The position numbers and the translations under genes are program-made. Below the pieces are notes generated by a model, which saw only the letters and a list, made by a program, of their open reading frames with translations, searched no databases and was not told the DNA's origin. A stretch of 61,189 bases of DNA, taken from NCBI GenBank assembly GCA_015488215.1, contig WFOE01000255.1:1-61189 (forward strand), given 5' to 3'. The stretch comes from Planctomycetales bacterium (GTDB lineage Bacteria > Planctomycetota > Planctomycetia > Pirellulales > S012-138). This document shows, piece by piece, positions 1 to 61,189 of this stretch. Each line of letters opens with the position of its first letter. The stretch's first letter is position 1.

Positions 1-1
1 C

Positions 2-43
2 CCCATCGCCCGCCAACTGCCCGGCAAGCTGGGCTACGGGTAG
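2..43 (+). CDS. Possible 3' end of a gene that starts outside the window
   Basis: A reading frame open from the window edge ends at a TAG at 41-43 and would give the tail PIARQLPGKLGYG. Thirteen codons are too few to identify anything, and the frame could be chance. It is recorded only because the next 350 bases hold no gene. Confidence 0.2.
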   Translation, partial: PIARQLPGKLGYG

Positions 44-396
44 CGGACTCGCGGCTTCGGGCGCTTTGAAAAACCTCCGTCGGGGGCCCCTTGGCCGGCA
101 CCGCCCCCTTGGTGTTCAGGGAATGCCCTGGGCGCAGAAGACTTCCTTTGGAGTGCAGCACACCCCCCGTTGCTACTAGTAACCCTGGGGGGAGAAAGTG
201 GCCCAAAATGTGCATTCTTGCTGGGGAAAGGCACAATTTTGGCAACAGATTGTGCAATAACTGCTACATTGGGCCGAGCATGGCAATGGGCGGTCTTTCA
301 CTCCGGTATGGGTTCCGCTGCCCCAGCCCGTACCACCGTGAAGACCGCCCACCTTTTTGTCCACTCGGACAGGCAAAACCAGCCAGGCCCATTACT
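44..396. other. Intergenic region, no gene seen
   Basis: No convincing coding frame is seen on either strand; the frames here are antisense extensions of the ptsI shadow. The stretch 225-265 is AT-richer than its surroundings. It contains a sequence at about 230-246 (AGGCACAATTTTGGCA) that resembles a sigma-54 -24/-12 element, with correct GG to GC spacing but one mismatch in each box. It points to the right, where no plus-strand gene lies nearby, so it may be meaningless. Confidence 0.4.
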
Positions 397-2163
397 CTAC
401 TCTACGTCAAGAATTTCCACGTCGGGGCACAGGGCGTGGATTTGTTGGGCCAGAAAGCGGCGAATCTGCCGCCCGGTGCGCAGCTCCAAGGCCCGTTGGG
501 CAATCTGGGCCGCCTGGCCAGTGGTCACCGCAGAAGCCAGGCGTTTGTTCAGCGGGATGAACGAAGGGCTCATGCTGAAGCTCCGCAGTCCCATCCCCAG
601 CAACAGCAGGAACCCGCGCGGGCTGCCGGCCATCTCGCCGCACAGGCTGACCGGCTTGCCCGCCCGCAGGCAGGTGCGGATGAGATGATGCAGCACGCGA
701 AGCACGGCCGGGCTGAGCGGCTGGCACAGGTGGCTTACCTTCGGGTTGTCCCGGTCAGCCGCCATCAAGTACTGCACCAGGTCGTTGGAGCCGATGGAGA
801 CGAAATCCACCAGGGGCAAAAAGGCGTCTATGTTGATCGCCGCGGCGGGCACTTCGACCATCATGCCAATCTGCACCGGCCCTTGTTCTTTTCCCTCGGC
901 CCGAAGTTGCCGCTGGCAACGCCGCACCAGGGCCCGCAGCCGCTGCATCTCCTCGACGATGGTCACCATGGGGAACATCAACTGCACGCAGGCCGGCGGG
1001 TTGGTCTGCACGGCGGCGGCCTGGAGCACGGCGCGGATTTGCTTCTGGAAGAACTCCGGGTGTTCAAACGACAGCCGGATCGAACGCCAGCCCAGGAACG
1101 GGTTGGCTTCGCCCCGGTGGCCCAGGTACGGGATCGTTTTGTCCCCGCCGATGTCCAGCGTGCGGATGGTGATGCGGTGCCTGGGCGTGGCCAGGATCAT
1201 GCGGCGGTAGTTTTCCAGTTGTTCGGCTTCAGAAGGGACGCTGGGGTGGGTGAGAAACAGGTACTCGGTGCGGTAGAGCCCCACGCCCGCGGCACCCACG
1301 GCTCGGGCCTGCTCCAGATCGCCCAGGCCGTTGACGTTGGCTAGCAGTTCCAGTTCCACCCCGTCGGCGGTTCGGGCCGGCTGGTCGCGGTTTTCGGCCA
1401 GTTGGTGCTGGCGGTGGACGAACTCACGTTGGAGCTTCCGGTAGGCGGCTTCGCTTTCCGGATCGGGAGCCAGAACGACCACTCCCTCGCGGCCGTCGAC
1501 GATAATCCTATCCCCGGTCTTCACCTGCCGCAGGATGTCTCGCACGCCGGTTACCGCCGGAATCCCGCGACTGCGGGCCAGGATGGCCGCATGGCTGGTG
1601 GGACCGCCGCGTTGGGTGACGATTCCGGAGACTTCGCACCCGCCCAGCGTGATGGCGTGGGAAGGGAGCAGCTCGTCGGCCACGACCACCAGCGGCTCGC
1701 CGCCTAAGGCGGCTGGTCCTTGCTTGATTACCTGGGACAAGTGGCCGCTGAGCCGCACAATCACGTCGCGCAGATCGGCCAGGCGTTCCTTGAGGAAATC
1801 GTCCTTGGTGCGGGCAAACAGCGAGGTGTATTCGTTCAACACGTGGTGTAGCGCCCCTTGGGCCGTGGTGCGGTGCTGGGTGATGTGTTCCCGCACCTTG
1901 TGCAAAAAGGCTGGGTCGTGCAGGATTGCTTCGTGGGCGTGGAAGATTTCGGCTTCCTGGGAGCCGACCTGGGAGGCCACCTTGTCGTACAGCGCGCGCA
2001 AATCGGCCGCAGCCTTCTCCACGGCCTGGTCGAAGGCTTCCAGTTCTTGCAGCAGCTCTTGTTCTTCCAGCGGTTTGCCGCGGGGATCGACGAAGACCTC
2101 GTGGATGCAATAGGCCACGCCGACCACCACGCCGGGCGAAACCGCCACTCCGCGGCGTAACAT
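397..2163 (-). CDS. ptsI: Phosphoenolpyruvate-protein phosphotransferase (PTS enzyme I)
   Basis: Enzyme I takes phosphate from PEP and passes it to HPr, the first step of the phosphotransferase system. The 588-residue length is normal for the family. The swivelling phosphohistidine domain carries GGPTSHAAILARSRGIPAV with the active His at about residue 191. The PEP-binding TIM barrel follows, with RTEYLF, LDIGGDK, MMVEVPAA and the conserved C-terminal LCGEMAG Cys motif. The ATG at 2163 has a GAGG six bases upstream. No HPr or EII gene is adjacent, and the upstream neighbour is divergent. In planctomycetes such solitary PTS parts are often thought to be regulatory (inference). Confidence 0.95.
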   Translation of the reverse strand: MLRRGVAVSPGVVVGVAYCIHEVFVDPRGKPLEEQELLQELEAFDQAVEKAAADLRALYDKVASQVGSQEAEIFHAHEAILHDPAFLHKVREHITQHRTTAQGALHHVLNEYTSLFARTKDDFLKERLADLRDVIVRLSGHLSQVIKQGPAALGGEPLVVVADELLPSHAITLGGCEVSGIVTQRGGPTSHAAILARSRGIPAVTGVRDILRQVKTGDRIIVDGREGVVVLAPDPESEAAYRKLQREFVHRQHQLAENRDQPARTADGVELELLANVNGLGDLEQARAVGAAGVGLYRTEYLFLTHPSVPSEAEQLENYRRMILATPRHRITIRTLDIGGDKTIPYLGHRGEANPFLGWRSIRLSFEHPEFFQKQIRAVLQAAAVQTNPPACVQLMFPMVTIVEEMQRLRALVRRCQRQLRAEGKEQGPVQIGMMVEVPAAAINIDAFLPLVDFVSIGSNDLVQYLMAADRDNPKVSHLCQPLSPAVLRVLHHLIRTCLRAGKPVSLCGEMAGSPRGFLLLLGMGLRSFSMSPSFIPLNKRLASAVTTGQAAQIAQRALELRTGRQIRRFLAQQIHALCPDVEILDVE

Positions 2164-2430
2164 CGCGCGCCTCGGCTCCGCGTAGGAACGGGCGGAACGG
2201 TGCCCACAGAATCCACTCTAGCGGGTTTCCGCACGGGCAAAACCCCCGGCAAGCCCGCCGCCGGGGAACTCCTTCCGCGGGCCCGAGAACCCCCTTGACA
2301 GCGTTTTCCGCCCCGGGGGTTGCCCCTGGGGGGCCGCCTCCGTAGGGTTGAAGCATCCTGGCAAGCGGCGTCCGGCCGCCACGGGCCTCCCACAATCGAA
2401 GCCTTGCGCCTTTGCAACGAAAGCGAGCCG
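2164..2430. promoter_or_regulatory. Divergent intergenic region between ptsI and the enolase-superfamily gene
   Basis: This 267-base gap must hold promoters for both flanking genes. It contains C- and G-runs (about 2295-2340) but no clear sigma-70 boxes could be assigned by eye. Confidence 0.35.
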
Positions 2431-3786
2431 ATGAGCAAACCTTCGGACATCCGCATCCTGGAAGTTTCCTGTGCTACCCAGGAAGTACCCTACCGCACGC
2501 CCATCAAGTTCGGCGGACGCGTGGTGGACCACGGCGTGTTGCTGGACGTGGCCGTAGAGGTGGAAACCCGCTCCGGCCGTCGGGGGCGCGGCCAGGGCTC
2601 GATGCCCGTGGGAAACGCCTGGGCCTGGCCCACCCAGCAGCTTTCCGGCGACCAGACCCTCCAGGCCATGCTGGCTCTGGCTCCCCGGCTGGTGGAGCTG
2701 GCCCAGGGGTTGCAAGAGACGGCCCACCCCCTGCGGCTTTGCCATCTGCTAAGCCAGCAATACGAACAGGCTGCCCAGGAGGTCCGGCAACAGTTCGAGC
2801 TGCCCGAGCCTATTCCGCGGCTGGCCCAACTGGTGGTGGCCAGTCCGCTGGAAGCCGCTTTGTTCGACGCCCAGGGCAAAGCCCTGGAAACCAACAGCTA
2901 CAACCTGCTGGGACCGGAGCACTGCTCGGAGGACCTGTCCTGCTACCTCAATGACCAGTTCCGCGGCGAGTACCTGGATCGCTACACGCTGCGGGAACCC
3001 AAGCCCCGCATGCCGCTTTACCACCTGGTGGGCGCCCTGGACCCGCTGACCCAGGCCGAAGTAACCGAGCCGGTGGGCGACGGGCTGCCCGAAACCCTGG
3101 GCGAGTGGATCCTCCGGGACGGCCTGACCCATCTGAAAATCAAGCTGGCCGGAAACGATCTGGATTGGGACATCCAGCGCGTGCTGGGCGTGGAGCAAGT
3201 GGCCCAACAGGCCCAACGCCAGCGAGGCTGCCGGCAGTGGTTCTACTCGGTGGATTTCAACGAGCAGTGCGAATCGGTGGACTACGTGCTGGAGTTCCTG
3301 CGCCGCGTGGGCGAACAGTCCCCCGAGGCCCTGGAACGTATACAGTACATCGAACAGCCTACGCACAGCGATCTGGCCGCCCATCCAGAAAACCGCATGC
3401 ACCAGGCGGCCCAGCTCAAGCCGGTGGTGATTGACGAATCGCTGGTGGATTTCCAGTCGCTGCTGCTGGCCCGGGAACTGGGCTACTCCGGCGTGGCGCT
3501 GAAAGCCTGCAAGGGCCAGAGCGAAGCGCTGCTGGCCGGAGCCGCGGCGCAGAAGTACGGGATGTTCCTCTGCGTTCAGGACCTGACCTGCCCGGGCCGG
3601 TCGTTTCTCCATTCGGCTTCGCTGGCCGCCCGTATCCCCACCGTGGCGGCCATCGAAGGCAACGCCCGACAATACTGCCCAGCCGGCAATCGTGACTGGG
3701 AAGACCGCTACCCGGGCATGTTCCGCATCACCGACGGCACCGTGGAAACCGCCCTGCTGGACGGCCCGGGCCTGGGTGGATTCTAA
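2431..3786 (+). CDS. Enolase-superfamily (mandelate racemase / muconate cycloisomerase-like) protein
   Basis: The 451-residue protein has the layout of the mandelate racemase and muconate-lactonising enzyme families: an N-terminal capping domain, then a TIM barrel. In the barrel one can see LKIKLAG (candidate catalytic Lys), SVDFNEQ, YIEQPTHSD and VIDESL (candidate metal-binding Asp/Glu/Asp), then GVALKACKGQSEA (candidate second Lys). Members abstract a proton alpha to a carboxylate; the substrate (acid sugar, dipeptide or other) cannot be read from the sequence. The ATG at 2431 is preferred over an in-frame extension to 2320 because the protein opens with a normal family N-terminus from here. 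A close functional name such as dipeptide epimerase would be a guess. Confidence 0.85.
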   Translation: MSKPSDIRILEVSCATQEVPYRTPIKFGGRVVDHGVLLDVAVEVETRSGRRGRGQGSMPVGNAWAWPTQQLSGDQTLQAMLALAPRLVELAQGLQETAHPLRLCHLLSQQYEQAAQEVRQQFELPEPIPRLAQLVVASPLEAALFDAQGKALETNSYNLLGPEHCSEDLSCYLNDQFRGEYLDRYTLREPKPRMPLYHLVGALDPLTQAEVTEPVGDGLPETLGEWILRDGLTHLKIKLAGNDLDWDIQRVLGVEQVAQQAQRQRGCRQWFYSVDFNEQCESVDYVLEFLRRVGEQSPEALERIQYIEQPTHSDLAAHPENRMHQAAQLKPVVIDESLVDFQSLLLARELGYSGVALKACKGQSEALLAGAAAQKYGMFLCVQDLTCPGRSFLHSASLAARIPTVAAIEGNARQYCPAGNRDWEDRYPGMFRITDGTVETALLDGPGLGGF

Positions 3787-4044
3787 AGCGAAAGGCGGTC
3801 ACAAAACTTGCGTCCGCAGATGTTACGCCCGAGGATTGCAGCAACGCCTGGAGGCTTTGGTGACACGGTCTTAGCCTGGGGGAGTCCGGCTTTCGTCCTG
3901 CCTTGGCCCCCTTGCAGGCAATCGGCCAGGGCCGAAAACTGGTAAGAGTTGGGCGATTCGTGCCCCCGGCAACCGAAACGCCCTATTGTCGGCGGCCCGA
4001 GGAGCCGCCCCTTTGATTCACTGTTCAAGTTCGAGGGAACTCCC
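3787..4044. other. Intergenic leader of leuC
   Basis: This 258-base gap lies between two plus-strand genes. No gene is seen. The sequence AGGGA at about 4034-4038 sits at ribosome-binding distance from the GTG at 4045. Confidence 0.4.
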
Positions 4045-5460
4045 GTGCAAAACGGCCCCAAAACCCTGTTCGACAAAATCTGGGACGCCCACGTCGTGCA
4101 CCAGGAACCGGGCATGCAGACGATTCTCTACATCGACCTGCATCTGGTGCACGAAGTCACCAGCCCGCAGGCATTCGAGGGGCTCCGCCTGGCCGGACGC
4201 CGCGTGCGTCGGCCGGAGCTGACCGTGGCCACCGTGGACCACAACGTGCCCACGACGGATCGCAGTTTGCCGATTACCGATCCGGTGGCCCGCAAGCAGA
4301 TAGAAACTCTGCGGCAGAACTGCCGGGAGTTCGGCATCCGGCTCTACGACCTGGACGACCCCCGGCAGGGAATCGTTCACGTGATTGGTCCCGAGTTGGG
4401 TTACACCCAGCCGGGAATGACCATCGTTTGCGGGGACAGCCACACCAGCACGCACGGGGCGTTCGGGGCGTTGGCCTTCGGCATCGGCACCAGCGAAGTG
4501 GAGCACGTGCTGGCCACGCAGTGCCTGTTGCAAACGCGGCCCAAGACGATGGAAATCCGCGTCGAAGGCGAGCTGCCCCCGGGAATCACGGCCAAGGACC
4601 TGATTCTTTACATCATCGGCCGCATCGGCACCGGCGGCGGGACCGGCTACGCCGTGGAATACACCGGCAGCACCTTCCGCAACCTGAGCATGGAAGGGCG
4701 GATGACCGTCTGCAACATGTCGATTGAAGCCGGGGCTCGGGCCGGCATGATTGCCCCGGACGAAAAGACGTTCGACTACCTGCGCGGGCGGCCCATGGCT
4801 CCCCAGGGGGCCGAGTTCGACAAGGCCGTGGCCCGTTGGGAACAGTTGCCCACCGACCCCGGGGCCCGCTACGACAAATCGGTCCAGTTCCAGGCGGCCG
4901 AAGTGGCCCCGCAAGTTACCTGGGGCACGAACCCCGGGCAGGTGGTTTCGGTTACCGACGTGGTTCCGGACCCGGACCAGTTGCCCGACGAAAACGACCG
5001 CAAATCGGCTCGCCGGGCGCTGGAGTACATGGGTCTGGAGCCGGGCACTCCGATGACCGAGGTGCGTGTGGACCGGGTGTTTATCGGCTCATGCACCAAC
5101 AGCCGGATCGAAGACCTGCGGGAAGCGGCCCGCGTGGTCCGAGGCTACCGCGTCGCCCCGGGCGTGCAGGCGATGGTGGTCCCGGGCAGCGGACTGGTCA
5201 AACAGCAGGCCGAAGCCGAAGGGCTGGACCGCATTTTCCGCGAAGCGGGATTCGAGTGGCGGGAAGCCGGCTGTAGCATGTGCCTGGGCATGAACCCCGA
5301 CCAGCTTTCGCCGGGCCAGCGCTGCGCTTCGACTTCCAATCGCAACTTCGAAGGGCGCCAGGGCAAGGGGGGGCGCACCCACCTGGTTTCCCCGGCCATG
5401 GCTGCGGCCGCAGCCGTCACGGGCCATTTTGTGGACATTCGGCAGTGGGACTATCGCTGA
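4045..5460 (+). CDS. leuC: 3-isopropylmalate dehydratase large subunit
   Basis: LeuC with LeuD interconverts 2- and 3-isopropylmalate in leucine synthesis. The 471 residues from the GTG start match the usual length. It opens with [12 protein letters not shown], and carries [28 protein letters not shown], then [11 protein letters not shown] and [12 protein letters not shown], which supply the three cysteines of the 4Fe-4S cluster. The GTG at 4045 is chosen because a GAGGGA precedes it and the family N-terminus begins there; the frame stays open upstream to 3949 without family similarity. leuD, normally the next gene, is absent here: 240 bases of repeat-bearing spacer and the convergent map gene follow. 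Confidence 0.95.
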
Positions 5461-5560
5461 AGGCGTGGGGGCTTGGGAGCGTAGAGGCTTGGAGGGGGTG
5501 CTTTCGCACCGGGCAAGGATCGACCTGCGGCTTGCGCGTGGAGCTTCCGCTCCAGCGGAA
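5461..5560. repeat. Dispersed intergenic repeat, copy 1
   Basis: The spacer between the convergent leuC and map genes starts with a G-rich module (GGCGTGGGGGCTTGG, later GAGGCTTGGAGG) also present at 48340, 53565 and 61170. It continues with a short hairpin TGGAGCTTCCGCTCCA at 5539-5554 shared with the copies at 38.8, 40.0 and 53.6 kb. No coding frame here is credible. The placement between two gene ends would suit a bidirectional terminator, but no U-run follows the hairpin. Confidence 0.6.
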
Positions 5561-5702
5561 AAACAATCGTCCTCGTGCTCGTACTCGCAATCGGCAGCTC
5601 GTTTTCGATGGTCGAGAAACGCCGAGCTGGAGCGTCTGCGGGTGTGTTCCAGGACGACTGGCTGGGCACTTACTCCAGGCAAAGGGCATTTGAGATAGGC
5701 AC

Positions 5703-6518
5703 TCAAACCGTAAAGCCGAAGCGGCGGAGCCAGTCGCGTTCCTGGGGCTCGGGTGGTCCGGTCAGCACCCAGGTCCCCTTGGGCGTCAGGGCTACCGTGT
5801 GCTCCACGTGGGCTGCGGGAAGTCCGTCGGCGGTGACGACCGTCCAGCCGTCTTCCCGCACGCGAATCTGCTTCCCACCCAGAGCCAGGATCGGTTCCAC
5901 GGCCAGCACCAATCCCGGCTGCAAAGGGAAGTCAGCTCCGGTTCGGGCCAGTTGGGCCGGGTGGTTGGGCACATCAGGCCGTTCGTGCAACTGGCGACCG
6001 ATGCCGTGGCCCACGTAACCCTCCACGAGTGAAAACCCCCGGCGGCGGACGTGCGCGGCCATCGCCCGGGCCACCTCTCCCCAACGCGCCGCGCGGCCCA
6101 TCCGGTCGATGGCAAGCTGCAAGGTTTCGCGGGTGGCTTGGGCCAGTTGTTCCATGCGGGATGAAAGCGGCCCCACGGCAAGCAGCACCGCCGCATCGGC
6201 GCACCAGCCCTCCAGGCGGCAGCCGGTGTCGATGGTGAGCAAATCCCCGGGCTTGAGCCGCCGCGGGCCGGGAACGCCGTGGACGATTTCCTCGTTGACC
6301 GAAATGCAACTGACGGCTGGAAACCGGGTTCGCCCAGGACGGCCTTCAAACAGCGGCTCGGCGTCGCACCGCTGGAACACGTCCCGGATGACCTGGTCCA
6401 GCTCGGCGGTAGTTACCCCGGGCCGAACGCCCCGGCCGGCTTCGCGCAACGCCTGCCAGACGACCAGTCCGGCGCGGCGCATGCGGGTCAGTTGCTCGGG
6501 GGTTTTGAGCTGGTACAC
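5703..6518 (-). CDS. map: Methionine aminopeptidase, type I
   Basis: This enzyme removes the initiator Met from new proteins. The 271 residues form the pita-bread fold. The metal ligands are visible in TIDTGCRLEGWCADAA (two Asp), GHGIGRQLHE (His), and AVEPILALGG and a later Glu near the C-terminus. The start is a GTG at 6518. It is the last gene of the ribosomal cluster, 103 bases after secY; in most bacteria adk would lie between them, and here it does not. No rpmJ or infA follows. Confidence 0.95.
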   Translation of the reverse strand: MYQLKTPEQLTRMRRAGLVVWQALREAGRGVRPGVTTAELDQVIRDVFQRCDAEPLFEGRPGRTRFPAVSCISVNEEIVHGVPGPRRLKPGDLLTIDTGCRLEGWCADAAVLLAVGPLSSRMEQLAQATRETLQLAIDRMGRAARWGEVARAMAAHVRRRGFSLVEGYVGHGIGRQLHERPDVPNHPAQLARTGADFPLQPGLVLAVEPILALGGKQIRVREDGWTVVTADGLPAAHVEHTVALTPKGTWVLTGPPEPQERDWLRRFGFTV

Positions 6519-6621
6519 GGCGGCCCATCCCGCCGCAAGAGGGCATTATCCACGGCAAAGCCGGGAAACAGCCGGCCTTGGCTGGGACTTTGGCGTAGGA
6601 CCTTGGTTGGCGTGGGAGCGG

Positions 6622-7968
6622 CTAACCTTCGATCAGGCTGGGATAGTTACGCATGACCAGGTGGCTGTCGATCTTCTGCACCAGATCGAAGGCGACGCTG
6701 ACGGCAATCAGCAGTCCCGTACCGCCGTAGAAGCTGGCCAACTGCATGTCCACGTTCATCGCTCCGGAAATGAGCGTGGGCGTGATGGCCACCACGGCCA
6801 GGAAACCGGCACCCACGTAGGTAATGCGAACCATGACCTTTTCCAGGTACTCGGCGGTTCGCTTGCCAGGGCGGTAGCCTGGGATGAAGCTGCCGTGGTC
6901 CTTGAGGTTTTCGGCGATTTCCTTGGGGTTGAAGGTGATGGCCGTCCAGAAGTAGCAGAAGAAGTAGATGAAGGCCACGTAGGCCACGTTGTAGGTGAAC
7001 GAAGTGCCTCGCTGGAACGCATCGGCCAGGTCCGCCCAGAAGCTGCCCGGATAGAGCTGGCTCAAATACCGGAACAACATGGCCGGAAACAGCAGCAGGC
7101 TGCTGGCGAAGATAATGGGCATCACGCCCGCCTGGTTCAGCCGCAGCGGCAGATACTGTCGGGTGCCGCCGTAAACGCGGTGGCCGCGAACGTGCTTGGC
7201 GCTTTGCATGGGGATGCGGCGCTGGGCCCGATAGATGAACACCACGCCTACCACCACCCCGATAAACAGCAGCACCAGCACGAGCACTTTTTCCACGCCC
7301 ATGCTCGTGGGCGTGCCGCCCAGCACCGGCCCTTCGGTCAGCAGAGGGCCGAACAGTTTGAGCAACTGGTTGGGCATCCGGGCCAGGATACCGGCCATGA
7401 TGAGCAAGCTGATTCCGTTGCCGATGCCGAACTCGTCGATCTGCTCGCCAATCCACATCAGGAAGATGGTCCCGCAGGTCATAATCAGCACGCAGGCCAA
7501 CTGCGTGCCGAAGGGGAGCGAGTCGCCGACGAGGAACTCCGAGCGGACCATCCCCAGCGAAACCATGTAGCCGATGTAGGCCCAGCTCTGGCCCAGGCAG
7601 ATAAGCACGGTGGCGTACCGGGTGTACTGGTTGATCTTGCGGCGGCCACTTTCCCCTTCCTTTTGCAACTGTTCCAGCGGGGCCCAGACGCTGGCCAGCA
7701 GTTGGAAGATAATGGCGGCGGAGATGTAGGGCATAATGCCCAGGCCGAAGATGGTCGCCTGGCTCAACTGGCTGGCGGCGAACAGGGAAACCTGCTCGAT
7801 GAACGAGCCGAACACCCCCTGCTGGGAGAACAGGTCGGCTTTGGACGTGTCCATGATGGGCAGCGGAATGTGCCAGCCCACCCGATAGATGGCCAGCAAC
7901 AGCAGCGTGAGCAGAATCTTCTGCCGCAGCTCGGGGATGGTGAAGATAATCCGCAGTTTTTCGAACAT
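6622..7968 (-). CDS. secY: Preprotein translocase subunit SecY
   Basis: SecY forms the protein-conducting channel of the inner membrane with SecE and SecG. The 448-residue protein starts MFEKLRIIFTIPELRQKI and shows about ten hydrophobic segments. The signatures FGLGIMPYISAAIIFQLL and EFGIGNGISLLIMAGI are typical. The ATG at 7968 is chosen over upstream in-frame starts at 8025 and 7980 because the family N-terminus begins there. It follows rplO by 82 bases, the standard position. Confidence 0.97.
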   Translation of the reverse strand: MFEKLRIIFTIPELRQKILLTLLLLAIYRVGWHIPLPIMDTSKADLFSQQGVFGSFIEQVSLFAASQLSQATIFGLGIMPYISAAIIFQLLASVWAPLEQLQKEGESGRRKINQYTRYATVLICLGQSWAYIGYMVSLGMVRSEFLVGDSLPFGTQLACVLIMTCGTIFLMWIGEQIDEFGIGNGISLLIMAGILARMPNQLLKLFGPLLTEGPVLGGTPTSMGVEKVLVLVLLFIGVVVGVVFIYRAQRRIPMQSAKHVRGHRVYGGTRQYLPLRLNQAGVMPIIFASSLLLFPAMLFRYLSQLYPGSFWADLADAFQRGTSFTYNVAYVAFIYFFCYFWTAITFNPKEIAENLKDHGSFIPGYRPGKRTAEYLEKVMVRITYVGAGFLAVVAITPTLISGAMNVDMQLASFYGGTGLLIAVSVAFDLVQKIDSHLVMRNYPSLIEG

Positions 7969-8050
7969 GACCCGCTCCATCCTATGGAAAAGGAAAACCT
8001 CCTGTTGGCTTCGGCAACGGGGCACTCCGTCGCCCGGAGGGCGGGAGGCA

Positions 8051-8557
8051 TCAGGCGGAGGAGTCCCCTGGGGCGGAAGCCTTCTTTTGTTTTTCGCTAA
8101 CCGGGGTGGGCGTGGGCAGCAGTTCCACGGTGCCGCCGGCGGCCTGGATTTTTTCCTGGGCCGATTTGCTGAAGCGGTGAGCAGCCACGGTCAGTTTTTT
8201 GCTCAGCGAACCGTCGCCCAGCACCTTCAGCAGGTCGTAACGTCCCTTGACCAGGTTGCAGCGACGCAGCGACTCCGGATCCACCCGGTCGCCGTCCTGG
8301 AACAGCCGTTCCAACTGGCCCACGTTCACCGTGGCCACCACCTTGGCAAAGCGGTTGTGGAAGCCGCGTTTGGGGATGCGTCGGGCCAGAGGCATCTGGC
8401 CTCCTTCGAAGCCCACCCGCTGGCTGAAACCGCTGCGGCTGCGTTGTCCCTTGTGCCCGCGGCCACAGGTCTTGCCGTGGCCGGAGCCGGGACCGCGACC
8501 GACGCGCTTGCGCCGACGGTGCTTGCAGATGCCTTGATGGACGTCGTTGAGGATCAT
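8051..8557 (-). CDS. rplO: 50S ribosomal protein L15
   Basis: The 168-residue protein has the L15 N-terminal RNA-binding motif [22 protein letters not shown], followed by [18 protein letters not shown] and the C-terminal domain. The ATG at 8557 overlaps the rpsE stop codon by four bases (ATGA), which suggests coupled translation and leaves no room for rpmD (L30), the usual gene between them. The last 20 residues are a Lys/Pro/Ser-rich tail. Confidence 0.96.
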
Positions 8558-9063
8558 GAGAGCCGTACTCCTCGCAGGCGTTCGACTTCTTCTTTGCTGC
8601 GCAGTTGAGCCAGTCCGGCAATGGCAGCTTTGGCCAGGTTTTGCGGATTGTTGGAGCCGAAGCTCTTGGTCAGGATGTCGCTGATTCCGGCCACTTCGCA
8701 CACCGCGCGAACCACTCCTCCGGCGATGATGCCCGTACCGGGCGAAGCCGGCAGCAACAGCACCTTGGAAGCCCCGTAAATCCCCCAGACCGGATGTGGG
8801 ATGGTGGTGGAGGTAGCCGTGGACCGCACCAACGGGATTTCAATCATGTTGCGGGTACCGCTTTTGATGGCCTTGTCGTAAGCCGGGGGCACTTCGTTGG
8901 CCTTGCCATAGCCCCAGCCGACCCGGCCTTGCCGGTTCCCCACCACCACCATGGCGGTGAAGCTGAACCGGCGGCCGCCTTTAATCACCGCGGCACACCG
9001 GCGCACGTTGATGACTTTATCGACCAGTTCTCCGGGGGCCGTTTCCTGACCGATTGTGGACAC
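8554..9063 (-). CDS. rpsE: 30S ribosomal protein S5
   Basis: The 169 residues include [19 protein letters not shown] (double-stranded-RNA-binding-like S5 domain) and [23 protein letters not shown] (C-terminal domain). S5 supports decoding accuracy and the mRNA entry path of the 30S subunit. The start is a GTG at 9063. It is 86 bases from rplR and overlaps rplO by four. Confidence 0.96.
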
Positions 9064-9149
9064 GGGATGGCTCCTTTGGGGAGTTTCTTTCGAGACTTCG
9101 GACTTCTTTTAGACTTCTTTTTATTAGTTGGATGGCATGCGTCGAAGGG

Positions 9150-9530
9150 TTAGAACTCCAGGCCGGCTTCTCGGGCCGCATCGGCCAGGGCCTTGACCCG
9201 GCCGTGGTACTTGTACGGCCCGCGGTCGAACACCACCTCTTTCACACCGGCGGCCAGCGCCCGTTGGGCAATCAACTGGCCCACGGCTCGGGCGGCGTCC
9301 TGGTTGCCGCCGTAGGAAATCTTTTCCCGAAGCTCTTTGTCCAACGTACTGGCTGCCGCCAGGGTGTGTCCACGGGTATCGTCGATTAGTTGGGCGTAAA
9401 TGTGCTTGTGGCTGCGGAACACGCTCAACCGCGGCCGGGCCACCAGGCGGTATTTGCCTCGCAGGCGGTTGCGTACCCGCCGCGTACGCCGCCAGCGTTG
9501 GCGAGCGAGCATCTTCTGGGCGTTGGCCAT
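9150..9530 (-). CDS. rplR: 50S ribosomal protein L18
   Basis: This 126-residue 5S-rRNA-binding protein has the Arg-rich N-terminus ([16 protein letters not shown]), [19 protein letters not shown] and the C-terminal [26 protein letters not shown]. Length and order (rplF-rplR-rpsE) are standard. Confidence 0.96.
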
Positions 9531-9599
9531 CTTCGACGATTCCTTGCAATGTCCAGCGTGGAGGAAGTTTCCGGTTCGGTGGTTCCAGGCACCGGGAGG

Positions 9600-10145
9600 C
9601 TACTTGCCCGCCCGGCGACTCACCTTGCGGCGGACGTGTTCGCCTTCGTAGCGGATGCCTTTTCCTTTATAAGGTTCGGGCTTGCGCACCGCCCGAACTT
9701 CCGCGGCGAACTGGCCCACCTGCTGCTTGTCCACTCCTTTGATAATGATATGGGTCTGGTCCGGCACGGTGACCTGAAGCCCCGGCGGGATTTTCTTCCG
9801 CACTTCGTTGGCAAAGCCGACCCGAAGCTCCAGCGTATCGCCCTGCAACGCGGCCAGGTATCCGCTGCCGACCACTTCCAGGCGTTTTTCGTATCCTTGG
9901 GTTACGCCGACGACCATGTTCTGGATGATCGCCCGAGTCGTGCCGTGCAAGGCGCGGCTGAGGCGATCCTCAGCGTTGCGGCTGACCAGCACCTGGCGGT
10001 TTTTTTCGTCGTAGCTGACGGACACCTCAGGCCGGTGCTCGAACTGGAGTTTGCCCAGGGGGCCTTCCACCTGGATCAAGCGACCTTCGAGGGTGAACTT
10101 GACCCCTTCGGGGATGGCGACCGGTTTTTTGCCGATTCGGGACAT
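9600..10145 (-). CDS. rplF: 50S ribosomal protein L6
   Basis: The 181 residues begin MSRIGKKPVAIPEGV and end PYKGKGIRYEGEHVRRKVSRRAGK, the L6 signature region; two L6 domains span the protein. L6 sits near the factor-binding centre of the large subunit. The spacing to rpsH is 56 bases. Confidence 0.97.
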   Translation of the reverse strand: MSRIGKKPVAIPEGVKFTLEGRLIQVEGPLGKLQFEHRPEVSVSYDEKNRQVLVSRNAEDRLSRALHGTTRAIIQNMVVGVTQGYEKRLEVVGSGYLAALQGDTLELRVGFANEVRKKIPPGLQVTVPDQTHIIIKGVDKQQVGQFAAEVRAVRKPEPYKGKGIRYEGEHVRRKVSRRAGK

Positions 10146-10201
10146 AGTGGCTCGGTCCTGTATCCTGGTATCAGGCAGGGGGAGTCGTCAGGCGGTGGGG
10201 G

Positions 10202-10597
10202 TTACCAGACTTCGCATAGCACCTCACCGCCGACCTTTTGGGTTCGGGCTTCCCGGTCGCTGAGCACGCCGCGGTTGGTGCTCAGCACGGCGATGCCCAG
10301 CCCGCCCAGCACCGGGCGCAGCTCCTGCACCTTGCTGTAAATCCGCCGGCCCGGCTTGCTTATCCGCTTGATGTGGCGGATGACCTGTTCGCCGTTGGGG
10401 CCGTACTTCAAATGGATGCGGAGGATGTTGACCGGCTGGGCCTGGATTTCTTCCCAGTCCCAGATGTACCCTTCCCGCTTCAGCACGTCGGCCACGCCTC
10501 GCTTGACTTTCGACAGCGGCATGTCCACCACGGCATGGCGTACCCGAACGGCGTTGCGGATACGGGTCAACATGTCGGCAATGGGGTCACTGAGCAT
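10202..10597 (-). CDS. rpsH: 30S ribosomal protein S8
   Basis: The 131-residue protein starts MLSDPIADMLTRIRNAVRVRH and ends with the S8 signature LSTNRGVLSDREARTQKVGGEVLCEVW. S8 binds the central domain of 16S rRNA. The ATG at 10597 gives the family N-terminus; an in-frame ATG at 10633 would add 12 unrelated residues inside the spacer after rpsN. Only 13 bases separate it from rpsN. Confidence 0.96.
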   Translation of the reverse strand: MLSDPIADMLTRIRNAVRVRHAVVDMPLSKVKRGVADVLKREGYIWDWEEIQAQPVNILRIHLKYGPNGEQVIRHIKRISKPGRRIYSKVQELRPVLGGLGIAVLSTNRGVLSDREARTQKVGGEVLCEVW

Positions 10598-10610
10598 ACG
10601 AATCGCACCC

Positions 10611-10796
10611 TTACCAACTGGCTTTGCGAACACCGGGAATCAACCCTTGATCGGCCATCTTCCGGAAACAAATACGGCAGATGCCGAACTTGCGGTACAC
10701 GGCCCGCGGACGCCCGCACAACTGGCAGCGGCGGACAATCCGGGTGGAAAACTTCGGCGGCTTTTGCGCCTTGACAATCTTTGCCTTACTGGCCAT
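10611..10796 (-). CDS. rpsZ: 30S ribosomal protein S14, zinc-binding type Z
   Basis: This short 61-residue S14 carries [25 protein letters not shown], a CxxC pair repeated after about 12 residues that binds zinc, which marks the short type-Z form rather than the roughly 100-residue zinc-free form. The ATG at 10796 gives [16 protein letters not shown]. It lies between rplE and rpsH as expected. Confidence 0.95.
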
Positions 10797-10835
10797 GGGC
10801 GTGTCTTCCTGCAATTGGAGGGAAAGCAATCGGCA

Positions 10836-11378
10836 CTATCGCCGAAACGGCATCCCCAGGGCTTCCAGCATCAAACGCGATTCCGCATCGCTGTGCCCGC
10901 TGATGACCAGCGTCACGTTGAGTCCTTGGGGGATGCTGAACCGGTCCGGATTCAGCTCCGGAAAGACCAACTGTTCGGCCAGGCCCAGGTTGTAGTTCCC
11001 CTGGCCGTCGAACGCGTTGGGGTTCAGCCCGCGGAAGTCGCGCACCCGGGGCAGCGCCAGCGAAATCAGCCGGTCCAGAAACTCCCACATCCGCCGCTTG
11101 CGCAAGGTAACTTTGCAGCCGATGGGCATCCCTTGCCGCAGGCGGAAGTTGGAGACGGAACGCCGTGCCCGGGTCACCACCGCCCGCTGGCCGGCGATCT
11201 GGGTCAGGGCTTCCACGGCCTGGTCCAGGTACTTCTTGTCTTTGATCGCCTCGCCCACTCCCATGTTCAGCACGATCTTTTCCAGCCGCGGGAGCGAAAG
11301 GAGGTTCTTGCGCCCCAGCTTCTCTTGCAGCAGGGGCACCACTTCTTTTTCGTATTTTTCTTGTAGCCGGGGTTTCAT
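10836..11378 (-). CDS. rplE: 50S ribosomal protein L5
   Basis: The 180 residues contain LEKIVLNMGVGEA, the L5 signature, and the C-terminal ...LNVTLVISGHSDAESRLMLEALGMPFRR. L5 binds 5S rRNA and contacts the P-site tRNA. The ATG at 11378 begins MKPRLQEKYEKEVVPLL. It is placed 53 bases after rplX. Confidence 0.97.
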   Translation of the reverse strand: MKPRLQEKYEKEVVPLLQEKLGRKNLLSLPRLEKIVLNMGVGEAIKDKKYLDQAVEALTQIAGQRAVVTRARRSVSNFRLRQGMPIGCKVTLRKRRMWEFLDRLISLALPRVRDFRGLNPNAFDGQGNYNLGLAEQLVFPELNPDRFSIPQGLNVTLVISGHSDAESRLMLEALGMPFRR

Positions 11379-11431
11379 GGCGGGAACTCTTTCCGTGGGG
11401 CAACTGCGGGGTTAGCCGAAGGGGAAGCTTG

Positions 11432-11806
11432 CTACGAGCCGGCCTTTTTGGCGCGCCGGGCCTTGGGAGGGCTGATCTGCCCAATCCCCTTGCCGCATTT
11501 CTTGCAATACCGCTCCTTGCTCCCATCTTCCAGGAAGCGGGCGCCGGTGCGGGTGGCCTGGTTGCATTCCGGGCAGACCAGCTTCACGTTGGAGATGTCG
11601 ATTGGCATCTCTTTGGACAGCCGGCCGCCTTGGGGGGTCTGCTGGGTCCGCCGCACCAGCTTGTAAACCCGATTGACCCCTTCCACGATTACCTTCCGCC
11701 GGCCCTGAACCACCTGCAGCACACGGGCCCGGGTGGGCGTCCCGTCCATGCTGAAGCGGTCCGCTCCGGCAATCACTTCCACCAGGTCGCCGACACGAAT
11801 ATGCAT
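11432..11806 (-). CDS. rplX: 50S ribosomal protein L24 with a zinc-ribbon-like C-terminus
   Basis: L24 starts large-subunit assembly. The 124-residue protein opens [17 protein letters not shown] (KOW motif) and has [16 protein letters not shown]. The C-terminal third holds [20 protein letters not shown] and [11 protein letters not shown], two CxxC pairs that would bind zinc, a form seen in some bacterial L24 proteins. The ATG at 11806 is chosen over 11857 because the KOW domain begins there. It ends in a basic tail. Confidence 0.96.
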
Positions 11807-11828
11807 GGTTGCCTTTCCCTCGTGCGGT

Positions 11829-12197
11829 TCAAACCACTTCGCTGGCCAGGGAAACAATCTTCATGAAGTTGCGTTCCCGCAACTCGCGGGCCACCGCGCC
11901 GAAGATGCGGGTGCCGCGCGGGTTTAGGTCCTTGTCGATAATCACGCACGCGTTGCTGTCGAACCGGACATAGCTTCCGTCGGGGCGCCGGGTGGGCTGT
12001 TTGCAACGCACCACCACGCAGCGGACCACCTGGCCTTTTTTGATGTCGCTGCCCGGGATGGTGCTCTTGACGCTGGCCACGATGACGTCGCCCAGTCCGG
12101 CGTAGCGGCGCCGCGAGCCGCCCAGCACCTTGATGCACATCACGCTCTTGGCGCCGGTGTTGTCGGCCACGTTGAGTCGGGTTTGCATCTGGATCAT
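11829..12197 (-). CDS. rplN: 50S ribosomal protein L14
   Basis: The 122 residues begin [19 protein letters not shown] and carry the L14 signature [23 protein letters not shown] and the C-terminal [26 protein letters not shown]. The frame extends upstream to 12317, but the extra 40 residues do not belong to the family. The 129 bases between it and rpsQ are a long spacer for this cluster. Confidence 0.97.
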
Positions 12198-12326
12198 GGC
12201 AGGAGCCCTTTCGGATGAATCATCCAGGCGTGTTGTTTCCGGGGTGGGAGGGCGCCGTTTCCCGGCTGGGACCGGGGTCGGCGTCGCGGCGGCGTCGGGC
12301 TTGCTCGGGCAAACCACTCTTGCAAA

Positions 12327-12629
12327 CTACTCCTGTTCCGACGCGGCGGCCGAGGAGCCCTCCTGCTTCTTTTCCAACTTCAATTCCCGCGACCGTTCCA
12401 CCACCCGCACCAGCAACCACCGCTTGGTTCGCGAGTAGGGGCGCGACTCGATAATCTCCACCCGGTCGCCCAGGTGCGACTCGTTGTTCTCGTCGTGCAC
12501 GTAGCAGACGGTTCGGCGGCGGATGTACTTACCGTACCGGGGATGCTTGACCAACCGGGTGATTTCCACCCGGCGCGTCTTGGGCATCTTGTCGCTGGTT
12601 ACCACTCCGATGAGCACTTTTTTGGGCAT
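12327..12629 (-). CDS. rpsQ: 30S ribosomal protein S17
   Basis: The 100-residue protein starts [23 protein letters not shown] and has [31 protein letters not shown], the OB-fold S17 signature region. A short Glu/Ala/Ser-rich tail of about 15 residues follows the domain. S17 is a primary 16S-binding protein. Confidence 0.96.
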
Positions 12630-12702
12630 GGTCGCTCTACCGTTTGCGGTCGAGGGATGATTTCATTTCTCAGGTCGCGACGCCGCGGGTGCGCCCTGGG
12701 GC

Positions 12703-12981
12703 TTACTTGGCTTTGGCCGCCCGCAGCCGTTTACGCCGCCGGCGGCGCCGGTTGCGGTCCTGAATCAGCGCCCGTTGTTGCGGGTCCATGGCTTCCAGCT
12801 CCCGCTGGCGCTGGATGGTTTTAATGCGAGCGATGAGTCGCCGCAGGCGTTTCAGCTCGCTGGGGGCGTCGAGCCGCTCGGTCCGGGCGCGGATTCGCAG
12901 CCGAAACAGCGTCTCCACCGTTTCGTTCAGCGTCGCCTGGAGCTGCTCGTCGTTCATCTCACGCAGTTCGGAAGCCTTCAT
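12703..12981 (-). CDS. rpmC: 50S ribosomal protein L29, long form
   Basis: The start MKASELREMNDEQLQATL and the motif RLKRLIARIKTI-like helix (RRLIARIKTIQRQ) identify L29. At 92 residues it is longer than the usual 60-70: after the two-helix domain it has a very basic tail (RNRRRRRRKRLRAAKAK). L29 lies at the peptide exit site and touches the trigger factor site. Confidence 0.95.
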   Translation of the reverse strand: MKASELREMNDEQLQATLNETVETLFRLRIRARTERLDAPSELKRLRRLIARIKTIQRQRELEAMDPQQRALIQDRNRRRRRRKRLRAAKAK

Positions 12982-13013
12982 GGAACGCAGTCCCTTCTCG
13001 GCTGGGAGTCGGC

Positions 13014-13433
13014 TCAGGTGGTCGGCAACCGCCGCACGAACCGCACGCGAACCGGCATTTTGTAGGCCACGCGCGCCAAGCAGAGCTTGGCTGCCTGTTC
13101 GGTCACGCCGCCGATCTCGTAAAGGATCGTTCCCGGCTTGACCACTGCGGCCCAGTAGTCCGGCTCGCCCTTCCCCTTGCCCATCCGGGTTTCCAGGGGG
13201 ATGGAGGTGATGGGCTTGTGTGGGAAGATGCGGATGTACAGCTTCCCTTCGTGCCGCAGATACTGCTGGGCGGCGATCCGGCCCGCTTCAATCGTCTGGG
13301 CACTGATCCAGCCGCCCTGGGTGGCCTGCAACCCATATTCACCGAATACGACACGGTTGCCGCGGGTCGCTTTACCTCTTATGCGTCCTCTTTGGACCTT
13401 TCGATGTTTGACCCGCCTGGGCATCATCGCCAT
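13014..13433 (-). CDS. rplP: 50S ribosomal protein L16
   Basis: The 139-residue protein starts MAMMPRRVKHRKVQRGRIRG and has FGEYGLQATQGGWISAQTIEAGR and RIFPHKPITSIPLETRMGKGKG. L16 organises the A-site region. The ATG at 13433 has GAGGG seven bases upstream. Its first 62 bases lie inside the end of rpsC, a long overlap for two ribosomal protein genes. Confidence 0.96.
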   Translation of the reverse strand: MAMMPRRVKHRKVQRGRIRGKATRGNRVVFGEYGLQATQGGWISAQTIEAGRIAAQQYLRHEGKLYIRIFPHKPITSIPLETRMGKGKGEPDYWAAVVKPGTILYEIGGVTEQAAKLCLARVAYKMPVRVRFVRRLPTT

Positions 13434-14088
13434 TTTTTGGGCCCTCGCTGAACAAGCCTCGGTAAATCCAAACTTTCACGCCGATCTGGCCTTGGGGGAT
13501 TTTGGCCTCGGTGAATCCGTAGTCGATGTCCGCCTGGAGCGTGGACAGGGGGACAGTGCCTCGCATGTACTTTTCTCGCCGGGCCATTTCGGCTCCGCCC
13601 AGCCGCCCGGCCAAACGGATTTTGATCCCTTTGGCCCCGGCTGCCATCACTTCCTCCATGGCCCGCTTGACCGTCCGTCGGAACGCGGCCCGACGGCTCA
13701 ACTGCGCGGCGATGTCCTCAGCCACCAGTTGTGCCCGTAACTTTTCGTTCTTGATTTCGTCGATCTTCAAGTTGATCCGCCGTCCGGTGAGCCGTTGCAG
13801 CTCCTCCTGGAGCAGCTCCACTTCCTGCCCCTTCTTGCCGATAATCAGCCCCGGCCGGCAGGTGCGGACCATCACCTTCACTTCGTTTCGGGTGCGTTCG
13901 ATCTCGATGGAGTCGATGCCGGGATACTTGGGCCGCCCCTGCGCGTCGCGCTTATTCTTGATAAACCGACGGATTTTTTCGTCTTCGACCAGCAGTTGGG
14001 CGAACTCCTGCTTGGAGGCGAACCACCGGCTCTTCCAGCCGACGGTCACTCCCAGGCGGAACGCATAAGGATGAACTTTCTGACCCAT
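13372..14088 (-). CDS. rpsC: 30S ribosomal protein S3
   Basis: The 238 residues begin MGQKVHPYAFRLGVTVGWKSRWF, then the KH domain (RPGLIIGKKGQEVELLQEEL) and the C-terminal S3 domain (RREKYMRGTVPLSTLQADIDYG...TEAKIPQGQIGVKVWIYRG). The last 25 residues form a hydrophilic tail encoded in the region shared with rplP. S3 forms the mRNA entry channel. Confidence 0.97.
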   Translation of the reverse strand: MGQKVHPYAFRLGVTVGWKSRWFASKQEFAQLLVEDEKIRRFIKNKRDAQGRPKYPGIDSIEIERTRNEVKVMVRTCRPGLIIGKKGQEVELLQEELQRLTGRRINLKIDEIKNEKLRAQLVAEDIAAQLSRRAAFRRTVKRAMEEVMAAGAKGIKIRLAGRLGGAEMARREKYMRGTVPLSTLQADIDYGFTEAKIPQGQIGVKVWIYRGLFSEGPKNGDDAQAGQTSKGPKRTHKR

Positions 14089-14144
14089 GATTCTGCTTGT
14101 CCGTGGGTTTCGGGTGGGTGCTCAAGTGTTCAAGCAACGGGAAA

Positions 14145-14486
14145 CTACGTCGATTCCGGCACGTCCACCGCCACGTGGATGTGCGACATCCGCTTGCGGA
14201 TCAGGAAGGCCATGCCGCGGGCACGGGGACGGATGCGCTTGAGCATCGGGCCGCCGTCCACCCGCACTTCGGTTACCACCAACCGGCGCAGCCCGCGCGC
14301 CCGCTGGTACTCGGCATTGGCAATCGCGCTGCGGAGCACCTTCTCCAGCAGCCGCGCGCCGCGCTGCGGTTGGTACTGCAAGATTGCCAGCGCTTCGTCC
14401 GCCCGACGCCCCCGAATCAGGTCGGCCAGGGGACGTACTTTACGGGGACTGATACGGGCAAAGCGATGCGAGGCCCGGTAGGCCAT
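14145..14486 (-). CDS. rplV: 50S ribosomal protein L22
   Basis: The 113-residue protein has YRASHRFARISPRKVRPLADLIRG and ends in the extended hairpin region (RIRPRARGMAFLIRKRMSHIHVAV) that lines the exit tunnel and contains macrolide-resistance positions in other bacteria. The order rpsS-rplV-rpsC is standard. Confidence 0.96.
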   Translation of the reverse strand: MAYRASHRFARISPRKVRPLADLIRGRRADEALAILQYQPQRGARLLEKVLRSAIANAEYQRARGLRRLVVTEVRVDGGPMLKRIRPRARGMAFLIRKRMSHIHVAVDVPEST

Positions 14487-14617
14487 CGTCGTGTTCTCCT
14501 TGTACGTTTCGGCTGCGTCGTCGTTTGTTTCCGTAAGGACCGTACGTTGGTTGCGTTGGCTTTCCGCCTATCCTGCACCTGCTCAGGCCGCCATTCCGGC
14601 AACAGGCTCTGGTGGCG

Positions 14618-14887
14618 TTAGCGTTTTCCTTTGCCGCCGTGGCCGCGGAAGATGCGGGTGGGGGCGAACTCGCCCAGTTTGTGGCCCACCATCTCCTCGG
14701 TCACATACACCTTCACGTGGTTCTTGCCGTTGTGCACCAGGAAGGTAAAGCCGACGAACTCCGGCACGATGGTGCAGGCACGGGCCCAGGTCTTGATGGG
14801 CTCGCGGGAGCCGCTTTCCCGTTGCCGCTGCACTTTGGCAAACAGCTTCGGGTCAACGAACGGACCTTTTTTCAGCGAACGTCCCAT
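14618..14887 (-). CDS. rpsS: 30S ribosomal protein S19
   Basis: The 89 residues contain [19 protein letters not shown] and the signature [38 protein letters not shown]19 sits in the 30S head near the A site. It is 39 bases after rplB. Confidence 0.97.
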
Positions 14888-14926
14888 GGACGCGATTCCT
14901 CCTTAAGTCGGCTTACAGGCTGCCAA

Positions 14927-15787
14927 TCAGGTGTACAGCTTCTGCACTCCGTATCGCACGGTACGACGGCGGCGGACAATGAACCGGTTGGACGGCTTGC
15001 GGCGGCGCCGGGTCCGGCCCCCCTTGGCGCTTTTGCCCGTGGGGCTGACCGGGTGGCGCCCCCCCTTGGTGCGTCCTTCGCCGCCGCCGTGGGGGTGGTC
15101 GATTGGGTTCATGGCCGTGCCGCGCACGTGAGGACGGCGGCCCAACCAGCGGTTCCGGCCCGCCTTGCCCAGCACGATCCCATCGTGGTCGATGTTGCTC
15201 ACCCGGCCGATTGTGGCCCGGCAGTTAGAATGGACCCGGCGAATCTCCCCGCTGGGCAGGGAAATCTGGGCCCAGGTCCCCTCCCGGGCCATGAGCGTAG
15301 CACTGGTCCCGGCTGCGCGGCACATGGTGCCGCCGGAACCGGGGAAAATCTCGATGTTGTGGATCGTCGTCCCCAGCGGAATCTGCGACAGCGGCAGGCA
15401 GTTGCCCAGCCGGGCTGGGGCGTCCGGGCCGCTTTGCACCATATCGCCGGGCTTCAGGCCGTCCGGGGCCAGGATGTACCGCTTCTCGCCGTCCACGTAA
15501 TGCAACAGGGCGATCCGGGCCGAGCGGTTCGGATCGTACTGGATCGAATGCACCTTGGCCGGGATGCCGTCTTTCTGGCGGCGGAAATCAATCAGGCGAT
15601 ACATCCGCTTGTGCCCACCGCCGCGGTGCCGGGCAGTAATCTTGCCCTGGTTGTTGCGGCCGCCGGTTTTCTTCTTGGGCTGCAACAACCGCTTTTCCGG
15701 CTTGGCCCCGGGGGTGAGCTCCGAAAAGTCGCTCACCGTGGCCCAACGGCGTCCGGGACTGGTCGGCTTGTATTTGCGAATACCCAT
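14927..15787 (-). CDS. rplB: 50S ribosomal protein L2
   Basis: This 286-residue protein is essential for peptidyl transferase function. It shows [25 protein letters not shown], the second domain, and the highly conserved loop [36 protein letters not shown], which includes the key His. Length and start (ATG 15787, [14 protein letters not shown]) are normal. Confidence 0.98.
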
Positions 15788-15842
15788 CTGCTGGCGTTCC
15801 TTTGAGGGCTAGGCGAAACCACGCCGCCTGGGCAAGCGCGGA

Positions 15843-16157
15843 TTAGAACAGTTCGATCCGGTGCTCCTCGTGCAGCGTGACGATGGCCTTCTTCCAGTTT
15901 TTGGTGTATCCGAAGCGGAACCCGCGGCGGCGCGGCTTGCCGCGGCGGTTCTGCGTCCGCACATCGACCACCTTGACGTTGAACAGCTCTTCGACCGCCC
16001 GGCGGATATCCTGCTTGGTGGCCAGCGGATTGACCTCAAAGGCGTAGGCGTTCGTCCGCTCGGACTGCCGCACGCTCTTTTCGGTTACCAACGGCCGCAG
16101 CAGCACCTGATGCGGTTCCAACTGGAGCTTGGCTTGCTGGTCGGTTTTTCCTGCCAT
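15843..16157 (-). CDS. rplW: 50S ribosomal protein L23
   Basis: The 104-residue protein has LLRPLVTEKSVRQSERTNAYAFEV and the basic loop RTQNRRGKPRRRGFRFGYTKNWKKAIVTL. L23 docks trigger factor and SRP at the tunnel exit. The ATG at 16157 is preferred over 16217, which would add 20 residues with no family similarity. Confidence 0.95.
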   Translation of the reverse strand: MAGKTDQQAKLQLEPHQVLLRPLVTEKSVRQSERTNAYAFEVNPLATKQDIRRAVEELFNVKVVDVRTQNRRGKPRRRGFRFGYTKNWKKAIVTLHEEHRIELF

Positions 16158-16277
16158 AGCAAGGCTTCCCGTTCGACTGATTCCAAGCGGCTTTGCAACA
16201 GCGGTCGCCTGAAGCAAACCGTCTTTGTTTCACCGTTCTTGTGTTTTTTTCACTCCGACCCTGGACCTTTGCCCCAC

Positions 16278-16928
16278 CTAACCGGCCGCGGCCACAGGCT
16301 GACGGCACCAGTTTTCCTTGACCCACTGCACAGCATCTTGAGTAATAAGCATCATCCGGCTGCGGAGCACGCGCAGGGCGTTCAGCTCGGCCACCGGGCA
16401 GATATCCACCCGGGGAATGTTCCGCGCCGAGCGGTACACCACCGGATCCAGTCCGGCCGTGACAATCAGCACCGAGGCGCCTTCCAGCCCCAGGGCTTTC
16501 AGCGTACCGGCCACCTCGCGGGTCTTGGGCTCTTCCAGCCCCCAAGCGTCCAGCACCACCATTTGCTCGTCGATTACTTTGGAGGCCACGGCCATTCGTG
16601 TCGCTTGCTGCAACGCCTTGCGCGGCAGACGGTAGGACCAATCGCGCGGGCGCTTGGCGAAGCAGTGCCCACCGCCTCGCCGAAGGTTGGTGCGACGAGA
16701 GCCCATCCGAGCGTGGCCCGTCCCCTTTTGCCGGTACAGCTTGCGGGTGGAACCGGCCACTTCGCCGCGGCCTTTGGTCTTGGCCGACCCTTGCCGCAGG
16801 TTGTTCTGGTACATGACCACCGCGTCGTGCAGCAGTTGCTTGTTGATGCGCGGGGCCAGCTCCCGGGGGTCCAGTTCCACCTGGCCCACCTGCTCGCCCT
16901 GGCGGTTGTAAACGGTTAGCGTGGCCAT
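16278..16928 (-). CDS. rplD: 50S ribosomal protein L4
   Basis: The 216 residues include the tunnel-loop region GRGEVAGSTRKLYRQKGTGHARMGSRRTNLRRGGGHCFAKRPRDWSY and the C-terminal ...ALRVLRSRMMLITQDAVQWV. In enterobacteria L4 also controls its own operon; no such site can be claimed here. 113 bases separate it from rplC. Confidence 0.97.
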   Translation of the reverse strand: MATLTVYNRQGEQVGQVELDPRELAPRINKQLLHDAVVMYQNNLRQGSAKTKGRGEVAGSTRKLYRQKGTGHARMGSRRTNLRRGGGHCFAKRPRDWSYRLPRKALQQATRMAVASKVIDEQMVVLDAWGLEEPKTREVAGTLKALGLEGASVLIVTAGLDPVVYRSARNIPRVDICPVAELNALRVLRSRMMLITQDAVQWVKENWCRQPVAAAG

Positions 16929-17041
16929 TGCCGATTCCTTGCCAGTCGCCTGTTATGGAAACCTAGGTTTTGCTGTGGTTTTGCTGTGTTTTGCTTATTG
17001 TCGTTCCGCTTTGGACGGCTGCTGCCAGTCACCAAGAGGGC

Positions 17042-17734
17042 TTAGCCCACCTTGTTCGTCTTGCGAATCACAAGGAACCCACCATTGGGACCCGGCACGG
17101 CCCCCTTGACCAACAGCAGATTCTTTTCCGGATCGATAGCGACCACCTTGAGATTACGCACCGTGCAGCGGGCATTGCCGTACTGACCGGGCATCCGCTT
17201 CCCCTTGATGACCCGGCTGGGAAAAGCAGAACAGCCGGTGCCGCCCATGTGACGGTGCACCTTCTTCACGCCGTGGCTTGCCCTCTGGCCGGCAAACCCG
17301 TGCCGCCGCATCACCCCGGAGTAGCCGCGCCCCTTGGAAGTGCCAATCACGTCCACGGCCTCGACGTCCTGGAAGATATCGACTCGCACTTCCTGACCCA
17401 CCTCATAACCTTCGGTGGGGCCGCGGAGCTCTCGAATGAATCGCTTGGGCTCGCAGCCGGGTTTGGGCGGAAGCTCAATCCCCAGAGCCTGACGCCGCTT
17501 GCTCCGCTTACTTTCCATCCGGCGAGCCACATGCCCCCGCTCGGCCCGGGTGGCCAGACGCCGCGGCTTGTCCAGATAGCCCAACTGAATGGCTTCGTAG
17601 CCGTCCCGTTCCGGAGTACGGATTTGCAGCACATGGCAGGGGCCGGCTTCAATCACCGTCACCGGCACCGCCGTGCCGTCTTCCTGATAAACTTGGGTCA
17701 TACCGACCTTGCGGCCCAAGATCCCAACGATCAT
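17042..17734 (-). CDS. rplC: 50S ribosomal protein L3
   Basis: The 230-residue protein starts MIVGILGRKVGMTQVYQEDG and has the L3 signature area GVMRRHGFAGQRASHGVKKVHRHMGGTGCSAFPSRVIKGKRMPGQYG. L3 is an early assembly protein near the peptidyl transferase centre. The ATG at 17734 is chosen over 17815 on family grounds. Confidence 0.97.
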   Translation of the reverse strand: MIVGILGRKVGMTQVYQEDGTAVPVTVIEAGPCHVLQIRTPERDGYEAIQLGYLDKPRRLATRAERGHVARRMESKRSKRRQALGIELPPKPGCEPKRFIRELRGPTEGYEVGQEVRVDIFQDVEAVDVIGTSKGRGYSGVMRRHGFAGQRASHGVKKVHRHMGGTGCSAFPSRVIKGKRMPGQYGNARCTVRNLKVVAIDPEKNLLLVKGAVPGPNGGFLVIRKTNKVG

Positions 17735-17886
17735 GGCCTCTCGTCCTTCTTCAACCGGAAAGGGGCGACCAGGAAGCCTTGCCGGACAGGATAAAGCCGC
17801 TCCCGGGCGGCTCATTGCCTCCCCGGCTTCCGCGACATAAGCACTACTCCTGCAACGGCGAGGAAACCGCTCGGAGTCGCCGGAAG

Positions 17887-18204
17887 CTATCGGGTGGTTG
17901 CCTTGATTTTCACCTCCACGCCAGCCGGAAGACTCAGCTTGTTCAACGCCTCAATCGTCTTCTGGTTGGCCTGGACGATGTCAATCAACCGCTTGTGGGT
18001 GCGGATTTCAAACTGCTGCCGGGCCTTTTTGTCGATGTTGGGGCCCGAAAGCACCGTGTAGCGTTCGATTCGGGTAGGGAGCGGAATCGGGCCGTGCACT
18101 TCCGACTCGTTCCGCTTGACCGTCTCGACGATTTCCGCAGCGCATTGATCCAGGATGGTATGGTCGTAAGCCTCCATCCGAATACGGATCGTTTCGCGGG
18201 GCAC
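17887..18204 (-). CDS. rpsJ: 30S ribosomal protein S10
   Basis: S10 is the first gene of the cluster. The 105 residues run [28 protein letters not shown]...[40 protein letters not shown], the family signature. The GTG at 18204 is chosen because GGAGGAG lies six bases upstream; the longer in-frame ATG at 18276 has no such site. Neither tufA nor fusA precedes it; the next gene upstream is divergent. Confidence 0.96.
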
Positions 18205-18766
18205 TGTTCTCCTCCTACAGGTAACCGCTGCCAGGAGCACTTCGCCGCCTTGGCGGCAAAAGCTCGAAATTACCACTGGCAGGCGAAGCTGTCAACGGCT
18301 CCAAGAACCCTGGAAAACCGAATCCACCGGCTCCCTGGGCGGAACCGGGGCTTGCTGGTAATCGGCTATCATGCCACGAACGGCCCATTGAGACAAGTCC
18401 CGGTTTTGCCAACATCCGGGCGAGTTTTGGCTCCCAACCGGGGATCGGCCTACGCAACTGTGTTTTTGGCTCTCCGGTCGGGCATTCCAGGGGCAGAAAC
18501 CGCCAAGTTCCCGCAGGCAGTAAGGTCTGCCCTATCCCGAAGAATACATCCCTTGCCGGTACCAGATGGGGGTTCTGCCAGGCTTTGTACGTGCCGCCGC
18601 GGGTGCCCCCCCGATATTGCAAACAGGCGGCCTGCATCTCATTGCCGCAAGCTGCCGGCAGAAAAAGGGGCTCTGGACCGAAGTCCCATTGCTGCAAGGG
18701 GATTGGAGCACCCGCTGGCTGGCCGCACCGGGACCTGGTTTCGGGAGTGCTGGATAGAGGATCGCC
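18205..18766. promoter_or_regulatory. Divergent intergenic region upstream of the S10 cluster
   Basis: These 562 bases separate the start of the 22-gene ribosomal cluster (minus) from the cytochrome gene (plus). The main promoter of the ribosomal cluster must lie here unless internal promoters serve it. No RNA gene or convincing coding frame was found; the two frames seen on each strand have no recognisable content. An AGAGG six bases before 18767 is a likely ribosome site for the cytochrome. Confidence 0.4.
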
Positions 18767-20863
18767 ATGCTGCACCTTTGCCGCAACCTGTGGCCGCCCA
18801 GGGTCCGCTGGGATTTCGGCCTGGGCCTAGGGCTGGTCGTCGCCCTGGCTCTGGCCCAGGTGGTGGGTTTACACCAGGCCGCTTCGCACCCTTTGGCCCC
18901 CAGACGGATGCATCCGGTCGTTTTTCCCACCGATCACCCCTACGATCCGGACTGGCTGGAAGTGCAATGGCTGCTCAACACCAAATGTTTCGGATGCCAT
19001 CGGCCCGGGACCAAGCAGTCCGACCTGTCCAGCTACGAAGCCCTGCTGCAAGCCCGTACCCAGGACGGCGAACCGGTGGTGGTGCCCTTTGAGCCGGACG
19101 AGTCGCCCCTTTGGCACTACGTAGCCTGGAATCCCCAGGCGGATCCGGACTCCACCGAGTCCGACACGCCGCTAATGCCGCCGGAAATGGAACACTGGCT
19201 CACCGCCGGTCAGCTCCGGGTGCTACGCCGCTGGATTGCCCGCGGAGCGCTGAAATACCGCCTGCCGCCCGGGTGCAAGCCGCGTCCGGTGGAGCTGGAT
19301 TTCCCCTCGGCCAAACAGTGCAAAGCGTGCCACCCGCGGCAGTACGAGCAGTGGTCCCGGTCGATGCACGCCTACGCCCAGCACAGCCCGGTGATGGAAG
19401 CCTTCACCCGCACGCTGCTGGAGCGGACCTCGGGCACGCTGGGCACGTTCTGCACCCGGTGCCATACGCCCATCGGCACCTCGCTCGGCGAAGGGGGCAA
19501 TTTGCCCAACGTGTATCGCTCGCGGCTGTCGATGGAAGGGGTCACCTGTGTCGTGTGCCATCGGATGAAGCAGCGGCACTACAAAAGCAGCGGCCGCCAG
19601 TTCATCCAGCCCGGCGACGTGCTGACGCAGTGCATCTACGGCCCGTTTGAAGACCCGGTACGGGTACCCGGGGACCACCCTTCGCAGGGGCGGCCGTTTA
19701 TCAAAACTTCGGAGTTCTGCGGCACTTGCCACGACGTGATAAGCCCCCAGGGCGTGCGGCTGGAGGAGGCTTTCAGCGAATGGCGCAACTCCCCGGCCGC
19801 CAAGCAGGGAATCACTTGCCAGCACTGCCACATGGGCCCGGTGCCCGGCGTGCCGGTTCCGGACCAGCAGCGCCCGCTGGGCCGTGCGGCCGAAGTGCCG
19901 GGCGTGCCGCCGGAAAAGTTGCCCCTGCGGCGGCTTTCGGACCACTCGTTCGTGGGCCCGGACTACTCGCTGCTGCCCGATACCGAGTTCCCCCACAAAC
20001 TGGACTGGATGTACGAGGTGGACTACCGCCAGCCGGAGCGGCTTACCCCCTACCAGCAAAAAACCCTGGAACAACTGCGGCGCCGCAACCGCCGCGACTT
20101 GGAAATCGCCCGGACGCTGCGCTACCAACTGCTCAAAAACGCTGCCCGGCTGGAGTGGACCTTGCCCCGGCAGGTGAAACCCGGCAGCCGGGTCAAGCTC
20201 CGCGTGGCCGTGCGGAGTTTGTTCTCAGGGCACAACTTTCCCACCGGCTTTACGGCCGAACGGCAACTTTGGGTCCAAGTGGTGGTTCGGGACGGCCAAG
20301 GCCGGGTGGTGTTCCGTTCCGGCGACCTGGATCCCAACGGCGATCTGCGCGACGAGCACAGCTACTTTGTGCAAACGGGCAAACTGCCCGCGGATCACCA
20401 ACTGCTGAACTTCCAGAGCAAGTTCATCGTGCTAGGCGTACGCGGCACCGAGCGGCCGGTCATCCTGGCCGTGAACCGCGATCTGAGCCCGCTGAACATC
20501 CTCCGGCCCGCGGTAGGGATTTCCCAGTCGTTTGGCCGTCCGCAGGTGTTCCGGATCGCCAAGGCGAGTCTGCCTCCGCTGGGGCGAAGGGAACGTGTGT
20601 ACCGCTTCCGCGCCCCGCAGGAATGCGGTCCGCTGGTGGTGGAAGCCCGGTTGTGTTTCCGCCACCTGCCCCCTTCGCTGCTGGACCGGATTGGCATCCC
20701 GCACCTGAAACACCTGCTGGAAGTCGTCGTAATCGACCAGCGTCGGGGAGTAATCCAGGTGGACACGTCCCCGGCGGTTTCGGCGGGGCCCACTCGGTCG
20801 CATCCGGCGGAAGTGGTTCCCCCGCCCCAGAACACGGGGTGGTTCCGGTTCCTCGTTCGTTAG
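18767..20863 (+). CDS. Six-haem c-type cytochrome, membrane-anchored or secreted
   Basis: The 698-residue protein has an N-terminal hydrophobic segment (about residues 16-36) for export, then six CxxCH haem-binding motifs: CFGCH (74), CKACH (185), CTRCH (229), CVVCH (261), CGTCH (318) and CQHCH (351). The first lies in a planctomycete-type cytochrome domain (LLNTKCFGCHRPG...PPEMEHWLTAGQLRVLRRWIARGA); the other five resemble the cytochrome c554/NapC-like multihaem families. The C-terminal half (about 400-698) has no haem motif and looks like beta-sandwich. It should work in periplasmic electron transfer; the redox partner is unknown. The stop is just before the barrel gene, so the two are probably co-transcribed. 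Confidence 0.85.
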   Translation: MLHLCRNLWPPRVRWDFGLGLGLVVALALAQVVGLHQAASHPLAPRRMHPVVFPTDHPYDPDWLEVQWLLNTKCFGCHRPGTKQSDLSSYEALLQARTQDGEPVVVPFEPDESPLWHYVAWNPQADPDSTESDTPLMPPEMEHWLTAGQLRVLRRWIARGALKYRLPPGCKPRPVELDFPSAKQCKACHPRQYEQWSRSMHAYAQHSPVMEAFTRTLLERTSGTLGTFCTRCHTPIGTSLGEGGNLPNVYRSRLSMEGVTCVVCHRMKQRHYKSSGRQFIQPGDVLTQCIYGPFEDPVRVPGDHPSQGRPFIKTSEFCGTCHDVISPQGVRLEEAFSEWRNSPAAKQGITCQHCHMGPVPGVPVPDQQRPLGRAAEVPGVPPEKLPLRRLSDHSFVGPDYSLLPDTEFPHKLDWMYEVDYRQPERLTPYQQKTLEQLRRRNRRDLEIARTLRYQLLKNAARLEWTLPRQVKPGSRVKLRVAVRSLFSGHNFPTGFTAERQLWVQVVVRDGQGRVVFRSGDLDPNGDLRDEHSYFVQTGKLPADHQLLNFQSKFIVLGVRGTERPVILAVNRDLSPLNILRPAVGISQSFGRPQVFRIAKASLPPLGRRERVYRFRAPQECGPLVVEARLCFRHLPPSLLDRIGIPHLKHLLEVVVIDQRRGVIQVDTSPAVSAGPTRSHPAEVVPPPQNTGWFRFLVR

Positions 20864-20881
20864 GGTTTGCCAGGGCGAGCA

Positions 20882-22690
20882 TTGTCCCCCATCGACTGGT
20901 TCCGCGATGAAGCGCGGCGGCACTTGCTGGCCGCCGTGGCGGTGGTAGCAGTGTGGGCTGCCGCCGGGGGGGTACTCTGCGCGCAAAGCGGTTCCGGCGT
21001 CCGTCGGCCTCCCGCCGGAAAAACGTCCGCCCCGACCGGAGCGGTTGCCTTACGGCGTTTGCCTCCGGTGAATCCGTCCCAGCCGGTTCGCCTGCCGCCG
21101 GTCGGTCCTCCCCAGGCGGTTCGCCTGCCGCCGGTCGATCCGCCTCGGGAGGGGCGCCTGCCCCGGGTAGCCGCTTCTCCCACCCGCAGTTTGTCCGCAG
21201 CGGGCGAATCGGCGCCGGTAGCGCCGCAGGCGAAGCGGTTACATTCCGCCGAGGCTGCTCCGCCCCCTGAGGCCGACACGCCGGTGCGGTTTCCCGACTT
21301 GCCGCCCGATCCGAGACAGGACCAGTTGCCGCCGCTCCCTCCCCTGGAGCAAGAGCTTTGGCACCACGGCGGCTCTTATCTTTATCAGCCGGAAGGGGAT
21401 CGTCTGGGGCTGCAAGGGCCGCAAGTGGTCCCGTTCGACTACCTGCGGCTGCCGCCCGGGTTTATCAAGCCCCGGCCGGTGGAACTTGGGGCCGAATTCC
21501 TGGGCGCCGACCCGGTGCGCCCTTCGCCCTGGAAGTGGTTCGGGGCCACCGGCTACCACTGGGAGCCGCGTTTTGTGGCTTACGGCACCTACCGGCTGCT
21601 GGGCATCGCCTGGGAAAGCAACGACCGGCGGCAAGATTTGCTCGGGCACCAATTGTTGCTGGAAACCGACCTGCGCCTGACCGGCACCGAACGGCTGCAC
21701 GTGCAGTTCGTCCCCCTGGGGACCAAGGCTTCCGGTGGCTCCTATTACCAGTTCAGCGACCCGGAAGGCTACGTCGATAACGCGACCGCCGTGCCGGATC
21801 GGTACTGGTTCGAGATGGAACTGGAAAGCGTGTTGGGCCACTGGTGGCGGGGAACGCCGGTGCCCAAGGACATCAACGTGGCCTTCGGGATGGTGCCGTT
21901 GCTGCTGCACAACGCCCTGCTGGTCAACGACGACATGCTGGGCGTGGTGGTGAGCAAAAACACGCTGGTGGCCGAGCCCTGGAGCAACCTGAACCTGATG
22001 GGCTTCGCCTTCCTGGACGACGTGGACGGCCAGCCCGGCCTGTCGGCCGATTTGTACGGGCTGCACGCTTCGATGGACCTGCGGGGACATTTTCTGGAAG
22101 TTTCCTACCTGTATTCCAATCCCCGGCGGGTCCGAGGCCGGGATGCCCAATTCCTGGCCGCAAGCTACACCCGGTTCTGGGGGCTGTGGACCGCGGCGGT
22201 GCGGGTAATGCACAAAGGAGGGGACCGAGCCGGACGCGGCCCCGGCCAGCTTTACGCCCTGGAGCTGTTGCGCAAACACCGCTTCGCCGGCGGATGGCTC
22301 CCTGCGGCCGGAATCAAAAGCTGCGTCTGGTACGGGACGGCCTTCCGCAGCACCGGGGGGTGGAACTCGGCCGCTTCCGGGACGTTCAACCGGCTGACCA
22401 TCTCGTTCGAGCTGGACCCGCTTGTTTCCATCGCCGCCTCGCCTGCGCCGCAGGATTCCTACGGGGTAGCCCTGGGCGTGCAACTGTTCGGCGACGACGA
22501 AAACTGGGCCCTGGTGCCCGAGGTGGCCTGGCAGCGCCCCCAAGGGAACGACGTACTGGGGGGCAGCCTAACCTGGTGGCTCAAAACCGGCCGCCGGACG
22601 TATTTCCAACTCCAGGGCATCTATACCGACGGGGAAGGTTCGCTGTTTGACCGCCGCGGCGTGCTGGGCACGTTTTTTATTGTGTTCTAG
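20882..22690 (+). CDS. Outer-membrane beta-barrel (porin-like) protein with Pro-rich N-terminus
   Basis: About 602 residues. A signal sequence (RRHLLAAVAVVAVWAAAGGVLCAQ) is followed by a Pro/Arg-rich low-complexity region of about 90 residues with three near repeats of PVRLPPV. From about residue 130 the sequence alternates hydrophobic and polar residues, rich in Tyr and Trp, and ends in Phe (FFIVF), all typical of outer-membrane barrels. The start is uncertain: TTG at 20882 has AGGG seven bases upstream, TTG at 20867 does not, and no ATG fits the frame. It begins within 20 bases of the cytochrome stop. The family was not recognised; a channel or electron-conduit role is inference. Confidence 0.7.
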   Translation: MSPIDWFRDEARRHLLAAVAVVAVWAAAGGVLCAQSGSGVRRPPAGKTSAPTGAVALRRLPPVNPSQPVRLPPVGPPQAVRLPPVDPPREGRLPRVAASPTRSLSAAGESAPVAPQAKRLHSAEAAPPPEADTPVRFPDLPPDPRQDQLPPLPPLEQELWHHGGSYLYQPEGDRLGLQGPQVVPFDYLRLPPGFIKPRPVELGAEFLGADPVRPSPWKWFGATGYHWEPRFVAYGTYRLLGIAWESNDRRQDLLGHQLLLETDLRLTGTERLHVQFVPLGTKASGGSYYQFSDPEGYVDNATAVPDRYWFEMELESVLGHWWRGTPVPKDINVAFGMVPLLLHNALLVNDDMLGVVVSKNTLVAEPWSNLNLMGFAFLDDVDGQPGLSADLYGLHASMDLRGHFLEVSYLYSNPRRVRGRDAQFLAASYTRFWGLWTAAVRVMHKGGDRAGRGPGQLYALELLRKHRFAGGWLPAAGIKSCVWYGTAFRSTGGWNSAASGTFNRLTISFELDPLVSIAASPAPQDSYGVALGVQLFGDDENWALVPEVAWQRPQGNDVLGGSLTWWLKTGRRTYFQLQGIYTDGEGSLFDRRGVLGTFFIVF

Positions 22691-23528
22691 GTGTTCTAGT
22701 TTTTGTGTGTTCTAAGGCCGAAAGCCGGGAAGAACCAGCGTTTTCGCCGATATTCCCATCCCGATGCGAAAACGCCCGCGCAAGAGTTTCCCACCCGACG
22801 CAAGAACAAGCACAATTCTCGCACGCGGCGAGCCCCAGACCTCCGTCGGTGCAGGATGGCACGGCCGCCGGCGACTGGGGACTTCCGCTCCAGGGCTCGC
22901 CGGGCGGGAGTCGGCTGGCGGTTTGCGCCGTGCGCTGTTGCGCAAGGAGCTACTGCTCCGAGGCGAAAACCAGCCCCAATTCCCGACAAGCAACACGACA
23001 ATCACACCCGCAATCTTGCCGAAGCGCGTAGCGACCAATCGCCGCGAGTTCCCAGCACGCCAAGACACAAAACGCAAAACCCAAGCACCTCTTTCGTCCG
23101 CGTTGGCCACAATCTTGTAGAATCGTCTGTCGGCATACTCAAAAACTATGGCTATTGGCTAGCCCCATCGCTTCCGGCCGTCTCTCCCCGGCAAAAACCC
23201 AGCAGCATCAACACAGGTTCCGTAGCCACTCTAATTTTTCAGCTCCCGGTCCGGTTTCCTCGCCACCGGATGGCGCGAAACTCGATTGGCTTACTGAAGC
23301 GGTGCCTTCAGTTGCTTTTTTGACTCTAATGAATGCTTTGGTGTCATCTTATTGTTGGCGCTTGGAGGTGCTAGCGGCTCGGCCAATTCCCTCCGCTTTT
23401 CGTAAACCCCTTCTGCAAAACGTGTTATAAGGAAAGAGCACGTTCGCGCACCGCTTTGGCATGGAATGTGCCCCTGTTTTTGACTACAACTTTCGCTCCA
23501 ACAACGTTCCCACGGAGGTCAGCAAGCC
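22691..23528. repeat. Long intergenic region with dispersed repeat, copy 2
   Basis: The left half (about 22780-22960) holds a copy of the dispersed repeat in reverse orientation. The segment GCGCCGTGCGCTGTTGCGC near 22926 is the reverse complement of a segment found at 39.99 and 59.68 kb, beside GGAGCTACTGCTCC. The right half (23060-23520) is AT-richer. No coding frame is credible. Near 23458 there is TTGGCATGGAATGTGCC, weakly like a sigma-54 element, about 60 bases before the small ORF at 23529. Confidence 0.5.
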
Positions 23529-23621
23529 ATGTTGTGGATTTTTGGTCTGATGAGCTTGGGCACGGTGGCCGCGTTGGTTTCGGTGGCGGTGGCCTGCCGC
23601 CCGCTGGCCTCTTCGGTCTAG
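23529..23621 (+). CDS. Possible 30-residue single-span membrane peptide
   Basis: An ATG at 23529 opens a 30-codon frame ending in TAG. The product starts MLWIFGLMSLGTVAALVSVA and is hydrophobic over residues 2-22, so it would form one membrane helix with a short CRPLASSV tail. GGAGG lies ten bases upstream. No homologue is recognised. It stands alone, convergent with cdd, whose stop is ten bases away. The good ribosome site and clean hydrophobic pattern argue for a real peptide; chance cannot be excluded. Confidence 0.45.
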   Translation: MLWIFGLMSLGTVAALVSVAVACRPLASSV

Positions 23622-23631
23622 GGGCTTCGGC

Positions 23632-24036
23632 CTAGGACTGCGGCGGCGGAGCATCCAGGCGGAACGTGCCCGGCAGCAGCTCTTCGATGGTGGCCGTTTG
23701 GTGAATCTGGGGCTCTTCGGCCTCTACGGCGGCGACGATCAGGCCGGGAGCCAGTTCGGCCAGCACCTGCCGACACGCCCCGCAGGGCCAGTGGCCGCCG
23801 ACGGAGGCCACAACCAGCTTACTGAATCCACTGGCTCCGGCTGCCACGGCAGAAAAAATCGCCACGCGTTCGGCGCAGACTGTCAGCCCGTAGGATGCAC
23901 TTTCCACGTTGCAGCCACACCAGATGCGGCCTTGGGCGTCTTCCAGGGCCGCTCCCACGGCAAAGCGACTGTAGGGAGCGTAGGCCCGCTTGCGAGCCTC
24001 GCAGGCCCGGGCGACAAGTTCTTGCCAGCGGTTCAT
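23632..24036 (-). CDS. cdd: Cytidine deaminase
   Basis: The enzyme converts (deoxy)cytidine to (deoxy)uridine in pyrimidine salvage. The 134-residue length is that of the tetrameric class. Zinc ligands are Cys54 in TVCAERVAIF (with Glu56 as proton shuttle), Cys85 and Cys88 in WPCGACRQVLAE. The PYSRFAVGAAL region is also typical. Its start codon overlaps the stop of the phosphorylase gene by four bases, so the pair is coupled. Confidence 0.95.
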   Translation of the reverse strand: MNRWQELVARACEARKRAYAPYSRFAVGAALEDAQGRIWCGCNVESASYGLTVCAERVAIFSAVAAGASGFSKLVVASVGGHWPCGACRQVLAELAPGLIVAAVEAEEPQIHQTATIEELLPGTFRLDAPPPQS

Positions 24037-25355
24037 GGGCTGGGCTCCTGGCGGTGAACGAAGGTTACAAGCGGCACTTTGGCCGGGGGAATCTCATCCA
24101 GCACGAAGGCTTTTTCGAGCTCGGGCACCACTTGCTCAAACCGCTCCGGTGGAGCGAACACCCTCACCAGGGGCATGCCGCGGCGAACACGGTCCCCCAG
24201 CCGCACGCGCATCTCCAGGCCCACGCTGTGGTCGATTGGTTCGCCCAGTCGGGTGCGGCCTCCGCCCAACCGGGCGATTAGCTCCCCCAGCAGCCGGGTA
24301 TCGATTCGCACCAGGTAGCCTTCGGCCGGAGAGCACCACTGGTTGACCGGGGCCACAGGTAGCGGCCGTTCCAGGTCGCCCCCTTGGGCGCGCACCATGC
24401 GGGCAAATACTTCGTACCCCTGGCCCGACTGCCACGCTTGTTTGAGCCGGGCCTGGGCCGAGGGCAAATCGGGTTCCATCCGGGCCAGCACCAGCGCTTC
24501 GGCTCCCAGGGCCAGCACCAACTGCACCAGGTCCGGCGGTCCCTGGCCGCGGAGGGTTTCCACCGCTTCAATCACTTCGACCGAACAGCCCGCTTTGAGC
24601 CCCAGCGGTTGGTTCATGCTGGTAACCAGGGCCGAAGCAGGCAAGCCACACTCGGCGGCCACCTGGATGAGAAAACGAGCCAGGCGGCGGGCCTGCGGGA
24701 GCGATTGCATGAAGGCCCCCGTACCCCACTTCACGTCCAGCACCAGGGCCTGGAGCCCTTCGGCCAGTTTCTTGCTCAGGATGCTGGCCACAATCAACGG
24801 CAGCGATTCGACGGTGGCCGTGGCGTCGCGAAGGGCGTAGAGCTTGCGATCCGCCGGTACCAGCTCGCGGCTCTGCGCGGCGATAACACAGCCGGTTTCG
24901 GCCAGCACGCGGCGGATTTGGTCCAGGCTCAGCTCGGTTCGCAGGCCGGGAATCGCCTCCAGTTTGTCCAGCGTGCCGCCGGTAAAGCCCAGGCCGCGGC
25001 CGGAGATCATCGGCACTTCGGCCCCACAGGCGGCAAGCAACGGGGCCAACACCAGCGACACCTTGTCGCCCACTCCGCCGGTGGAGTGTTTGTCCACCCG
25101 GGGTTTGCCGCTGCCGGTTTCCGGCACCCGCGAGCCGCTCTCCAGCATGGCCTGGGTCAGCCAGAGAGTCTCCTCGGCGTCCAGCCCATTGATAAACGCC
25201 GCCATCGTCCAGGCGGCCATCTGGTACTCCGGCACCTGGTCCCTGGCGTACAGGTCCATCAGCTTGCGCAGTTGTTCCCGGGTCATCCGCTGCCGGTCGC
25301 GTTTGGCGCGGATCCACTCAAGGACCTGGGCATGAACATCGCTGGAAGCGTTCAC
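24033..25355 (-). CDS. deoA: Pyrimidine-nucleoside (thymidine) phosphorylase
   Basis: The enzyme splits pyrimidine nucleosides with phosphate into base and (deoxy)ribose 1-phosphate. The 440 residues show KHSTGGVGDKVSLVLAPLLAACG, the family signature SGRGLGFTGGTLDKLEAIPG, KWGTGAFMQSLPQARRLA, and a C-terminal PYNP domain (IDHSVGLEMRVRLGDRVRRGMPLVRV). The start is a GTG at 25355. Sequence alone does not settle whether it prefers thymidine or both uridine and thymidine. With cdd it forms a two-gene salvage operon. Confidence 0.93.
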   Translation of the reverse strand: MNASSDVHAQVLEWIRAKRDRQRMTREQLRKLMDLYARDQVPEYQMAAWTMAAFINGLDAEETLWLTQAMLESGSRVPETGSGKPRVDKHSTGGVGDKVSLVLAPLLAACGAEVPMISGRGLGFTGGTLDKLEAIPGLRTELSLDQIRRVLAETGCVIAAQSRELVPADRKLYALRDATATVESLPLIVASILSKKLAEGLQALVLDVKWGTGAFMQSLPQARRLARFLIQVAAECGLPASALVTSMNQPLGLKAGCSVEVIEAVETLRGQGPPDLVQLVLALGAEALVLARMEPDLPSAQARLKQAWQSGQGYEVFARMVRAQGGDLERPLPVAPVNQWCSPAEGYLVRIDTRLLGELIARLGGGRTRLGEPIDHSVGLEMRVRLGDRVRRGMPLVRVFAPPERFEQVVPELEKAFVLDEIPPAKVPLVTFVHRQEPSP

Positions 25356-25573
25356 GGTGCGGTTTCTCTCGCGATTGATAGAACAAACCGGACGGAAAAC
25401 CGGAATCGGCGGAGTGGTCTCGGGGAACCAGCCGCCGGCGAGCCCGTGATTTTAGCCCACGTGTTTTTCCCGGCACCAGTACCCCAAAGCGTTCCATGTG
25501 CTGGAATGAGGACAGCCGCTTGCGGCGACGTTTGCGAGCGGCTGGACCGGGGCTGCCCGTTCCCGTTGCGGGC
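25356..25573. other. Intergenic region upstream of deoA
   Basis: These 218 bases lie between the end of the giant-protein gene and the start of deoA on the same strand. The deoA-cdd promoter probably lies here. No gene is seen. Confidence 0.35.
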
Positions 25574-28500
25574 TTATTCGCCTCCGGCCACCACCTGCGG
25601 CCGGTAGAGCGGCAAGTGCCGGTAATAGACTTCCAGGATGAGCAGATGCATGGCCGTTACGTAGATGCGGCCCCCTTCGGCTCCCCAGCGGTCGGGCAGT
25701 CGGCCCAGCGGGTCCCAACTTCCGGCCAGAGGGCCTTCCTGCACCTGAGTGTTTACCAACAGTGCCCGCTGGCGGCGGTTCCAGCGGTCCCAATGCTCGC
25801 CCCCGGCGTGGAACATCACCTGCGTGGCGTAGTACCAGTAGTAGGTGTCCCGCTGCAATCGTCCGGGAGAGCCGAAGCTGGGCAGGTTGCGGCCCAGGTA
25901 TCGGGCTCCGCGTTGGATCATGGTGCTTTGGGGCGAAGTGCCCAGGTAAAGCTGCATCAGCAGGGCTTCGGCCGTCATGGCCCGACTGGGCGTGCGCTGG
26001 TGCTGGTAGCGAGCCTTGGGCCGATAGACATACAGGGCCACGTCCTCCGGCCACTGGGCCTGTTGCAGCCAGGTGCGTAGCCGGGAATAAACCTCCTCGG
26101 GTACGTTCAGCCCGGCCATCTCCGCGCTTTTCAGCGCCATGAGTTGCCAGCCGCTGACGGAAGTGTCGGTGCCTACCCTCGGGGCATAGCGCCAACCGCC
26201 CAAGGTCGGATGCTGCGCGGCGACGATAAAGTCCACGGCTCGCTGCGCCGGGCGGCGAAGCTGCGGGTCCTGGGTCATTCCGTAGGCTTCGCACAAGGCG
26301 ATGGCCGCAATCCCGTGGCTGTAAAGCCAGGCGTACCGCGACCCGCCGGTGAACAGATCCCCGTTGGGCTTCTGGCGTTCGACCAGCCACTTCAGCCCCG
26401 CGGCGACTTCTTGCCGGTACTTGCCCTGCTGGTGGGTGTAGCCTGCGCCCAGGAACGCAAGCAGGGCCAATCCGGTGGCGGCGGTGTCCGATTGCATGCG
26501 GCCAAGCCCCACGCCGGGCGGGTAGCCCTTGCCCTGGGCAAACCGGTGCAGGCTCCAGCTTCCGTCGGGCATCTGGTGTCGGGCCAGAAAGGCCAGACCG
26601 GCTTCGACGGCTTTTTCGGTCTGGGGCGAGCCGCCGCGACTTTGGGCCACTTGCCCCCGCCGCCGCGGATCCCGGCCGCGGAACGCCGGGGCGGGGATGG
26701 CTTCCACCTCGGGAGCCAGTTCCACGTCGGCCAGCGGAGCCCGCTCCAAACGGAACCGGTGCGAGGTAGTAGCCACGGTCGATGCGTCGGGTCGGGCCCG
26801 ATCCAGCGGCAGTCCCAACTCACCGGGCCGGTCCAGCGCCACCCCGGGGGTGCCTTCTCGGGCCACTACGTCCACGGCCAGGTGGTCTTCCCGATGCCTT
26901 CGCATCCCGGCCGCTTGTGTGTTCGGCGTCCCCGAGGAGGCCATTTGGCTCAGCTCCTGCGGGACCGGGCCCAGCTCCTCGGCGTTGATTTCGGCCGTGA
27001 TGTACCCGGTGCCAGTGCTTCTGGCCAGCGTGGTCCCTTGCCGGGAACCGCCGGAAAGCAGCGGGCGTCCCTCCCGGCGTGTTCCTCCCTGGGGCGAAGC
27101 GCTGCCGGGGGCCGCCGTAACCGCCGCGCTTGGCTCGTCCCCTTGGGCGGCTAGGGTTCCCGATACACCTGCTGCCGCTCCGCTGCGGCGAGCCAAAGTG
27201 CTTGCTGCCGCGGTCGGGTCAGCCGGGGGCCCAGTCGCCGCGGCCCCGCTGCTCTGGCCCGGGGGGCCTGCCAACTGGGCGGCTTTTAGCCCAGGAAGTC
27301 CCACACCGGGCAGGGTGCTGGCTCGGGCCAATCGAGCACCGGCGTTTCTGTTGGTTCCGGGGCTGCCGTCCGAAGTTGCCCCCTGAGTGCTACGCTGAGC
27401 CGCCGGACCGCCGGGGGAACCGGCCCCAAGAGCCACACCGGGTGCCGGTTCGTCCGATTGAGTCGCCTCCGGCTGGGCTGCCGTGCCACGGGCCAGACGC
27501 CCCGGGGCCGAACCGCCACCGGGAGACTGAGCCTGCGGCCTGCGCGGGCTGGCCCCGCTGCCCTGCCCTCCCGGGGCGTTTGCTTGGGCCAGCGCAGCTT
27601 GCGGCCCGGCAACCGCACCGCCGGCGGCTGCCGTGTTTCGGGCCAGGGCAATCCCGGCCCGGGAGCCGACCCGGGGGGTTGCCTCTCCGGAGCCAGAGCT
27701 ACGCGAAACGGCCGCTTGGCCGGCCGATCCTGTTTGCGGATTGCCGCTTTCCCCGACCGAAGCGGCCAACTGGGCCGCAGCTCCACCGGATGAGGAGGTC
27801 GCCTGGCGTCGGGCTCCTGTGGCCGGGGCCCCCGAACCGGCAAACGCGGCGGCCGGATTGGACTCTTTGCCCGTGGCCAGCGCCGCCAACGCGGCTTGGG
27901 ACTGGGGAGCCGCTTGTCCGGCGGCGGCTTGCCGGCTCAGGCGAGCCAGGCGTCCCCCAACGCTTCCCACCGTGGGGGCACGGCCGCTTCTGGTCCGGGA
28001 GCCGCTTGCTGCCGAAGCCCCCAGGGCTTCAGTCGCGGCGGCGGGAGCCCCCTGGGGACTTTGTGTTCCCGAAACGGCTGCCGCGGCCCCTTGGCGGCTG
28101 GCCAGACGCGGAGCCGAGGTGCTGCTTGGTCCGGCTGATTGCGCGGCCGCAGAGGCGCTAGTCCCGGAGCGTGTCGCCCCTTGGGCGGGCAAGGCGGCCG
28201 CTTGGGCCTGGGCCACCGCACCGATTCCCCCGGCCTGAGCCCGCTGCAACGCCACGCGCCGCGGCGAGCGATTACCCGGCTGCGCAGCAGCCGCGGGGGT
28301 TCTTCGCGTAGCCGCCGAAGCAGTTACCGCTCCCGGGGCCGGTCCGGGGGCGGCTTCCGCACCGGCCAGCGTTCCGGTCAGAGGAGTCGCTGGGCCGGTG
28401 GTCGCGCTGCGGCGAGGAGCGTTTCGGCCAAGCGAAGCGACTGCTCGGGCCGCCTGATTGGTCCGGGCGGCGGCCACGGCGGCCTGCTCTGCACGCGGAG

Positions 28501-29698
28501 CAGCCGGGGCGGCCTGCGGGCTTTGCCGAGCCAGCGTGCTGCGGGAGTGAGATTGCAACTGCGGCGTGCGGCTTTCGCTGCGGCGGGCAATCGCTCCGGA
28601 AGCGGCTGTGGCGGGGCTTTCCATCCGGGGAGCTTGCTGCGGGACCGGAACGGGTGTCAACCGGGCCTGCTCCCGGCGGCGGCGAATCGCCCCAGCCGGA
28701 GCTTGCGCCCGGGCGGGACGTTCGGCGGCGGCTACCGGCCTCTGGACACTGGCAGGGGCGGCCGTCGCTTGCGGCGCTGCAGAGGCGGTGGTGCGTCCCG
28801 CTAGACGTCGCGAGGTGTTCAGCCGCGGCGTCGCTTCGCGGCGGTTTGCTCGCCGCACCGCTTGTGGTTCCAGGGCCGGTTGCGGAACGGGGGATCGGGT
28901 CATGGCCGTTTGCACTTGTTGCGAAGGCCCGACGGCCTGCTTGCGCACCTGGACGTTCGGTTGGGCCCGCATGGCCCGGGGCTGCCGCGCTTGCTGCCCC
29001 TGGGCCATCTGGGCTTGCAGCCGGGGACGAGGTTCCCGCACGGCAAGCTCGGCACGGCGAATCCGCTGCCCGCGCCGCTCGGCACTCTGGCGGCTGGCGC
29101 TGGGAACGGCCCGCTGCATCGCCATCCGGTTCACTGAACCGGCAGCCGGAACCGGTTCCTGCTGCGATTGCTGCGGCGTGGGGCGTGCCTGTTGCGTGGG
29201 CTGGGCGGTCCGTTGCACTTCCACCTGCGGGGCGTTTTCCGGCCGGGGGACTTCTTCGGGCCGGGCCACTTCCGGATCGATCAACTGCTCGTGGGCGGCT
29301 CGGCCGTAGTCCGGGAAGGTAATCTTCGGCGTTTCGTCCACCCAGGCGCTGGGCCGATGGCGACCCGTTTGCAAATAGACCGGCACCACGTACAGCACCA
29401 CGGCCAGCCACAGATGAAGTCCCAGGGCCAGCAGCACGGCCAGTTGCATCCGCCGTGCGCCGCGCCGGGTGCTGACGTAAGCCGTGCCCAGAATCAACGC
29501 CACCACGCTGGCGGCCAGCCCCAGCAGATGGGTCCAGGCGTTGCGATACCAGACCGCAGCGTCGAAATCCCCCACCGCGACGATCAGCCCGGCAATGCAC
29601 CCGGCCAGAATGACCAGCGTGCCGTTGATCGGCCAGAGCTGTTCGTCGAACTCGGCCGTCTGAGGCTGGACCTTGCGGACGACGCGTCGGGTGGGCAT
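25574..29698 (-). CDS. Giant membrane protein: three N-terminal helices, about 880-residue low-complexity linker, squalene-cyclase-like C-terminus
   Basis: The 1374 residues fall in three parts. Residues 1-110 hold three hydrophobic helices (about 27-43, 55-75, 84-108). Residues about 140-1020 are Ala/Arg/Gln/Ser/Pro-rich and almost surely disordered; motifs such as LARxxAA and (S/T)G(A/T)xA recur loosely. Residues about 1027-1374 resemble the prenyltransferase and squalene-cyclase alpha/alpha barrel repeats, with QMPDGSWSLH, QKPNGDLF, HPTLGGWRYAP, SDTAATGLALLAFLGAG and PLAGSWDP. The acidic DxDD motif of class II cyclases is not seen, so catalysis is doubtful. It follows exbD by seven bases in one unit with exbB and a TPR protein. 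The role is unknown; coupling to the ExbB/D motor is inference. Confidence 0.85.
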   Translation of the reverse strand: MPTRRVVRKVQPQTAEFDEQLWPINGTLVILAGCIAGLIVAVGDFDAAVWYRNAWTHLLGLAASVVALILGTAYVSTRRGARRMQLAVLLALGLHLWLAVVLYVVPVYLQTGRHRPSAWVDETPKITFPDYGRAAHEQLIDPEVARPEEVPRPENAPQVEVQRTAQPTQQARPTPQQSQQEPVPAAGSVNRMAMQRAVPSASRQSAERRGQRIRRAELAVREPRPRLQAQMAQGQQARQPRAMRAQPNVQVRKQAVGPSQQVQTAMTRSPVPQPALEPQAVRRANRREATPRLNTSRRLAGRTTASAAPQATAAPASVQRPVAAAERPARAQAPAGAIRRRREQARLTPVPVPQQAPRMESPATAASGAIARRSESRTPQLQSHSRSTLARQSPQAAPAAPRAEQAAVAAARTNQAARAVASLGRNAPRRSATTGPATPLTGTLAGAEAAPGPAPGAVTASAATRRTPAAAAQPGNRSPRRVALQRAQAGGIGAVAQAQAAALPAQGATRSGTSASAAAQSAGPSSTSAPRLASRQGAAAAVSGTQSPQGAPAAATEALGASAASGSRTRSGRAPTVGSVGGRLARLSRQAAAGQAAPQSQAALAALATGKESNPAAAFAGSGAPATGARRQATSSSGGAAAQLAASVGESGNPQTGSAGQAAVSRSSGSGEATPRVGSRAGIALARNTAAAGGAVAGPQAALAQANAPGGQGSGASPRRPQAQSPGGGSAPGRLARGTAAQPEATQSDEPAPGVALGAGSPGGPAAQRSTQGATSDGSPGTNRNAGARLARASTLPGVGLPGLKAAQLAGPPGQSSGAAATGPPADPTAAASTLARRSGAAAGVSGTLAAQGDEPSAAVTAAPGSASPQGGTRREGRPLLSGGSRQGTTLARSTGTGYITAEINAEELGPVPQELSQMASSGTPNTQAAGMRRHREDHLAVDVVAREGTPGVALDRPGELGLPLDRARPDASTVATTSHRFRLERAPLADVELAPEVEAIPAPAFRGRDPRRRGQVAQSRGGSPQTEKAVEAGLAFLARHQMPDGSWSLHRFAQGKGYPPGVGLGRMQSDTAATGLALLAFLGAGYTHQQGKYRQEVAAGLKWLVERQKPNGDLFTGGSRYAWLYSHGIAAIALCEAYGMTQDPQLRRPAQRAVDFIVAAQHPTLGGWRYAPRVGTDTSVSGWQLMALKSAEMAGLNVPEEVYSRLRTWLQQAQWPEDVALYVYRPKARYQHQRTPSRAMTAEALLMQLYLGTSPQSTMIQRGARYLGRNLPSFGSPGRLQRDTYYWYYATQVMFHAGGEHWDRWNRRQRALLVNTQVQEGPLAGSWDPLGRLPDRWGAEGGRIYVTAMHLLILEVYYRHLPLYRPQVVAGGE

Positions 29699-29705
29699 GG
29701 GAGGA

Positions 29706-30128
29706 TTAGGAGCCTTCGGGTTCTTTGGTCATCACGTAATAGTCGCGAATCCCCGCCTTGTTGCACAGGTCCATGACAGTCACGATTGGCTGCCAGCGGC
29801 AGCGGCGATCCGCCCGAATCCCCACGCGTTGCCGGCCCGGGTTGTTGGCCGCCGCCTGGCGAAGGATGCGCAGCAATTGCTGGGCGTTCACACGGTCCCG
29901 ACCTACGAAATACCGCCCCTGGTCGTCGATGTTGACGAAGATTTCCCGGGGCCGTGCAGTCAGCGGGGCGGCTTCGGCCGCTTCAGGCAGCGCCACGGCC
30001 AGCGAACGCTCTTCTTCCTCGAACCGCGTGGCCACCAGAAAGAAAATCAGCAGCAGGAACACCACGTCGATCAGCGGCGTGAGGCTCAACGCCCCGGTGG
30101 CTCGGCTCTTGCGAATCTCGACGGCCAT
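29706..30128 (-). CDS. exbD: ExbD/TolR-family biopolymer transport protein
   Basis: The 140-residue protein has a short cytoplasmic N-terminus, one transmembrane helix LTPLIDVVFLLLIFFLVATRF (about 16-36) with the conserved Asp21 that carries protons in ExbD and TolR, and a periplasmic domain. It pairs with the ExbB-like protein encoded just upstream; the two genes overlap by 43 bases. In Gram-negative bacteria ExbB/D or TolQ/R use the proton gradient to drive TonB or TolA. No TonB or TolA gene is seen nearby. Confidence 0.93.
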   Translation of the reverse strand: MAVEIRKSRATGALSLTPLIDVVFLLLIFFLVATRFEEEERSLAVALPEAAEAAPLTARPREIFVNIDDQGRYFVGRDRVNAQQLLRILRQAAANNPGRQRVGIRADRRCRWQPIVTVMDLCNKAGIRDYYVMTKEPEGS

Positions 30129-31126
30129 GGCTTTTCCCAGGCACGAGGGCTCGTTGTGTCAGCTCCGTTTGGGCGCCGTGGGGGTCTGTGCGGCCGGCTG
30201 GCGTTTGCCGTCCGGCTTGGGTTCTTCGGCTGCGGCGGTTCGTGCGGGGCGCAGTCTCCTTCGAACCGCTCCAACTGCGGCATCATGTTCAGCAGCAGCT
30301 CGTCCACTTCGCGGAAAAGGGACTGGATGCGCCCTTCGAACCAGTGGGCCAGCACCGCTGCAGGGATGGCCACGGCCAGCCCGGCGAACGTGGTTACCAG
30401 TGCCGTGTAGATGCCGTCGGCCAACTGCTCGGCCTTGTTGGCCTGGGCATAACCGGTGGCGGTGAGAAAGAACGCTTTGATCATGCCCCAGACCGTGCCC
30501 AGCAATCCCAGCAGCGGCGTGATGGCCGCGGCCAGCAGCAGCGGGCGAACGTTGGCGTAGAGCTTTTCGGCTTCGCGTTGCGAGGCGTCCTTTACGGCCG
30601 CTTCCACCTCGGCATGGGGGCGGCCCACCTTGAGCATCGCCGCCCGAATCACGTTGGAAGCCGCGCTGGGCAACCGCTGGCAGAGCCGATAGACCTTCCG
30701 CGGCTCCAGCCCTCCGTCGGACTGGGACATCTGGCCCAACTGCTCCACCAGCTCCGGCGGCAGGACGCGATGCCGACGCAGGGCCAGCGCCCGCTCGATC
30801 CCGAAGACGGCCACCACCAGGGACATCAAGACGATGGGCACCATCAGCCATCCGCCGCGGAACATCAGCTCCAACAGGTTCAACTGCGGCGATGGCTCCT
30901 CGTCTGTCGCTTGTGGCTCGGGCTGGTCCGCTTGCGGTTCCGCCTCGCCTTCTTCCGAAGGAGCGAACGCGGCCTCAAAGCGGCGTTGGGCCTCGCCGGC
31001 CGGGCCCGGCTCCTCCTGGGCAGGCGATGGCCAGGGGGCCAAGAGCGCCACGCCCAGCAACAGCATCAGCCAGGCCAATGCCATGCGGCGAGGGCTTGTT
31101 TGTCCGATGCGATGGTTCACGAACAC
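30086..31126 (-). CDS. exbB: MotA/TolQ/ExbB-family proton channel protein with N-terminal extension
   Basis: The 346 residues begin with a signal-like segment (MALAWLMLLLGVALLAPWPSPAQ) and an acidic linker of about 50 residues (Glu/Pro/Gln-rich). The channel domain follows: helix 1 GGWLMVPIVLMSLVVAVFGIERAL, a cytoplasmic loop, then LLLAAAITPLLGLLGTVWGMIKAFF and ALVTTFAGLAVAIPAAVLAHWFEG. The GTG at 31126 is used; the ATG at 31084 is an alternative that would begin at the signal segment. The C-terminal tail past residue 310 is read in the frame overlapping exbD. Extended ExbB proteins of this type are common in planctomycetes (recollection). Confidence 0.92.
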   Translation of the reverse strand: MFVNHRIGQTSPRRMALAWLMLLLGVALLAPWPSPAQEEPGPAGEAQRRFEAAFAPSEEGEAEPQADQPEPQATDEEPSPQLNLLELMFRGGWLMVPIVLMSLVVAVFGIERALALRRHRVLPPELVEQLGQMSQSDGGLEPRKVYRLCQRLPSAASNVIRAAMLKVGRPHAEVEAAVKDASQREAEKLYANVRPLLLAAAITPLLGLLGTVWGMIKAFFLTATGYAQANKAEQLADGIYTALVTTFAGLAVAIPAAVLAHWFEGRIQSLFREVDELLLNMMPQLERFEGDCAPHEPPQPKNPSRTANASRPHRPPRRPNGADTTSPRAWEKPWPSRFARAEPPGR

Positions 31127-31172
31127 GGTTTGGGGCCTCTTCCTGTACAGGTCCGGGGAATTCGTGCGGCGG

Positions 31173-34100
31173 TTACGGTTGGATTTTTCGGAGGGCTTCC
31201 AGTCGCTTGCGGGCCTCGGCCACTTTGTTGCTTTGCGGGAACTTCTGAATCAGCTCTTCGTAACATTCGCGGGCCTGTTTCACCTTGCGCAGTACCTCGA
31301 AGCACCGGGCGGCCTCGTACAGACTGTTGGCCTGCCACCGCGGATAGCTGTACCCATAGGCGGCCCGGAAATAGTGACGAATCGCTTCCCGGTGCTGCTT
31401 CTGGCCGAAGTAGTATTCGCCCAGCATGAACTCACTACGGGCGGCCACTTCCCGGGCAGTCATTTCGGCCACGCGGCGGTAGAGCCGGACCGCTTCTTGC
31501 TTCTTGCCCGAGTAGTCCAGGGCGTAGGCCCGCTCGAACAGCAGCTCCGGCAGCAGTTGGGCTTTCTGCCAGCGGGTTTCAACCTCTTGGAGCAGCTTCA
31601 GCGTCACGTCGTACTTTTCCAGTTGGTTTGCCGCCTGGGCCGCATGCAGCAGGGCCAACTGGCGGTAGCTCTCCTGCGAAGGGGAGCCCAACTGGCGGTA
31701 CCAGTGGAGCACCTGCGGGTAATCCTCCTGGGCAAACGCACACTCTTCGGCCAGGAAGCGCGCATCGGCAGCCAGTTTGCCCGAGGGGAAGCGTTTCAAC
31801 TGCCGGGCGAGAACCTCCAGAGCTTTGTCGTATTGTTTCTGTTCATAGAGAGCCCACGCCCATTTGTGAAGCGCCTGCTCGGCCAGCTCCCCGGCGGCCT
31901 GAGGGTCGTACTCCGGAGCGTCGGCCGATTGTTCCAGGCGACGTAGCGCCTGCTGATAGAGCCGGGCGGCTTCGGCGTACTTCTTTTCCTGGTAGCGGGC
32001 TTCGGCCAGATGGAATAGGGCTTCCGGCACCAGGGGACTTTGGGGGAACTCCTTGGCCAGCCGGGCAAACGCCGCCAGGGCTTTTTGCTCCTGGCCCGAT
32101 GAGCGATAGGCCCAAGCCAGCTCGTACAGCGCCTTGTGCCGCTGAGGATAGTCTTTATCCTCCTGGAGCAGTTGTTCCAACAGGGAAATGGCCTCCTTCC
32201 ATTGCTTTTGCTCCACGTGGCACAAGGCCAGGAAGTACCGGCCCTGGGCACGCGCGTTTCCTTGGGGGGCCGTAGCCAGAAAACGCTTTAGTTCCTGGAT
32301 TGCTTCCGGGTACCGCTTCAGGTTGAACAGGGCCAGCCCTCGGCCCAGGCGCGCTTCGGCGGCCAGTTTGTGCTGGGGGAACTTTTCCAGCAGCGCTTCC
32401 AGGTCCTGCAAAGCGGCCTGGTTGTTTCCCGAGGCCAACTGCAACAACCCCCGCCGCAGCAAGGCGTAGGGTACCCAGGGGCTTTTGGGCCACAGGGCCA
32501 GCACCTGGCCGTAGGCTTCCAGGGCTTTGGCCCGGCGCCCGGCCGCAGCGGCGTACTGGCCCAGGCGGTAGGAGGCTTCGGCCGCAAGCGGGCTTTGCGG
32601 AAACCGTTGCAACAGCTCCTCCAGGGTGGCGACGGCCCTGGCGTGCTCTTTCTGTTGCGAAAGCACAAAGCCCAACAAAAGCAACGTGCGGTCCAACCCC
32701 GGCCAAGCAGGCTCGATTTCCTTGGCCTTCTCCAGGGCCTGGCGGGCCAGGTCGTACTTTTGCTGTTTGACGTAGGCGCTGCCGAGCCAGTGCCAGGCTT
32801 CCCCTTGGCGAGCCGCGGGCAAGCGGTGCTCAAGGGCCTTGTTCAGCAGCACCACGGCCTGGTCGTGTTTGCCGCCCAAGTGGCAGGCCACCCCGTGACG
32901 CAGCAGCCAGAGCCCGCGTTCTTTATGTTCCGGGTAGGCGTTTTCCAGTTGCTCGAAAGCTCGGGCGGCTTCCTGGTACTTCTTACCCACCAGCATCGAT
33001 TCGGCCAGCACGAACGCCACGTCGGCTCCCAGGGAATGTTGGGGCCAGCGGCGGCGGAAGTCCCGAGCCAACTGCTCCGCCCGGCCCGGCTGGTCTGTTT
33101 CCAGCGCAGCCAGAGCGGCCGCGTACTGGGCCTCTGGAGCCAGGCGATGTTCGGGATGTTCTTTCACTAGTTGTAGATAGACGGCGATGGAATCCTTTTT
33201 CCGTTCCGGCTGCTGGTACAGGGCGTCGCCCCGGTCCATCAGCAGTTCCGCTTGCCACTGCTTGGGCACGCCGGGGGCTTGGAGCGCTTTTTGGGCCACC
33301 TGCAAGGCTTTCTGCGGACGGTTTTGTTTCAGGTAGCAGCGAGCCAGCCAGTGGGCGGCTTCGGCCCCCTGGGGCTGCTTGTCCGCGGGAACTTGCCCCA
33401 GCACGGCAATCGCCTGGTCGAACTTTCCGGCCAGGTAGTAGCACTTGCCTGCTTCGAGCCGGGCCGCCGGAACCAGCGGGGAACGGGGAAACCGCTCCGG
33501 CACGCGCTGATACGCCTCGGCGGCTTCCAGCAACTTCTGACGCGCAGCCAGCATGTCCCCTACCCGCAACTGGGCAAAATCGGCCAAGGCGAACCCGGGC
33601 ACTTCAGCCGCTTGGGCGAAGTCCTCCTGGGCAGCGGCGTGTTTTCCCTGGGCGGCACGTACCTCGCCGCGACGCAGTTGCACTTCGGCTCGCAAGGGAT
33701 GCCGCTTATACGACTGCAAGAACCGGGAGAAAACCGCTTCGGCCTCGGCCCAGTGTTTCTGCTCCTGGTGGGCGTAGCCCAGGTTGTAAAGCGCCGCGGA
33801 GACCAGAGGGCTCTGGGGCAACTTTTCCAGCAGCGTTTGATACGCCGCGGCGGCTTTGTCCCATTGCCGAGCGGTGATGTAACATTCGCCCTGATAGAAG
33901 AGTGCCCGGTCCAATTGGGAGCTCGTAGGATACCGCTTGACGAACATTTCCAGGGTCTGGGCCGCCTGCTCCAACGCCTGGGCGTTCCCCTTGGCGGCCA
34001 TGTAGCGGGCAATGCCCAGGTGCAGCCACGCCTGCTCGGCAATTTTTTGCTTCCCGTGTTGGCGAACCACCTGGTCGAGCACTTCGACGGCTTTCTGCGG

Positions 34101-34367
34101 CTGGTCCAGGCTGATGTAGCAGATGCCCAGGTAGGTCATCGCCTGGGGGGCACGAGGGTGCTTCGGATACGCTTTGAGGAACCGCCGCCATTCCTCGGCG
34201 GCCAGCTCGTAGGCCCGGCGGTTGAAAAGCGCCGCGGCCGAGTTGTAAAGCCGCACGGCCTGGGCCTGCGAGGGCGGTTCCGGCGGGGAAGACTCTTGAG
34301 CCACCAGGCCCCCCCGTCCCAGGCAAAGCGCAATACACAACCCGACTGCCGTAAGAAATTGTCTCAT
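31173..34367 (-). CDS. Large secreted tetratricopeptide-repeat protein
   Basis: The 1064-residue protein starts MRQFLTAVGLCIALCLGRGG, a signal peptide of about 24 residues, and then consists almost wholly of TPR units with the usual W-LG-Y-A-F-A-P pattern, for instance EAQYAAALAALETDQPGRAEQL and ALYNLGYAHQEQKHWAEAEAVF. It resembles the YbgF/CpoB and outer-membrane-assembly TPR classes in repeat type but is much longer. The ATG at 34367 is chosen over 34430 because the signal peptide begins there. Gln, Lys and Ala dominate. It precedes exbB by 46 bases and is likely the first gene of that operon; a periplasmic scaffold role is inference. Confidence 0.9.
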   Translation of the reverse strand: MRQFLTAVGLCIALCLGRGGLVAQESSPPEPPSQAQAVRLYNSAAALFNRRAYELAAEEWRRFLKAYPKHPRAPQAMTYLGICYISLDQPQKAVEVLDQVVRQHGKQKIAEQAWLHLGIARYMAAKGNAQALEQAAQTLEMFVKRYPTSSQLDRALFYQGECYITARQWDKAAAAYQTLLEKLPQSPLVSAALYNLGYAHQEQKHWAEAEAVFSRFLQSYKRHPLRAEVQLRRGEVRAAQGKHAAAQEDFAQAAEVPGFALADFAQLRVGDMLAARQKLLEAAEAYQRVPERFPRSPLVPAARLEAGKCYYLAGKFDQAIAVLGQVPADKQPQGAEAAHWLARCYLKQNRPQKALQVAQKALQAPGVPKQWQAELLMDRGDALYQQPERKKDSIAVYLQLVKEHPEHRLAPEAQYAAALAALETDQPGRAEQLARDFRRRWPQHSLGADVAFVLAESMLVGKKYQEAARAFEQLENAYPEHKERGLWLLRHGVACHLGGKHDQAVVLLNKALEHRLPAARQGEAWHWLGSAYVKQQKYDLARQALEKAKEIEPAWPGLDRTLLLLGFVLSQQKEHARAVATLEELLQRFPQSPLAAEASYRLGQYAAAAGRRAKALEAYGQVLALWPKSPWVPYALLRRGLLQLASGNNQAALQDLEALLEKFPQHKLAAEARLGRGLALFNLKRYPEAIQELKRFLATAPQGNARAQGRYFLALCHVEQKQWKEAISLLEQLLQEDKDYPQRHKALYELAWAYRSSGQEQKALAAFARLAKEFPQSPLVPEALFHLAEARYQEKKYAEAARLYQQALRRLEQSADAPEYDPQAAGELAEQALHKWAWALYEQKQYDKALEVLARQLKRFPSGKLAADARFLAEECAFAQEDYPQVLHWYRQLGSPSQESYRQLALLHAAQAANQLEKYDVTLKLLQEVETRWQKAQLLPELLFERAYALDYSGKKQEAVRLYRRVAEMTAREVAARSEFMLGEYYFGQKQHREAIRHYFRAAYGYSYPRWQANSLYEAARCFEVLRKVKQARECYEELIQKFPQSNKVAEARKRLEALRKIQP

Positions 34368-34837
34368 CGTCACGCCGCTTCCCGTACTGGGCAGATGGTG
34401 GACCAGAACCTCTCCCGCATTGTTCCGCAACCGGTCGGGCCGGTCTTCTCCAATTGATTATGCGGTGCCGACACCCGGGATTCCAGCGAACCCCGATTAC
34501 CTAAGGCCAAGGCACCAGAACTTCTGGCCCCAAAAAAGATTGCCTCCGCAGCCGGGGTGGTTACCCGCTGGAGCCCGAAACGGCCGAGGGCTTGCAGGCC
34601 GGATCGGCCAATTCCGCCTACCTATTCCCCTGGGACGGCCCATCTTGCAGTTTTCCTTCCCAGGGGCCGACTCTACAATCGGGACGGCATGTTTCAACCA
34701 AGGGCGTCTCACAAAATCTTCCGGCGTCGTTCCAACCCTCCGGTATGGTGCTTGCGGCCGGAAACGTTGTGACACCCTGTGATGGTATTCCCGAGCGGTT
34801 CGCCGTCCTCCTGTTGCAATCCGGAAGCCAGGACCTC
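34368..34837. promoter_or_regulatory. Divergent intergenic region with a candidate -10 element
   Basis: Between the TPR gene (minus) and the site-2 protease gene (plus). TACAAT at 34674-34679 (plus), followed by CGGGACGG, resembles TACAATGGG at 52782 and 56812, which also precede plus-strand genes. No good -35 box can be assigned. The open frame from 34592 reaches back into this region but has no family similarity before 34838. Confidence 0.35.
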
Positions 34838-35653
34838 GTGATTCAACTGGAACCTCCGCCGACTCGCTACGACCTGCACTTTCGCCTGCTGGGTTTTCCG
34901 GTGCGGGTACATCCGTGGTTCTGGGTAGTGGCGTTGCTGTTGGGCCTGGGGCCCGAGCAGCGCCCCGACCTGGCCGTGCTCGTCATTTGGGTACTGGCCC
35001 TGTTTTTCTCGCTGTTGTTCCACGAACTGGGACACGCCTGGGTCATGCGGCTCCAGGGACAGCAGGCCAGCGTGCTGCTTTACGGATTCGGCGGACTGGC
35101 CATCCCCCGCCCAGGCGACCGCGGCGCGGCGCGTTGGCGGCCTCGGTCCCCCTGGGACCAGGTGGCTGTTTCGCTGGCCGGTCCCGGGGCCATGTTCCTG
35201 TTGGTACTGGTGTTGTGGGTGGTGCTGCGGGTGGCGGGGACCCCGCTGGTGTTCCACTGGGGCGGTCCGCTGGGAATCGGCTGGAGCTTCCAACACCTGG
35301 ACAATCCGCGGCTGGTTATCCTGTTGCACTATCTGGTGGCGATTAACCTGTTTTGGGGGCTTTTCAACCTGTTGCCGGTCTATCCGCTGGACGGAGGACA
35401 AATCTTGCGCGTGCTGCTGGTCCACTACGTCGGCGGACCGGCGTTGCCGCTGGTGTTTCGCGTTTCGATGATTGTAGCCCTGACCGTTGCCGCGCTGCTG
35501 TTGTGGCGGTTGGGCCTGCGCGACGGATTGTTTCCCGCGGTGATTCTCGGCGTGCTGGCTTTTCAGAACCACCGGATCGAACAACAACTGCGCGGGGCGG
35601 GAACCGCCTGGTTCCAGGCCGACGAAGACGACGACCGGTGGTGGCGCGAGTAG
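34838..35653 (+). CDS. Site-2 protease-family (M50) membrane zinc metalloprotease
   Basis: The 271 residues contain FFSLLFHELGHAWVM, with zinc ligands His62 and His66 and catalytic Glu63, and the second motif NLLPVYPLDGGQILR with the third ligand Asp. About six hydrophobic helices are seen. The opening EPPPTRYDLHFRLLGFPVRVHPWFW is the usual N-terminus of the planctomycete proteins as I remember them. The GTG at 34838 with CAGGAC before it is therefore preferred; the ATG at 34745 is an alternative. Substrate unknown; such enzymes cut transmembrane regulators or signal peptides. Confidence 0.85.
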   Translation: MIQLEPPPTRYDLHFRLLGFPVRVHPWFWVVALLLGLGPEQRPDLAVLVIWVLALFFSLLFHELGHAWVMRLQGQQASVLLYGFGGLAIPRPGDRGAARWRPRSPWDQVAVSLAGPGAMFLLVLVLWVVLRVAGTPLVFHWGGPLGIGWSFQHLDNPRLVILLHYLVAINLFWGLFNLLPVYPLDGGQILRVLLVHYVGGPALPLVFRVSMIVALTVAALLLWRLGLRDGLFPAVILGVLAFQNHRIEQQLRGAGTAWFQADEDDDRWWRE

Positions 35654-35919
35654 ATGGCAAACGGAGACGCCCAGCTTCTGCTGACCCCTTGGAAAGAAAG
35701 GCCGGTGCCCGGCAAGGCGCTTGGCACTCCGGTCGGCTGTTACACGAAAAGGGGGTATTCGTGTTGGAAATCGCCTGCTGGGGCCGATACACTGGGTAGT
35801 CGCCCGGAACAACCCCACTGCGTTTCCCGCCTAAGTGAATCGCGCCGCCTGCTGGAGCTTCGGCCTGTGCCCGCTGCTTCCGGTAGAAGGCGTCCCGCCC
35901 CTGCCAAAGGAAACAGAGC
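35654..35919. other. Intergenic region
   Basis: These 266 bases separate two plus-strand genes. No gene or clear regulatory site is seen. The frames here are short and lack ribosome sites. Confidence 0.35.
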
Positions 35920-37335
35920 ATGCGTTCTCAATCTCAACTGCGCTGCCCGGGACCGGTTTCCCGACGTTGGGTTTTGCAAACGGGGATGTTGGGCCTGGGT
36001 GGGTTTTCGCTTGCCGACCTGTTGCGCCTCCGCGCCCAGGCCAAGGGCACGGGGGGAACCCGTTCCGCCCCGGATACGGCCGTAATCCTGCTCTGGCTTC
36101 CCGGCGGGCCGCCCCACCTGGACATGTACGACATGAAACCCCAGGCCCCCGAGGAGTATCGCGGCGTCTTTCGTCCCATCCGTACCAACGTGCCCGGGCT
36201 GGAAATCTGCGAGCTGATGCCCCGGCACGCCCAGGTGGCCGACCGCTTCGCCCTGATTCGGTCCATCGCCCACCGGTTTGCCGATCACGGCGGGGGGCAC
36301 AAGCGTTTCCTTACCGGACGGGAACCCAAACAACCCACCGGTTTTGTCAACGACGCCCCGGCCGTCGGCTCCATCGTGGCCAAGTGCCGGGAGCACGTGA
36401 ACCTCGGCCTGCCCAACTACGTGGCCGGGGTGCCCCGTGGAAACACCGACACGTTCAGCTTCGGGGCCGCGTACCTAGGCCAGGCGTACACGCCGTTTAT
36501 GTTCCACGGGGACCCGAGTCGCCCCGACTTCAAAATCCAGAACCTGGCCATCGACGCGGCCACTTCGCGCCGGCTGCTGGATCGCATGGCGTTGCTCAAG
36601 AGCTTCGACCGGCTGCGGCGCGACGTCGATTCCAGCGGCATGATGGAAGCGATGGACCAGTTCCATCGCCGGGCGCTGGAAATGTTGCTCAGCCCCCGCA
36701 CTCGCAAGGCGTTCGACCTGTCGCAGGAATCGCCCAAGCTGCGCGAGCGTTACGGGATGCACGCCTGGGGACAGCGGGCGCTGCTGGCCCGACGGCTGGT
36801 CGAGGCCGGTTGCAGCTTCGTGACGACGGTGCTGGAAAACCCGTACCAGTCCGGGGTGAAGTGGCTCAAGCAGGGGGTTTACAACTGGGACTCCCACGCC
36901 GTCAACTGCCACATCTTCGACGACCTGAAGGTCCGACTCCCCCTTTACGACCAGGTGGTAACTGCCCTGATAGAAGACATCTACCAGCGCGGGCTGGACC
37001 GCCGGGTGATGGTCGTCGTCACCGGCGAGTTCGGCCGCACGCCACGGATCAACCCGCAAGTGGGCAGCCGCACCGGGGTTCGTCAGCCGGGCCGCGACCA
37101 CTGGCCCGGCGCGATGAGCGTGCTGGTCTTCGGCGGCGGGGTGCGCACCGGACAGGTAATCGGCTCCACCACCCCCAAGGGAGAACGGCCCAAGGACCGA
37201 CCGCTTACGCCCAACGACTTGTGGGCCACGGTCTATCGCCACTTGGGGATCGACCCGCGGCGGCACTTCGTGGACTTTGCCGGCCGCCCGATGCCTATCC
37301 TCCCCTACGGCGAGCCAATCCGCGAGCTGCTCTAG
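35920..37335 (+). CDS. DUF1501 family protein, Tat-exported sulfatase-like fold
   Basis: The 471 residues begin with a twin-arginine signal (VSRRWVLQTGMLGLGGFSLADLL). The DUF1501 pattern follows: AVILLWLPGGPPHLDMYDMKPQAPEEYRGVF, LMPRHAQVADRFALIRSIAH, GGGHKRFLTG, and later VVTGEFGRTPRIN and GRDHWPGAMSVLVFGGGV, which correspond to metal-site motifs of the alkaline-phosphatase superfamily. In planctomycetes DUF1501 genes usually sit next to a DUF1549/DUF1553 cytochrome gene; none is adjacent here. Substrate unknown. Confidence 0.92.
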   Translation: MRSQSQLRCPGPVSRRWVLQTGMLGLGGFSLADLLRLRAQAKGTGGTRSAPDTAVILLWLPGGPPHLDMYDMKPQAPEEYRGVFRPIRTNVPGLEICELMPRHAQVADRFALIRSIAHRFADHGGGHKRFLTGREPKQPTGFVNDAPAVGSIVAKCREHVNLGLPNYVAGVPRGNTDTFSFGAAYLGQAYTPFMFHGDPSRPDFKIQNLAIDAATSRRLLDRMALLKSFDRLRRDVDSSGMMEAMDQFHRRALEMLLSPRTRKAFDLSQESPKLRERYGMHAWGQRALLARRLVEAGCSFVTTVLENPYQSGVKWLKQGVYNWDSHAVNCHIFDDLKVRLPLYDQVVTALIEDIYQRGLDRRVMVVVTGEFGRTPRINPQVGSRTGVRQPGRDHWPGAMSVLVFGGGVRTGQVIGSTTPKGERPKDRPLTPNDLWATVYRHLGIDPRRHFVDFAGRPMPILPYGEPIRELL

Positions 37336-37414
37336 CAAGCCACGAACCCGCAGACCGCCGGAACCGCGCATCGGGACGGCCTCCGGCGGCGGTGAAGTCG
37401 CACACTTGCCGGCA

Positions 37415-38551
37415 CTACTCGATAGAAACCCAGCTCCCTTCCCGGGCGCTTTGCAGCACCGCGTCGCACACTTTCTGGGTTTCCAGGGCGGTGCGGAACG
37501 TGGGCTCGCAGGGCTTGCCCTGAGCCAGGGCGTCCAGGAAATCGGCTACCTGATGCACGAACGTATGTTCGTAGCCGATCTGCAAGCCCGGCACCCACCA
37601 GTGGGCCATGTAGGGCTGGTCGCTGTCGCTTACGTGCACGTTGCGCCAGCCGCGGACGATGGAATCGTCGCGATGGTCGAAGTACTGCAAGCGGTGCAGA
37701 TCGTGCAGGTCCCACCGCAGCGAGGCGTGCTCGCCGTTGACTTCGTAGGTATAAAGGGCCTTGTGTCCGCGGGCGTATCGGGTCGATTCGAACAACCCCA
37801 GCGATCCGTTGGCAAACCGGCACAAAAACGCGCAGGCGTCGTCGATTTCGACCGGTTCCACCTGGCCGGTAAGCTGGTGCTTGCGCTGCTTGACGAAAGT
37901 TTCGGTCATGGCACAGACCGAAGTAATCGGCCCGTTGAGCCACAAGGCCGTGTCGATGCAGTGGGCTAGCAGGTCGCCCGTGACACCGCTTCCGGCCGCC
38001 TTGGCATCGAGCCGCCACAACGCGGTGCCCCCCTGGGGCAGATCGGCCGAGATGGTCCAGTCTTGCAGGAACTGGGCCCGGTAGTGGAACACCCGGCCCA
38101 GGCGCCCTTCGTCCAGCAGTTGTTTGGAAAGCGTAACGGCCGGCACGCGGCGATAGTTGTACCAAACCATGTTGGCCACGCCGGCTTCTTCCACCGCCTG
38201 GACCATTTCTTCCCCTTCGGCGGTATTCATCGCCAGCGGCTTTTCGCACAGGACCATCTTGCCCGCTTCGGCCGCGGCAATGGCGATTTCGCGGTGCAGG
38301 TTGTTCGGCACGCAGATGTCCACCGCGTCGATGTCGTCCCGTTGGATAAGCCGCCGCCAGTCGGTTTCATACGATTCGTAGCCCCATTTGGCGGCGAACT
38401 CCTTGATTTTCTCCTCGTTTCGGGCACAGCAAGCCTTGAGCACCGGACGGTATTCCAGGTCGAAGAAATGCGGCACCTTGATGTAGGCGTTGGAGTGGGC
38501 CCGGCCCATGAACCCGTAGCCAATCATGCCGATGTTCAAAGGTTTGCTCAT
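37415..38551 (-). CDS. Gfo/Idh/MocA-family NAD(P)-dependent sugar oxidoreductase
   Basis: The 378-residue protein has the Rossmann start [19 protein letters not shown] (GxGxxG), the CEKPLAMN motif of the family with its catalytic Lys, and a C-terminal alpha/beta domain ([21 protein letters not shown] with the usual Asp and His). Members oxidise sugars, inositols or amino sugars. It heads away from the DUF1501 gene and next to a TIM-barrel isomerase on the same strand, a pairing typical of sugar catabolism. Substrate cannot be read from sequence. Confidence 0.92.
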
Positions 38552-38929
38552 CGTGTGTGGTCCTTCTGCCGGATGCGTGGAAAACGGTTCGGTTTCACTA
38601 TGCCGAGCAAACGCGCAAGTTTCCGCCTCTGCCGGTTTGTGTGCTTACGTTTGTTCTTGCTCTGGTGCGGAAGGCTTCAGTCGCTGACGGTCGTGCTGCC
38701 TCCGCCGACTGAAGTCGGCGGCTCGCCAAACATAACCGAAGCACTTATTTCCGCTCCGGCGAGCCCCGGACTTTAGTCCGGGGAGGTTCGACGTTCTTGC
38801 TTGTTCTTGCTCTGGTGCGGAAGCACCACGCGCACCAGCGCACGGCGCAAGCCGCAAGCTGATTCTTGCACAGGAGCGGAAGCTCCCTCCCAAGACTCAA
38901 GATCCAAGACTCAAGACCCTCCAGCGCGG
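38552..38929. repeat. Intergenic region with dispersed repeat, copy 3
   Basis: It holds two perfect 20-base palindromes, CCGCCGACTGAAGTCGGCGG (38702-38721) and CCCCGGACTTTAGTCCGGGG (38764-38783). They are followed by a 97-base repeat (38803-38899) that recurs at 39964-40060 on the other side of the isomerase gene with about 92% identity. No gene is seen. The same types of module lie near 53.6 and 59.6 kb. Confidence 0.75.
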
Positions 38930-39859
38930 CTAACCGTATTTCTGGTTCAGTTGATCCACAAACTGTTTGCATTCCTCGGTGGCTTCCCAGGCGTTGGGCC
39001 AGAAGCACAGGTCGATGGTCCACCAGTCGTCCGGGCAGCCGGCTTCGACCAACGCGGGCATGATTTCGTCGAAGTTCAGATGCCCCTTGCCAAACGGCGG
39101 GTGGGTGCTGGTGCGGTGTTCGTTGAGCGTGCCGTCAGAGTCAATCAAGTGGATGCGGCCGATTTTGCCCTTCAGGCGTCGGGCCAGCTCGGGAATGCCG
39201 CCGGGCAGGGTTTCCCGTTCCCCAGGATGCCGCAGCCCGTGCACGGCCACGTTGTCCGCGTGGCAGGTGTCGAACATCACGTAGAAGTTGTCGTGGTTTA
39301 CTCCATCCAGCACGCGGAAGATGTCGCTTGGCCGGTTGAAGGCAAACCCCGGCTCGAACTCCCACACGATGCGGATGCCCGCGTCGGCTGCTTCCTGGGC
39401 GCATTGCCGCCAGGTGTCGCAGACCCGCCGGAGGGCTGTTTCATAATCCACCGGGCCGCCCACGCCCTCGGGTTTTTCTTCCCCAGGGACGGGGCCCAGC
39501 ACCCAGGGGTCCTCGGTCGTATCGACGCGGAAAACGTCGATGCCCAGGTCCTGGGCGAATTGCAGGTTCTTACGGAAGGTGTTCATGTAGCTTTCGGTGT
39601 CCGGAGCGGTGATGAGCCGCTCGCCCCACAGATCAGCCGCAATGCCGCTGAACCCCAGGCCGTGGGAGGCCACCAGCTCTTTGACCTGCGCCCGGGCCTC
39701 AGCCGTGGGGGTGTTGTCCGGGGTGGGGTGTTCGCCAAAGGCGCCCAGCTCCAGCCCGTCGAACTTCAGCCGGGCCAGCCCCTCGACGACTTCCTGGAAT
39801 CCGATGGGACGTTCCTGGTTGAACAAAAAAGCCCACGTGCCGATGGAGATGCGCTTCAT
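38930..39859 (-). CDS. Sugar phosphate isomerase/epimerase-like TIM-barrel protein
   Basis: The 309 residues begin MKRISIGTWAFLFNQERP and have the AP-endonuclease-2 barrel pattern: KFDGLELGAFGEHPTPDN, IRIVWEFEPGFAF, NFYVMFDTCHADN, GKIGRIHLIDSDGTL, and WWTIDLCFWP. His, Glu and Asp residues in these strands would bind the metal. The ATG at 39859 is chosen over 39946 on family grounds. It is on the same strand as the Gfo/Idh gene. Two near-identical 97-base repeats flank it. Likely acts on a sugar or inositol derivative; substrate unknown. Confidence 0.9.
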   Translation of the reverse strand: MKRISIGTWAFLFNQERPIGFQEVVEGLARLKFDGLELGAFGEHPTPDNTPTAEARAQVKELVASHGLGFSGIAADLWGERLITAPDTESYMNTFRKNLQFAQDLGIDVFRVDTTEDPWVLGPVPGEEKPEGVGGPVDYETALRRVCDTWRQCAQEAADAGIRIVWEFEPGFAFNRPSDIFRVLDGVNHDNFYVMFDTCHADNVAVHGLRHPGERETLPGGIPELARRLKGKIGRIHLIDSDGTLNEHRTSTHPPFGKGHLNFDEIMPALVEAGCPDDWWTIDLCFWPNAWEATEECKQFVDQLNQKYG

Positions 39860-39963
39860 CGTCGGTTCTCCGGAAATGGTGTCGGGAATCTCCGCACGCT
39901 CCTGGCGCGGGATGGGTTTTCCGTTCGGCAAGCCGCGGCTCGCCACTTTGTGTTGTCAGGTTA

Positions 39964-40060
39964 GTTCTTGCTCTGGTGCGGAAGCACCACGCGCAACAGC
40001 GCACGGCGAAGCCGCAAGCCGATTCCTGCACCTGAGCGGAAGCTCCCTCTCAAGACCCAA
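39964..40060 (+). repeat. Dispersed 97-base repeat, copy 4
   Basis: It is a direct repeat of 38803-38899 with about eight differences. It contains GGTGCGGAAGCACC, GCGCAACAGCGCACGGCG and AGCGGAAGCTCC, all short imperfect palindromes. It lies in the spacer between the isomerase gene and the cupin gene. Confidence 0.8.
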
Positions 40061-40088
40061 GACCTCCTCAAGTTTTCGGTTCCACGCA

Positions 40089-41342
40089 TCACCGCCGGTG
40101 GTCGCCCACGTTGGGCAGGTTTTCGTGCACGTCGGGCCCGAAGTACCGCAGGGCCACCAGCGGCTCGGTGCCGGTGTTTTCCACTTCGTAACCGGCCGTG
40201 GCCGCTTCGTAGGTGATGAACACCTCATCGTCGGGCTCTTCGCCGAAGCGGATCATGGCCGGGGTTTGCAACCGCAGGGGGCCGATACGGCCGCTGCCCT
40301 GCACGGTAATCCAACCGCTGGCCCCGGGATCGCGGATGGTGCACTTGGCGCCCGGTTCCACCGTGAGCTCTTTGGCGCTGAAAAGCTGCTCTCCGTCGAT
40401 GCGGCCATAGACCACCCAGCGGTCCGTATAGCCGGGGCCGCTTTGGCTCTCATCGACGATGGGCTCCAGGTAGTGGTGCTCTTTGAAGTGGGTATCGACG
40501 TTCTTCTCCCAGTCCAGTTGCTCGATGATGTAGTCCAGGTCCTGGTGTTTGTCCGGGGGAACGTCCTTCACCAGCAGATCCCAGGGGACGTAGCGCCCTT
40601 CGACGATGTTCTGGAACATGCCGAAGACGTCCGAGCCCCATTGCGGCTCGTAGGTCAGCAGCGACCCCGGCGCGTGCAGCACCCCCGGGGGAATGAGCCA
40701 GCCGGTTCCCCGCTGGAGCTTGTAGGCCCGGGAAAGATAAAGAATGCCGTTGTCGCCCTTGTGCCAGTTTTCCAGACAGCGGCGCACCTGCTCCTTGGTG
40801 GTGCCGGGCTCCAGCCCCATGAACGTGTGCGGAAAGTTGTTGTCCACGTTGTTCAACTGCGGGGGGAAGTAGTAGCTTTCCGGCTTGCCTTCCTGGCCGG
40901 TGAGCTTGGCGTGCTCGTGTTTCTGGTGCATGTGGTGGGGGATGGGCCCCATGTTGTCGAAAAACTTGGAATACACCGGCCAGCGGCCGTATTTGCCGAA
41001 CATCTCCTGGCCGATGAGCCGCGCGCCGGCTTCTTCCACCGCGTCGCGCAGGAGGAACCGCTGCCCTTCGAAGCGGATGTAGCTTAGCCCTTCGTCCGGC
41101 TCGCGTCCTTCGTTGGCCGCCTCGGTGGTGCTGGCGAACCAGCGTTCGTCAATCCCGCCCCGATGGGCGCCGAAGGCGTAGTAGTCGTCCGGGTGCAGCT
41201 TGAGCCGGCGGCCCGGGTGCAGAAAACTGCGCGGCACCCAGGTGGGCGTAAGCCGCAGGATTCCCTGGCCGGCGTCCAGCGCTCGCTCCAGAATCGAACC
41301 GACGTTGTCCTTGGTCACCACCTTGGAAGGAGCCTGGCTCAT
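40089..41342 (-). CDS. Cupin protein resembling type I mannose-6-phosphate isomerase
   Basis: The 417-residue protein has two cupin-like beta-barrel regions. IPHHMHQKHEHAKL (about 134-147) is the metal site, like the HxHxxxxxE-type motif of phosphomannose isomerases. A second sugar-binding stretch is GWLIPPGVLHAPGSLL, and the C-terminus has VEPGAKCTIRDPGASGWITVQGSGRIG, also cupin-like. The ATG at 41342 is chosen over the longer frame to 41747, which overlaps the next gene. It sits with other sugar genes on the same strand; an isomerase acting on a sugar phosphate is inferred but not shown. Confidence 0.75.
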   Translation of the reverse strand: MSQAPSKVVTKDNVGSILERALDAGQGILRLTPTWVPRSFLHPGRRLKLHPDDYYAFGAHRGGIDERWFASTTEAANEGREPDEGLSYIRFEGQRFLLRDAVEEAGARLIGQEMFGKYGRWPVYSKFFDNMGPIPHHMHQKHEHAKLTGQEGKPESYYFPPQLNNVDNNFPHTFMGLEPGTTKEQVRRCLENWHKGDNGILYLSRAYKLQRGTGWLIPPGVLHAPGSLLTYEPQWGSDVFGMFQNIVEGRYVPWDLLVKDVPPDKHQDLDYIIEQLDWEKNVDTHFKEHHYLEPIVDESQSGPGYTDRWVVYGRIDGEQLFSAKELTVEPGAKCTIRDPGASGWITVQGSGRIGPLRLQTPAMIRFGEEPDDEVFITYEAATAGYEVENTGTEPLVALRYFGPDVHENLPNVGDHRR

Positions 41343-41497
41343 GGATGGCAACTCCCTATGAAAAGCCCTACGGAACGCGTGCCCGGCCGGCCGGGACGCA
41401 CGGCCACAAACGGCCCGAAAGCCCAACGCGGCATTTTTTATAGAACACCGCCGCATGGGCTGCAACCGGCCGCCGGAAAAACCCCGTCGCGCAGGGC

Positions 41498-42313
41498 TTA
41501 CCCGTGGCGCCGCACCGCTTGAACCAGGCGCCTGATTGCTTCTTCCTCCAGCGGCTGGCGCAGATCCCCCTGGCGATGAAACGCCGTGCCCACAATCACC
41601 GCCTGCACCCAGGGCAACACTTCCTCCAGCCGCTCGACGGTCACGCCGCTTCCGGCCACCAGCGGCACCGGGCAGACCTGGGCCACGCGGCGCAGTTGCT
41701 CCCCGTCCACCGCTCGGCCTGTGCCGGGACCGGTTAGGATCACGCAATCGGCCCCGTTGCGATGGACCAGTTCGTCCACTTCCTCTTCCAAGGGGCGGGG
41801 AGCCAGCGGGGCGGAGTGTTTCACGTCCGCGTCGGCCCAGATGGCCACGTGCTCCGCCCCCAGATGCTTACGGTACCGTAGCAGTTGGGCGGCCGCGGGC
41901 TGGATGACTCCCTGGTCGGTCAGTCGGGCTCCGGCCAGGACGTTGACTCGTATGAACTGCGCCTGGCAAACCGCGGCCACGGCCAGGGCCGCCGCCGCGT
42001 CGTTGCGGAGCACGTTAATCCCCAGCACCAGGTTCGTCTCCTCGCGAATGGCGCGGGCCACCACGCTCATGGCGGCCACGGTTTCCGGGCCGACCTGCTG
42101 GGGGAAGAACGGCGCATCGCCGTAGTTTTCCACAATCAGGCCGTCGGCTCCGCCGCGCTGGAGTGCCCGGGCATCGGCCACGGCCCGCTTGAGCACGGCG
42201 CCGAAATCTCCCTGGAATCCCGGCGCCCCGGGCAGCGGCGGCAGATGCACCACTCCCACCACCGCTTTGCGTTCCGGAGGGAACGGCCACCGGGCATCGC
42301 CCGCAATCGGCAT
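41498..42313 (-). CDS. BtpA/SgcQ-family TIM-barrel protein
   Basis: The 271 residues match the BtpA family from start to end: KAVVGVVHLPPLPGAPGF, GGADGLIVENYGDAPFF, VLGINVLRNDAAAALAVA, FIRVNVLAGARLTDQGVI, CVILTGPGTGRAVD, LVAGSGVTVERLEEVLPWVQAVIVGTAFHRQGD. BtpA was described as a photosystem I assembly factor in cyanobacteria; SgcQ sits in a sugar operon in E. coli. In this sugar-gene neighbourhood the second sense is the more likely. No reaction is established. Confidence 0.9.
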   Translation of the reverse strand: MPIAGDARWPFPPERKAVVGVVHLPPLPGAPGFQGDFGAVLKRAVADARALQRGGADGLIVENYGDAPFFPQQVGPETVAAMSVVARAIREETNLVLGINVLRNDAAAALAVAAVCQAQFIRVNVLAGARLTDQGVIQPAAAQLLRYRKHLGAEHVAIWADADVKHSAPLAPRPLEEEVDELVHRNGADCVILTGPGTGRAVDGEQLRRVAQVCPVPLVAGSGVTVERLEEVLPWVQAVIVGTAFHRQGDLRQPLEEEAIRRLVQAVRRHG

Positions 42314-42525
42314 GGCAACACCTTTCGCAAGTCCGAGGGAAGCAGGGCACCCTCTCCCGCCGAAGCCCCTGGTCGCTTCAGCTTACCACAGGGGGCGTGT
42401 TCCTGCTCCCCACGGCCGCTGGCAGTGCTGTCGCCTGCTGGAAGCGTGAGCTTGGTCCGGGAGTACTTCGTGGCATAGGATGCCGGGCTGCCGGCAGCGT
42501 TTTCTCTTTGTTTGAACTACAACCG

Positions 42526-43734
42526 ATGACTGGTTCCCGTTGGGATTCTGCAAGGTCCGGCTGCGTCGAGGAGGAGTTTTCCCCCGTCCGCGGCGGACCG
42601 GTTCGGGCCGTAGCCGCCCTGGGCCGGCGTCTGCGCCGCTTGGGCTGGCGGCGGGGCCGCATTCCCAGTTGGGAACTGGTACCGCGAGCGTGGCAGTTGC
42701 TCCAGGAAGAACTCGCCCCGGAATGCCCGGGACCTCTCCTCGCCTTGGCCGCCCTGGCTGCCAGTTGCTACGGGCTGCGACAGCAGGCCCACCGGTGGCA
42801 GACATGGTGCCATCCGGAGGATGTGCTGCCAGCCTCCCCACTGCTTGCTGCCCCAGACGGTTGCGAAGAAACCTCGCCACCCGCCCCCTTGGTCCCGGGA
42901 GCCGGAAAGCTGGCCCAGTTGGCTTGCCGCACGTGGCGGGCTTATCTGCAAACGGACCCCGCCTGCTGGAAACAAGCCGACCGCTGGATGGACCAGGTGC
43001 GGCGCGAACTGGCACGGCCGGAGTTCTGGCGGCGGGGCGACCAGCCCGGGCAACCGGCCCGGCTGGAGGTGCTCTGCTGGTTCGTTCTGGCCGCCCAGGG
43101 AGAAGTGCAGCGGTGGTTCCAGCGAGTTGGGCCGATGGTCCCACCGGCGCTTCGGACCGGGGACCCCCGGCTGCACCTGGTCCTGGAAGCCTGCCGCCGG
43201 GCGTGCCATCGGGCCGGAAACGACGCCATTGCCGTGCTGGACGCCGGTTGCGGTCCCGGCCGGTACCTGAACCACCTGCGGCGGCATTTTCCCCGGGCGG
43301 AGCTGGTGGGCGTGGACCCGCTGGCCCGCGAAGGCACCTCCCCGGCCGGAGTGCGGTTTTACCGGGGCGATTTGCTGCGGTTGCCGTTTGCCGCGGGACA
43401 GTTCGACCTGGTGCTTTGCATCGAGGCGTTGGAACACGCCCTGCTGCCTCAGCAAGCGTGCCGGGAGCTGTTGCGCGTGGCACGTCCCGGCGGGGTGGTG
43501 CTGGTAGTGGACAAGCACGCGGCGGCTCGGCCCTCGGCCGCCTGTCCGCCCTGGGAACAGTGGTTCGAGCCGGGCCGGTTGCTCGACGAGCTGTGCCCAA
43601 CCGGAGGCCGAGGCACCTGCGGGCCGGTACGCTTCGGAGACCGGCGCGAGCGGGTGTACTGGTTCTGGCAGGTGGAACTTCCGGGCGGTTCCGGAGCCTC
43701 CACCGAGCCGGTGCTTGCCGCGGCGGAAAGTTGA
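42526..43734 (+). CDS. SAM-dependent methyltransferase, class I, with long N-terminal region
   Basis: The 402-residue protein has a helix-rich Trp/Arg/Ala-rich N-terminal half without recognised family. A Methyltransf_11 domain follows from about residue 230: [20 protein letters not shown] (motif I), [39 protein letters not shown] (motif IV), [16 protein letters not shown]. The ATG at 42526 is chosen over 42397, whose extra 43 residues fall in the gap after the divergent BtpA gene. Substrate unknown. Neighbouring genes give no clear hint. Confidence 0.85.
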
Positions 43735-43837
43735 GCCGGGGTGCGGCTCGTGCTACAAAAAGGGCGGATTCGGAGCAACCGAAGCGGGGTTGCGGTGTTT
43801 CTCTATTCGCGGCACGAAGCGAGAAAGGAGCATGGAC

Positions 43838-44767
43838 ATGGCCCGGCGCCGCAGTGTCGTGGCTCCCGACTGGTGGGACTATACCACGCTGGACGAAGAA
43901 CTGCTGGCCGACGCGGCCCGGCTCACAGCCGAGGACCTGGTGCAGCTTTCCCGGCCCGGCTTTCGCGTGGTGATGTACGACACGCTGGAAGACTTCTACT
44001 TGGCCGAAGCCCTGGAATACATCAACGCCTGGCGGCAGAGTACCGACGACAACCCGGTGGGTATCTGCGGCCCGATCGGCCCCACGGAACAGCTCCCGCT
44101 GGTGGCCCGTCTGGTCAACGAGCTGGAACTGGACGTGCGCAGCGCCCACTTCTGGGGCATGGACGAATGGGTGCTGGACGGCAAAGAAGTTTCCATCGAT
44201 CATCCGCTTTCGTTCGAGCGGGCCGACCGGCAGTTGTGTTTCGACCGCATCGACCCGCGGCTGCGGATGCCCGACGAGCACCTGCACTTTCCCAAGGCCG
44301 ATACGCGTCCCTACATCGAATCCTGGGAGCAGGTTCGCTGCGCCGTGATGCAAGGCGGCCAGGGGGAAGTGAAGCACTGGGCCTTCAACGACCCGCCGCG
44401 ACGCGAACCGCCCTGGGAAGACGAACCCCCGCCGCCGGAAGAATACCGCAAGCTGGGCACCCGGGTGGTGGACCTGCACCCGATGACCATAATCCAGAAC
44501 GCCCGCACCAGCGGCGGCGGCTACGTGGCCGGCGTACCCACCCAAGCGGTGACGGTCGGCCCGGTGGAAACCTGGAAAGCCGAAAAGGTGAGCATCTGGC
44601 AAGCCGGCATGCACGACAACCCGTTCGGGCAGCGGCTCACCGCGCTGATGATTTCCAAGCGGATCGTGGACACTTCGGTGCCGATGAGCCTGCTGGCCGA
44701 TCACCCGAACGTGCAGTTCAACTACTACCGGGGCGGCTTGGGCACCTGCGAGGTGGAAATGCACTAA
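43838..44767 (+). CDS. Glucosamine-6-phosphate deaminase-like (NagB/6-phosphogluconolactonase) family protein
   Basis: The 309 residues include [39 protein letters not shown] with the Asp-Glu pair of Nag[32 protein letters not shown] and [18 protein letters not shown]. The pattern follows NagB (DEY, HPxSY, TxGVGTxxxA) but with changes, so the substrate may differ. The ATG at 43838 has AAGGAG seven bases upstream; the ATG at 43832 lies too close to it. It would isomerise and deaminate an amino sugar phosphate, which fits the local sugar genes. It is the first of two genes with the esterase. Confidence 0.8.
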
Positions 44768-44790
44768 CACGCCGAAGGAGCAAGTTCCCC

Positions 44791-45738
44791 ATGTTCCGAC
44801 AAACACCGCTGTGGCTGCTGGTGGTCTTGGGCTGTGCGATGGCGGTCCCTCCGCTCCGTGCCCAACAAGAAGCTCCTGCGGAGCAGAAAGCCCCGGCCCA
44901 ACAGCGCACGGATTCCCCGTGGAAACTAGTGCGCAACGTGGTGTACGCCGAGCGTCCCAGCGGCGAGCTGAAAGCCGACCTGTTCCTGCAACAAGCCCCC
45001 GGTCCTCATCCGGCTGTGGTGTGCATCCACGGGGGAGCGTGGCGTTCGGGCGTGAAGGAACAGTTGCACTTCATTGCCCGGCGTCTGGCTGACGAGGGCT
45101 TTGTGGTCATGTGCATCCAGTACCGCCTGGCTCCCAAGCACAAGTTTCCCGCCCAGGTGGAAGACTGCCAGGCGGCGGTCGCCTGGCTGCGCAAGCACGC
45201 GGCCCGCTACGGCGTGGATAGGGACTGGATTGCCGCCTGGGGCTATTCGGCCGGGGGGCATCTGGCCGCGCTGCTGGCCCTCAGCGCCCAGGGGGATCGC
45301 ACTTGGGAAAGTGAACTGGGCGGGCAAGCCGACACCGGCCCGGCCCAATCGCGCAAAAAAGCTCCCCCGCCGTGGCGATTGCAGGCGGCCGTGGCCGGCG
45401 GCACCCCGGCTGACCTGCACACTTTTGGCGACGGCCTGGCTTTCTGGCTGGGAGCCACGCCGCAGCAGAACCCGCGGGTGTATGATCTGGCTTCGCCCCG
45501 GTGGTGGGTTTCTGCGGACGATCCTCCCGTGCTGTTCTACCACGGCACCAAAGACCTGCTGGTGCGGGTGGAGCAGGTGCGCGACACGGTGGCCGACCTG
45601 AAGAAAGTAGGGGCTCCGGTCCAGTTGCTCGAAATGCCCGAACGGGGGCACATCGGGGCGGCATTAGACCCACGGGGCATCCGAGCCGGACTGGCGTTCC
45701 TTAAGCAGCAGTACCGCCGCTTTCGCCAGGGAGACTAG
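44791..45738 (+). CDS. Secreted alpha/beta hydrolase (esterase/lipase, BD-FAE-like)
   Basis: The 315 residues begin with a signal peptide (LWLLVVLGCAMAVPPLRAQ) and a Gln/Ala-rich stretch. The hydrolase fold follows: VVCIHGGAWRSG (oxyanion hole, about 77-88), WGYSAGGHLAAL with nucleophile Ser153, PPVLFYHGTKDLLV with the Asp, and ERGHIGAAL with the His. Bodies of this type remove acetyl or feruloyl groups from polysaccharides or act as aminopeptidases. A GAAGGAG lies ten bases before the ATG. The first IS fragment begins at the base after the stop codon. Confidence 0.9.
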   Translation: MFRQTPLWLLVVLGCAMAVPPLRAQQEAPAEQKAPAQQRTDSPWKLVRNVVYAERPSGELKADLFLQQAPGPHPAVVCIHGGAWRSGVKEQLHFIARRLADEGFVVMCIQYRLAPKHKFPAQVEDCQAAVAWLRKHAARYGVDRDWIAAWGYSAGGHLAALLALSAQGDRTWESELGGQADTGPAQSRKKAPPPWRLQAAVAGGTPADLHTFGDGLAFWLGATPQQNPRVYDLASPRWWVSADDPPVLFYHGTKDLLVRVEQVRDTVADLKKVGAPVQLLEMPERGHIGAALDPRGIRAGLAFLKQQYRRFRQGD

Positions 45739-45821
45739 GACATGTGGACACCCCTTGGGCAGATTGGGTAAAGCAGGTGACCTTTACCCGTCACGGAGGA
45801 CGCCGTCATGGAACACTGTTA
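45739..45821 (+). mobile_element. Left-end fragment of an IS5-family (IS427-like) element
   Basis: These 83 bases are identical to the left end of the element at 47479, from GACATGTGGACACCCC through the ATG and first codons of its transposase (MEHCY). At 45821 they are cut by the start of a different IS. The 5' flank is CTAG, whose TAG is the stop codon of the hydrolase gene. Confidence 0.85.
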
Positions 45822-47064
45822 CGGAACCTCTGCACAACCCCTGCTATTGAGGCTACACTGTACCCATTGTACCCATTACCGGCATGAAAATCTTCCCGCA
45901 GCCCACGGAAGGAGTCGTGCATGTCGCTCCCCTCACAACGTACCTTCGCCACGGCTGGGTTCGACCGCCGTCGCAAGACCACCCGGCGGCACCAGTTTCT
46001 GCAAACGATGAACCAGGTCATGCCCTGGCAGGAGCTCTGCGACTGGTCGAGCCTTTCTATCCCAAAGGGGAAGGCCCCGGCCGGCGACCCAAGCCGCTGC
46101 TGTGGATGCTCAAACTCTACTTCCTCCAGATCTGGTACTCCCTTTCCGACCCGCAGACCGAAGAGCTGATGCACGACTCGCACGCCGTGCAGCAGTTTTT
46201 GGGCCTGGACCTGGGCCGGGACGACCCGTCGGACGAGACGACCATCCTGCGGTTCCGCCACCTCGTCGAAAAACACCGCCTGGGGCCGAAGATGCTGCAG
46301 GTGGTCAACCACCACCTGGCTTCGCACGGGATCAAGGTGCACCAGGGGACGATCGTCGATGCCACGCTGATTTCCGCTCCCACCTCGAAGAAGAACCGCT
46401 CCCAGAGCCGCGACCCGGAGATGGGCAGCACGCGGAAAGGAAACCAGTGGCACTTTGGGGCGAAGGTTCACGTGGGGGTGGACAGCCGGACGAAGGTGAT
46501 TCATTCGCTGTCGGTAACAGGGGCCAACGTGCACGACAGCCGCCCGTTGCCCGAGCTGTTGCACGGGCAGGAGAAGCGGGTTTATGGGGACCGGGCCTAT
46601 GTGGGCCAGCGTGAGGCGATCCGGCGGAAGGCGCCTGGGGCGAAGGATTTTACGCAGCGACGTGCGGCGCGAGGCCGTCCCTTGAGCGAGGCGGAGCGGG
46701 CGGGAAACCGCTGGAAGTCGCGTGTGCGTAGTCGGGTGGAGCACGTGTTTGGGGTGATGAAGCACGTGTTTAGGTGGCGACGGGGCCGATTTCGGGGGCT
46801 GGAGAAGAATCTTCAATACGCCTGGCGGTGGTGGCGAGTGTCAATATTTATTTATCTTCACCGCCGGAGATTGTTGAGGCGAGCGGCGTCGCCAGGCGTG
46901 AGTTAGCGGATCGCGGTGCGCGCCGCGTCGGCGTAGAGGGGCCGGAAAGGGCTTAGATCATCTGAAAAAAAGGAGCATCTGTGGAGATAAATCTTTGTAA
47001 AATGATTCCTAAACACTTAGGCACCCCTTATTCTGCTGATTTGGTGGGTTGTTCAGAGGTTCCG
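45822..47064 (+). mobile_element. IS5-group insertion sequence (about 1.24 kb)
   Basis: The ends are imperfect inverted repeats: CGGAACCTCTGCACAACCC on the left and the reverse complement CGGAACCTCTGAACAACCC on the right (47046-47064), 18 of 19 bases alike. TA flanks both ends, which may be a target duplication. It encodes a frameshifted IS5-type transposase. About 100 bases before its right end (46950-47046) are AT-rich and unlike the rest, so the element may carry foreign DNA. Confidence 0.8.
45921..46906 (+). pseudogene. IS5-group transposase, interrupted by one frameshift
   Basis: The N-terminal part (from ATG 45921) reads RTFATAGFDRRRKTTRRHQFLQ...PWQELCD in one frame. Near 46046 the family sequence continues in another frame as LVEPFYPKGEGPGRRPKPLLWMLKLYFLQIWYSLSDP, so about one base has been lost. 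The DDE part has IVDATLISAPTSKKN (first Asp), VHDSRPLPELLHG, VYGDRAYVG (second Asp) and a C-terminal RVEHVFGVMKHVF with the Glu. Apart from the shift the gene looks complete. A programmed shift is possible but no slippery run is present at the site. Confidence 0.8.
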
Positions 47065-47067
47065 TAA
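46981..47067 (+). CDS. Short AT-rich ORF, 28 residues
   Basis: A GTG at 46981 with AAGGAG five bases upstream opens a frame that reads MEINLCKMIPKHLGTPYSAD and then runs through the right end of the IS to a TAA at 47065-47067. The ribosome site is excellent, but the length is small and the last residues are encoded by IS terminal sequence. It may be the 5' remnant of a foreign gene. No homologue is recognised. Confidence 0.35.
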   Translation: MEINLCKMIPKHLGTPYSADLVGCSEVP

Positions 47068-47087
47068 GAAGGAGGTTGACTTGTCAA

Positions 47088-47465
47088 ATGAAAGAAGTAA
47101 TACAACTGGTCATATCATGGCCAATGGCTGTTATTGTCGGCATTCTCGTTTTACGAAGCCCTATAAGAATTCTTATAGAAAGACTAATAAGGTCGGAATC
47201 AGGGAAAGCAAAAATAGGCCCAGTTGAAATCGAATTAGGCAAATTAGCTGAAGAAGGGCAGCAGGCTGTACACAATCTAAATCGACTGAACTTACTGATG
47301 GCAGAATCTAGATTGCTTGAGCTTGAGATTGTGGAAAGCAGGTTTGGCCCTTTCTTTTCTCCTGAACAAAGAAAAAGAATGCAAAATCATATTAAGGAAC
47401 TAAATAAACTGATTGAAGCAGCTAACAAGGCAATTTCAGCCGACGCTCGTACCTCGCGCGGCTGA
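47088..47465 (+). CDS. Small AT-rich membrane-anchored protein of unknown function
   Basis: The 125-residue product has one N-terminal transmembrane helix (VISWPMAVIVGILVLRSPI, about 6-25), then a basic stretch, GKAKIGPVEIELGKLAEEG, and a helical, coiled-coil-like domain (NRLNLLMAESRLLELEIVESRFGPFFSPEQRKRMQNHIKEL). Homologous small hypothetical proteins occur widely in bacteria as far as I recall, without known function. Codon use is AT-rich, unlike every neighbour, so it was probably acquired by transfer. AAGGAGG lies 12 bases before the ATG. The last ten codons are GC-rich again and may be altered by the IS insertion 13 bases downstream. Confidence 0.65.
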   Translation: MKEVIQLVISWPMAVIVGILVLRSPIRILIERLIRSESGKAKIGPVEIELGKLAEEGQQAVHNLNRLNLLMAESRLLELEIVESRFGPFFSPEQRKRMQNHIKELNKLIEAANKAISADARTSRG

Positions 47466-47478
47466 TTTGCGACGTTAG

Positions 47479-48326
47479 GACATGTGGACACCCCTTGGGC
47501 AGATTGGGTAAAGCAGGTGACCTTTACCCGTCACGGAGGACGCCGTCATGGAACACTGTTATGAGCTGAGCGATGCCCAGTGGGAGCAAGTCCAGCCCGT
47601 GCTGCTCAGCGGACGTCCCGGTACGCCGGGCATCAACACAGACAACCGCCTGTTCATCAATGTGGTGCTTTGGATTCTCTGGACCGGATCGCCCTGGCGC
47701 GCGTTGCCGGAACGGTTCGGCAAATGGAACTCGGTTTACCGTCGCTTTGCTCGTTGGGCTTAAAAGGGCTACTGGCAAAAGGTGGTGGAGGTCTTGTCAC
47801 AGTCGCCGGAGATGGAATGGCTAATCGTGGACTCGACGGTGATTCGAGCACACCAGCATTCGGCTGGTAAAAAAGGGGGGCCGAAGACTCCGCAGACCAG
47901 GCGCTGGGGCATTCTCGATTGGTCTGACGACCAAGGTGCGCGTGGGGGTCAACCGGCAGGGAGAAGTGGTTCGAGTTCAATTGAGTGCAGGGCAACGCAG
48001 TGATATTTCTCAAGCCGACGTATGGGGCTTTGGATTGAGTTTTGATGTTTTGATTGCGGACAAGGGTTACGACAGCGACAAGTTTATTGAGAATGTGAAG
48101 CGGGACCAGGGAGCCGAGATAGTAATCCAGCCGCGTAAGAATCGCCGGGAGCCGCGGGAGGTGGACCTGGAGAAGTACCGGGAGCGGAATGCGGTGGACC
48201 GACTCTTCAACCGGGTGAAACCTTTCCGGCCAGGGGCCACGCGGTACGACAAGACAGCCCAGAACTATTTGGCTTTCTGGCACTTGGCGTGCGTGCACCT
48301 GCTCCTACGATGAGTGTCCACACGTT
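47479..48326 (+). mobile_element. IS5-family (IS427-like) insertion sequence, degenerate
   Basis: The 848-base element runs from GACATGTGGACAC to GTGTCCACACGTTC, imperfect inverted repeats (11 of 13 alike). The right flank is CTAG and the left flank TTAG. The transposase reading frame is broken. An 83-base copy of its left end lies at 45739, after another CTAG. Confidence 0.85.
47548..48313 (+). pseudogene. IS427-like transposase, decayed
   Basis: Frame 1 gives MEHCYELSDAQWEQVQPVLL...WRALPERFGKWNSVYRRFARWA, then a TAA at 47761-47763, then continues in the same frame with VVEVLSQSPEMEWLIVDSTVIRAHQHSAGKKGG. At an A6G6 run (about 47869-47880) the family sequence moves to the -1 frame (ADQALGHSR), as in two-ORF IS427 elements that use programmed frameshifting. 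A further one-base loss near 47917 moves it to the frame of LTTKVRVGVNRQGEVVRVQLSAGQRSD...IADKGYDSDKF...RERNAVDRLFNRVKPFR. The internal stop and the second shift mean this copy cannot make transposase. Confidence 0.8.
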
Positions 48327-48330
48327 CTAG

Positions 48331-48453
48331 GAGCCGCGGGAGCGTGAAGGCTTAGGGGCTTGGTGGGATGCAGGAGGAAACGCCAACCGGTACGGATAAG
48401 CGTCGACTGGCCACCCCCCTCACGCCTCCACGCCTTCAGGCCTTTCCCCCTTC
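48331..48453. repeat. Intergenic spacer with G-rich repeat module
   Basis: The spacer after the IS and before the end of metE holds GGGAGCGTGAAGGCTTAGGGGCTTGG, a version of the module at 5461, and its near inverse CACGCCTCCACGCCTTCAGGCC. The inverse pair may form a hairpin at the end of metE. No gene is seen. Confidence 0.45.
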
Positions 48454-50742
48454 TTAGCCCTTGGCCGTCACTTCTTCGCGGACCTGGCGGGCCGCTTCGA
48501 CCATGTTCTTTAGCGAAGGAATCACTTCCTCGTAACGACGCGTTTTGAGCCCGCAGTCCGGGTTCACCCACACCTGTTCCACCGGCAGGCATTCCAGGGT
48601 GGCGCGGATTTTGTTCGCCATGAACTCCACGGTGGGGATGTTCGGGCTGTGGATGTCGTACACGCCGGGGCCGATCTGGGCCGGGTAGTGATAATCGCGC
48701 AGTGCCCGCACAATCGCCCCGTCGCTGCGGGCGTCCTCGATGCTAATGACGTCGGCGTCCAGTTGGGCGATGGCGTCGATAATCGGGCCGAACTCGCTGT
48801 AGCACATGTGGGTGTGAATCTGCGTGGTGTCCTTGACCCCGCTGGTGGCCAGGCGAAACGCCCGCACGGCCCAGCGCAGGTAGTCGTCCCAATCGGCGCG
48901 GCGCAGCGGCAGCCCTTCGCGGAAGGCCGGCTCGTCCACCTGGATGACGCGCAAGTGGGCCTGCTGCTCCAGGTCGCGCACTTCGTCGCGGATGGCCAGC
49001 GCCAGTTGGTAGGCCACTTCTTCCCGCGGGATGTCTTCCCGCACGAAGCTCCACTGGAGGATGGTCACCGGGCCGGTCAGCATCCCTTTGACCGGCTTGG
49101 CAGTCAGGCTCTGGGCGTATTGGGCTTCGTCCAGAGTCATCGGCTGGGTGCGGACCACGTCGCCGAAGATAATCGGCGGCCGCACGCACCGCGAACCGTA
49201 GCTCTGCACCCAGGCCAGTTGCGTGGTCACGCAGCCCTGGAGCCGTTCGCCGAAGTACTGCACCATGTCGTTGCGTTCCGGCTCGCCGTGGACCAGTACG
49301 TCCAGGCCAATCTCCTCCTGCAACTGGATGACGTACTTAATCTCTTCCAGGATGCGGCGGCGGTAGCCTTCCGGGTCCTGTTTGGCGTTGGCTCGGGCCT
49401 TGCGCAGCTCGGGCGTTTGCGGGAACGAGCCGATGGTGGTGGTGGGCAGGGGAGGAAGTTTCAGCTCGGCCCGTTGCAGCGGATCCCGCTGGGCGTAAGG
49501 GGTGCGCTGGAAATCCTCTTCCCGCAGTTGGCCCACGCGGCGGCGCACCTCGTCCTGTACCCGTTGGGGATGATCCATCCAGCGGCTGTGGGTCTCGCGG
49601 GCTCGGCTCCAGCCCGGCTCGGCCGCTTCCGGGCCGTGGCGCAGGGCCTGGGCCAGCAGGTGCAGTTCTTCGAGCCGCTGCCGGGCGAAGCTCAGCCCGT
49701 CCTTGATCTCCTGTGGCAGCTCGGTTTCCAGTTCCACGTCTTCGGGCAGGTGGAACAAGTTGCAGGAGCTGGAAAGCCAGAGCCGTTCCGGGGCCAGGTG
49801 CGGTTCGATCTGCTCGCGCACCAGTTGGAAGACCGCTTCCAGGTCGCTGCGCCAGACGTTCCGGCCGTCCACCACGCCGGCCACGAGCAGTTTGTCCTGG
49901 GGAAATCCGTGCTGGGCCAGGGCTTGCAGGTTTTCCTCGCGTCCGCGAACGAAATCCAGCCCCAGCCCGGCCACCGGCAGCCGGACCAACTGTTCGTACA
50001 CCGGTCCCACGCCGCCGTAGCTGGTGTGCAGAAGAATCTGCGCCGGCAGATCGGCCAGGGCTTCGTAAGCAGCCTGGACGGCGGGCCATTCTTCGGCCGG
50101 AACGTCACAGACCAGGTACGACTCGTCCAGGTGAAACACCTCGGCCCCCTGGTCAATCAGTTGCTGCACGCCCTGGCGATAGACGCCGATGAGCCGTTCC
50201 ATGGTTTGGGCCACGGCCGGGCCTTCGAGCTTGGCCAGCTTGAGAAACGTATAAGGCCCGATGAGGACCACTTTCAGCCGGTCGGTCACTTGCCGAGCCC
50301 GTTGCCATTTGTCCAGCAGAAGCTGGCCGTTCAGGGAGAACTCCTGGGGCAGCTCCGGCACCAGGTAGTGGTAGTTGGTGTCGAACCACTTGGTCATTTC
50401 CAGCGGGGCGATGCCCTGGTAGCCTCGGGCCAGGGCGTAGTAGAGCGTAGGCGTGACCTGCCGGCCCTGTTCTTCCCACAGCGACTGGAACCGCTCCGGG
50501 ATGCAACCCAACCACAGCGCGGCGTCCAGCACCTGGTCGTAGAGGGCAAAGTCGCCCACGGGGAGCAGTTCCAAGTGGCCGTCCCGTTGCCGCTGCAACT
50601 GGCTGGTTTGCAGTTGCCCAATCCGCTCCAGGAACTCCTCCTCGGAGAGCTTGCCGGACCAGTAGCCTTCGAGTGTGCGTTTGTATTCCCGGCGGGGGCC
50701 CAGTCGCGGGTAGCCCGGCACGGTGGTCGTGTACGGCTGCAT
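48454..50742 (-). CDS. metE: Cobalamin-independent methionine synthase
   Basis: MetE transfers a methyl group from 5-methyltetrahydropteroyl-polyglutamate to homocysteine. The 762 residues have the two-barrel layout: N-terminal TTTVPGYPRLGPRREYKR, a linker, and the catalytic C-terminal barrel with LPTTTIGSFPQT, VHGEPERNDMVQYFGE, QVDEPAFREGLPLR, IHTHMCYSEF (zinc His and Cys) and VNPDCGLKTRRYEE (third zinc Cys). The ATG at 50742 has GGAG nine bases upstream; a TTG at 50751 is the longer alternative. The leader (50743-51000) contains a possible riboswitch and terminator. Confidence 0.96.
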   Translation of the reverse strand: MQPYTTTVPGYPRLGPRREYKRTLEGYWSGKLSEEEFLERIGQLQTSQLQRQRDGHLELLPVGDFALYDQVLDAALWLGCIPERFQSLWEEQGRQVTPTLYYALARGYQGIAPLEMTKWFDTNYHYLVPELPQEFSLNGQLLLDKWQRARQVTDRLKVVLIGPYTFLKLAKLEGPAVAQTMERLIGVYRQGVQQLIDQGAEVFHLDESYLVCDVPAEEWPAVQAAYEALADLPAQILLHTSYGGVGPVYEQLVRLPVAGLGLDFVRGREENLQALAQHGFPQDKLLVAGVVDGRNVWRSDLEAVFQLVREQIEPHLAPERLWLSSSCNLFHLPEDVELETELPQEIKDGLSFARQRLEELHLLAQALRHGPEAAEPGWSRARETHSRWMDHPQRVQDEVRRRVGQLREEDFQRTPYAQRDPLQRAELKLPPLPTTTIGSFPQTPELRKARANAKQDPEGYRRRILEEIKYVIQLQEEIGLDVLVHGEPERNDMVQYFGERLQGCVTTQLAWVQSYGSRCVRPPIIFGDVVRTQPMTLDEAQYAQSLTAKPVKGMLTGPVTILQWSFVREDIPREEVAYQLALAIRDEVRDLEQQAHLRVIQVDEPAFREGLPLRRADWDDYLRWAVRAFRLATSGVKDTTQIHTHMCYSEFGPIIDAIAQLDADVISIEDARSDGAIVRALRDYHYPAQIGPGVYDIHSPNIPTVEFMANKIRATLECLPVEQVWVNPDCGLKTRRYEEVIPSLKNMVEAARQVREEVTAKG

Positions 50743-50859
50743 GAGCTCCAACTCCTGTGTTTATCCTGTGGCGGTAGAAGAACAGCAGGGGGCAAAGCGG
50801 CACCCTGGGGACGGCGATTCCCCCCGGCCGACGTGCAGGCCAATGGGTGTTGTTACACC

Positions 50860-50887
50860 AAAAAAGCCCGGGGAAGTAAAGCCCCCG
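50860..50887 (-). terminator. Candidate attenuator hairpin in the metE leader
   Basis: On the minus strand CGGGG, a nine-base loop, CCCCG, then GGC and six T residues form an intrinsic-terminator-like structure about 118 bases before the metE start. The stem is only five pairs but all G-C. Placed after the candidate aptamer, it would allow transcription attenuation. Confidence 0.4.
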
Positions 50888-50992
50888 TGCGGCGGAGCCT
50901 GGCAGCCGCGGGCATGCGGCGGGGGAGCACCTCGGTTGCTTTACCCGAGGGTTGCCGGTGCGTATTCTGGCCTCTGGTGCCCGTGCAGTCAT
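50888..50992 (-). promoter_or_regulatory. Candidate SAM-I-like riboswitch aptamer upstream of metE
   Basis: On the minus strand the leader reads GGCAACC (50956-50950), then a perfect hairpin CTCGG-loop-CCGAG (50949-50931), then GGTGCTCC (from 50931). In SAM-I riboswitches CGGCAACC, a hairpin and AAGGUGCUAAUUCC occur in just this order. Upstream GGGCACCAGAGGCCAGAA weakly echoes the GGGAC-GGCCC-GAA part. A P1 closing stem could not be traced by eye, so this may be a variant, a relative (SAM-IV type) or chance. Confidence 0.35.
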
Positions 50993-51040
50993 CCGTTGGT
51001 CCTGCACGAGGTTTTCCCGCTGCAAACAAGGAGCCCTGCC

Positions 51041-52687
51041 ATGTTTCACCACCCCGCCTGGCACAAGAGGAACCCTGCCCCTGCCCCGTTTGCTGGCCTG
51101 GCCGGTGCGGCGTCTGGCCGTCCGGGGTGGCTTGTTGCCGCGGCGTTGTCGCTGGTTCTGGGGTTTGCCGTTGCGGAAGCGGCAAGGGCCGAAGCCCAAG
51201 AGCCCTACCGAATCGGTTCCCGCCGCGAGCTGTTCGTGGACTCCTTTCTTATCCATCGGCTGGAAAACGCTCGCTTGCAGCTCCATCATCCCGTGCCGCG
51301 TCAGGTGGCGCTGGTGCACGACGCCCCCTGGGAAGGCACCGGCTGCGGCTATCACAGCGTGTTCTTCGACGGGAAGAAGTACCGCATGTACTACAAAGCC
51401 TGGCACCTGGAAGTTTCCCAGGGGAAGCTCAACGCCGGGCGGCATCCTCTTTACTGCTGCTACGCCGAAAGCGAAGACGGCATCCGTTGGGTCAAACCCA
51501 AGCTGGGGCTGCATGAGTTCCAGGGCTCGAAGGAAAACAACATCGTGCTGGCCTACGGCACGCTGGACGGGGTGCTTATCGACCCGGGCCACGTGGCCGT
51601 GTTTCTGGACACCCGGCCGGGCGTGCCTCCAGAGGGGCGCTTCAAGGCGGTGGTTCGCTGTCCTCGGCCGCACGGGCTGGTGGTGCTGCAATCGCCCGAT
51701 GGGCTCCGCTGGCGCGTGCTTTCGCGCAAGGTGTTGTTCGTGGGCCGCGGGGCGTTCGATTCGCAGAACCTGGCCTTTTGGGACCCCGTGCTGGGCAAGT
51801 ACCGGGCTTACTGGCGCATTTTCAGCCAGGGCAAGCGGGCCATCCGCACGGCCACTTCGCCCGACCTCATCCATTGGAGCGACTTTGCCGACTTGCGCTA
51901 CGAGGACTCGCCCGCGGAGCATCTCTACACGAACCAGATTAAGCCCTACTTCCGGGCGCCGCATCTGCTGATCGGTTTCCCCACCCGGTACGTGGAGCGT
52001 GGCTGGTCCCCCACGATGGAAGAACTGCCCCAGCCGGAGCTGCGGCGGCTGCGTTCTTCGGCCGTGCAGCGTTACGGGACGGCCATTACCGAAGGGCTGC
52101 TGATGGCCAGCCGCGACGGCGTGCTTTTCCGCCGCTGGAACGAAGCGTTCCTGCGCCCCGGGCCGGAACGGCCCGGCACCTGGCACTACGGTCATCAGTA
52201 CATCGCCTGGCACGTGGTTCAGACTCGGGGTTCGCTGCCCGGGGCTCCGCCGGAACTTTCCCTCTACGCCACGGAACGTTACTGGCACGGTCCCGGCACG
52301 GTATTGCGGCGTTACACGCTGCGGTTGGACGGGTTTGTCTCGGTCAACGCTCCGCTTTCCGGCGGCGAACTGGTTACCCGGCCGTTGGTCTTCCAGGGGG
52401 AGCAGTTGCACCTGAACTTCGCCACCTCGGCGGCCGGTTCGATTCGCGTGGAGATTCAGGACGCCCAGGGCCGGCCGCTGCCAGGCTTTGGTCTGGCGGA
52501 GTGTTATGAACTTTTCGGCGATACGGTGGATCGCGTGGTGCGGTGGAAGTCCGGCTCTTCGGTCAGAAAGCTGGCCGGGAAGGTGGTGCGGTTGCGGTTC
52601 GTGCTGCGCGATGCGGACCTTTACTCCTTCCGCTTCGCCCCGCGGGAAAAGAGCTCCGAAAAAGGTAAACCTGCAAGCGCACACTAA
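51041..52687 (+). CDS. Secreted protein with predicted five-bladed-propeller (glycosidase-like) fold
   Basis: The 548 residues start with a signal or anchor (PGWLVAAALSLVLGFAVAEAARAEA). The body repeats the pattern of GH32/GH43/GH130-like propellers: RELFVDSFLIHRLENA, GYHSVFFDGKKYRMYYKAWH, CCYAESEDGIRWVKPKLGL, VLQSPDGLRWRVLS, NLAFWDPVLGKYRAYWRIF, RTATSPDLIHWSDF. A beta-sandwich follows (LHLNFATSAAGSIRVEIQDAQGRPLPGF). Such proteins are numerous in planctomycetes and probably bind or cut glycans. The catalytic acids could not be assigned. AAGGAG lies before the ATG. Confidence 0.75.
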   Translation: MFHHPAWHKRNPAPAPFAGLAGAASGRPGWLVAAALSLVLGFAVAEAARAEAQEPYRIGSRRELFVDSFLIHRLENARLQLHHPVPRQVALVHDAPWEGTGCGYHSVFFDGKKYRMYYKAWHLEVSQGKLNAGRHPLYCCYAESEDGIRWVKPKLGLHEFQGSKENNIVLAYGTLDGVLIDPGHVAVFLDTRPGVPPEGRFKAVVRCPRPHGLVVLQSPDGLRWRVLSRKVLFVGRGAFDSQNLAFWDPVLGKYRAYWRIFSQGKRAIRTATSPDLIHWSDFADLRYEDSPAEHLYTNQIKPYFRAPHLLIGFPTRYVERGWSPTMEELPQPELRRLRSSAVQRYGTAITEGLLMASRDGVLFRRWNEAFLRPGPERPGTWHYGHQYIAWHVVQTRGSLPGAPPELSLYATERYWHGPGTVLRRYTLRLDGFVSVNAPLSGGELVTRPLVFQGEQLHLNFATSAAGSIRVEIQDAQGRPLPGFGLAECYELFGDTVDRVVRWKSGSSVRKLAGKVVRLRFVLRDADLYSFRFAPREKSSEKGKPASAH

Positions 52688-52781
52688 AAGCCGTTTCGTG
52701 CCCGGTGCAGGAATCTCGGGTGGCTGCGGCCCGCCGCACGGTCGTGTGGCCCGCCGCGCTGGCAGAGGGCCGCGGGCGAAG

Positions 52782-52787
52782 TACAAT
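52782..52787 (+). promoter_or_regulatory. Candidate -10 element TACAAT before the DUF1080 gene
   Basis: GTACAATGGG at 52781-52790 is identical to the ten bases at 56811-56820, which also precede a plus-strand gene by a short leader. No matching -35 box was found. Confidence 0.35.
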
Positions 52788-52857
52788 GGGCGCCGTATTC
52801 CTCCCGCGGCCGGAAACTCTCCGGCCCGATGAAACTTCCCCAGTAAGGAGCCCACCC

Positions 52858-53499
52858 ATGCGAAGCATTGCCCCCCTGAGCCTGGTGCTGGTTTGCGTGT
52901 CCCTGGTTGCCCAGCCGGCCCGAGCGGAAGAGTGGATCTCCCTGTTCAACGGCAAGGACCTCAGCGGCTGGCAGGGCGACCTGAAAGGCTACGTGGTCCA
53001 GGATGGGATGATTGTCGCCACGCCCAAGAGCCACAATCTGTTCACCAAGCAGCAGTACGGGGATTTCGACCTGTACCTGGAGTTCCGGCTTACGCCCGGG
53101 GCCAACAACGGCATTGCCGTGCGGGCGCCGCTGACGGGGCATCCCACCTTCGACGGCAACGAAATCCAGATTCTGGACGATTACGCTCCCCGGTATAAGA
53201 ACCTTAAGCCCTACCAGTACTGCGGCAGTCTCTACGGGGTGGTGCCGGCCAAACGCGGACATCTGAAACCGGCCGGGCAATGGAACCAGATGCTCATTTC
53301 GATGCGTGGGCGGCACGTGCGGGTGAAGCTCAACGGCACGGTGATTGTCGATGCCGACATCGACAAGGCCGCCCCGGGCGGAAAGACCATGGATCACCGC
53401 CCTCATCCGGGACTGAAACGCTCCCGAGGCTACATCGGCTTTCTGGGCCACGGCACCCGGGTGGATTTCCGCAACATCCGCATCCGGGCATACGACTAG
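52858..53499 (+). CDS. Secreted DUF1080 (3-keto-disaccharide hydrolase-type) protein
   Basis: The 213-residue protein has a signal peptide (LSLVLVCVSLVAQPARA) and then the DUF1080 LamG-like fold from start to end: WISLFNGKDLSGWQGDLKGYVVQDGMIVATP, DFDLYLEFRLTPGANNGIAVRAP, GNEIQILDDYAPRY, CGSLYGVVPAKRG, WNQMLISMRGRHVRVKLNGTVIVDAD, RGYIGFLGHGTRVDFRNIRIR. DUF1080 proteins were linked to glucoside 3-dehydrogenation and cleavage. AAGGAG lies before the ATG. Runs in the same direction as the propeller protein, 170 bases downstream, with a possible promoter between. Confidence 0.92.
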   Translation: MRSIAPLSLVLVCVSLVAQPARAEEWISLFNGKDLSGWQGDLKGYVVQDGMIVATPKSHNLFTKQQYGDFDLYLEFRLTPGANNGIAVRAPLTGHPTFDGNEIQILDDYAPRYKNLKPYQYCGSLYGVVPAKRGHLKPAGQWNQMLISMRGRHVRVKLNGTVIVDADIDKAAPGGKTMDHRPHPGLKRSRGYIGFLGHGTRVDFRNIRIRAYD

Positions 53500-53530
53500 G
53501 TGCGTAGCAACTGGTTGTCGGCCGGCACAG

Positions 53531-53900
53531 GTGGCGGAGTTCCCGGCAAACCGCCGGCTTTGGAAGGCGTGGAGGCTTGGGGGGATGCGGGGAGAGCTTT
53601 TGCTCCGGTGGTCTTGTGTCTTGCGTCTTGGGCAGGAGCTTCCGCTCCGAAGCAAGAACAATCGCCGACTCTCGCCATCGGCGAGCCGCCAGCTTTAGTT
53701 GGCAGAGGAAAACAACCGCACGCGTTTATCTTCGGCTCTCCCTGGACTGAAGTCCGGGGCTCGCCGGGTTAAAGCCAGCGAGCGGCATGCGCGGTATCTC
53801 CGCACCAGCGGATAAACAATCGCTCGTGCTCGTGTTCGGCAGCCTGTTCTCGTTGATCAAGAATCGGCAGGCCACCGACTTCAGTCGGCGGGGGAAGACG
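53531..53900. repeat. Dispersed repeat block, copy 5
   Basis: The block begins with a module (53531-53583) about 85% like 61136-61189 and then carries GGAGCTTCCGCTCC near 53636. It has three 20-base palindromes: 53686-53705 (CCGCCAGCTTTAGTTGGCAG), about 53742-53759 around GGACTGAAGTCC, and 53872-53891 (CCACCGACTTCAGTCGGCGG). No coding frame in it is credible. Confidence 0.7.
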
Positions 53901-54603
53901 CAAAAGATGCGGTTGCGAATGATTTCCCCGGCTTGCCAGTACGAGAACAAACCGAGCACACATTCCACGCATATCAGTCCGTTGACAAACACCTTCCCTC
54001 GTCCCGGCCGGAAAATCAGGTCCCCTCCCGGCGTCCTCCGGTGGAAATCGCCGCCTCTTGGTCAGGAAGGGAGGCGTCAGGAGTCTGCCGACGCCGAGAG
54101 CCGGAGCCCCCTGTCCGGATCAGCTAAGGCGAAAAGCCCAGTAGCCTCGCCCAGGTGTTCTACCGGCAGCTCGTTCGCCAGAAGGCTAAGAAAGGGGTGA
54201 AAGCAAGGGACGAGCCGGGGATCTGGCAGGGATGGCGTGGCAGATCTGGAAGCTATTGTATTGAGATTTTTGCATTTTATCACACAAGGGGGCGTCTTTT
54301 TTCCGGAAGTGCAGAATCTTTATTCGGTTTTGTTTGCTGCGACTTGTTGATTCTTCAGGTTTTGTTGTTCCGGGGCCGGGTATCCGCTGTCGTTGCGGAC
54401 TCGTCTGGGCAGTGCGGGAGGGGATTCTTCAACGGGCTGTTAGCGGTGCCGGCCCGTATCGCTGTTTCCCAAGGTGTGCCCTGGCTGGAACACCCTAGGA
54501 GGCGTACAGAGCCGAAGGCGTAGTCAGTGTTCCCACGGCACCTTCGCCGCCGAGCCCAAGAGCCCTGAGGCTGGAACGGTGTCAACTTGCGCACCAGACG
54601 AAT
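53901..54603. other. Gene-free region, probably a decayed mobile segment
   Basis: About 700 bases without a recognisable gene. The part 54250-54400 is AT-richer. Its frames are short and have no recognisable content. It lies between the repeat block and an integrase remnant, so it may be what is left of an element that entered at selC. Confidence 0.4.
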
Positions 54604-54905
54604 ATGGATCCCCCGGTTGGCTCGCCTGAAACGGAGGCCGCGCCCCTCGACAACCTGCCGGTACCCGATCCGGCGCAGCGCTTCCCCTTGCCCAAAGTGG
54701 CCCGATGGATCGGCAACACCCCGGCGGTGGCCATGCGGCATTACGTGGACGTGACCGATGAGGACTTCCGTCGGGCGGCCCAAGGGACAAGCCGCCTGAA
54801 AGAGCACCCCGGGGAAAAAGGTGCGCAATTGGGTGCGCAATCTGCTGCAACCGAGGGGGCTGGACCGGACCTACCAGAAAACCAACTTACGGCAAGTCCA
54901 CTTGG
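54604..54905 (+). pseudogene. C-terminal remnant of a tyrosine recombinase (integrase)
   Basis: The frame has FPLPKVARWIGNTPAVAMRHYVDVTDEDFRRAA, the end of planctomycete phage-type integrases, with the catalytic Tyr of HY at 54742-54744. The rest of the protein, including the catalytic Arg and His residues, is missing upstream. The frame then runs into the 3' end of the tRNA gene. An integrase end beside a tRNA 3' end is the usual layout of an integrated element. Confidence 0.7.
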
Positions 54906-54949
54906 TTCAACCTCTTATGACTCCAGTGACTTACGTTCGACTGACAAAG

Positions 54950-55046
54950 CGGAAGTGCATGGGAATCGAACCCACCGGCTGTGCGATTTCCACACAGCCC
55001 AACGGTTTTGAAGACCGTGGCCGGCACCAGCCGTGCACGCACTTCC
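54950..55046 (-). tRNA. selC: tRNA-Sec (anticodon TCA)
   Basis: On the minus strand the 97-base sequence folds as a selenocysteine tRNA. The acceptor stem has eight pairs (GGAAGTGC with GCACTTCC), the anticodon stem ACGGT/ACCGT encloses the loop CTTCAAA with anticodon TCA. A long variable arm (GGCTGTG-loop-CGCACAGCC) follows, and the T arm is GTGGG-TTCGATT-CCCAT. CCA is not encoded. The eight-pair acceptor stem, long extra arm and UCA anticodon are diagnostic. The organism therefore should insert selenocysteine at UGA. Confidence 0.93.
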
Positions 55047-55222
55047 GAAGTGCCCGAGGTCATCGGGCCAGGCAGACAAGTGTTTTCGCTTGATGGCTTT
55101 GCCCAATGGTGGAGCTAAGGCGTCTACGGCAAAAGCTCCGACCCGACTCGGGCTTGGGATTGCAATTATACCCAGAATCGTCATCGGTGGTACGGGTTGT
55201 TTTCCGGCATCTCACCGGCGAA

Positions 55223-55606
55223 TTAGTCGCCTTGCTTAGGGGCGGACGTTTCCTGCGGGCGGCGTTGTCGCTGGCGGGGGTCCAGTTCCAGCGGACCGAA
55301 CGTGGCCTCGTAGCGCTGGATGGTGGCATGCAAAGCGGCCAGCAGGCGTTTGGCCGCGTAGTAGTTGAGCACCTCGCGATGGTGAATCGGCACGTTGAGC
55401 GTGGGCGTGGCTCCCACCGGCTGGGTGTTGAAGCCGAAGTACAACACCACCTCCTCGGGCGTGGCCGTTACGTGGCAAAAGTTGGCGTAGCCGGACGTGG
55501 CCTGGGCGTCGTTGAGCTGAATCCGCACTTCGGAACGCTGCCCGGAATGTTGTTGGTCCTGGTCGGAACCGGGAACAGGCTTGGGTCCGGGATCGGCTTG
55601 GCTCAT
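55223..55606 (-). CDS. DUF3467 family protein
   Basis: The 127-residue protein has a hydrophilic N-terminus (about 27 residues) and the DUF3467 domain: ATSGYANFCHVTATPEEVVLYFGFNTQP, LNVPIHHREVLNYYAAKRLLAALHATIQRYEATFGPLEL. The function is unknown; the family occurs widely in planctomycetes. It lies 63 bases after the ZIP gene on the same strand, so the two may be co-transcribed. Confidence 0.88.
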   Translation of the reverse strand: MSQADPGPKPVPGSDQDQQHSGQRSEVRIQLNDAQATSGYANFCHVTATPEEVVLYFGFNTQPVGATPTLNVPIHHREVLNYYAAKRLLAALHATIQRYEATFGPLELDPRQRQRRPQETSAPKQGD

Positions 55607-55669
55607 CGTAAATCTCTCCTTTCCTGGAATCCTTGGGATTCGAGAACCTCTGCTGCGGAAGCAGCGAAA

Positions 55670-56590
55670 TCAATGCGCGTGATCCTGGTGCCCCGGGGAA
55701 GAATCAGCCGGGTAGCCCACAGCCGGGGGGGCGTGTTCATGATAGTGCGTCGGTTCTAGAAAACCAATCGCATAGGCCAGCCCCACTCCGGCCAGCAAGG
55801 CCAGAGAGAGCTTCACGCGGTCGTGGGCGTGGAAGTGCACTTCAGGCAGCAGGTCGCCCAGCGAGATGCACAAAAACACCCCGCCGGAAAACGCCAACGC
55901 GGCCCCAATCCAGGCGTTGAACGCTTCCTGAACTGGGAACGCCACCGCGAAAAACAGCACGGCCGCCCCGGGACAGATGAGCGCGTAGGCCACGTTGACC
56001 CGACGCTGCCACCGCCTCGAGTAACCGGCGGCGGCCATCACCGAAGTGATGCTCAACGCATCAAGCGGCTTGTGCAGCAGCACGGCCACGAAGATGCCCA
56101 GCCCCGGGGCTCCTAGCGGCTGGCCGTGCGATTGGGCCAGCAGGCCCGAGGCGATAGCCATCCCGTCGATGGCCGAATGGACCGCCATGCCCAGGGCCAC
56201 TCCCAACCAGCTCCAGCCGTGGGGAGGACCGGCGGCTAGCTCGGGCGGAGGATGGCGATGCTCGGGACAGGCGTCCTCGCAGCCGGTGGCCCAGGCCGGG
56301 GCGTGTTCCGGGTCGGCGTGGTGATGGAACTGGAACGCACGAATCAACAGAAACATCGCCAGCAGCCCGGCCACCGCCCAGGCCATCGTGCGGTCCACCG
56401 AGCCGGAATAAACCACGGCGTGAGGCAACATGTGGAACATGCCCACGCCCAGCATCAGCCCGGCCACCAGGCTCATCATCAACTGGGTCCGGGTGTGCGT
56501 CAGCCGAACCAGCACCGGCAACGCTCCACCCAGGAGCGATGCCGCCAACACCGCCGCCGAATACAGAAGCAGCCACAACCAGGGATTCAT
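55670..56590 (-). CDS. ZIP-family divalent metal transporter
   Basis: The 306 residues have about eight hydrophobic helices, a His-rich cytoplasmic loop (FHHHADPEHAPAWATG...CPEHRHPPPE) and the ZIP core WLGVALGMAVHSAIDGMAIASGL and LLHKPLDALSITSVM, with the His and Glu/Asp residues that bind zinc or iron in transit. A further His-rich stretch closes the protein (THYHEHAPPAVGYPAD...HQDHAH). The ATG at 56590 begins MNPWLWLLLYSAAVLAASLL. A short frame MRQRLHRQ with a good ribosome site lies in its leader. Confidence 0.93.
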   Translation of the reverse strand: MNPWLWLLLYSAAVLAASLLGGALPVLVRLTHTRTQLMMSLVAGLMLGVGMFHMLPHAVVYSGSVDRTMAWAVAGLLAMFLLIRAFQFHHHADPEHAPAWATGCEDACPEHRHPPPELAAGPPHGWSWLGVALGMAVHSAIDGMAIASGLLAQSHGQPLGAPGLGIFVAVLLHKPLDALSITSVMAAAGYSRRWQRRVNVAYALICPGAAVLFFAVAFPVQEAFNAWIGAALAFSGGVFLCISLGDLLPEVHFHAHDRVKLSLALLAGVGLAYAIGFLEPTHYHEHAPPAVGYPADSSPGHQDHAH

Positions 56591-56811
56591 CGCGCCGGTG
56601 CTTTCTTCTGGCTCGGGAAAGGTAACCCGCCTGATTCACTGCCGGTGCAGGCGCTGCCTCATGGTAGGAAACCCCTCCTGGCCAGACAACCGCCGCCTTG
56701 CCGCAATGCGCCGCAAGAGAAACTGCGGAGAGCAAGGCCGGGAATCCTGCCACTTCTTCCATAAAGCGAAAGAGGACGGGCGAAAACCATGCGTCGGCCC
56801 GATGCGGCGGG

Positions 56812-56817
56812 TACAAT
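56812..56817 (+). promoter_or_regulatory. Candidate -10 element TACAAT before the DUF5009-like gene
   Basis: GTACAATGGG at 56811-56820 is the same ten bases as at 52781-52790. It lies 44 bases before the start codon at 56861. Confidence 0.35.
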
Positions 56818-56860
56818 GGGCACGAAGTTTTTCCTTGCTTCCGCACGAGAAAGCCAGGCC

Positions 56861-58087
56861 ATGAACCAAACTGCTTCCGCTCCTGCCGAGGCGAACGCCG
56901 CGGCCCCGGCCAACCAGCGTCTGGTGGCTCTGGACGCCTACCGGGGCCTGATCATGCTCACGCTGGCCGCGGGCGGGTTCGGACTGCTGGAGACGGCACG
57001 CAACTTGGGCTACTGGCCCCAGAGCGACGGCACGTTCTGGGGCGCTCTTTGGAACCAGTTGGCCTTCCACACCCATCATCCGCCGTGGATTAGCCATTTT
57101 CGCGGCCTGGGCGTTTCGTATTGGGACCTGATCCAGCCGGCGTTTATGTTCATGGTGGGCGTGGCTGTTCCGTTTTCTTATGCCAAGCGGCGGGCTCGCG
57201 GCGACTCCACCGGCAAGTTGCTGGGCCATGCCCTGTGGCGTTCGTTGGTGCTGATCGCCCTGGGCGTGTTCTTGCAGACGAAAAACACCGGGCTGGAACC
57301 CAGCGGCCGATTGCTGGTAAACGTGCTGACCCAGATTGGCCTGGGCTACTTCTTTCTCGTGCTGCTCTACTTTGCCGGCACGCGGTGGCAACTGCTTGCG
57401 CTGGTGGCAATCCTGGTCGGATACGGCTGGGCGATGCTCCGCTGGCCGGTGCCGGAGCCGCTGCCGCCTGAGGCCCAGGAAAGCATCGCCCAACTGCCGG
57501 TCAAGCCCCAGGTGGCCGTCCACTTTGCTAAGGGGGTCAACCTGCCCGAGAGCATCGACCAGCGTTTGCTGGGGGCTCCCAACCCGGGCGGATATGCCAC
57601 GTTGAACTTTGTTCCCTCGTTGGGGACGATGCTCCTGGGCCTGCTGGCCGGAACGCTGGTCCGCAGCCGCTATTCCCAACGCCGCAAACTGCTGCTGTTG
57701 CTGCTGGGAGCCGGGGTGTGCTTTGCCCTGGGACTGGCGGCCGGATACACGGTCTGCCCGATTATCAAGCGCATCTGGACCCCGTCCTTTACGCTTTTCA
57801 GCGGCGGCTGGGTACTGCTGATGCTGGCCGGATTCTTCTGGCTGACGGAAGTGCTCCAGTGGCGGCGATGGACCTACCCGTTGGTGGTCGTCGGAGCCAA
57901 CTCGCTGGCCATGTACATGATGGGCCAGTTGATGTGGTCCTGGGTGGCCTGGCAATGGCAGGTGTACTTGGGGGCGGATGTATTCGCCGGCACCTATGGG
58001 CCTCTGGTCCGGTCACTAGTGGTGTTGGGCACGTTGTGGATGTTTTGCTGGTACTTGTACCGGCACAAGTTGTTTTTCCGGGTGTGA
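56861..58087 (+). CDS. DUF5009 / heparan-alpha-glucosaminide N-acetyltransferase-like membrane protein
   Basis: The 408-residue protein begins with a short Ala-rich segment and then LVALDAYRGLIMLTLAAGGFG, the DxxRG motif of this acyltransferase class. About ten to eleven membrane helices follow, with VSYWDLIQPAFMFMVGVAVPFSYAKRRARGD, a typical active-site loop region, and PLVVVGANSLAMYMMGQLM. Related proteins transfer acetyl groups to terminal glucosamine across membranes; in bacteria most are untested. ATG 56861 is chosen on family grounds. A membrane glycan acylation role fits the sugar-rich genome. Confidence 0.88.
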   Translation: MNQTASAPAEANAAAPANQRLVALDAYRGLIMLTLAAGGFGLLETARNLGYWPQSDGTFWGALWNQLAFHTHHPPWISHFRGLGVSYWDLIQPAFMFMVGVAVPFSYAKRRARGDSTGKLLGHALWRSLVLIALGVFLQTKNTGLEPSGRLLVNVLTQIGLGYFFLVLLYFAGTRWQLLALVAILVGYGWAMLRWPVPEPLPPEAQESIAQLPVKPQVAVHFAKGVNLPESIDQRLLGAPNPGGYATLNFVPSLGTMLLGLLAGTLVRSRYSQRRKLLLLLLGAGVCFALGLAAGYTVCPIIKRIWTPSFTLFSGGWVLLMLAGFFWLTEVLQWRRWTYPLVVVGANSLAMYMMGQLMWSWVAWQWQVYLGADVFAGTYGPLVRSLVVLGTLWMFCWYLYRHKLFFRV

Positions 58088-58285
58088 GCGACGGCACGCC
58101 GGCCGCAAGGGCGAAGCCGCCAGAGAGAAGGTTTCGGCTTACCAGAGGGGCGCCAGAGCGTGGGGTCGGAGCCGGAGCAAAGTGGCGGGCGCTTCGATTC
58201 CACGGCGGTTTGCATTAGGATAGGCCGCTGGTCCCGGAACGGGGGATGGGGAGACTTCGTGGTCCTTGTTGCAGGAGTGCGCCTG

Positions 58286-59389
58286 ATGAGCGATCCCAGA
58301 ATACCCGAACACGGCCCGCATGGCCCGCAACCTCCGCAGCCGTACCCGCAGCCGCAACCCTATTATGCTCCGCCTCCGCGTCGGTTGGGCTGGCTCTGGG
58401 TGCTGCTGGCGCTTGCAACTCCGGTGCTGCTTTTTGGCTGCATGTGCTTGATGTTTGCTTCGGCGGCCGCCTCGCTGGGCCAGGTGGAGTCTTCCACCCG
58501 CGTGCAGGAAAAACGCTACAAACCCTACCGCTACAAGGGAAATCAGAAGATCGCCATTATCCACGTCCAGGGAACCATCCTCGACGGCAAGAGCGTCATC
58601 CGGCAAGCGGAGAAGGTAATCCGGGACAAGTCGGTCCGGGCGGTCGTGGTGCGGATCAATTCGCCCGGGGGAACTATTGCCGGCAGCGACGCCATTCTGC
58701 AAGCCCTCAAGGAAATGCGGCACAGCCGCGAAGACGAACCGCTGCCGCTGGTGGTGAGCATGGGAGCCCTGGCCGCCTCGGGCGGATACTACGTGGCCAT
58801 GGCCGTGGAAGACACCCCGCAGAGCATCTACGCCGAACCGACCACCTGGACCGGGTCCATCGGCGTCATTATTCCCCGGTACAACATGGCCCAACTGGCT
58901 GACAAGATCGGGGTGAAGGAAGATTCCATCGTCAGCCACCCGCTGAAGAAAATGGGCGACTTCTTCAGCGACCTGACTCCCGAAGAACGCAAAATCCTCC
59001 AAGGGCTGGTCGATGAAGCGTTTGCCCAGTTCAAAAAGGTGGTGCTCTCCGGGCGGCCACAACTGAAGCCCCAGGAACTGGACAAAGCGGCCACTGGGCA
59101 GATTTACTCCACCAGCCAGGCTATCCAGTTGAAGCTGGTGGACCGCGAAGGCTACCTGGACGACGCAATCGCCCGGGCGGCCGAGCTGGCCGGACTTTCC
59201 ACCGACGACATCTACGTGGTGGAGTACCGCGCGCCGTTCGGCCTGCTGGAGCTGCTGGGAAGCCAGACCGCCCAAAAGCCCGACCCGCTGGCCCAACTGC
59301 TCGAAAGCACCACGCCGCGAGCCTGGTACCTGTGCACCTGGCTGCCCGGCGTGGCCACCGGAAGCGTAACCGGCCGCACGGCTCCGTAA
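58286..59389 (+). CDS. sppA: Signal peptide peptidase SppA-type protease (S49)
   Basis: The 367 residues have a Pro/Gln/Tyr-rich N-terminus, one membrane helix (RRLGWLWVLLALATPVLLFGCMCLMF), then the S49 domain: IAIIHVQGTILDGKSV, VVVRINSPGGTIAGSDAILQALKEM, LVVSMGALAASGGYYVAMAV with the nucleophile Ser, STWTGSIGVI-like region TWTGSIGVIIPRYNM, and QAIQLKLVDREGYLDDAI. It should cut leftover signal peptides or membrane proteins in the periplasm. The ATG at 58286 has AGGAG upstream and is preferred to 58160. Length fits the single-domain (half-size) class. Confidence 0.92.
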   Translation: MSDPRIPEHGPHGPQPPQPYPQPQPYYAPPPRRLGWLWVLLALATPVLLFGCMCLMFASAAASLGQVESSTRVQEKRYKPYRYKGNQKIAIIHVQGTILDGKSVIRQAEKVIRDKSVRAVVVRINSPGGTIAGSDAILQALKEMRHSREDEPLPLVVSMGALAASGGYYVAMAVEDTPQSIYAEPTTWTGSIGVIIPRYNMAQLADKIGVKEDSIVSHPLKKMGDFFSDLTPEERKILQGLVDEAFAQFKKVVLSGRPQLKPQELDKAATGQIYSTSQAIQLKLVDREGYLDDAIARAAELAGLSTDDIYVVEYRAPFGLLELLGSQTAQKPDPLAQLLESTTPRAWYLCTWLPGVATGSVTGRTAP

Positions 59390-59772
59390 CACGGAAGGTT
59401 TTCCGCCGCGGCAAAGAGCCGGTGCGGGACCGTCTCCAGGCCGGTGCCGCAGGCGTTGTGCTCGGACAAGCGGTAAGTCGTCCACGGTAAGTCGTTCGCG
59501 GCGACAAGTTGTCAAGTAGTCCACGATAGGTAGCTCACGGCGAGCCGCCAGCTTTAGCTGGCGGAAAAAACAACCGCAAACGCGTTACTCCGGCTCTCCC
59601 CGGACTGAAGTCCGGGGCTCGCCGTTTGCAAGATTCCATGTTTATTCTTGCACGGGAGAGGTAGCTCCCTGCGCAACAGCGCACGGCGCAAGTCGCAAGC
59701 CGTCCAAAAGTCTGGGGCTCGCCGTTTGCCGACGTGCTCAAAGAATGTCATTCGTTGAGAACCTGCCCCCCG
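59390..59772. repeat. Intergenic region with dispersed repeat, copy 6
   Basis: Two perfect 20-base palindromes, CCGCCAGCTTTAGCTGGCGG (59545-59564) and CCCCGGACTGAAGTCCGGGG (59598-59617), are followed by the module GCGCAACAGCGCACGGCGCAAG (about 59677-59698). No gene is seen. The stretch 59390-59530 holds short repeats of GTAAGTCGTNCNCGG type. Confidence 0.75.
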
Positions 59773-61104
59773 ATGCATCCGCTGCTGGAAATCCCCGAAG
59801 TCCAGGCCCTGGATCACCGCGGCCAGTTGGTGCGCATTCCGCCGGAGCTGGACGTGCCGCTCACGCCCCGGGTGCGGGCGCTAGTGGACACACCGGCCTT
59901 TCAGCGTCTGGCCCATGTGACGCAACTGGGCCTGGTCCGGTTGGTCTATCCGGCGGCGCACCACACGCGGTTCGAGCACTCGCTGGGCGTGTACCGGCTG
60001 GGGCTGTTGTATCTGCGCCGCCTGGCCCACGATCCCAGGTTCCAGGTCGTCTCGCCCCAGGAAGCGGAAGTGTTCCTGGTTGCCGCGTTGTTGCACGACC
60101 TAGGCCACTGGCCCTTTTGCCATTGGGTCGAGGAGATGGACCTGCCCGGCGTGCCGGAACACGAGCTGTTTGCCAACAGCTTTCTGCTGGAAAGCGAAGT
60201 GGCCGACGTGTTGCTCGAGCAGTGGAACCTTCAGCCCCGGCAGGTGGTTACGCTACTGAGCCAGAAGCCCCGCACCCGCAGCAGTCGCATCCTGGCCAGC
60301 ATGCTGTCCGGTCCCATCGACATCGACAAGATGGACTACCTGTTCCGGGACAGTCTGCACGCCGGGGTGCCCTACGGGCGGAACTTCGACCAGGCGCGGC
60401 TGATCGGCTCGCTGTGCCTGAACCGCCGGGGCGACGCTCTGGCCGTAACCGAAAAAGGCAAAACGGCGGCCGAGCTGATGGTCTTTGCCCGTTACGTGAT
60501 GTTCAGCGAAGTGTACTGGCACCACGCCGTGCGTGCGGCCACGGCCATGTTCCAGCGGGCGTTTTACAACCTGTACCGCGAGCTGGACCTGGACCACCTG
60601 TTCCGCCAGCGCGAACCGGAGATGGTCGAGCAGTTGCTCCAGGCCAGCCAGGGGCGGCCCGAGCACGCGCTGCTTGTGCGCATCTTCGGCCCGCGCAGGC
60701 AACTGTTCAAACGCGTGGCCCAGTTCAGCTATCTGGAACACCCGCTGGTTTACCGCCAGTTGGCCCACCGCCCTTACCGCTGGTCGGTGGAGTTTTCCGT
60801 GCGATTTGCGGAGCTGGCCCGGCGGAAGTTGGGCCGCGATTTTCCCGACGAACACCTGCTGCTGGACACCCCGCCGGTGCGCTGCGAGGTGCAGTTCGAC
60901 ATCGAGGTGTACTATCCCAAACAGGACTGCTACCGCCCGCTGGAACAGGTCTCTCCGGTGGTGCGGACACTGGCCCGGGAACAGTTCGACGATTACGTGA
61001 AACGGGTACGCATCTTCGCCGAACGCGGGCTGGCCCAACAGCTAAGAGAGCTGCCCGACCTGGTGGACCTGGTGCTGGAAGCGGCCGAAGCGGCAGAGAG
61101 CTAG
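59773..61104 (+). CDS. HD-superfamily phosphohydrolase (dGTPase-like)
   Basis: The 443 residues carry AHHTRFEHSLGVYRLGLLYL (first metal His), VAALLHDLGHWPFCHWVEEM (HD pair) and SGPIDIDKMDYLFRDSLHAGVPYG (distal Asp). The order matches the HD domain protein family related to dNTP triphosphohydrolase and the YdhJ class. The ATG at 59773 is chosen for the family start MHPLLEIPEVQALDHRGQ... It stands alone between repeat regions. The substrate (dNTP or other nucleotide) is not known. Confidence 0.9.
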   Translation: MHPLLEIPEVQALDHRGQLVRIPPELDVPLTPRVRALVDTPAFQRLAHVTQLGLVRLVYPAAHHTRFEHSLGVYRLGLLYLRRLAHDPRFQVVSPQEAEVFLVAALLHDLGHWPFCHWVEEMDLPGVPEHELFANSFLLESEVADVLLEQWNLQPRQVVTLLSQKPRTRSSRILASMLSGPIDIDKMDYLFRDSLHAGVPYGRNFDQARLIGSLCLNRRGDALAVTEKGKTAAELMVFARYVMFSEVYWHHAVRAATAMFQRAFYNLYRELDLDHLFRQREPEMVEQLLQASQGRPEHALLVRIFGPRRQLFKRVAQFSYLEHPLVYRQLAHRPYRWSVEFSVRFAELARRKLGRDFPDEHLLLDTPPVRCEVQFDIEVYYPKQDCYRPLEQVSPVVRTLAREQFDDYVKRVRIFAERGLAQQLRELPDLVDLVLEAAEAAES

Positions 61105-61135
61105 GCGGAAAGCACTCCGCTTGTAAGCAGCCCCA

Positions 61136-61189
61136 GGTGGCGTCGTTTCCCGGCAAGCCGCCGACGTTCGAGGGCGTGGAGGCTTGGAG
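61136..61189 (+). repeat. Dispersed repeat, copy 7, cut by the window edge
   Basis: The module starts GGTGGCGTCGTTTCCCGGCA and ends GGCGTGGAGGCTTGGAG. It matches 53531-53583 with about 85% identity. It comes directly after the HD gene. Confidence 0.6.

Follow-up and report, generated by a model that had tools for sequence, protein, structure and literature searches.

A planctomycete TPR-ExbB-ExbD unit with a toroid-headed giant protein, a probable proton-driven force transducer

The four-gene unit and the conservation of its order

The window, i.e., the whole analysed stretch of 61,189 nucleotides of contig WFOE01000255.1, belongs to a Planctomycetales bacterium whose assembly comprises 4.29 Mb in 303 contigs. 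Four minus-strand genes lie here in the order TPR-exbB-exbD-giant; 46 bases separate TPR from exbB and 7 bases exbD from the giant gene, whereas exbB and exbD overlap by 43 bases. Coordinates and strand were checked, and the layout given in an earlier note on this DNA was reproduced in full. The TPR gene (31173..34367) starts with the ATG at 34367 and encodes ~1064 aa, with a signal peptide followed by TPR repeats up to the end of the protein (Pfam TPR_6, 1.9e-80). The exbB gene (30086..31126) was read as 346 aa from a GTG; this start is uncertain, with the ATG codons at 31084 or 31066 as alternatives. Its product carries an N-terminal signal-like segment and three TM helices and matches MotA_ExbB (PF01618, 3.7e-24). 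The exbD gene (29706..30128; 140 aa; PF02472, 1.2e-26) specifies a single TM helix with the proton-binding Asp21 and a periplasmic domain. The fourth gene (25574..29698) encodes the giant putative transducer of 1374 aa, all features of which are given below on the minus strand. Genes for a pyrimidine nucleoside phosphorylase and an M50 protease adjoin the unit.

An essential question is whether these genes belong together or whether their neighbourhood is an inherited accident without any functional link. Relatives of the giant's tip were found by protein search in all 58 near genomes and in 256 of 294 genomes sampled phylum-wide. Eighty named planctomycete loci were surveyed (Blastopirellula, Rhodopirellula, Rubripirellula, Stieleria, Neorhodopirellula, Roseimaritima, Thermogutta, Fuerstiella and others), 50 of which had enough upstream sequence for the order to be scored: it was intact in 37, partial in nine and reduced to the giant alone in four. 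Thus, conservation of the order in related planctomycetes, proposed in the earlier note as a check, was borne out. The neighbourhood comparison revealed no flanking genes common to the locus set, and a larger operon extending beyond the four genes was rejected on this ground. Because the order is intact in so many loci and the flanks are not conserved, the link between the four genes goes beyond chance. Loss of part of the order in 13 of the 50 loci speaks for an accident of inheritance; however, different families of Pirellulales and Planctomycetaceae have kept the order despite turnover of the flanks, split blocks remain in the genome, and a second paralogous four-gene set exists. We therefore disfavour this explanation and regard it as highly improbable.

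Six broken-order genomes were checked, and in five of them the missing genes sit as a separate block elsewhere: a detached TPR-exbB-exbD block was located in G009, G012, G029 and G008, and in G018 TPR-exbB lies apart, with exbD still next to the giant. In G038, the giant adjoins the TPR gene without exbBD between them; a close exbB orthologue was looked for in this genome and not found, and the motor may be borrowed.

In the tree, 20 of the 22 heads of the unit described here (system A) form one clade with support of 99/93, and two propeller-bearing giants are placed just outside it. These giants (L063 and L083) have a TolB-like PD40 propeller at their start, followed by a single TM helix ahead of the S-x3-H helix described below, and in L063 TPR-exbB-exbD is still found upstream. 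The genome under study harbors seven more tip-bearing genes. A second TPR-exbB-exbD-toroid set, referred to as system B (L071, own genome C107, 4512-11440), encodes a 718-aa short-arm transducer with an S-x3-H helix; system B forms its own clade (100/100) and likewise occurs in G038, G008 and L203, and it adjoins system A, in inverted orientation, in L153 and L154. Twenty paralogues were retrieved from other genomes, and 19 of them have S-x3-H or S-x3-N in the TM helix ahead of the head together with a shorter arm (L203 was judged by eye). A third arrangement, in which toroid transducers lie downstream of exbB-exbD-exbD, was seen in L187, L195 and L196. In L074 (own genome C43, 3308-10107), a 1592-aa TPR protein is followed by exbB-exbD-exbD, and a toroid gene was not found there. 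The soluble Tat-type proteins of L072 and L073 (own genome C158 and C260) consist of the toroid alone.

Membrane helices, D-box-like strand and motor residues

The earlier note had assigned three N-terminal helices to the giant, and AlphaFold2 agrees, modelling them (pLDDT 78) at residues 21-42 (29573..29638), 54-75 (29474..29539) and 82-113 (29360..29455). The first two are also indicated by hydropathy, and the third, of the TonB/TolA type, by the family alignment. The topology is compatible with the positive-inside rule: the loop RRGARR precedes helix 3, and the loop DFDAAVWYRN is periplasmic. TonB has one TM helix, and the two extra helices of the giant are unaccounted for by a TonB-like reading.

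Docking of TonB and TolA on the respective motor is mediated by a Ser-x3-His-x6-Leu-x3-Ser helix, the Ser and His of which touch a Ser and a Trp of ExbB/TolQ TM1 (cryo-EM, PMC12215075). To describe the corresponding positions in the giants, a helix-3 profile with both motif columns masked was used, which aligned 86 of 92 orthologues. Motif position 0 was Ser in 68 of the 86, Cys in nine, Ala in seven and Gly in two; position 4 was His in 77, Asn in seven and Tyr in two. The background frequency of S-x3-H was 2.0% of 2598 other hydrophobic segments. The giant of the window reads Ala91-x3-His95 (29414..29428), with Ala instead of the Ser found at the first motif position in most relatives. The Leu and the last Ser of the SHLS motif are not generally kept among the giants. 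Replacement of TonB His20 by Asn is reported as fully functional in its stead, according to the title of Swayne & Postle (2011) as cited in PMC8928145. On the motor side, the TM1 Ser (Ser102) is retained in 64 of 65 aligned ExbBs, and the ExbBs of this family do not conserve the Trp through which E. coli ExbB completes the network of contacts. The sole ExbB without the TM1 Ser has Ala (L050, 7791-8861), and its giant (3161-7333) reads A-x3-Y; this double change is a single, anecdotal event and the only case used from a co-variation scan of His/Asn giants against ExbB columns.

In TonB, a strand past the TM helix is captured by the ExbD dimer, the E. coli D-box strand comprising residues 46-49 (PMC10907165). 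A D-box-like strand, KITFPDY, is present in the window giant at residues 125-131 (29306..29326), 30 residues past His95; in relatives, VTLPDY, VTIPEY or KTVPEY occurs ~30-33 residues past the motif His. The strict pattern was matched in 35 of 83 giants (42%), compared with 4 of 1283 arm tiles, and 30 of these 35 matches fall 30-33 residues after the His.

The residues of the proton path are intact. In ExbB, the pore residues Thr211 and Thr246 are both 99% conserved and Pro255 is 93% conserved; ExbD Asp21 is 100% conserved in 80 relatives. Since the Thr pair and the Asp are kept to this extent, the ExbB/ExbD motor should conduct protons, judging from the E. coli proteins.

The disordered arm and the toroid head

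The earlier note had also described a long disordered arm ending in a folded alpha/alpha barrel, and this description held. The arm, recognised by composition (residues 132-1022, 26633..29305), is ~890 residues long and contains 23% Ala, 11% Arg, 11% Gly and 10% Pro, with Trp and Cys absent. Within the family, arm length ranges from 206 to 1769 residues, and close relatives may be hundreds of residues apart, as expected of a tether. In L099 and L109, the giants comprise ~2290 aa, of which the arm takes up close to 1800 residues. The head (residues 1023-1374, 25577..26632) is predicted by AlphaFold2 to be a 12-helix (alpha/alpha)6 toroid (pLDDT 94, pTM 0.92), in accordance with Foldseek and PF13243. 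The solved structures closest to it in fold are those of GH76 mannanases, MstE, squalene-hopene cyclases and sugar epimerases, with TM ~0.6 and identity of 10-17%. Profile searches gave no TonB_C match and Pfam no vWA match for the giant. Forty polar or aromatic residues of the head are nearly invariant, making a ligand or partner site on the predicted toroid likely. At the mouth of the barrel, as defined by our own criterion, the invariant residues show a modest enrichment (p 0.011), which is too slight for us to propose an active site.

These properties lead to the question of whether the giant could be a membrane-anchored enzyme, either a terpene/prenyl cyclase or a glycan enzyme, that shares an operon with the motor by chance. 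Matches to hopene-cyclase HMMs, including a partial SQHop_cyclase_C match at residues 1024-1114 (Pfam, 1.4e-8), the nearly invariant residues with their modest enrichment at the mouth, and the existence of soluble Tat-type relatives are all compatible with catalysis. However, the type II terpene cyclase motif DxDD was found in none of 60 relatives, the co-occurrence with the motor persists in split loci, and an enzyme would leave the S-x3-H helix, the D-box-like strand and the long arm unexplained. We consider an enzyme quite unlikely, and terpene cyclase identity in particular was set aside on account of the missing DxDD. Thus, the "cyclase-like" tip of the earlier note is acceptable as regards the fold and the QW motifs but not the catalytic motif. 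Compared with squalene-hopene and MstE-type cyclases and the (alpha/alpha)6 barrels of GH76 enzymes and epimerases, the head shares the fold and QW-like motifs; it differs in having no DxDD, in its predicted periplasmic location and in being tethered to a motor.

Relation to Ton, Tol and vWA systems and a possible mechanism

The unit resembles the ExbB-ExbD-TonB system in its motor pair, the S-x3-H helix followed by a D-box-like strand, the Pro-containing arm and the presence of a C-terminal head. It differs from TonB in having three TM helices instead of one, an arm several times longer, an (alpha/alpha)6 toroid in place of TonB_C and a TPR gene in the operon. With TolQ-TolR-TolA and CpoB it shares a single operon for motor, transducer and TPR protein and a TM motif resembling S18-x3-H22 of TolA; unlike that system, it has neither TolB/Pal nor the TolA C-terminal domain, and its TPR protein is far larger than CpoB. 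By the criterion of the C-terminal domain, the giant is a member of neither the TonB nor the TolA family. In Vibrio TonB2, an ExbBD-TonB system likewise cannot do without a TPR protein, TtpD2, although the head is an ordinary TonB one and the function is iron uptake (PMC6957404).

The closest parallel is provided by vWA-headed force transducers, which have SHLS helices and whose genes share operons with tolQR and TPR genes in PVC bacteria, including planctomycetes (Williams-Jones et al. 2025, PMC12204202). The TPR-tolQ-tolR-transducer order, the Ser-His half of the SHLS helix, the disordered linker, a non-TonB head and planctomycete carriers are common to both; the vWA systems have a vWA head, two tolR genes and a domain II of ~100 residues, whereas the unit has a toroid, a single exbD and an arm that is hundreds of residues long. 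Neither the main text of PMC12204202 nor the other open-licence papers searched mention a head of the toroid or cyclase type. The unit is a class parallel to the vWA transducers and distinct from them, and ExbBD-type motors would have been fitted with another unrelated head besides the vWA fold.

Another possibility is that the unit is the planctomycete Tol-Pal system, with the giant as TolA, keeping the outer membrane attached during division. The TPR protein scores as tol_pal_ybgF (3.8e-110), exbB and exbD score best against TolQ/TolR, and giants of two relatives bear the TolB-like propeller. However, the YbgF score stems from generic TPR repeats, the giant has no TolA-type C-terminal domain, and pal is not adjacent to the unit. 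Moreover, TolB_N was not found in the own genome, and Pal exceeded the cut-off in none of 20 genomes, the sole Pal-like match of the own genome being a MotB. This MotB belongs to a flagellar motA-motB-fliL-fliN-like cluster identified by eye (L076, own genome C231, 12040-15347). A classical Tol-Pal system was set aside, TolB and Pal not having been found, and the Tol-Pal interpretation as a whole seems unlikely to us.

The unit is, with high probability, a proton-driven force transducer that works like TonB/TolA and carries a new head. The gene set, order, co-occurrence, motifs and motor residues were obtained directly, and the folds are predicted. The energy-transducing machine envisaged in the earlier note is supported by the conserved order, the Ser-x3-His motif, the D-box-like strand and the intact proton-path residues. 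In the mechanism that we propose, the giant would sit beside the motor through its three helices, helix 3 docking on ExbB TM1 via Ser/Ala91-x3-His95, and the ExbD dimer could grasp the strand at residues 125-131. The motor would then pull or reel the long disordered arm, which would carry the toroid across the wide periplasm to a partner in the outer membrane or cell wall; whatever the giant pulls on is probably located at the outer membrane. The toroid, having no terpene-cyclase active site, would stand in for the TonB/TolA C-terminal domain, and the secreted TPR protein may be a periplasmic partner comparable to TtpD2 in Vibrio TonB2 or CpoB in Tol-Pal.

What could such a transducer serve? 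As a more specific version of the force-transducer reading, it may power PMF-dependent import of macromolecules, e.g., polysaccharides, into the enlarged periplasm, with the head holding on to either the substrate or a gate in the outer membrane. The planctomycete periplasm can be greatly enlarged, and planctomycetes take labelled dextran of 10-40 kDa into it in a manner abolished by CCCP (PMC5394234), an observation that would bear on the unit if the species studied there carry it. Among 20 genomes, canonical TonB_C was found in 12 and receptor plugs in 14, a patchy distribution compared with the ubiquity of toroid proteins in near genomes, and the closest folds include glycan-acting (alpha/alpha)6 enzymes. 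On the other hand, the fold similarity is remote, and the genes next to the unit include no conserved receptor, CAZyme or porin. Macromolecule uptake is an attractive possibility as the function, though we hold the import version in this specific form to be doubtful; between envelope stability and macromolecule uptake as the physiological role, we see the two as about equally likely. The unit offers concrete candidate machinery for energy-dependent macromolecule entry into the wide planctomycete periplasm (PMC5394234), and it suggests a likely role for a large protein family otherwise matched only to squalene cyclase models. It is more speculative, and on balance improbable, that toroid-headed, very long transducers, several per genome, have replaced much of the Ton/Tol repertoire throughout the phylum, with the four-gene unit as the engine of envelope tethering or of PMF-dependent uptake of macromolecules and the arm fitted in length to the very wide periplasm.

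The absence of TonB claimed in the earlier note holds at the locus but not genome-wide, as a single TonB_C gene occurs elsewhere in the genome, as do two plugs of TonB-dependent receptors. Within the window, a multihaem cytochrome-like protein with a PSCyt1 domain is encoded at 18767-20863 on the plus strand.
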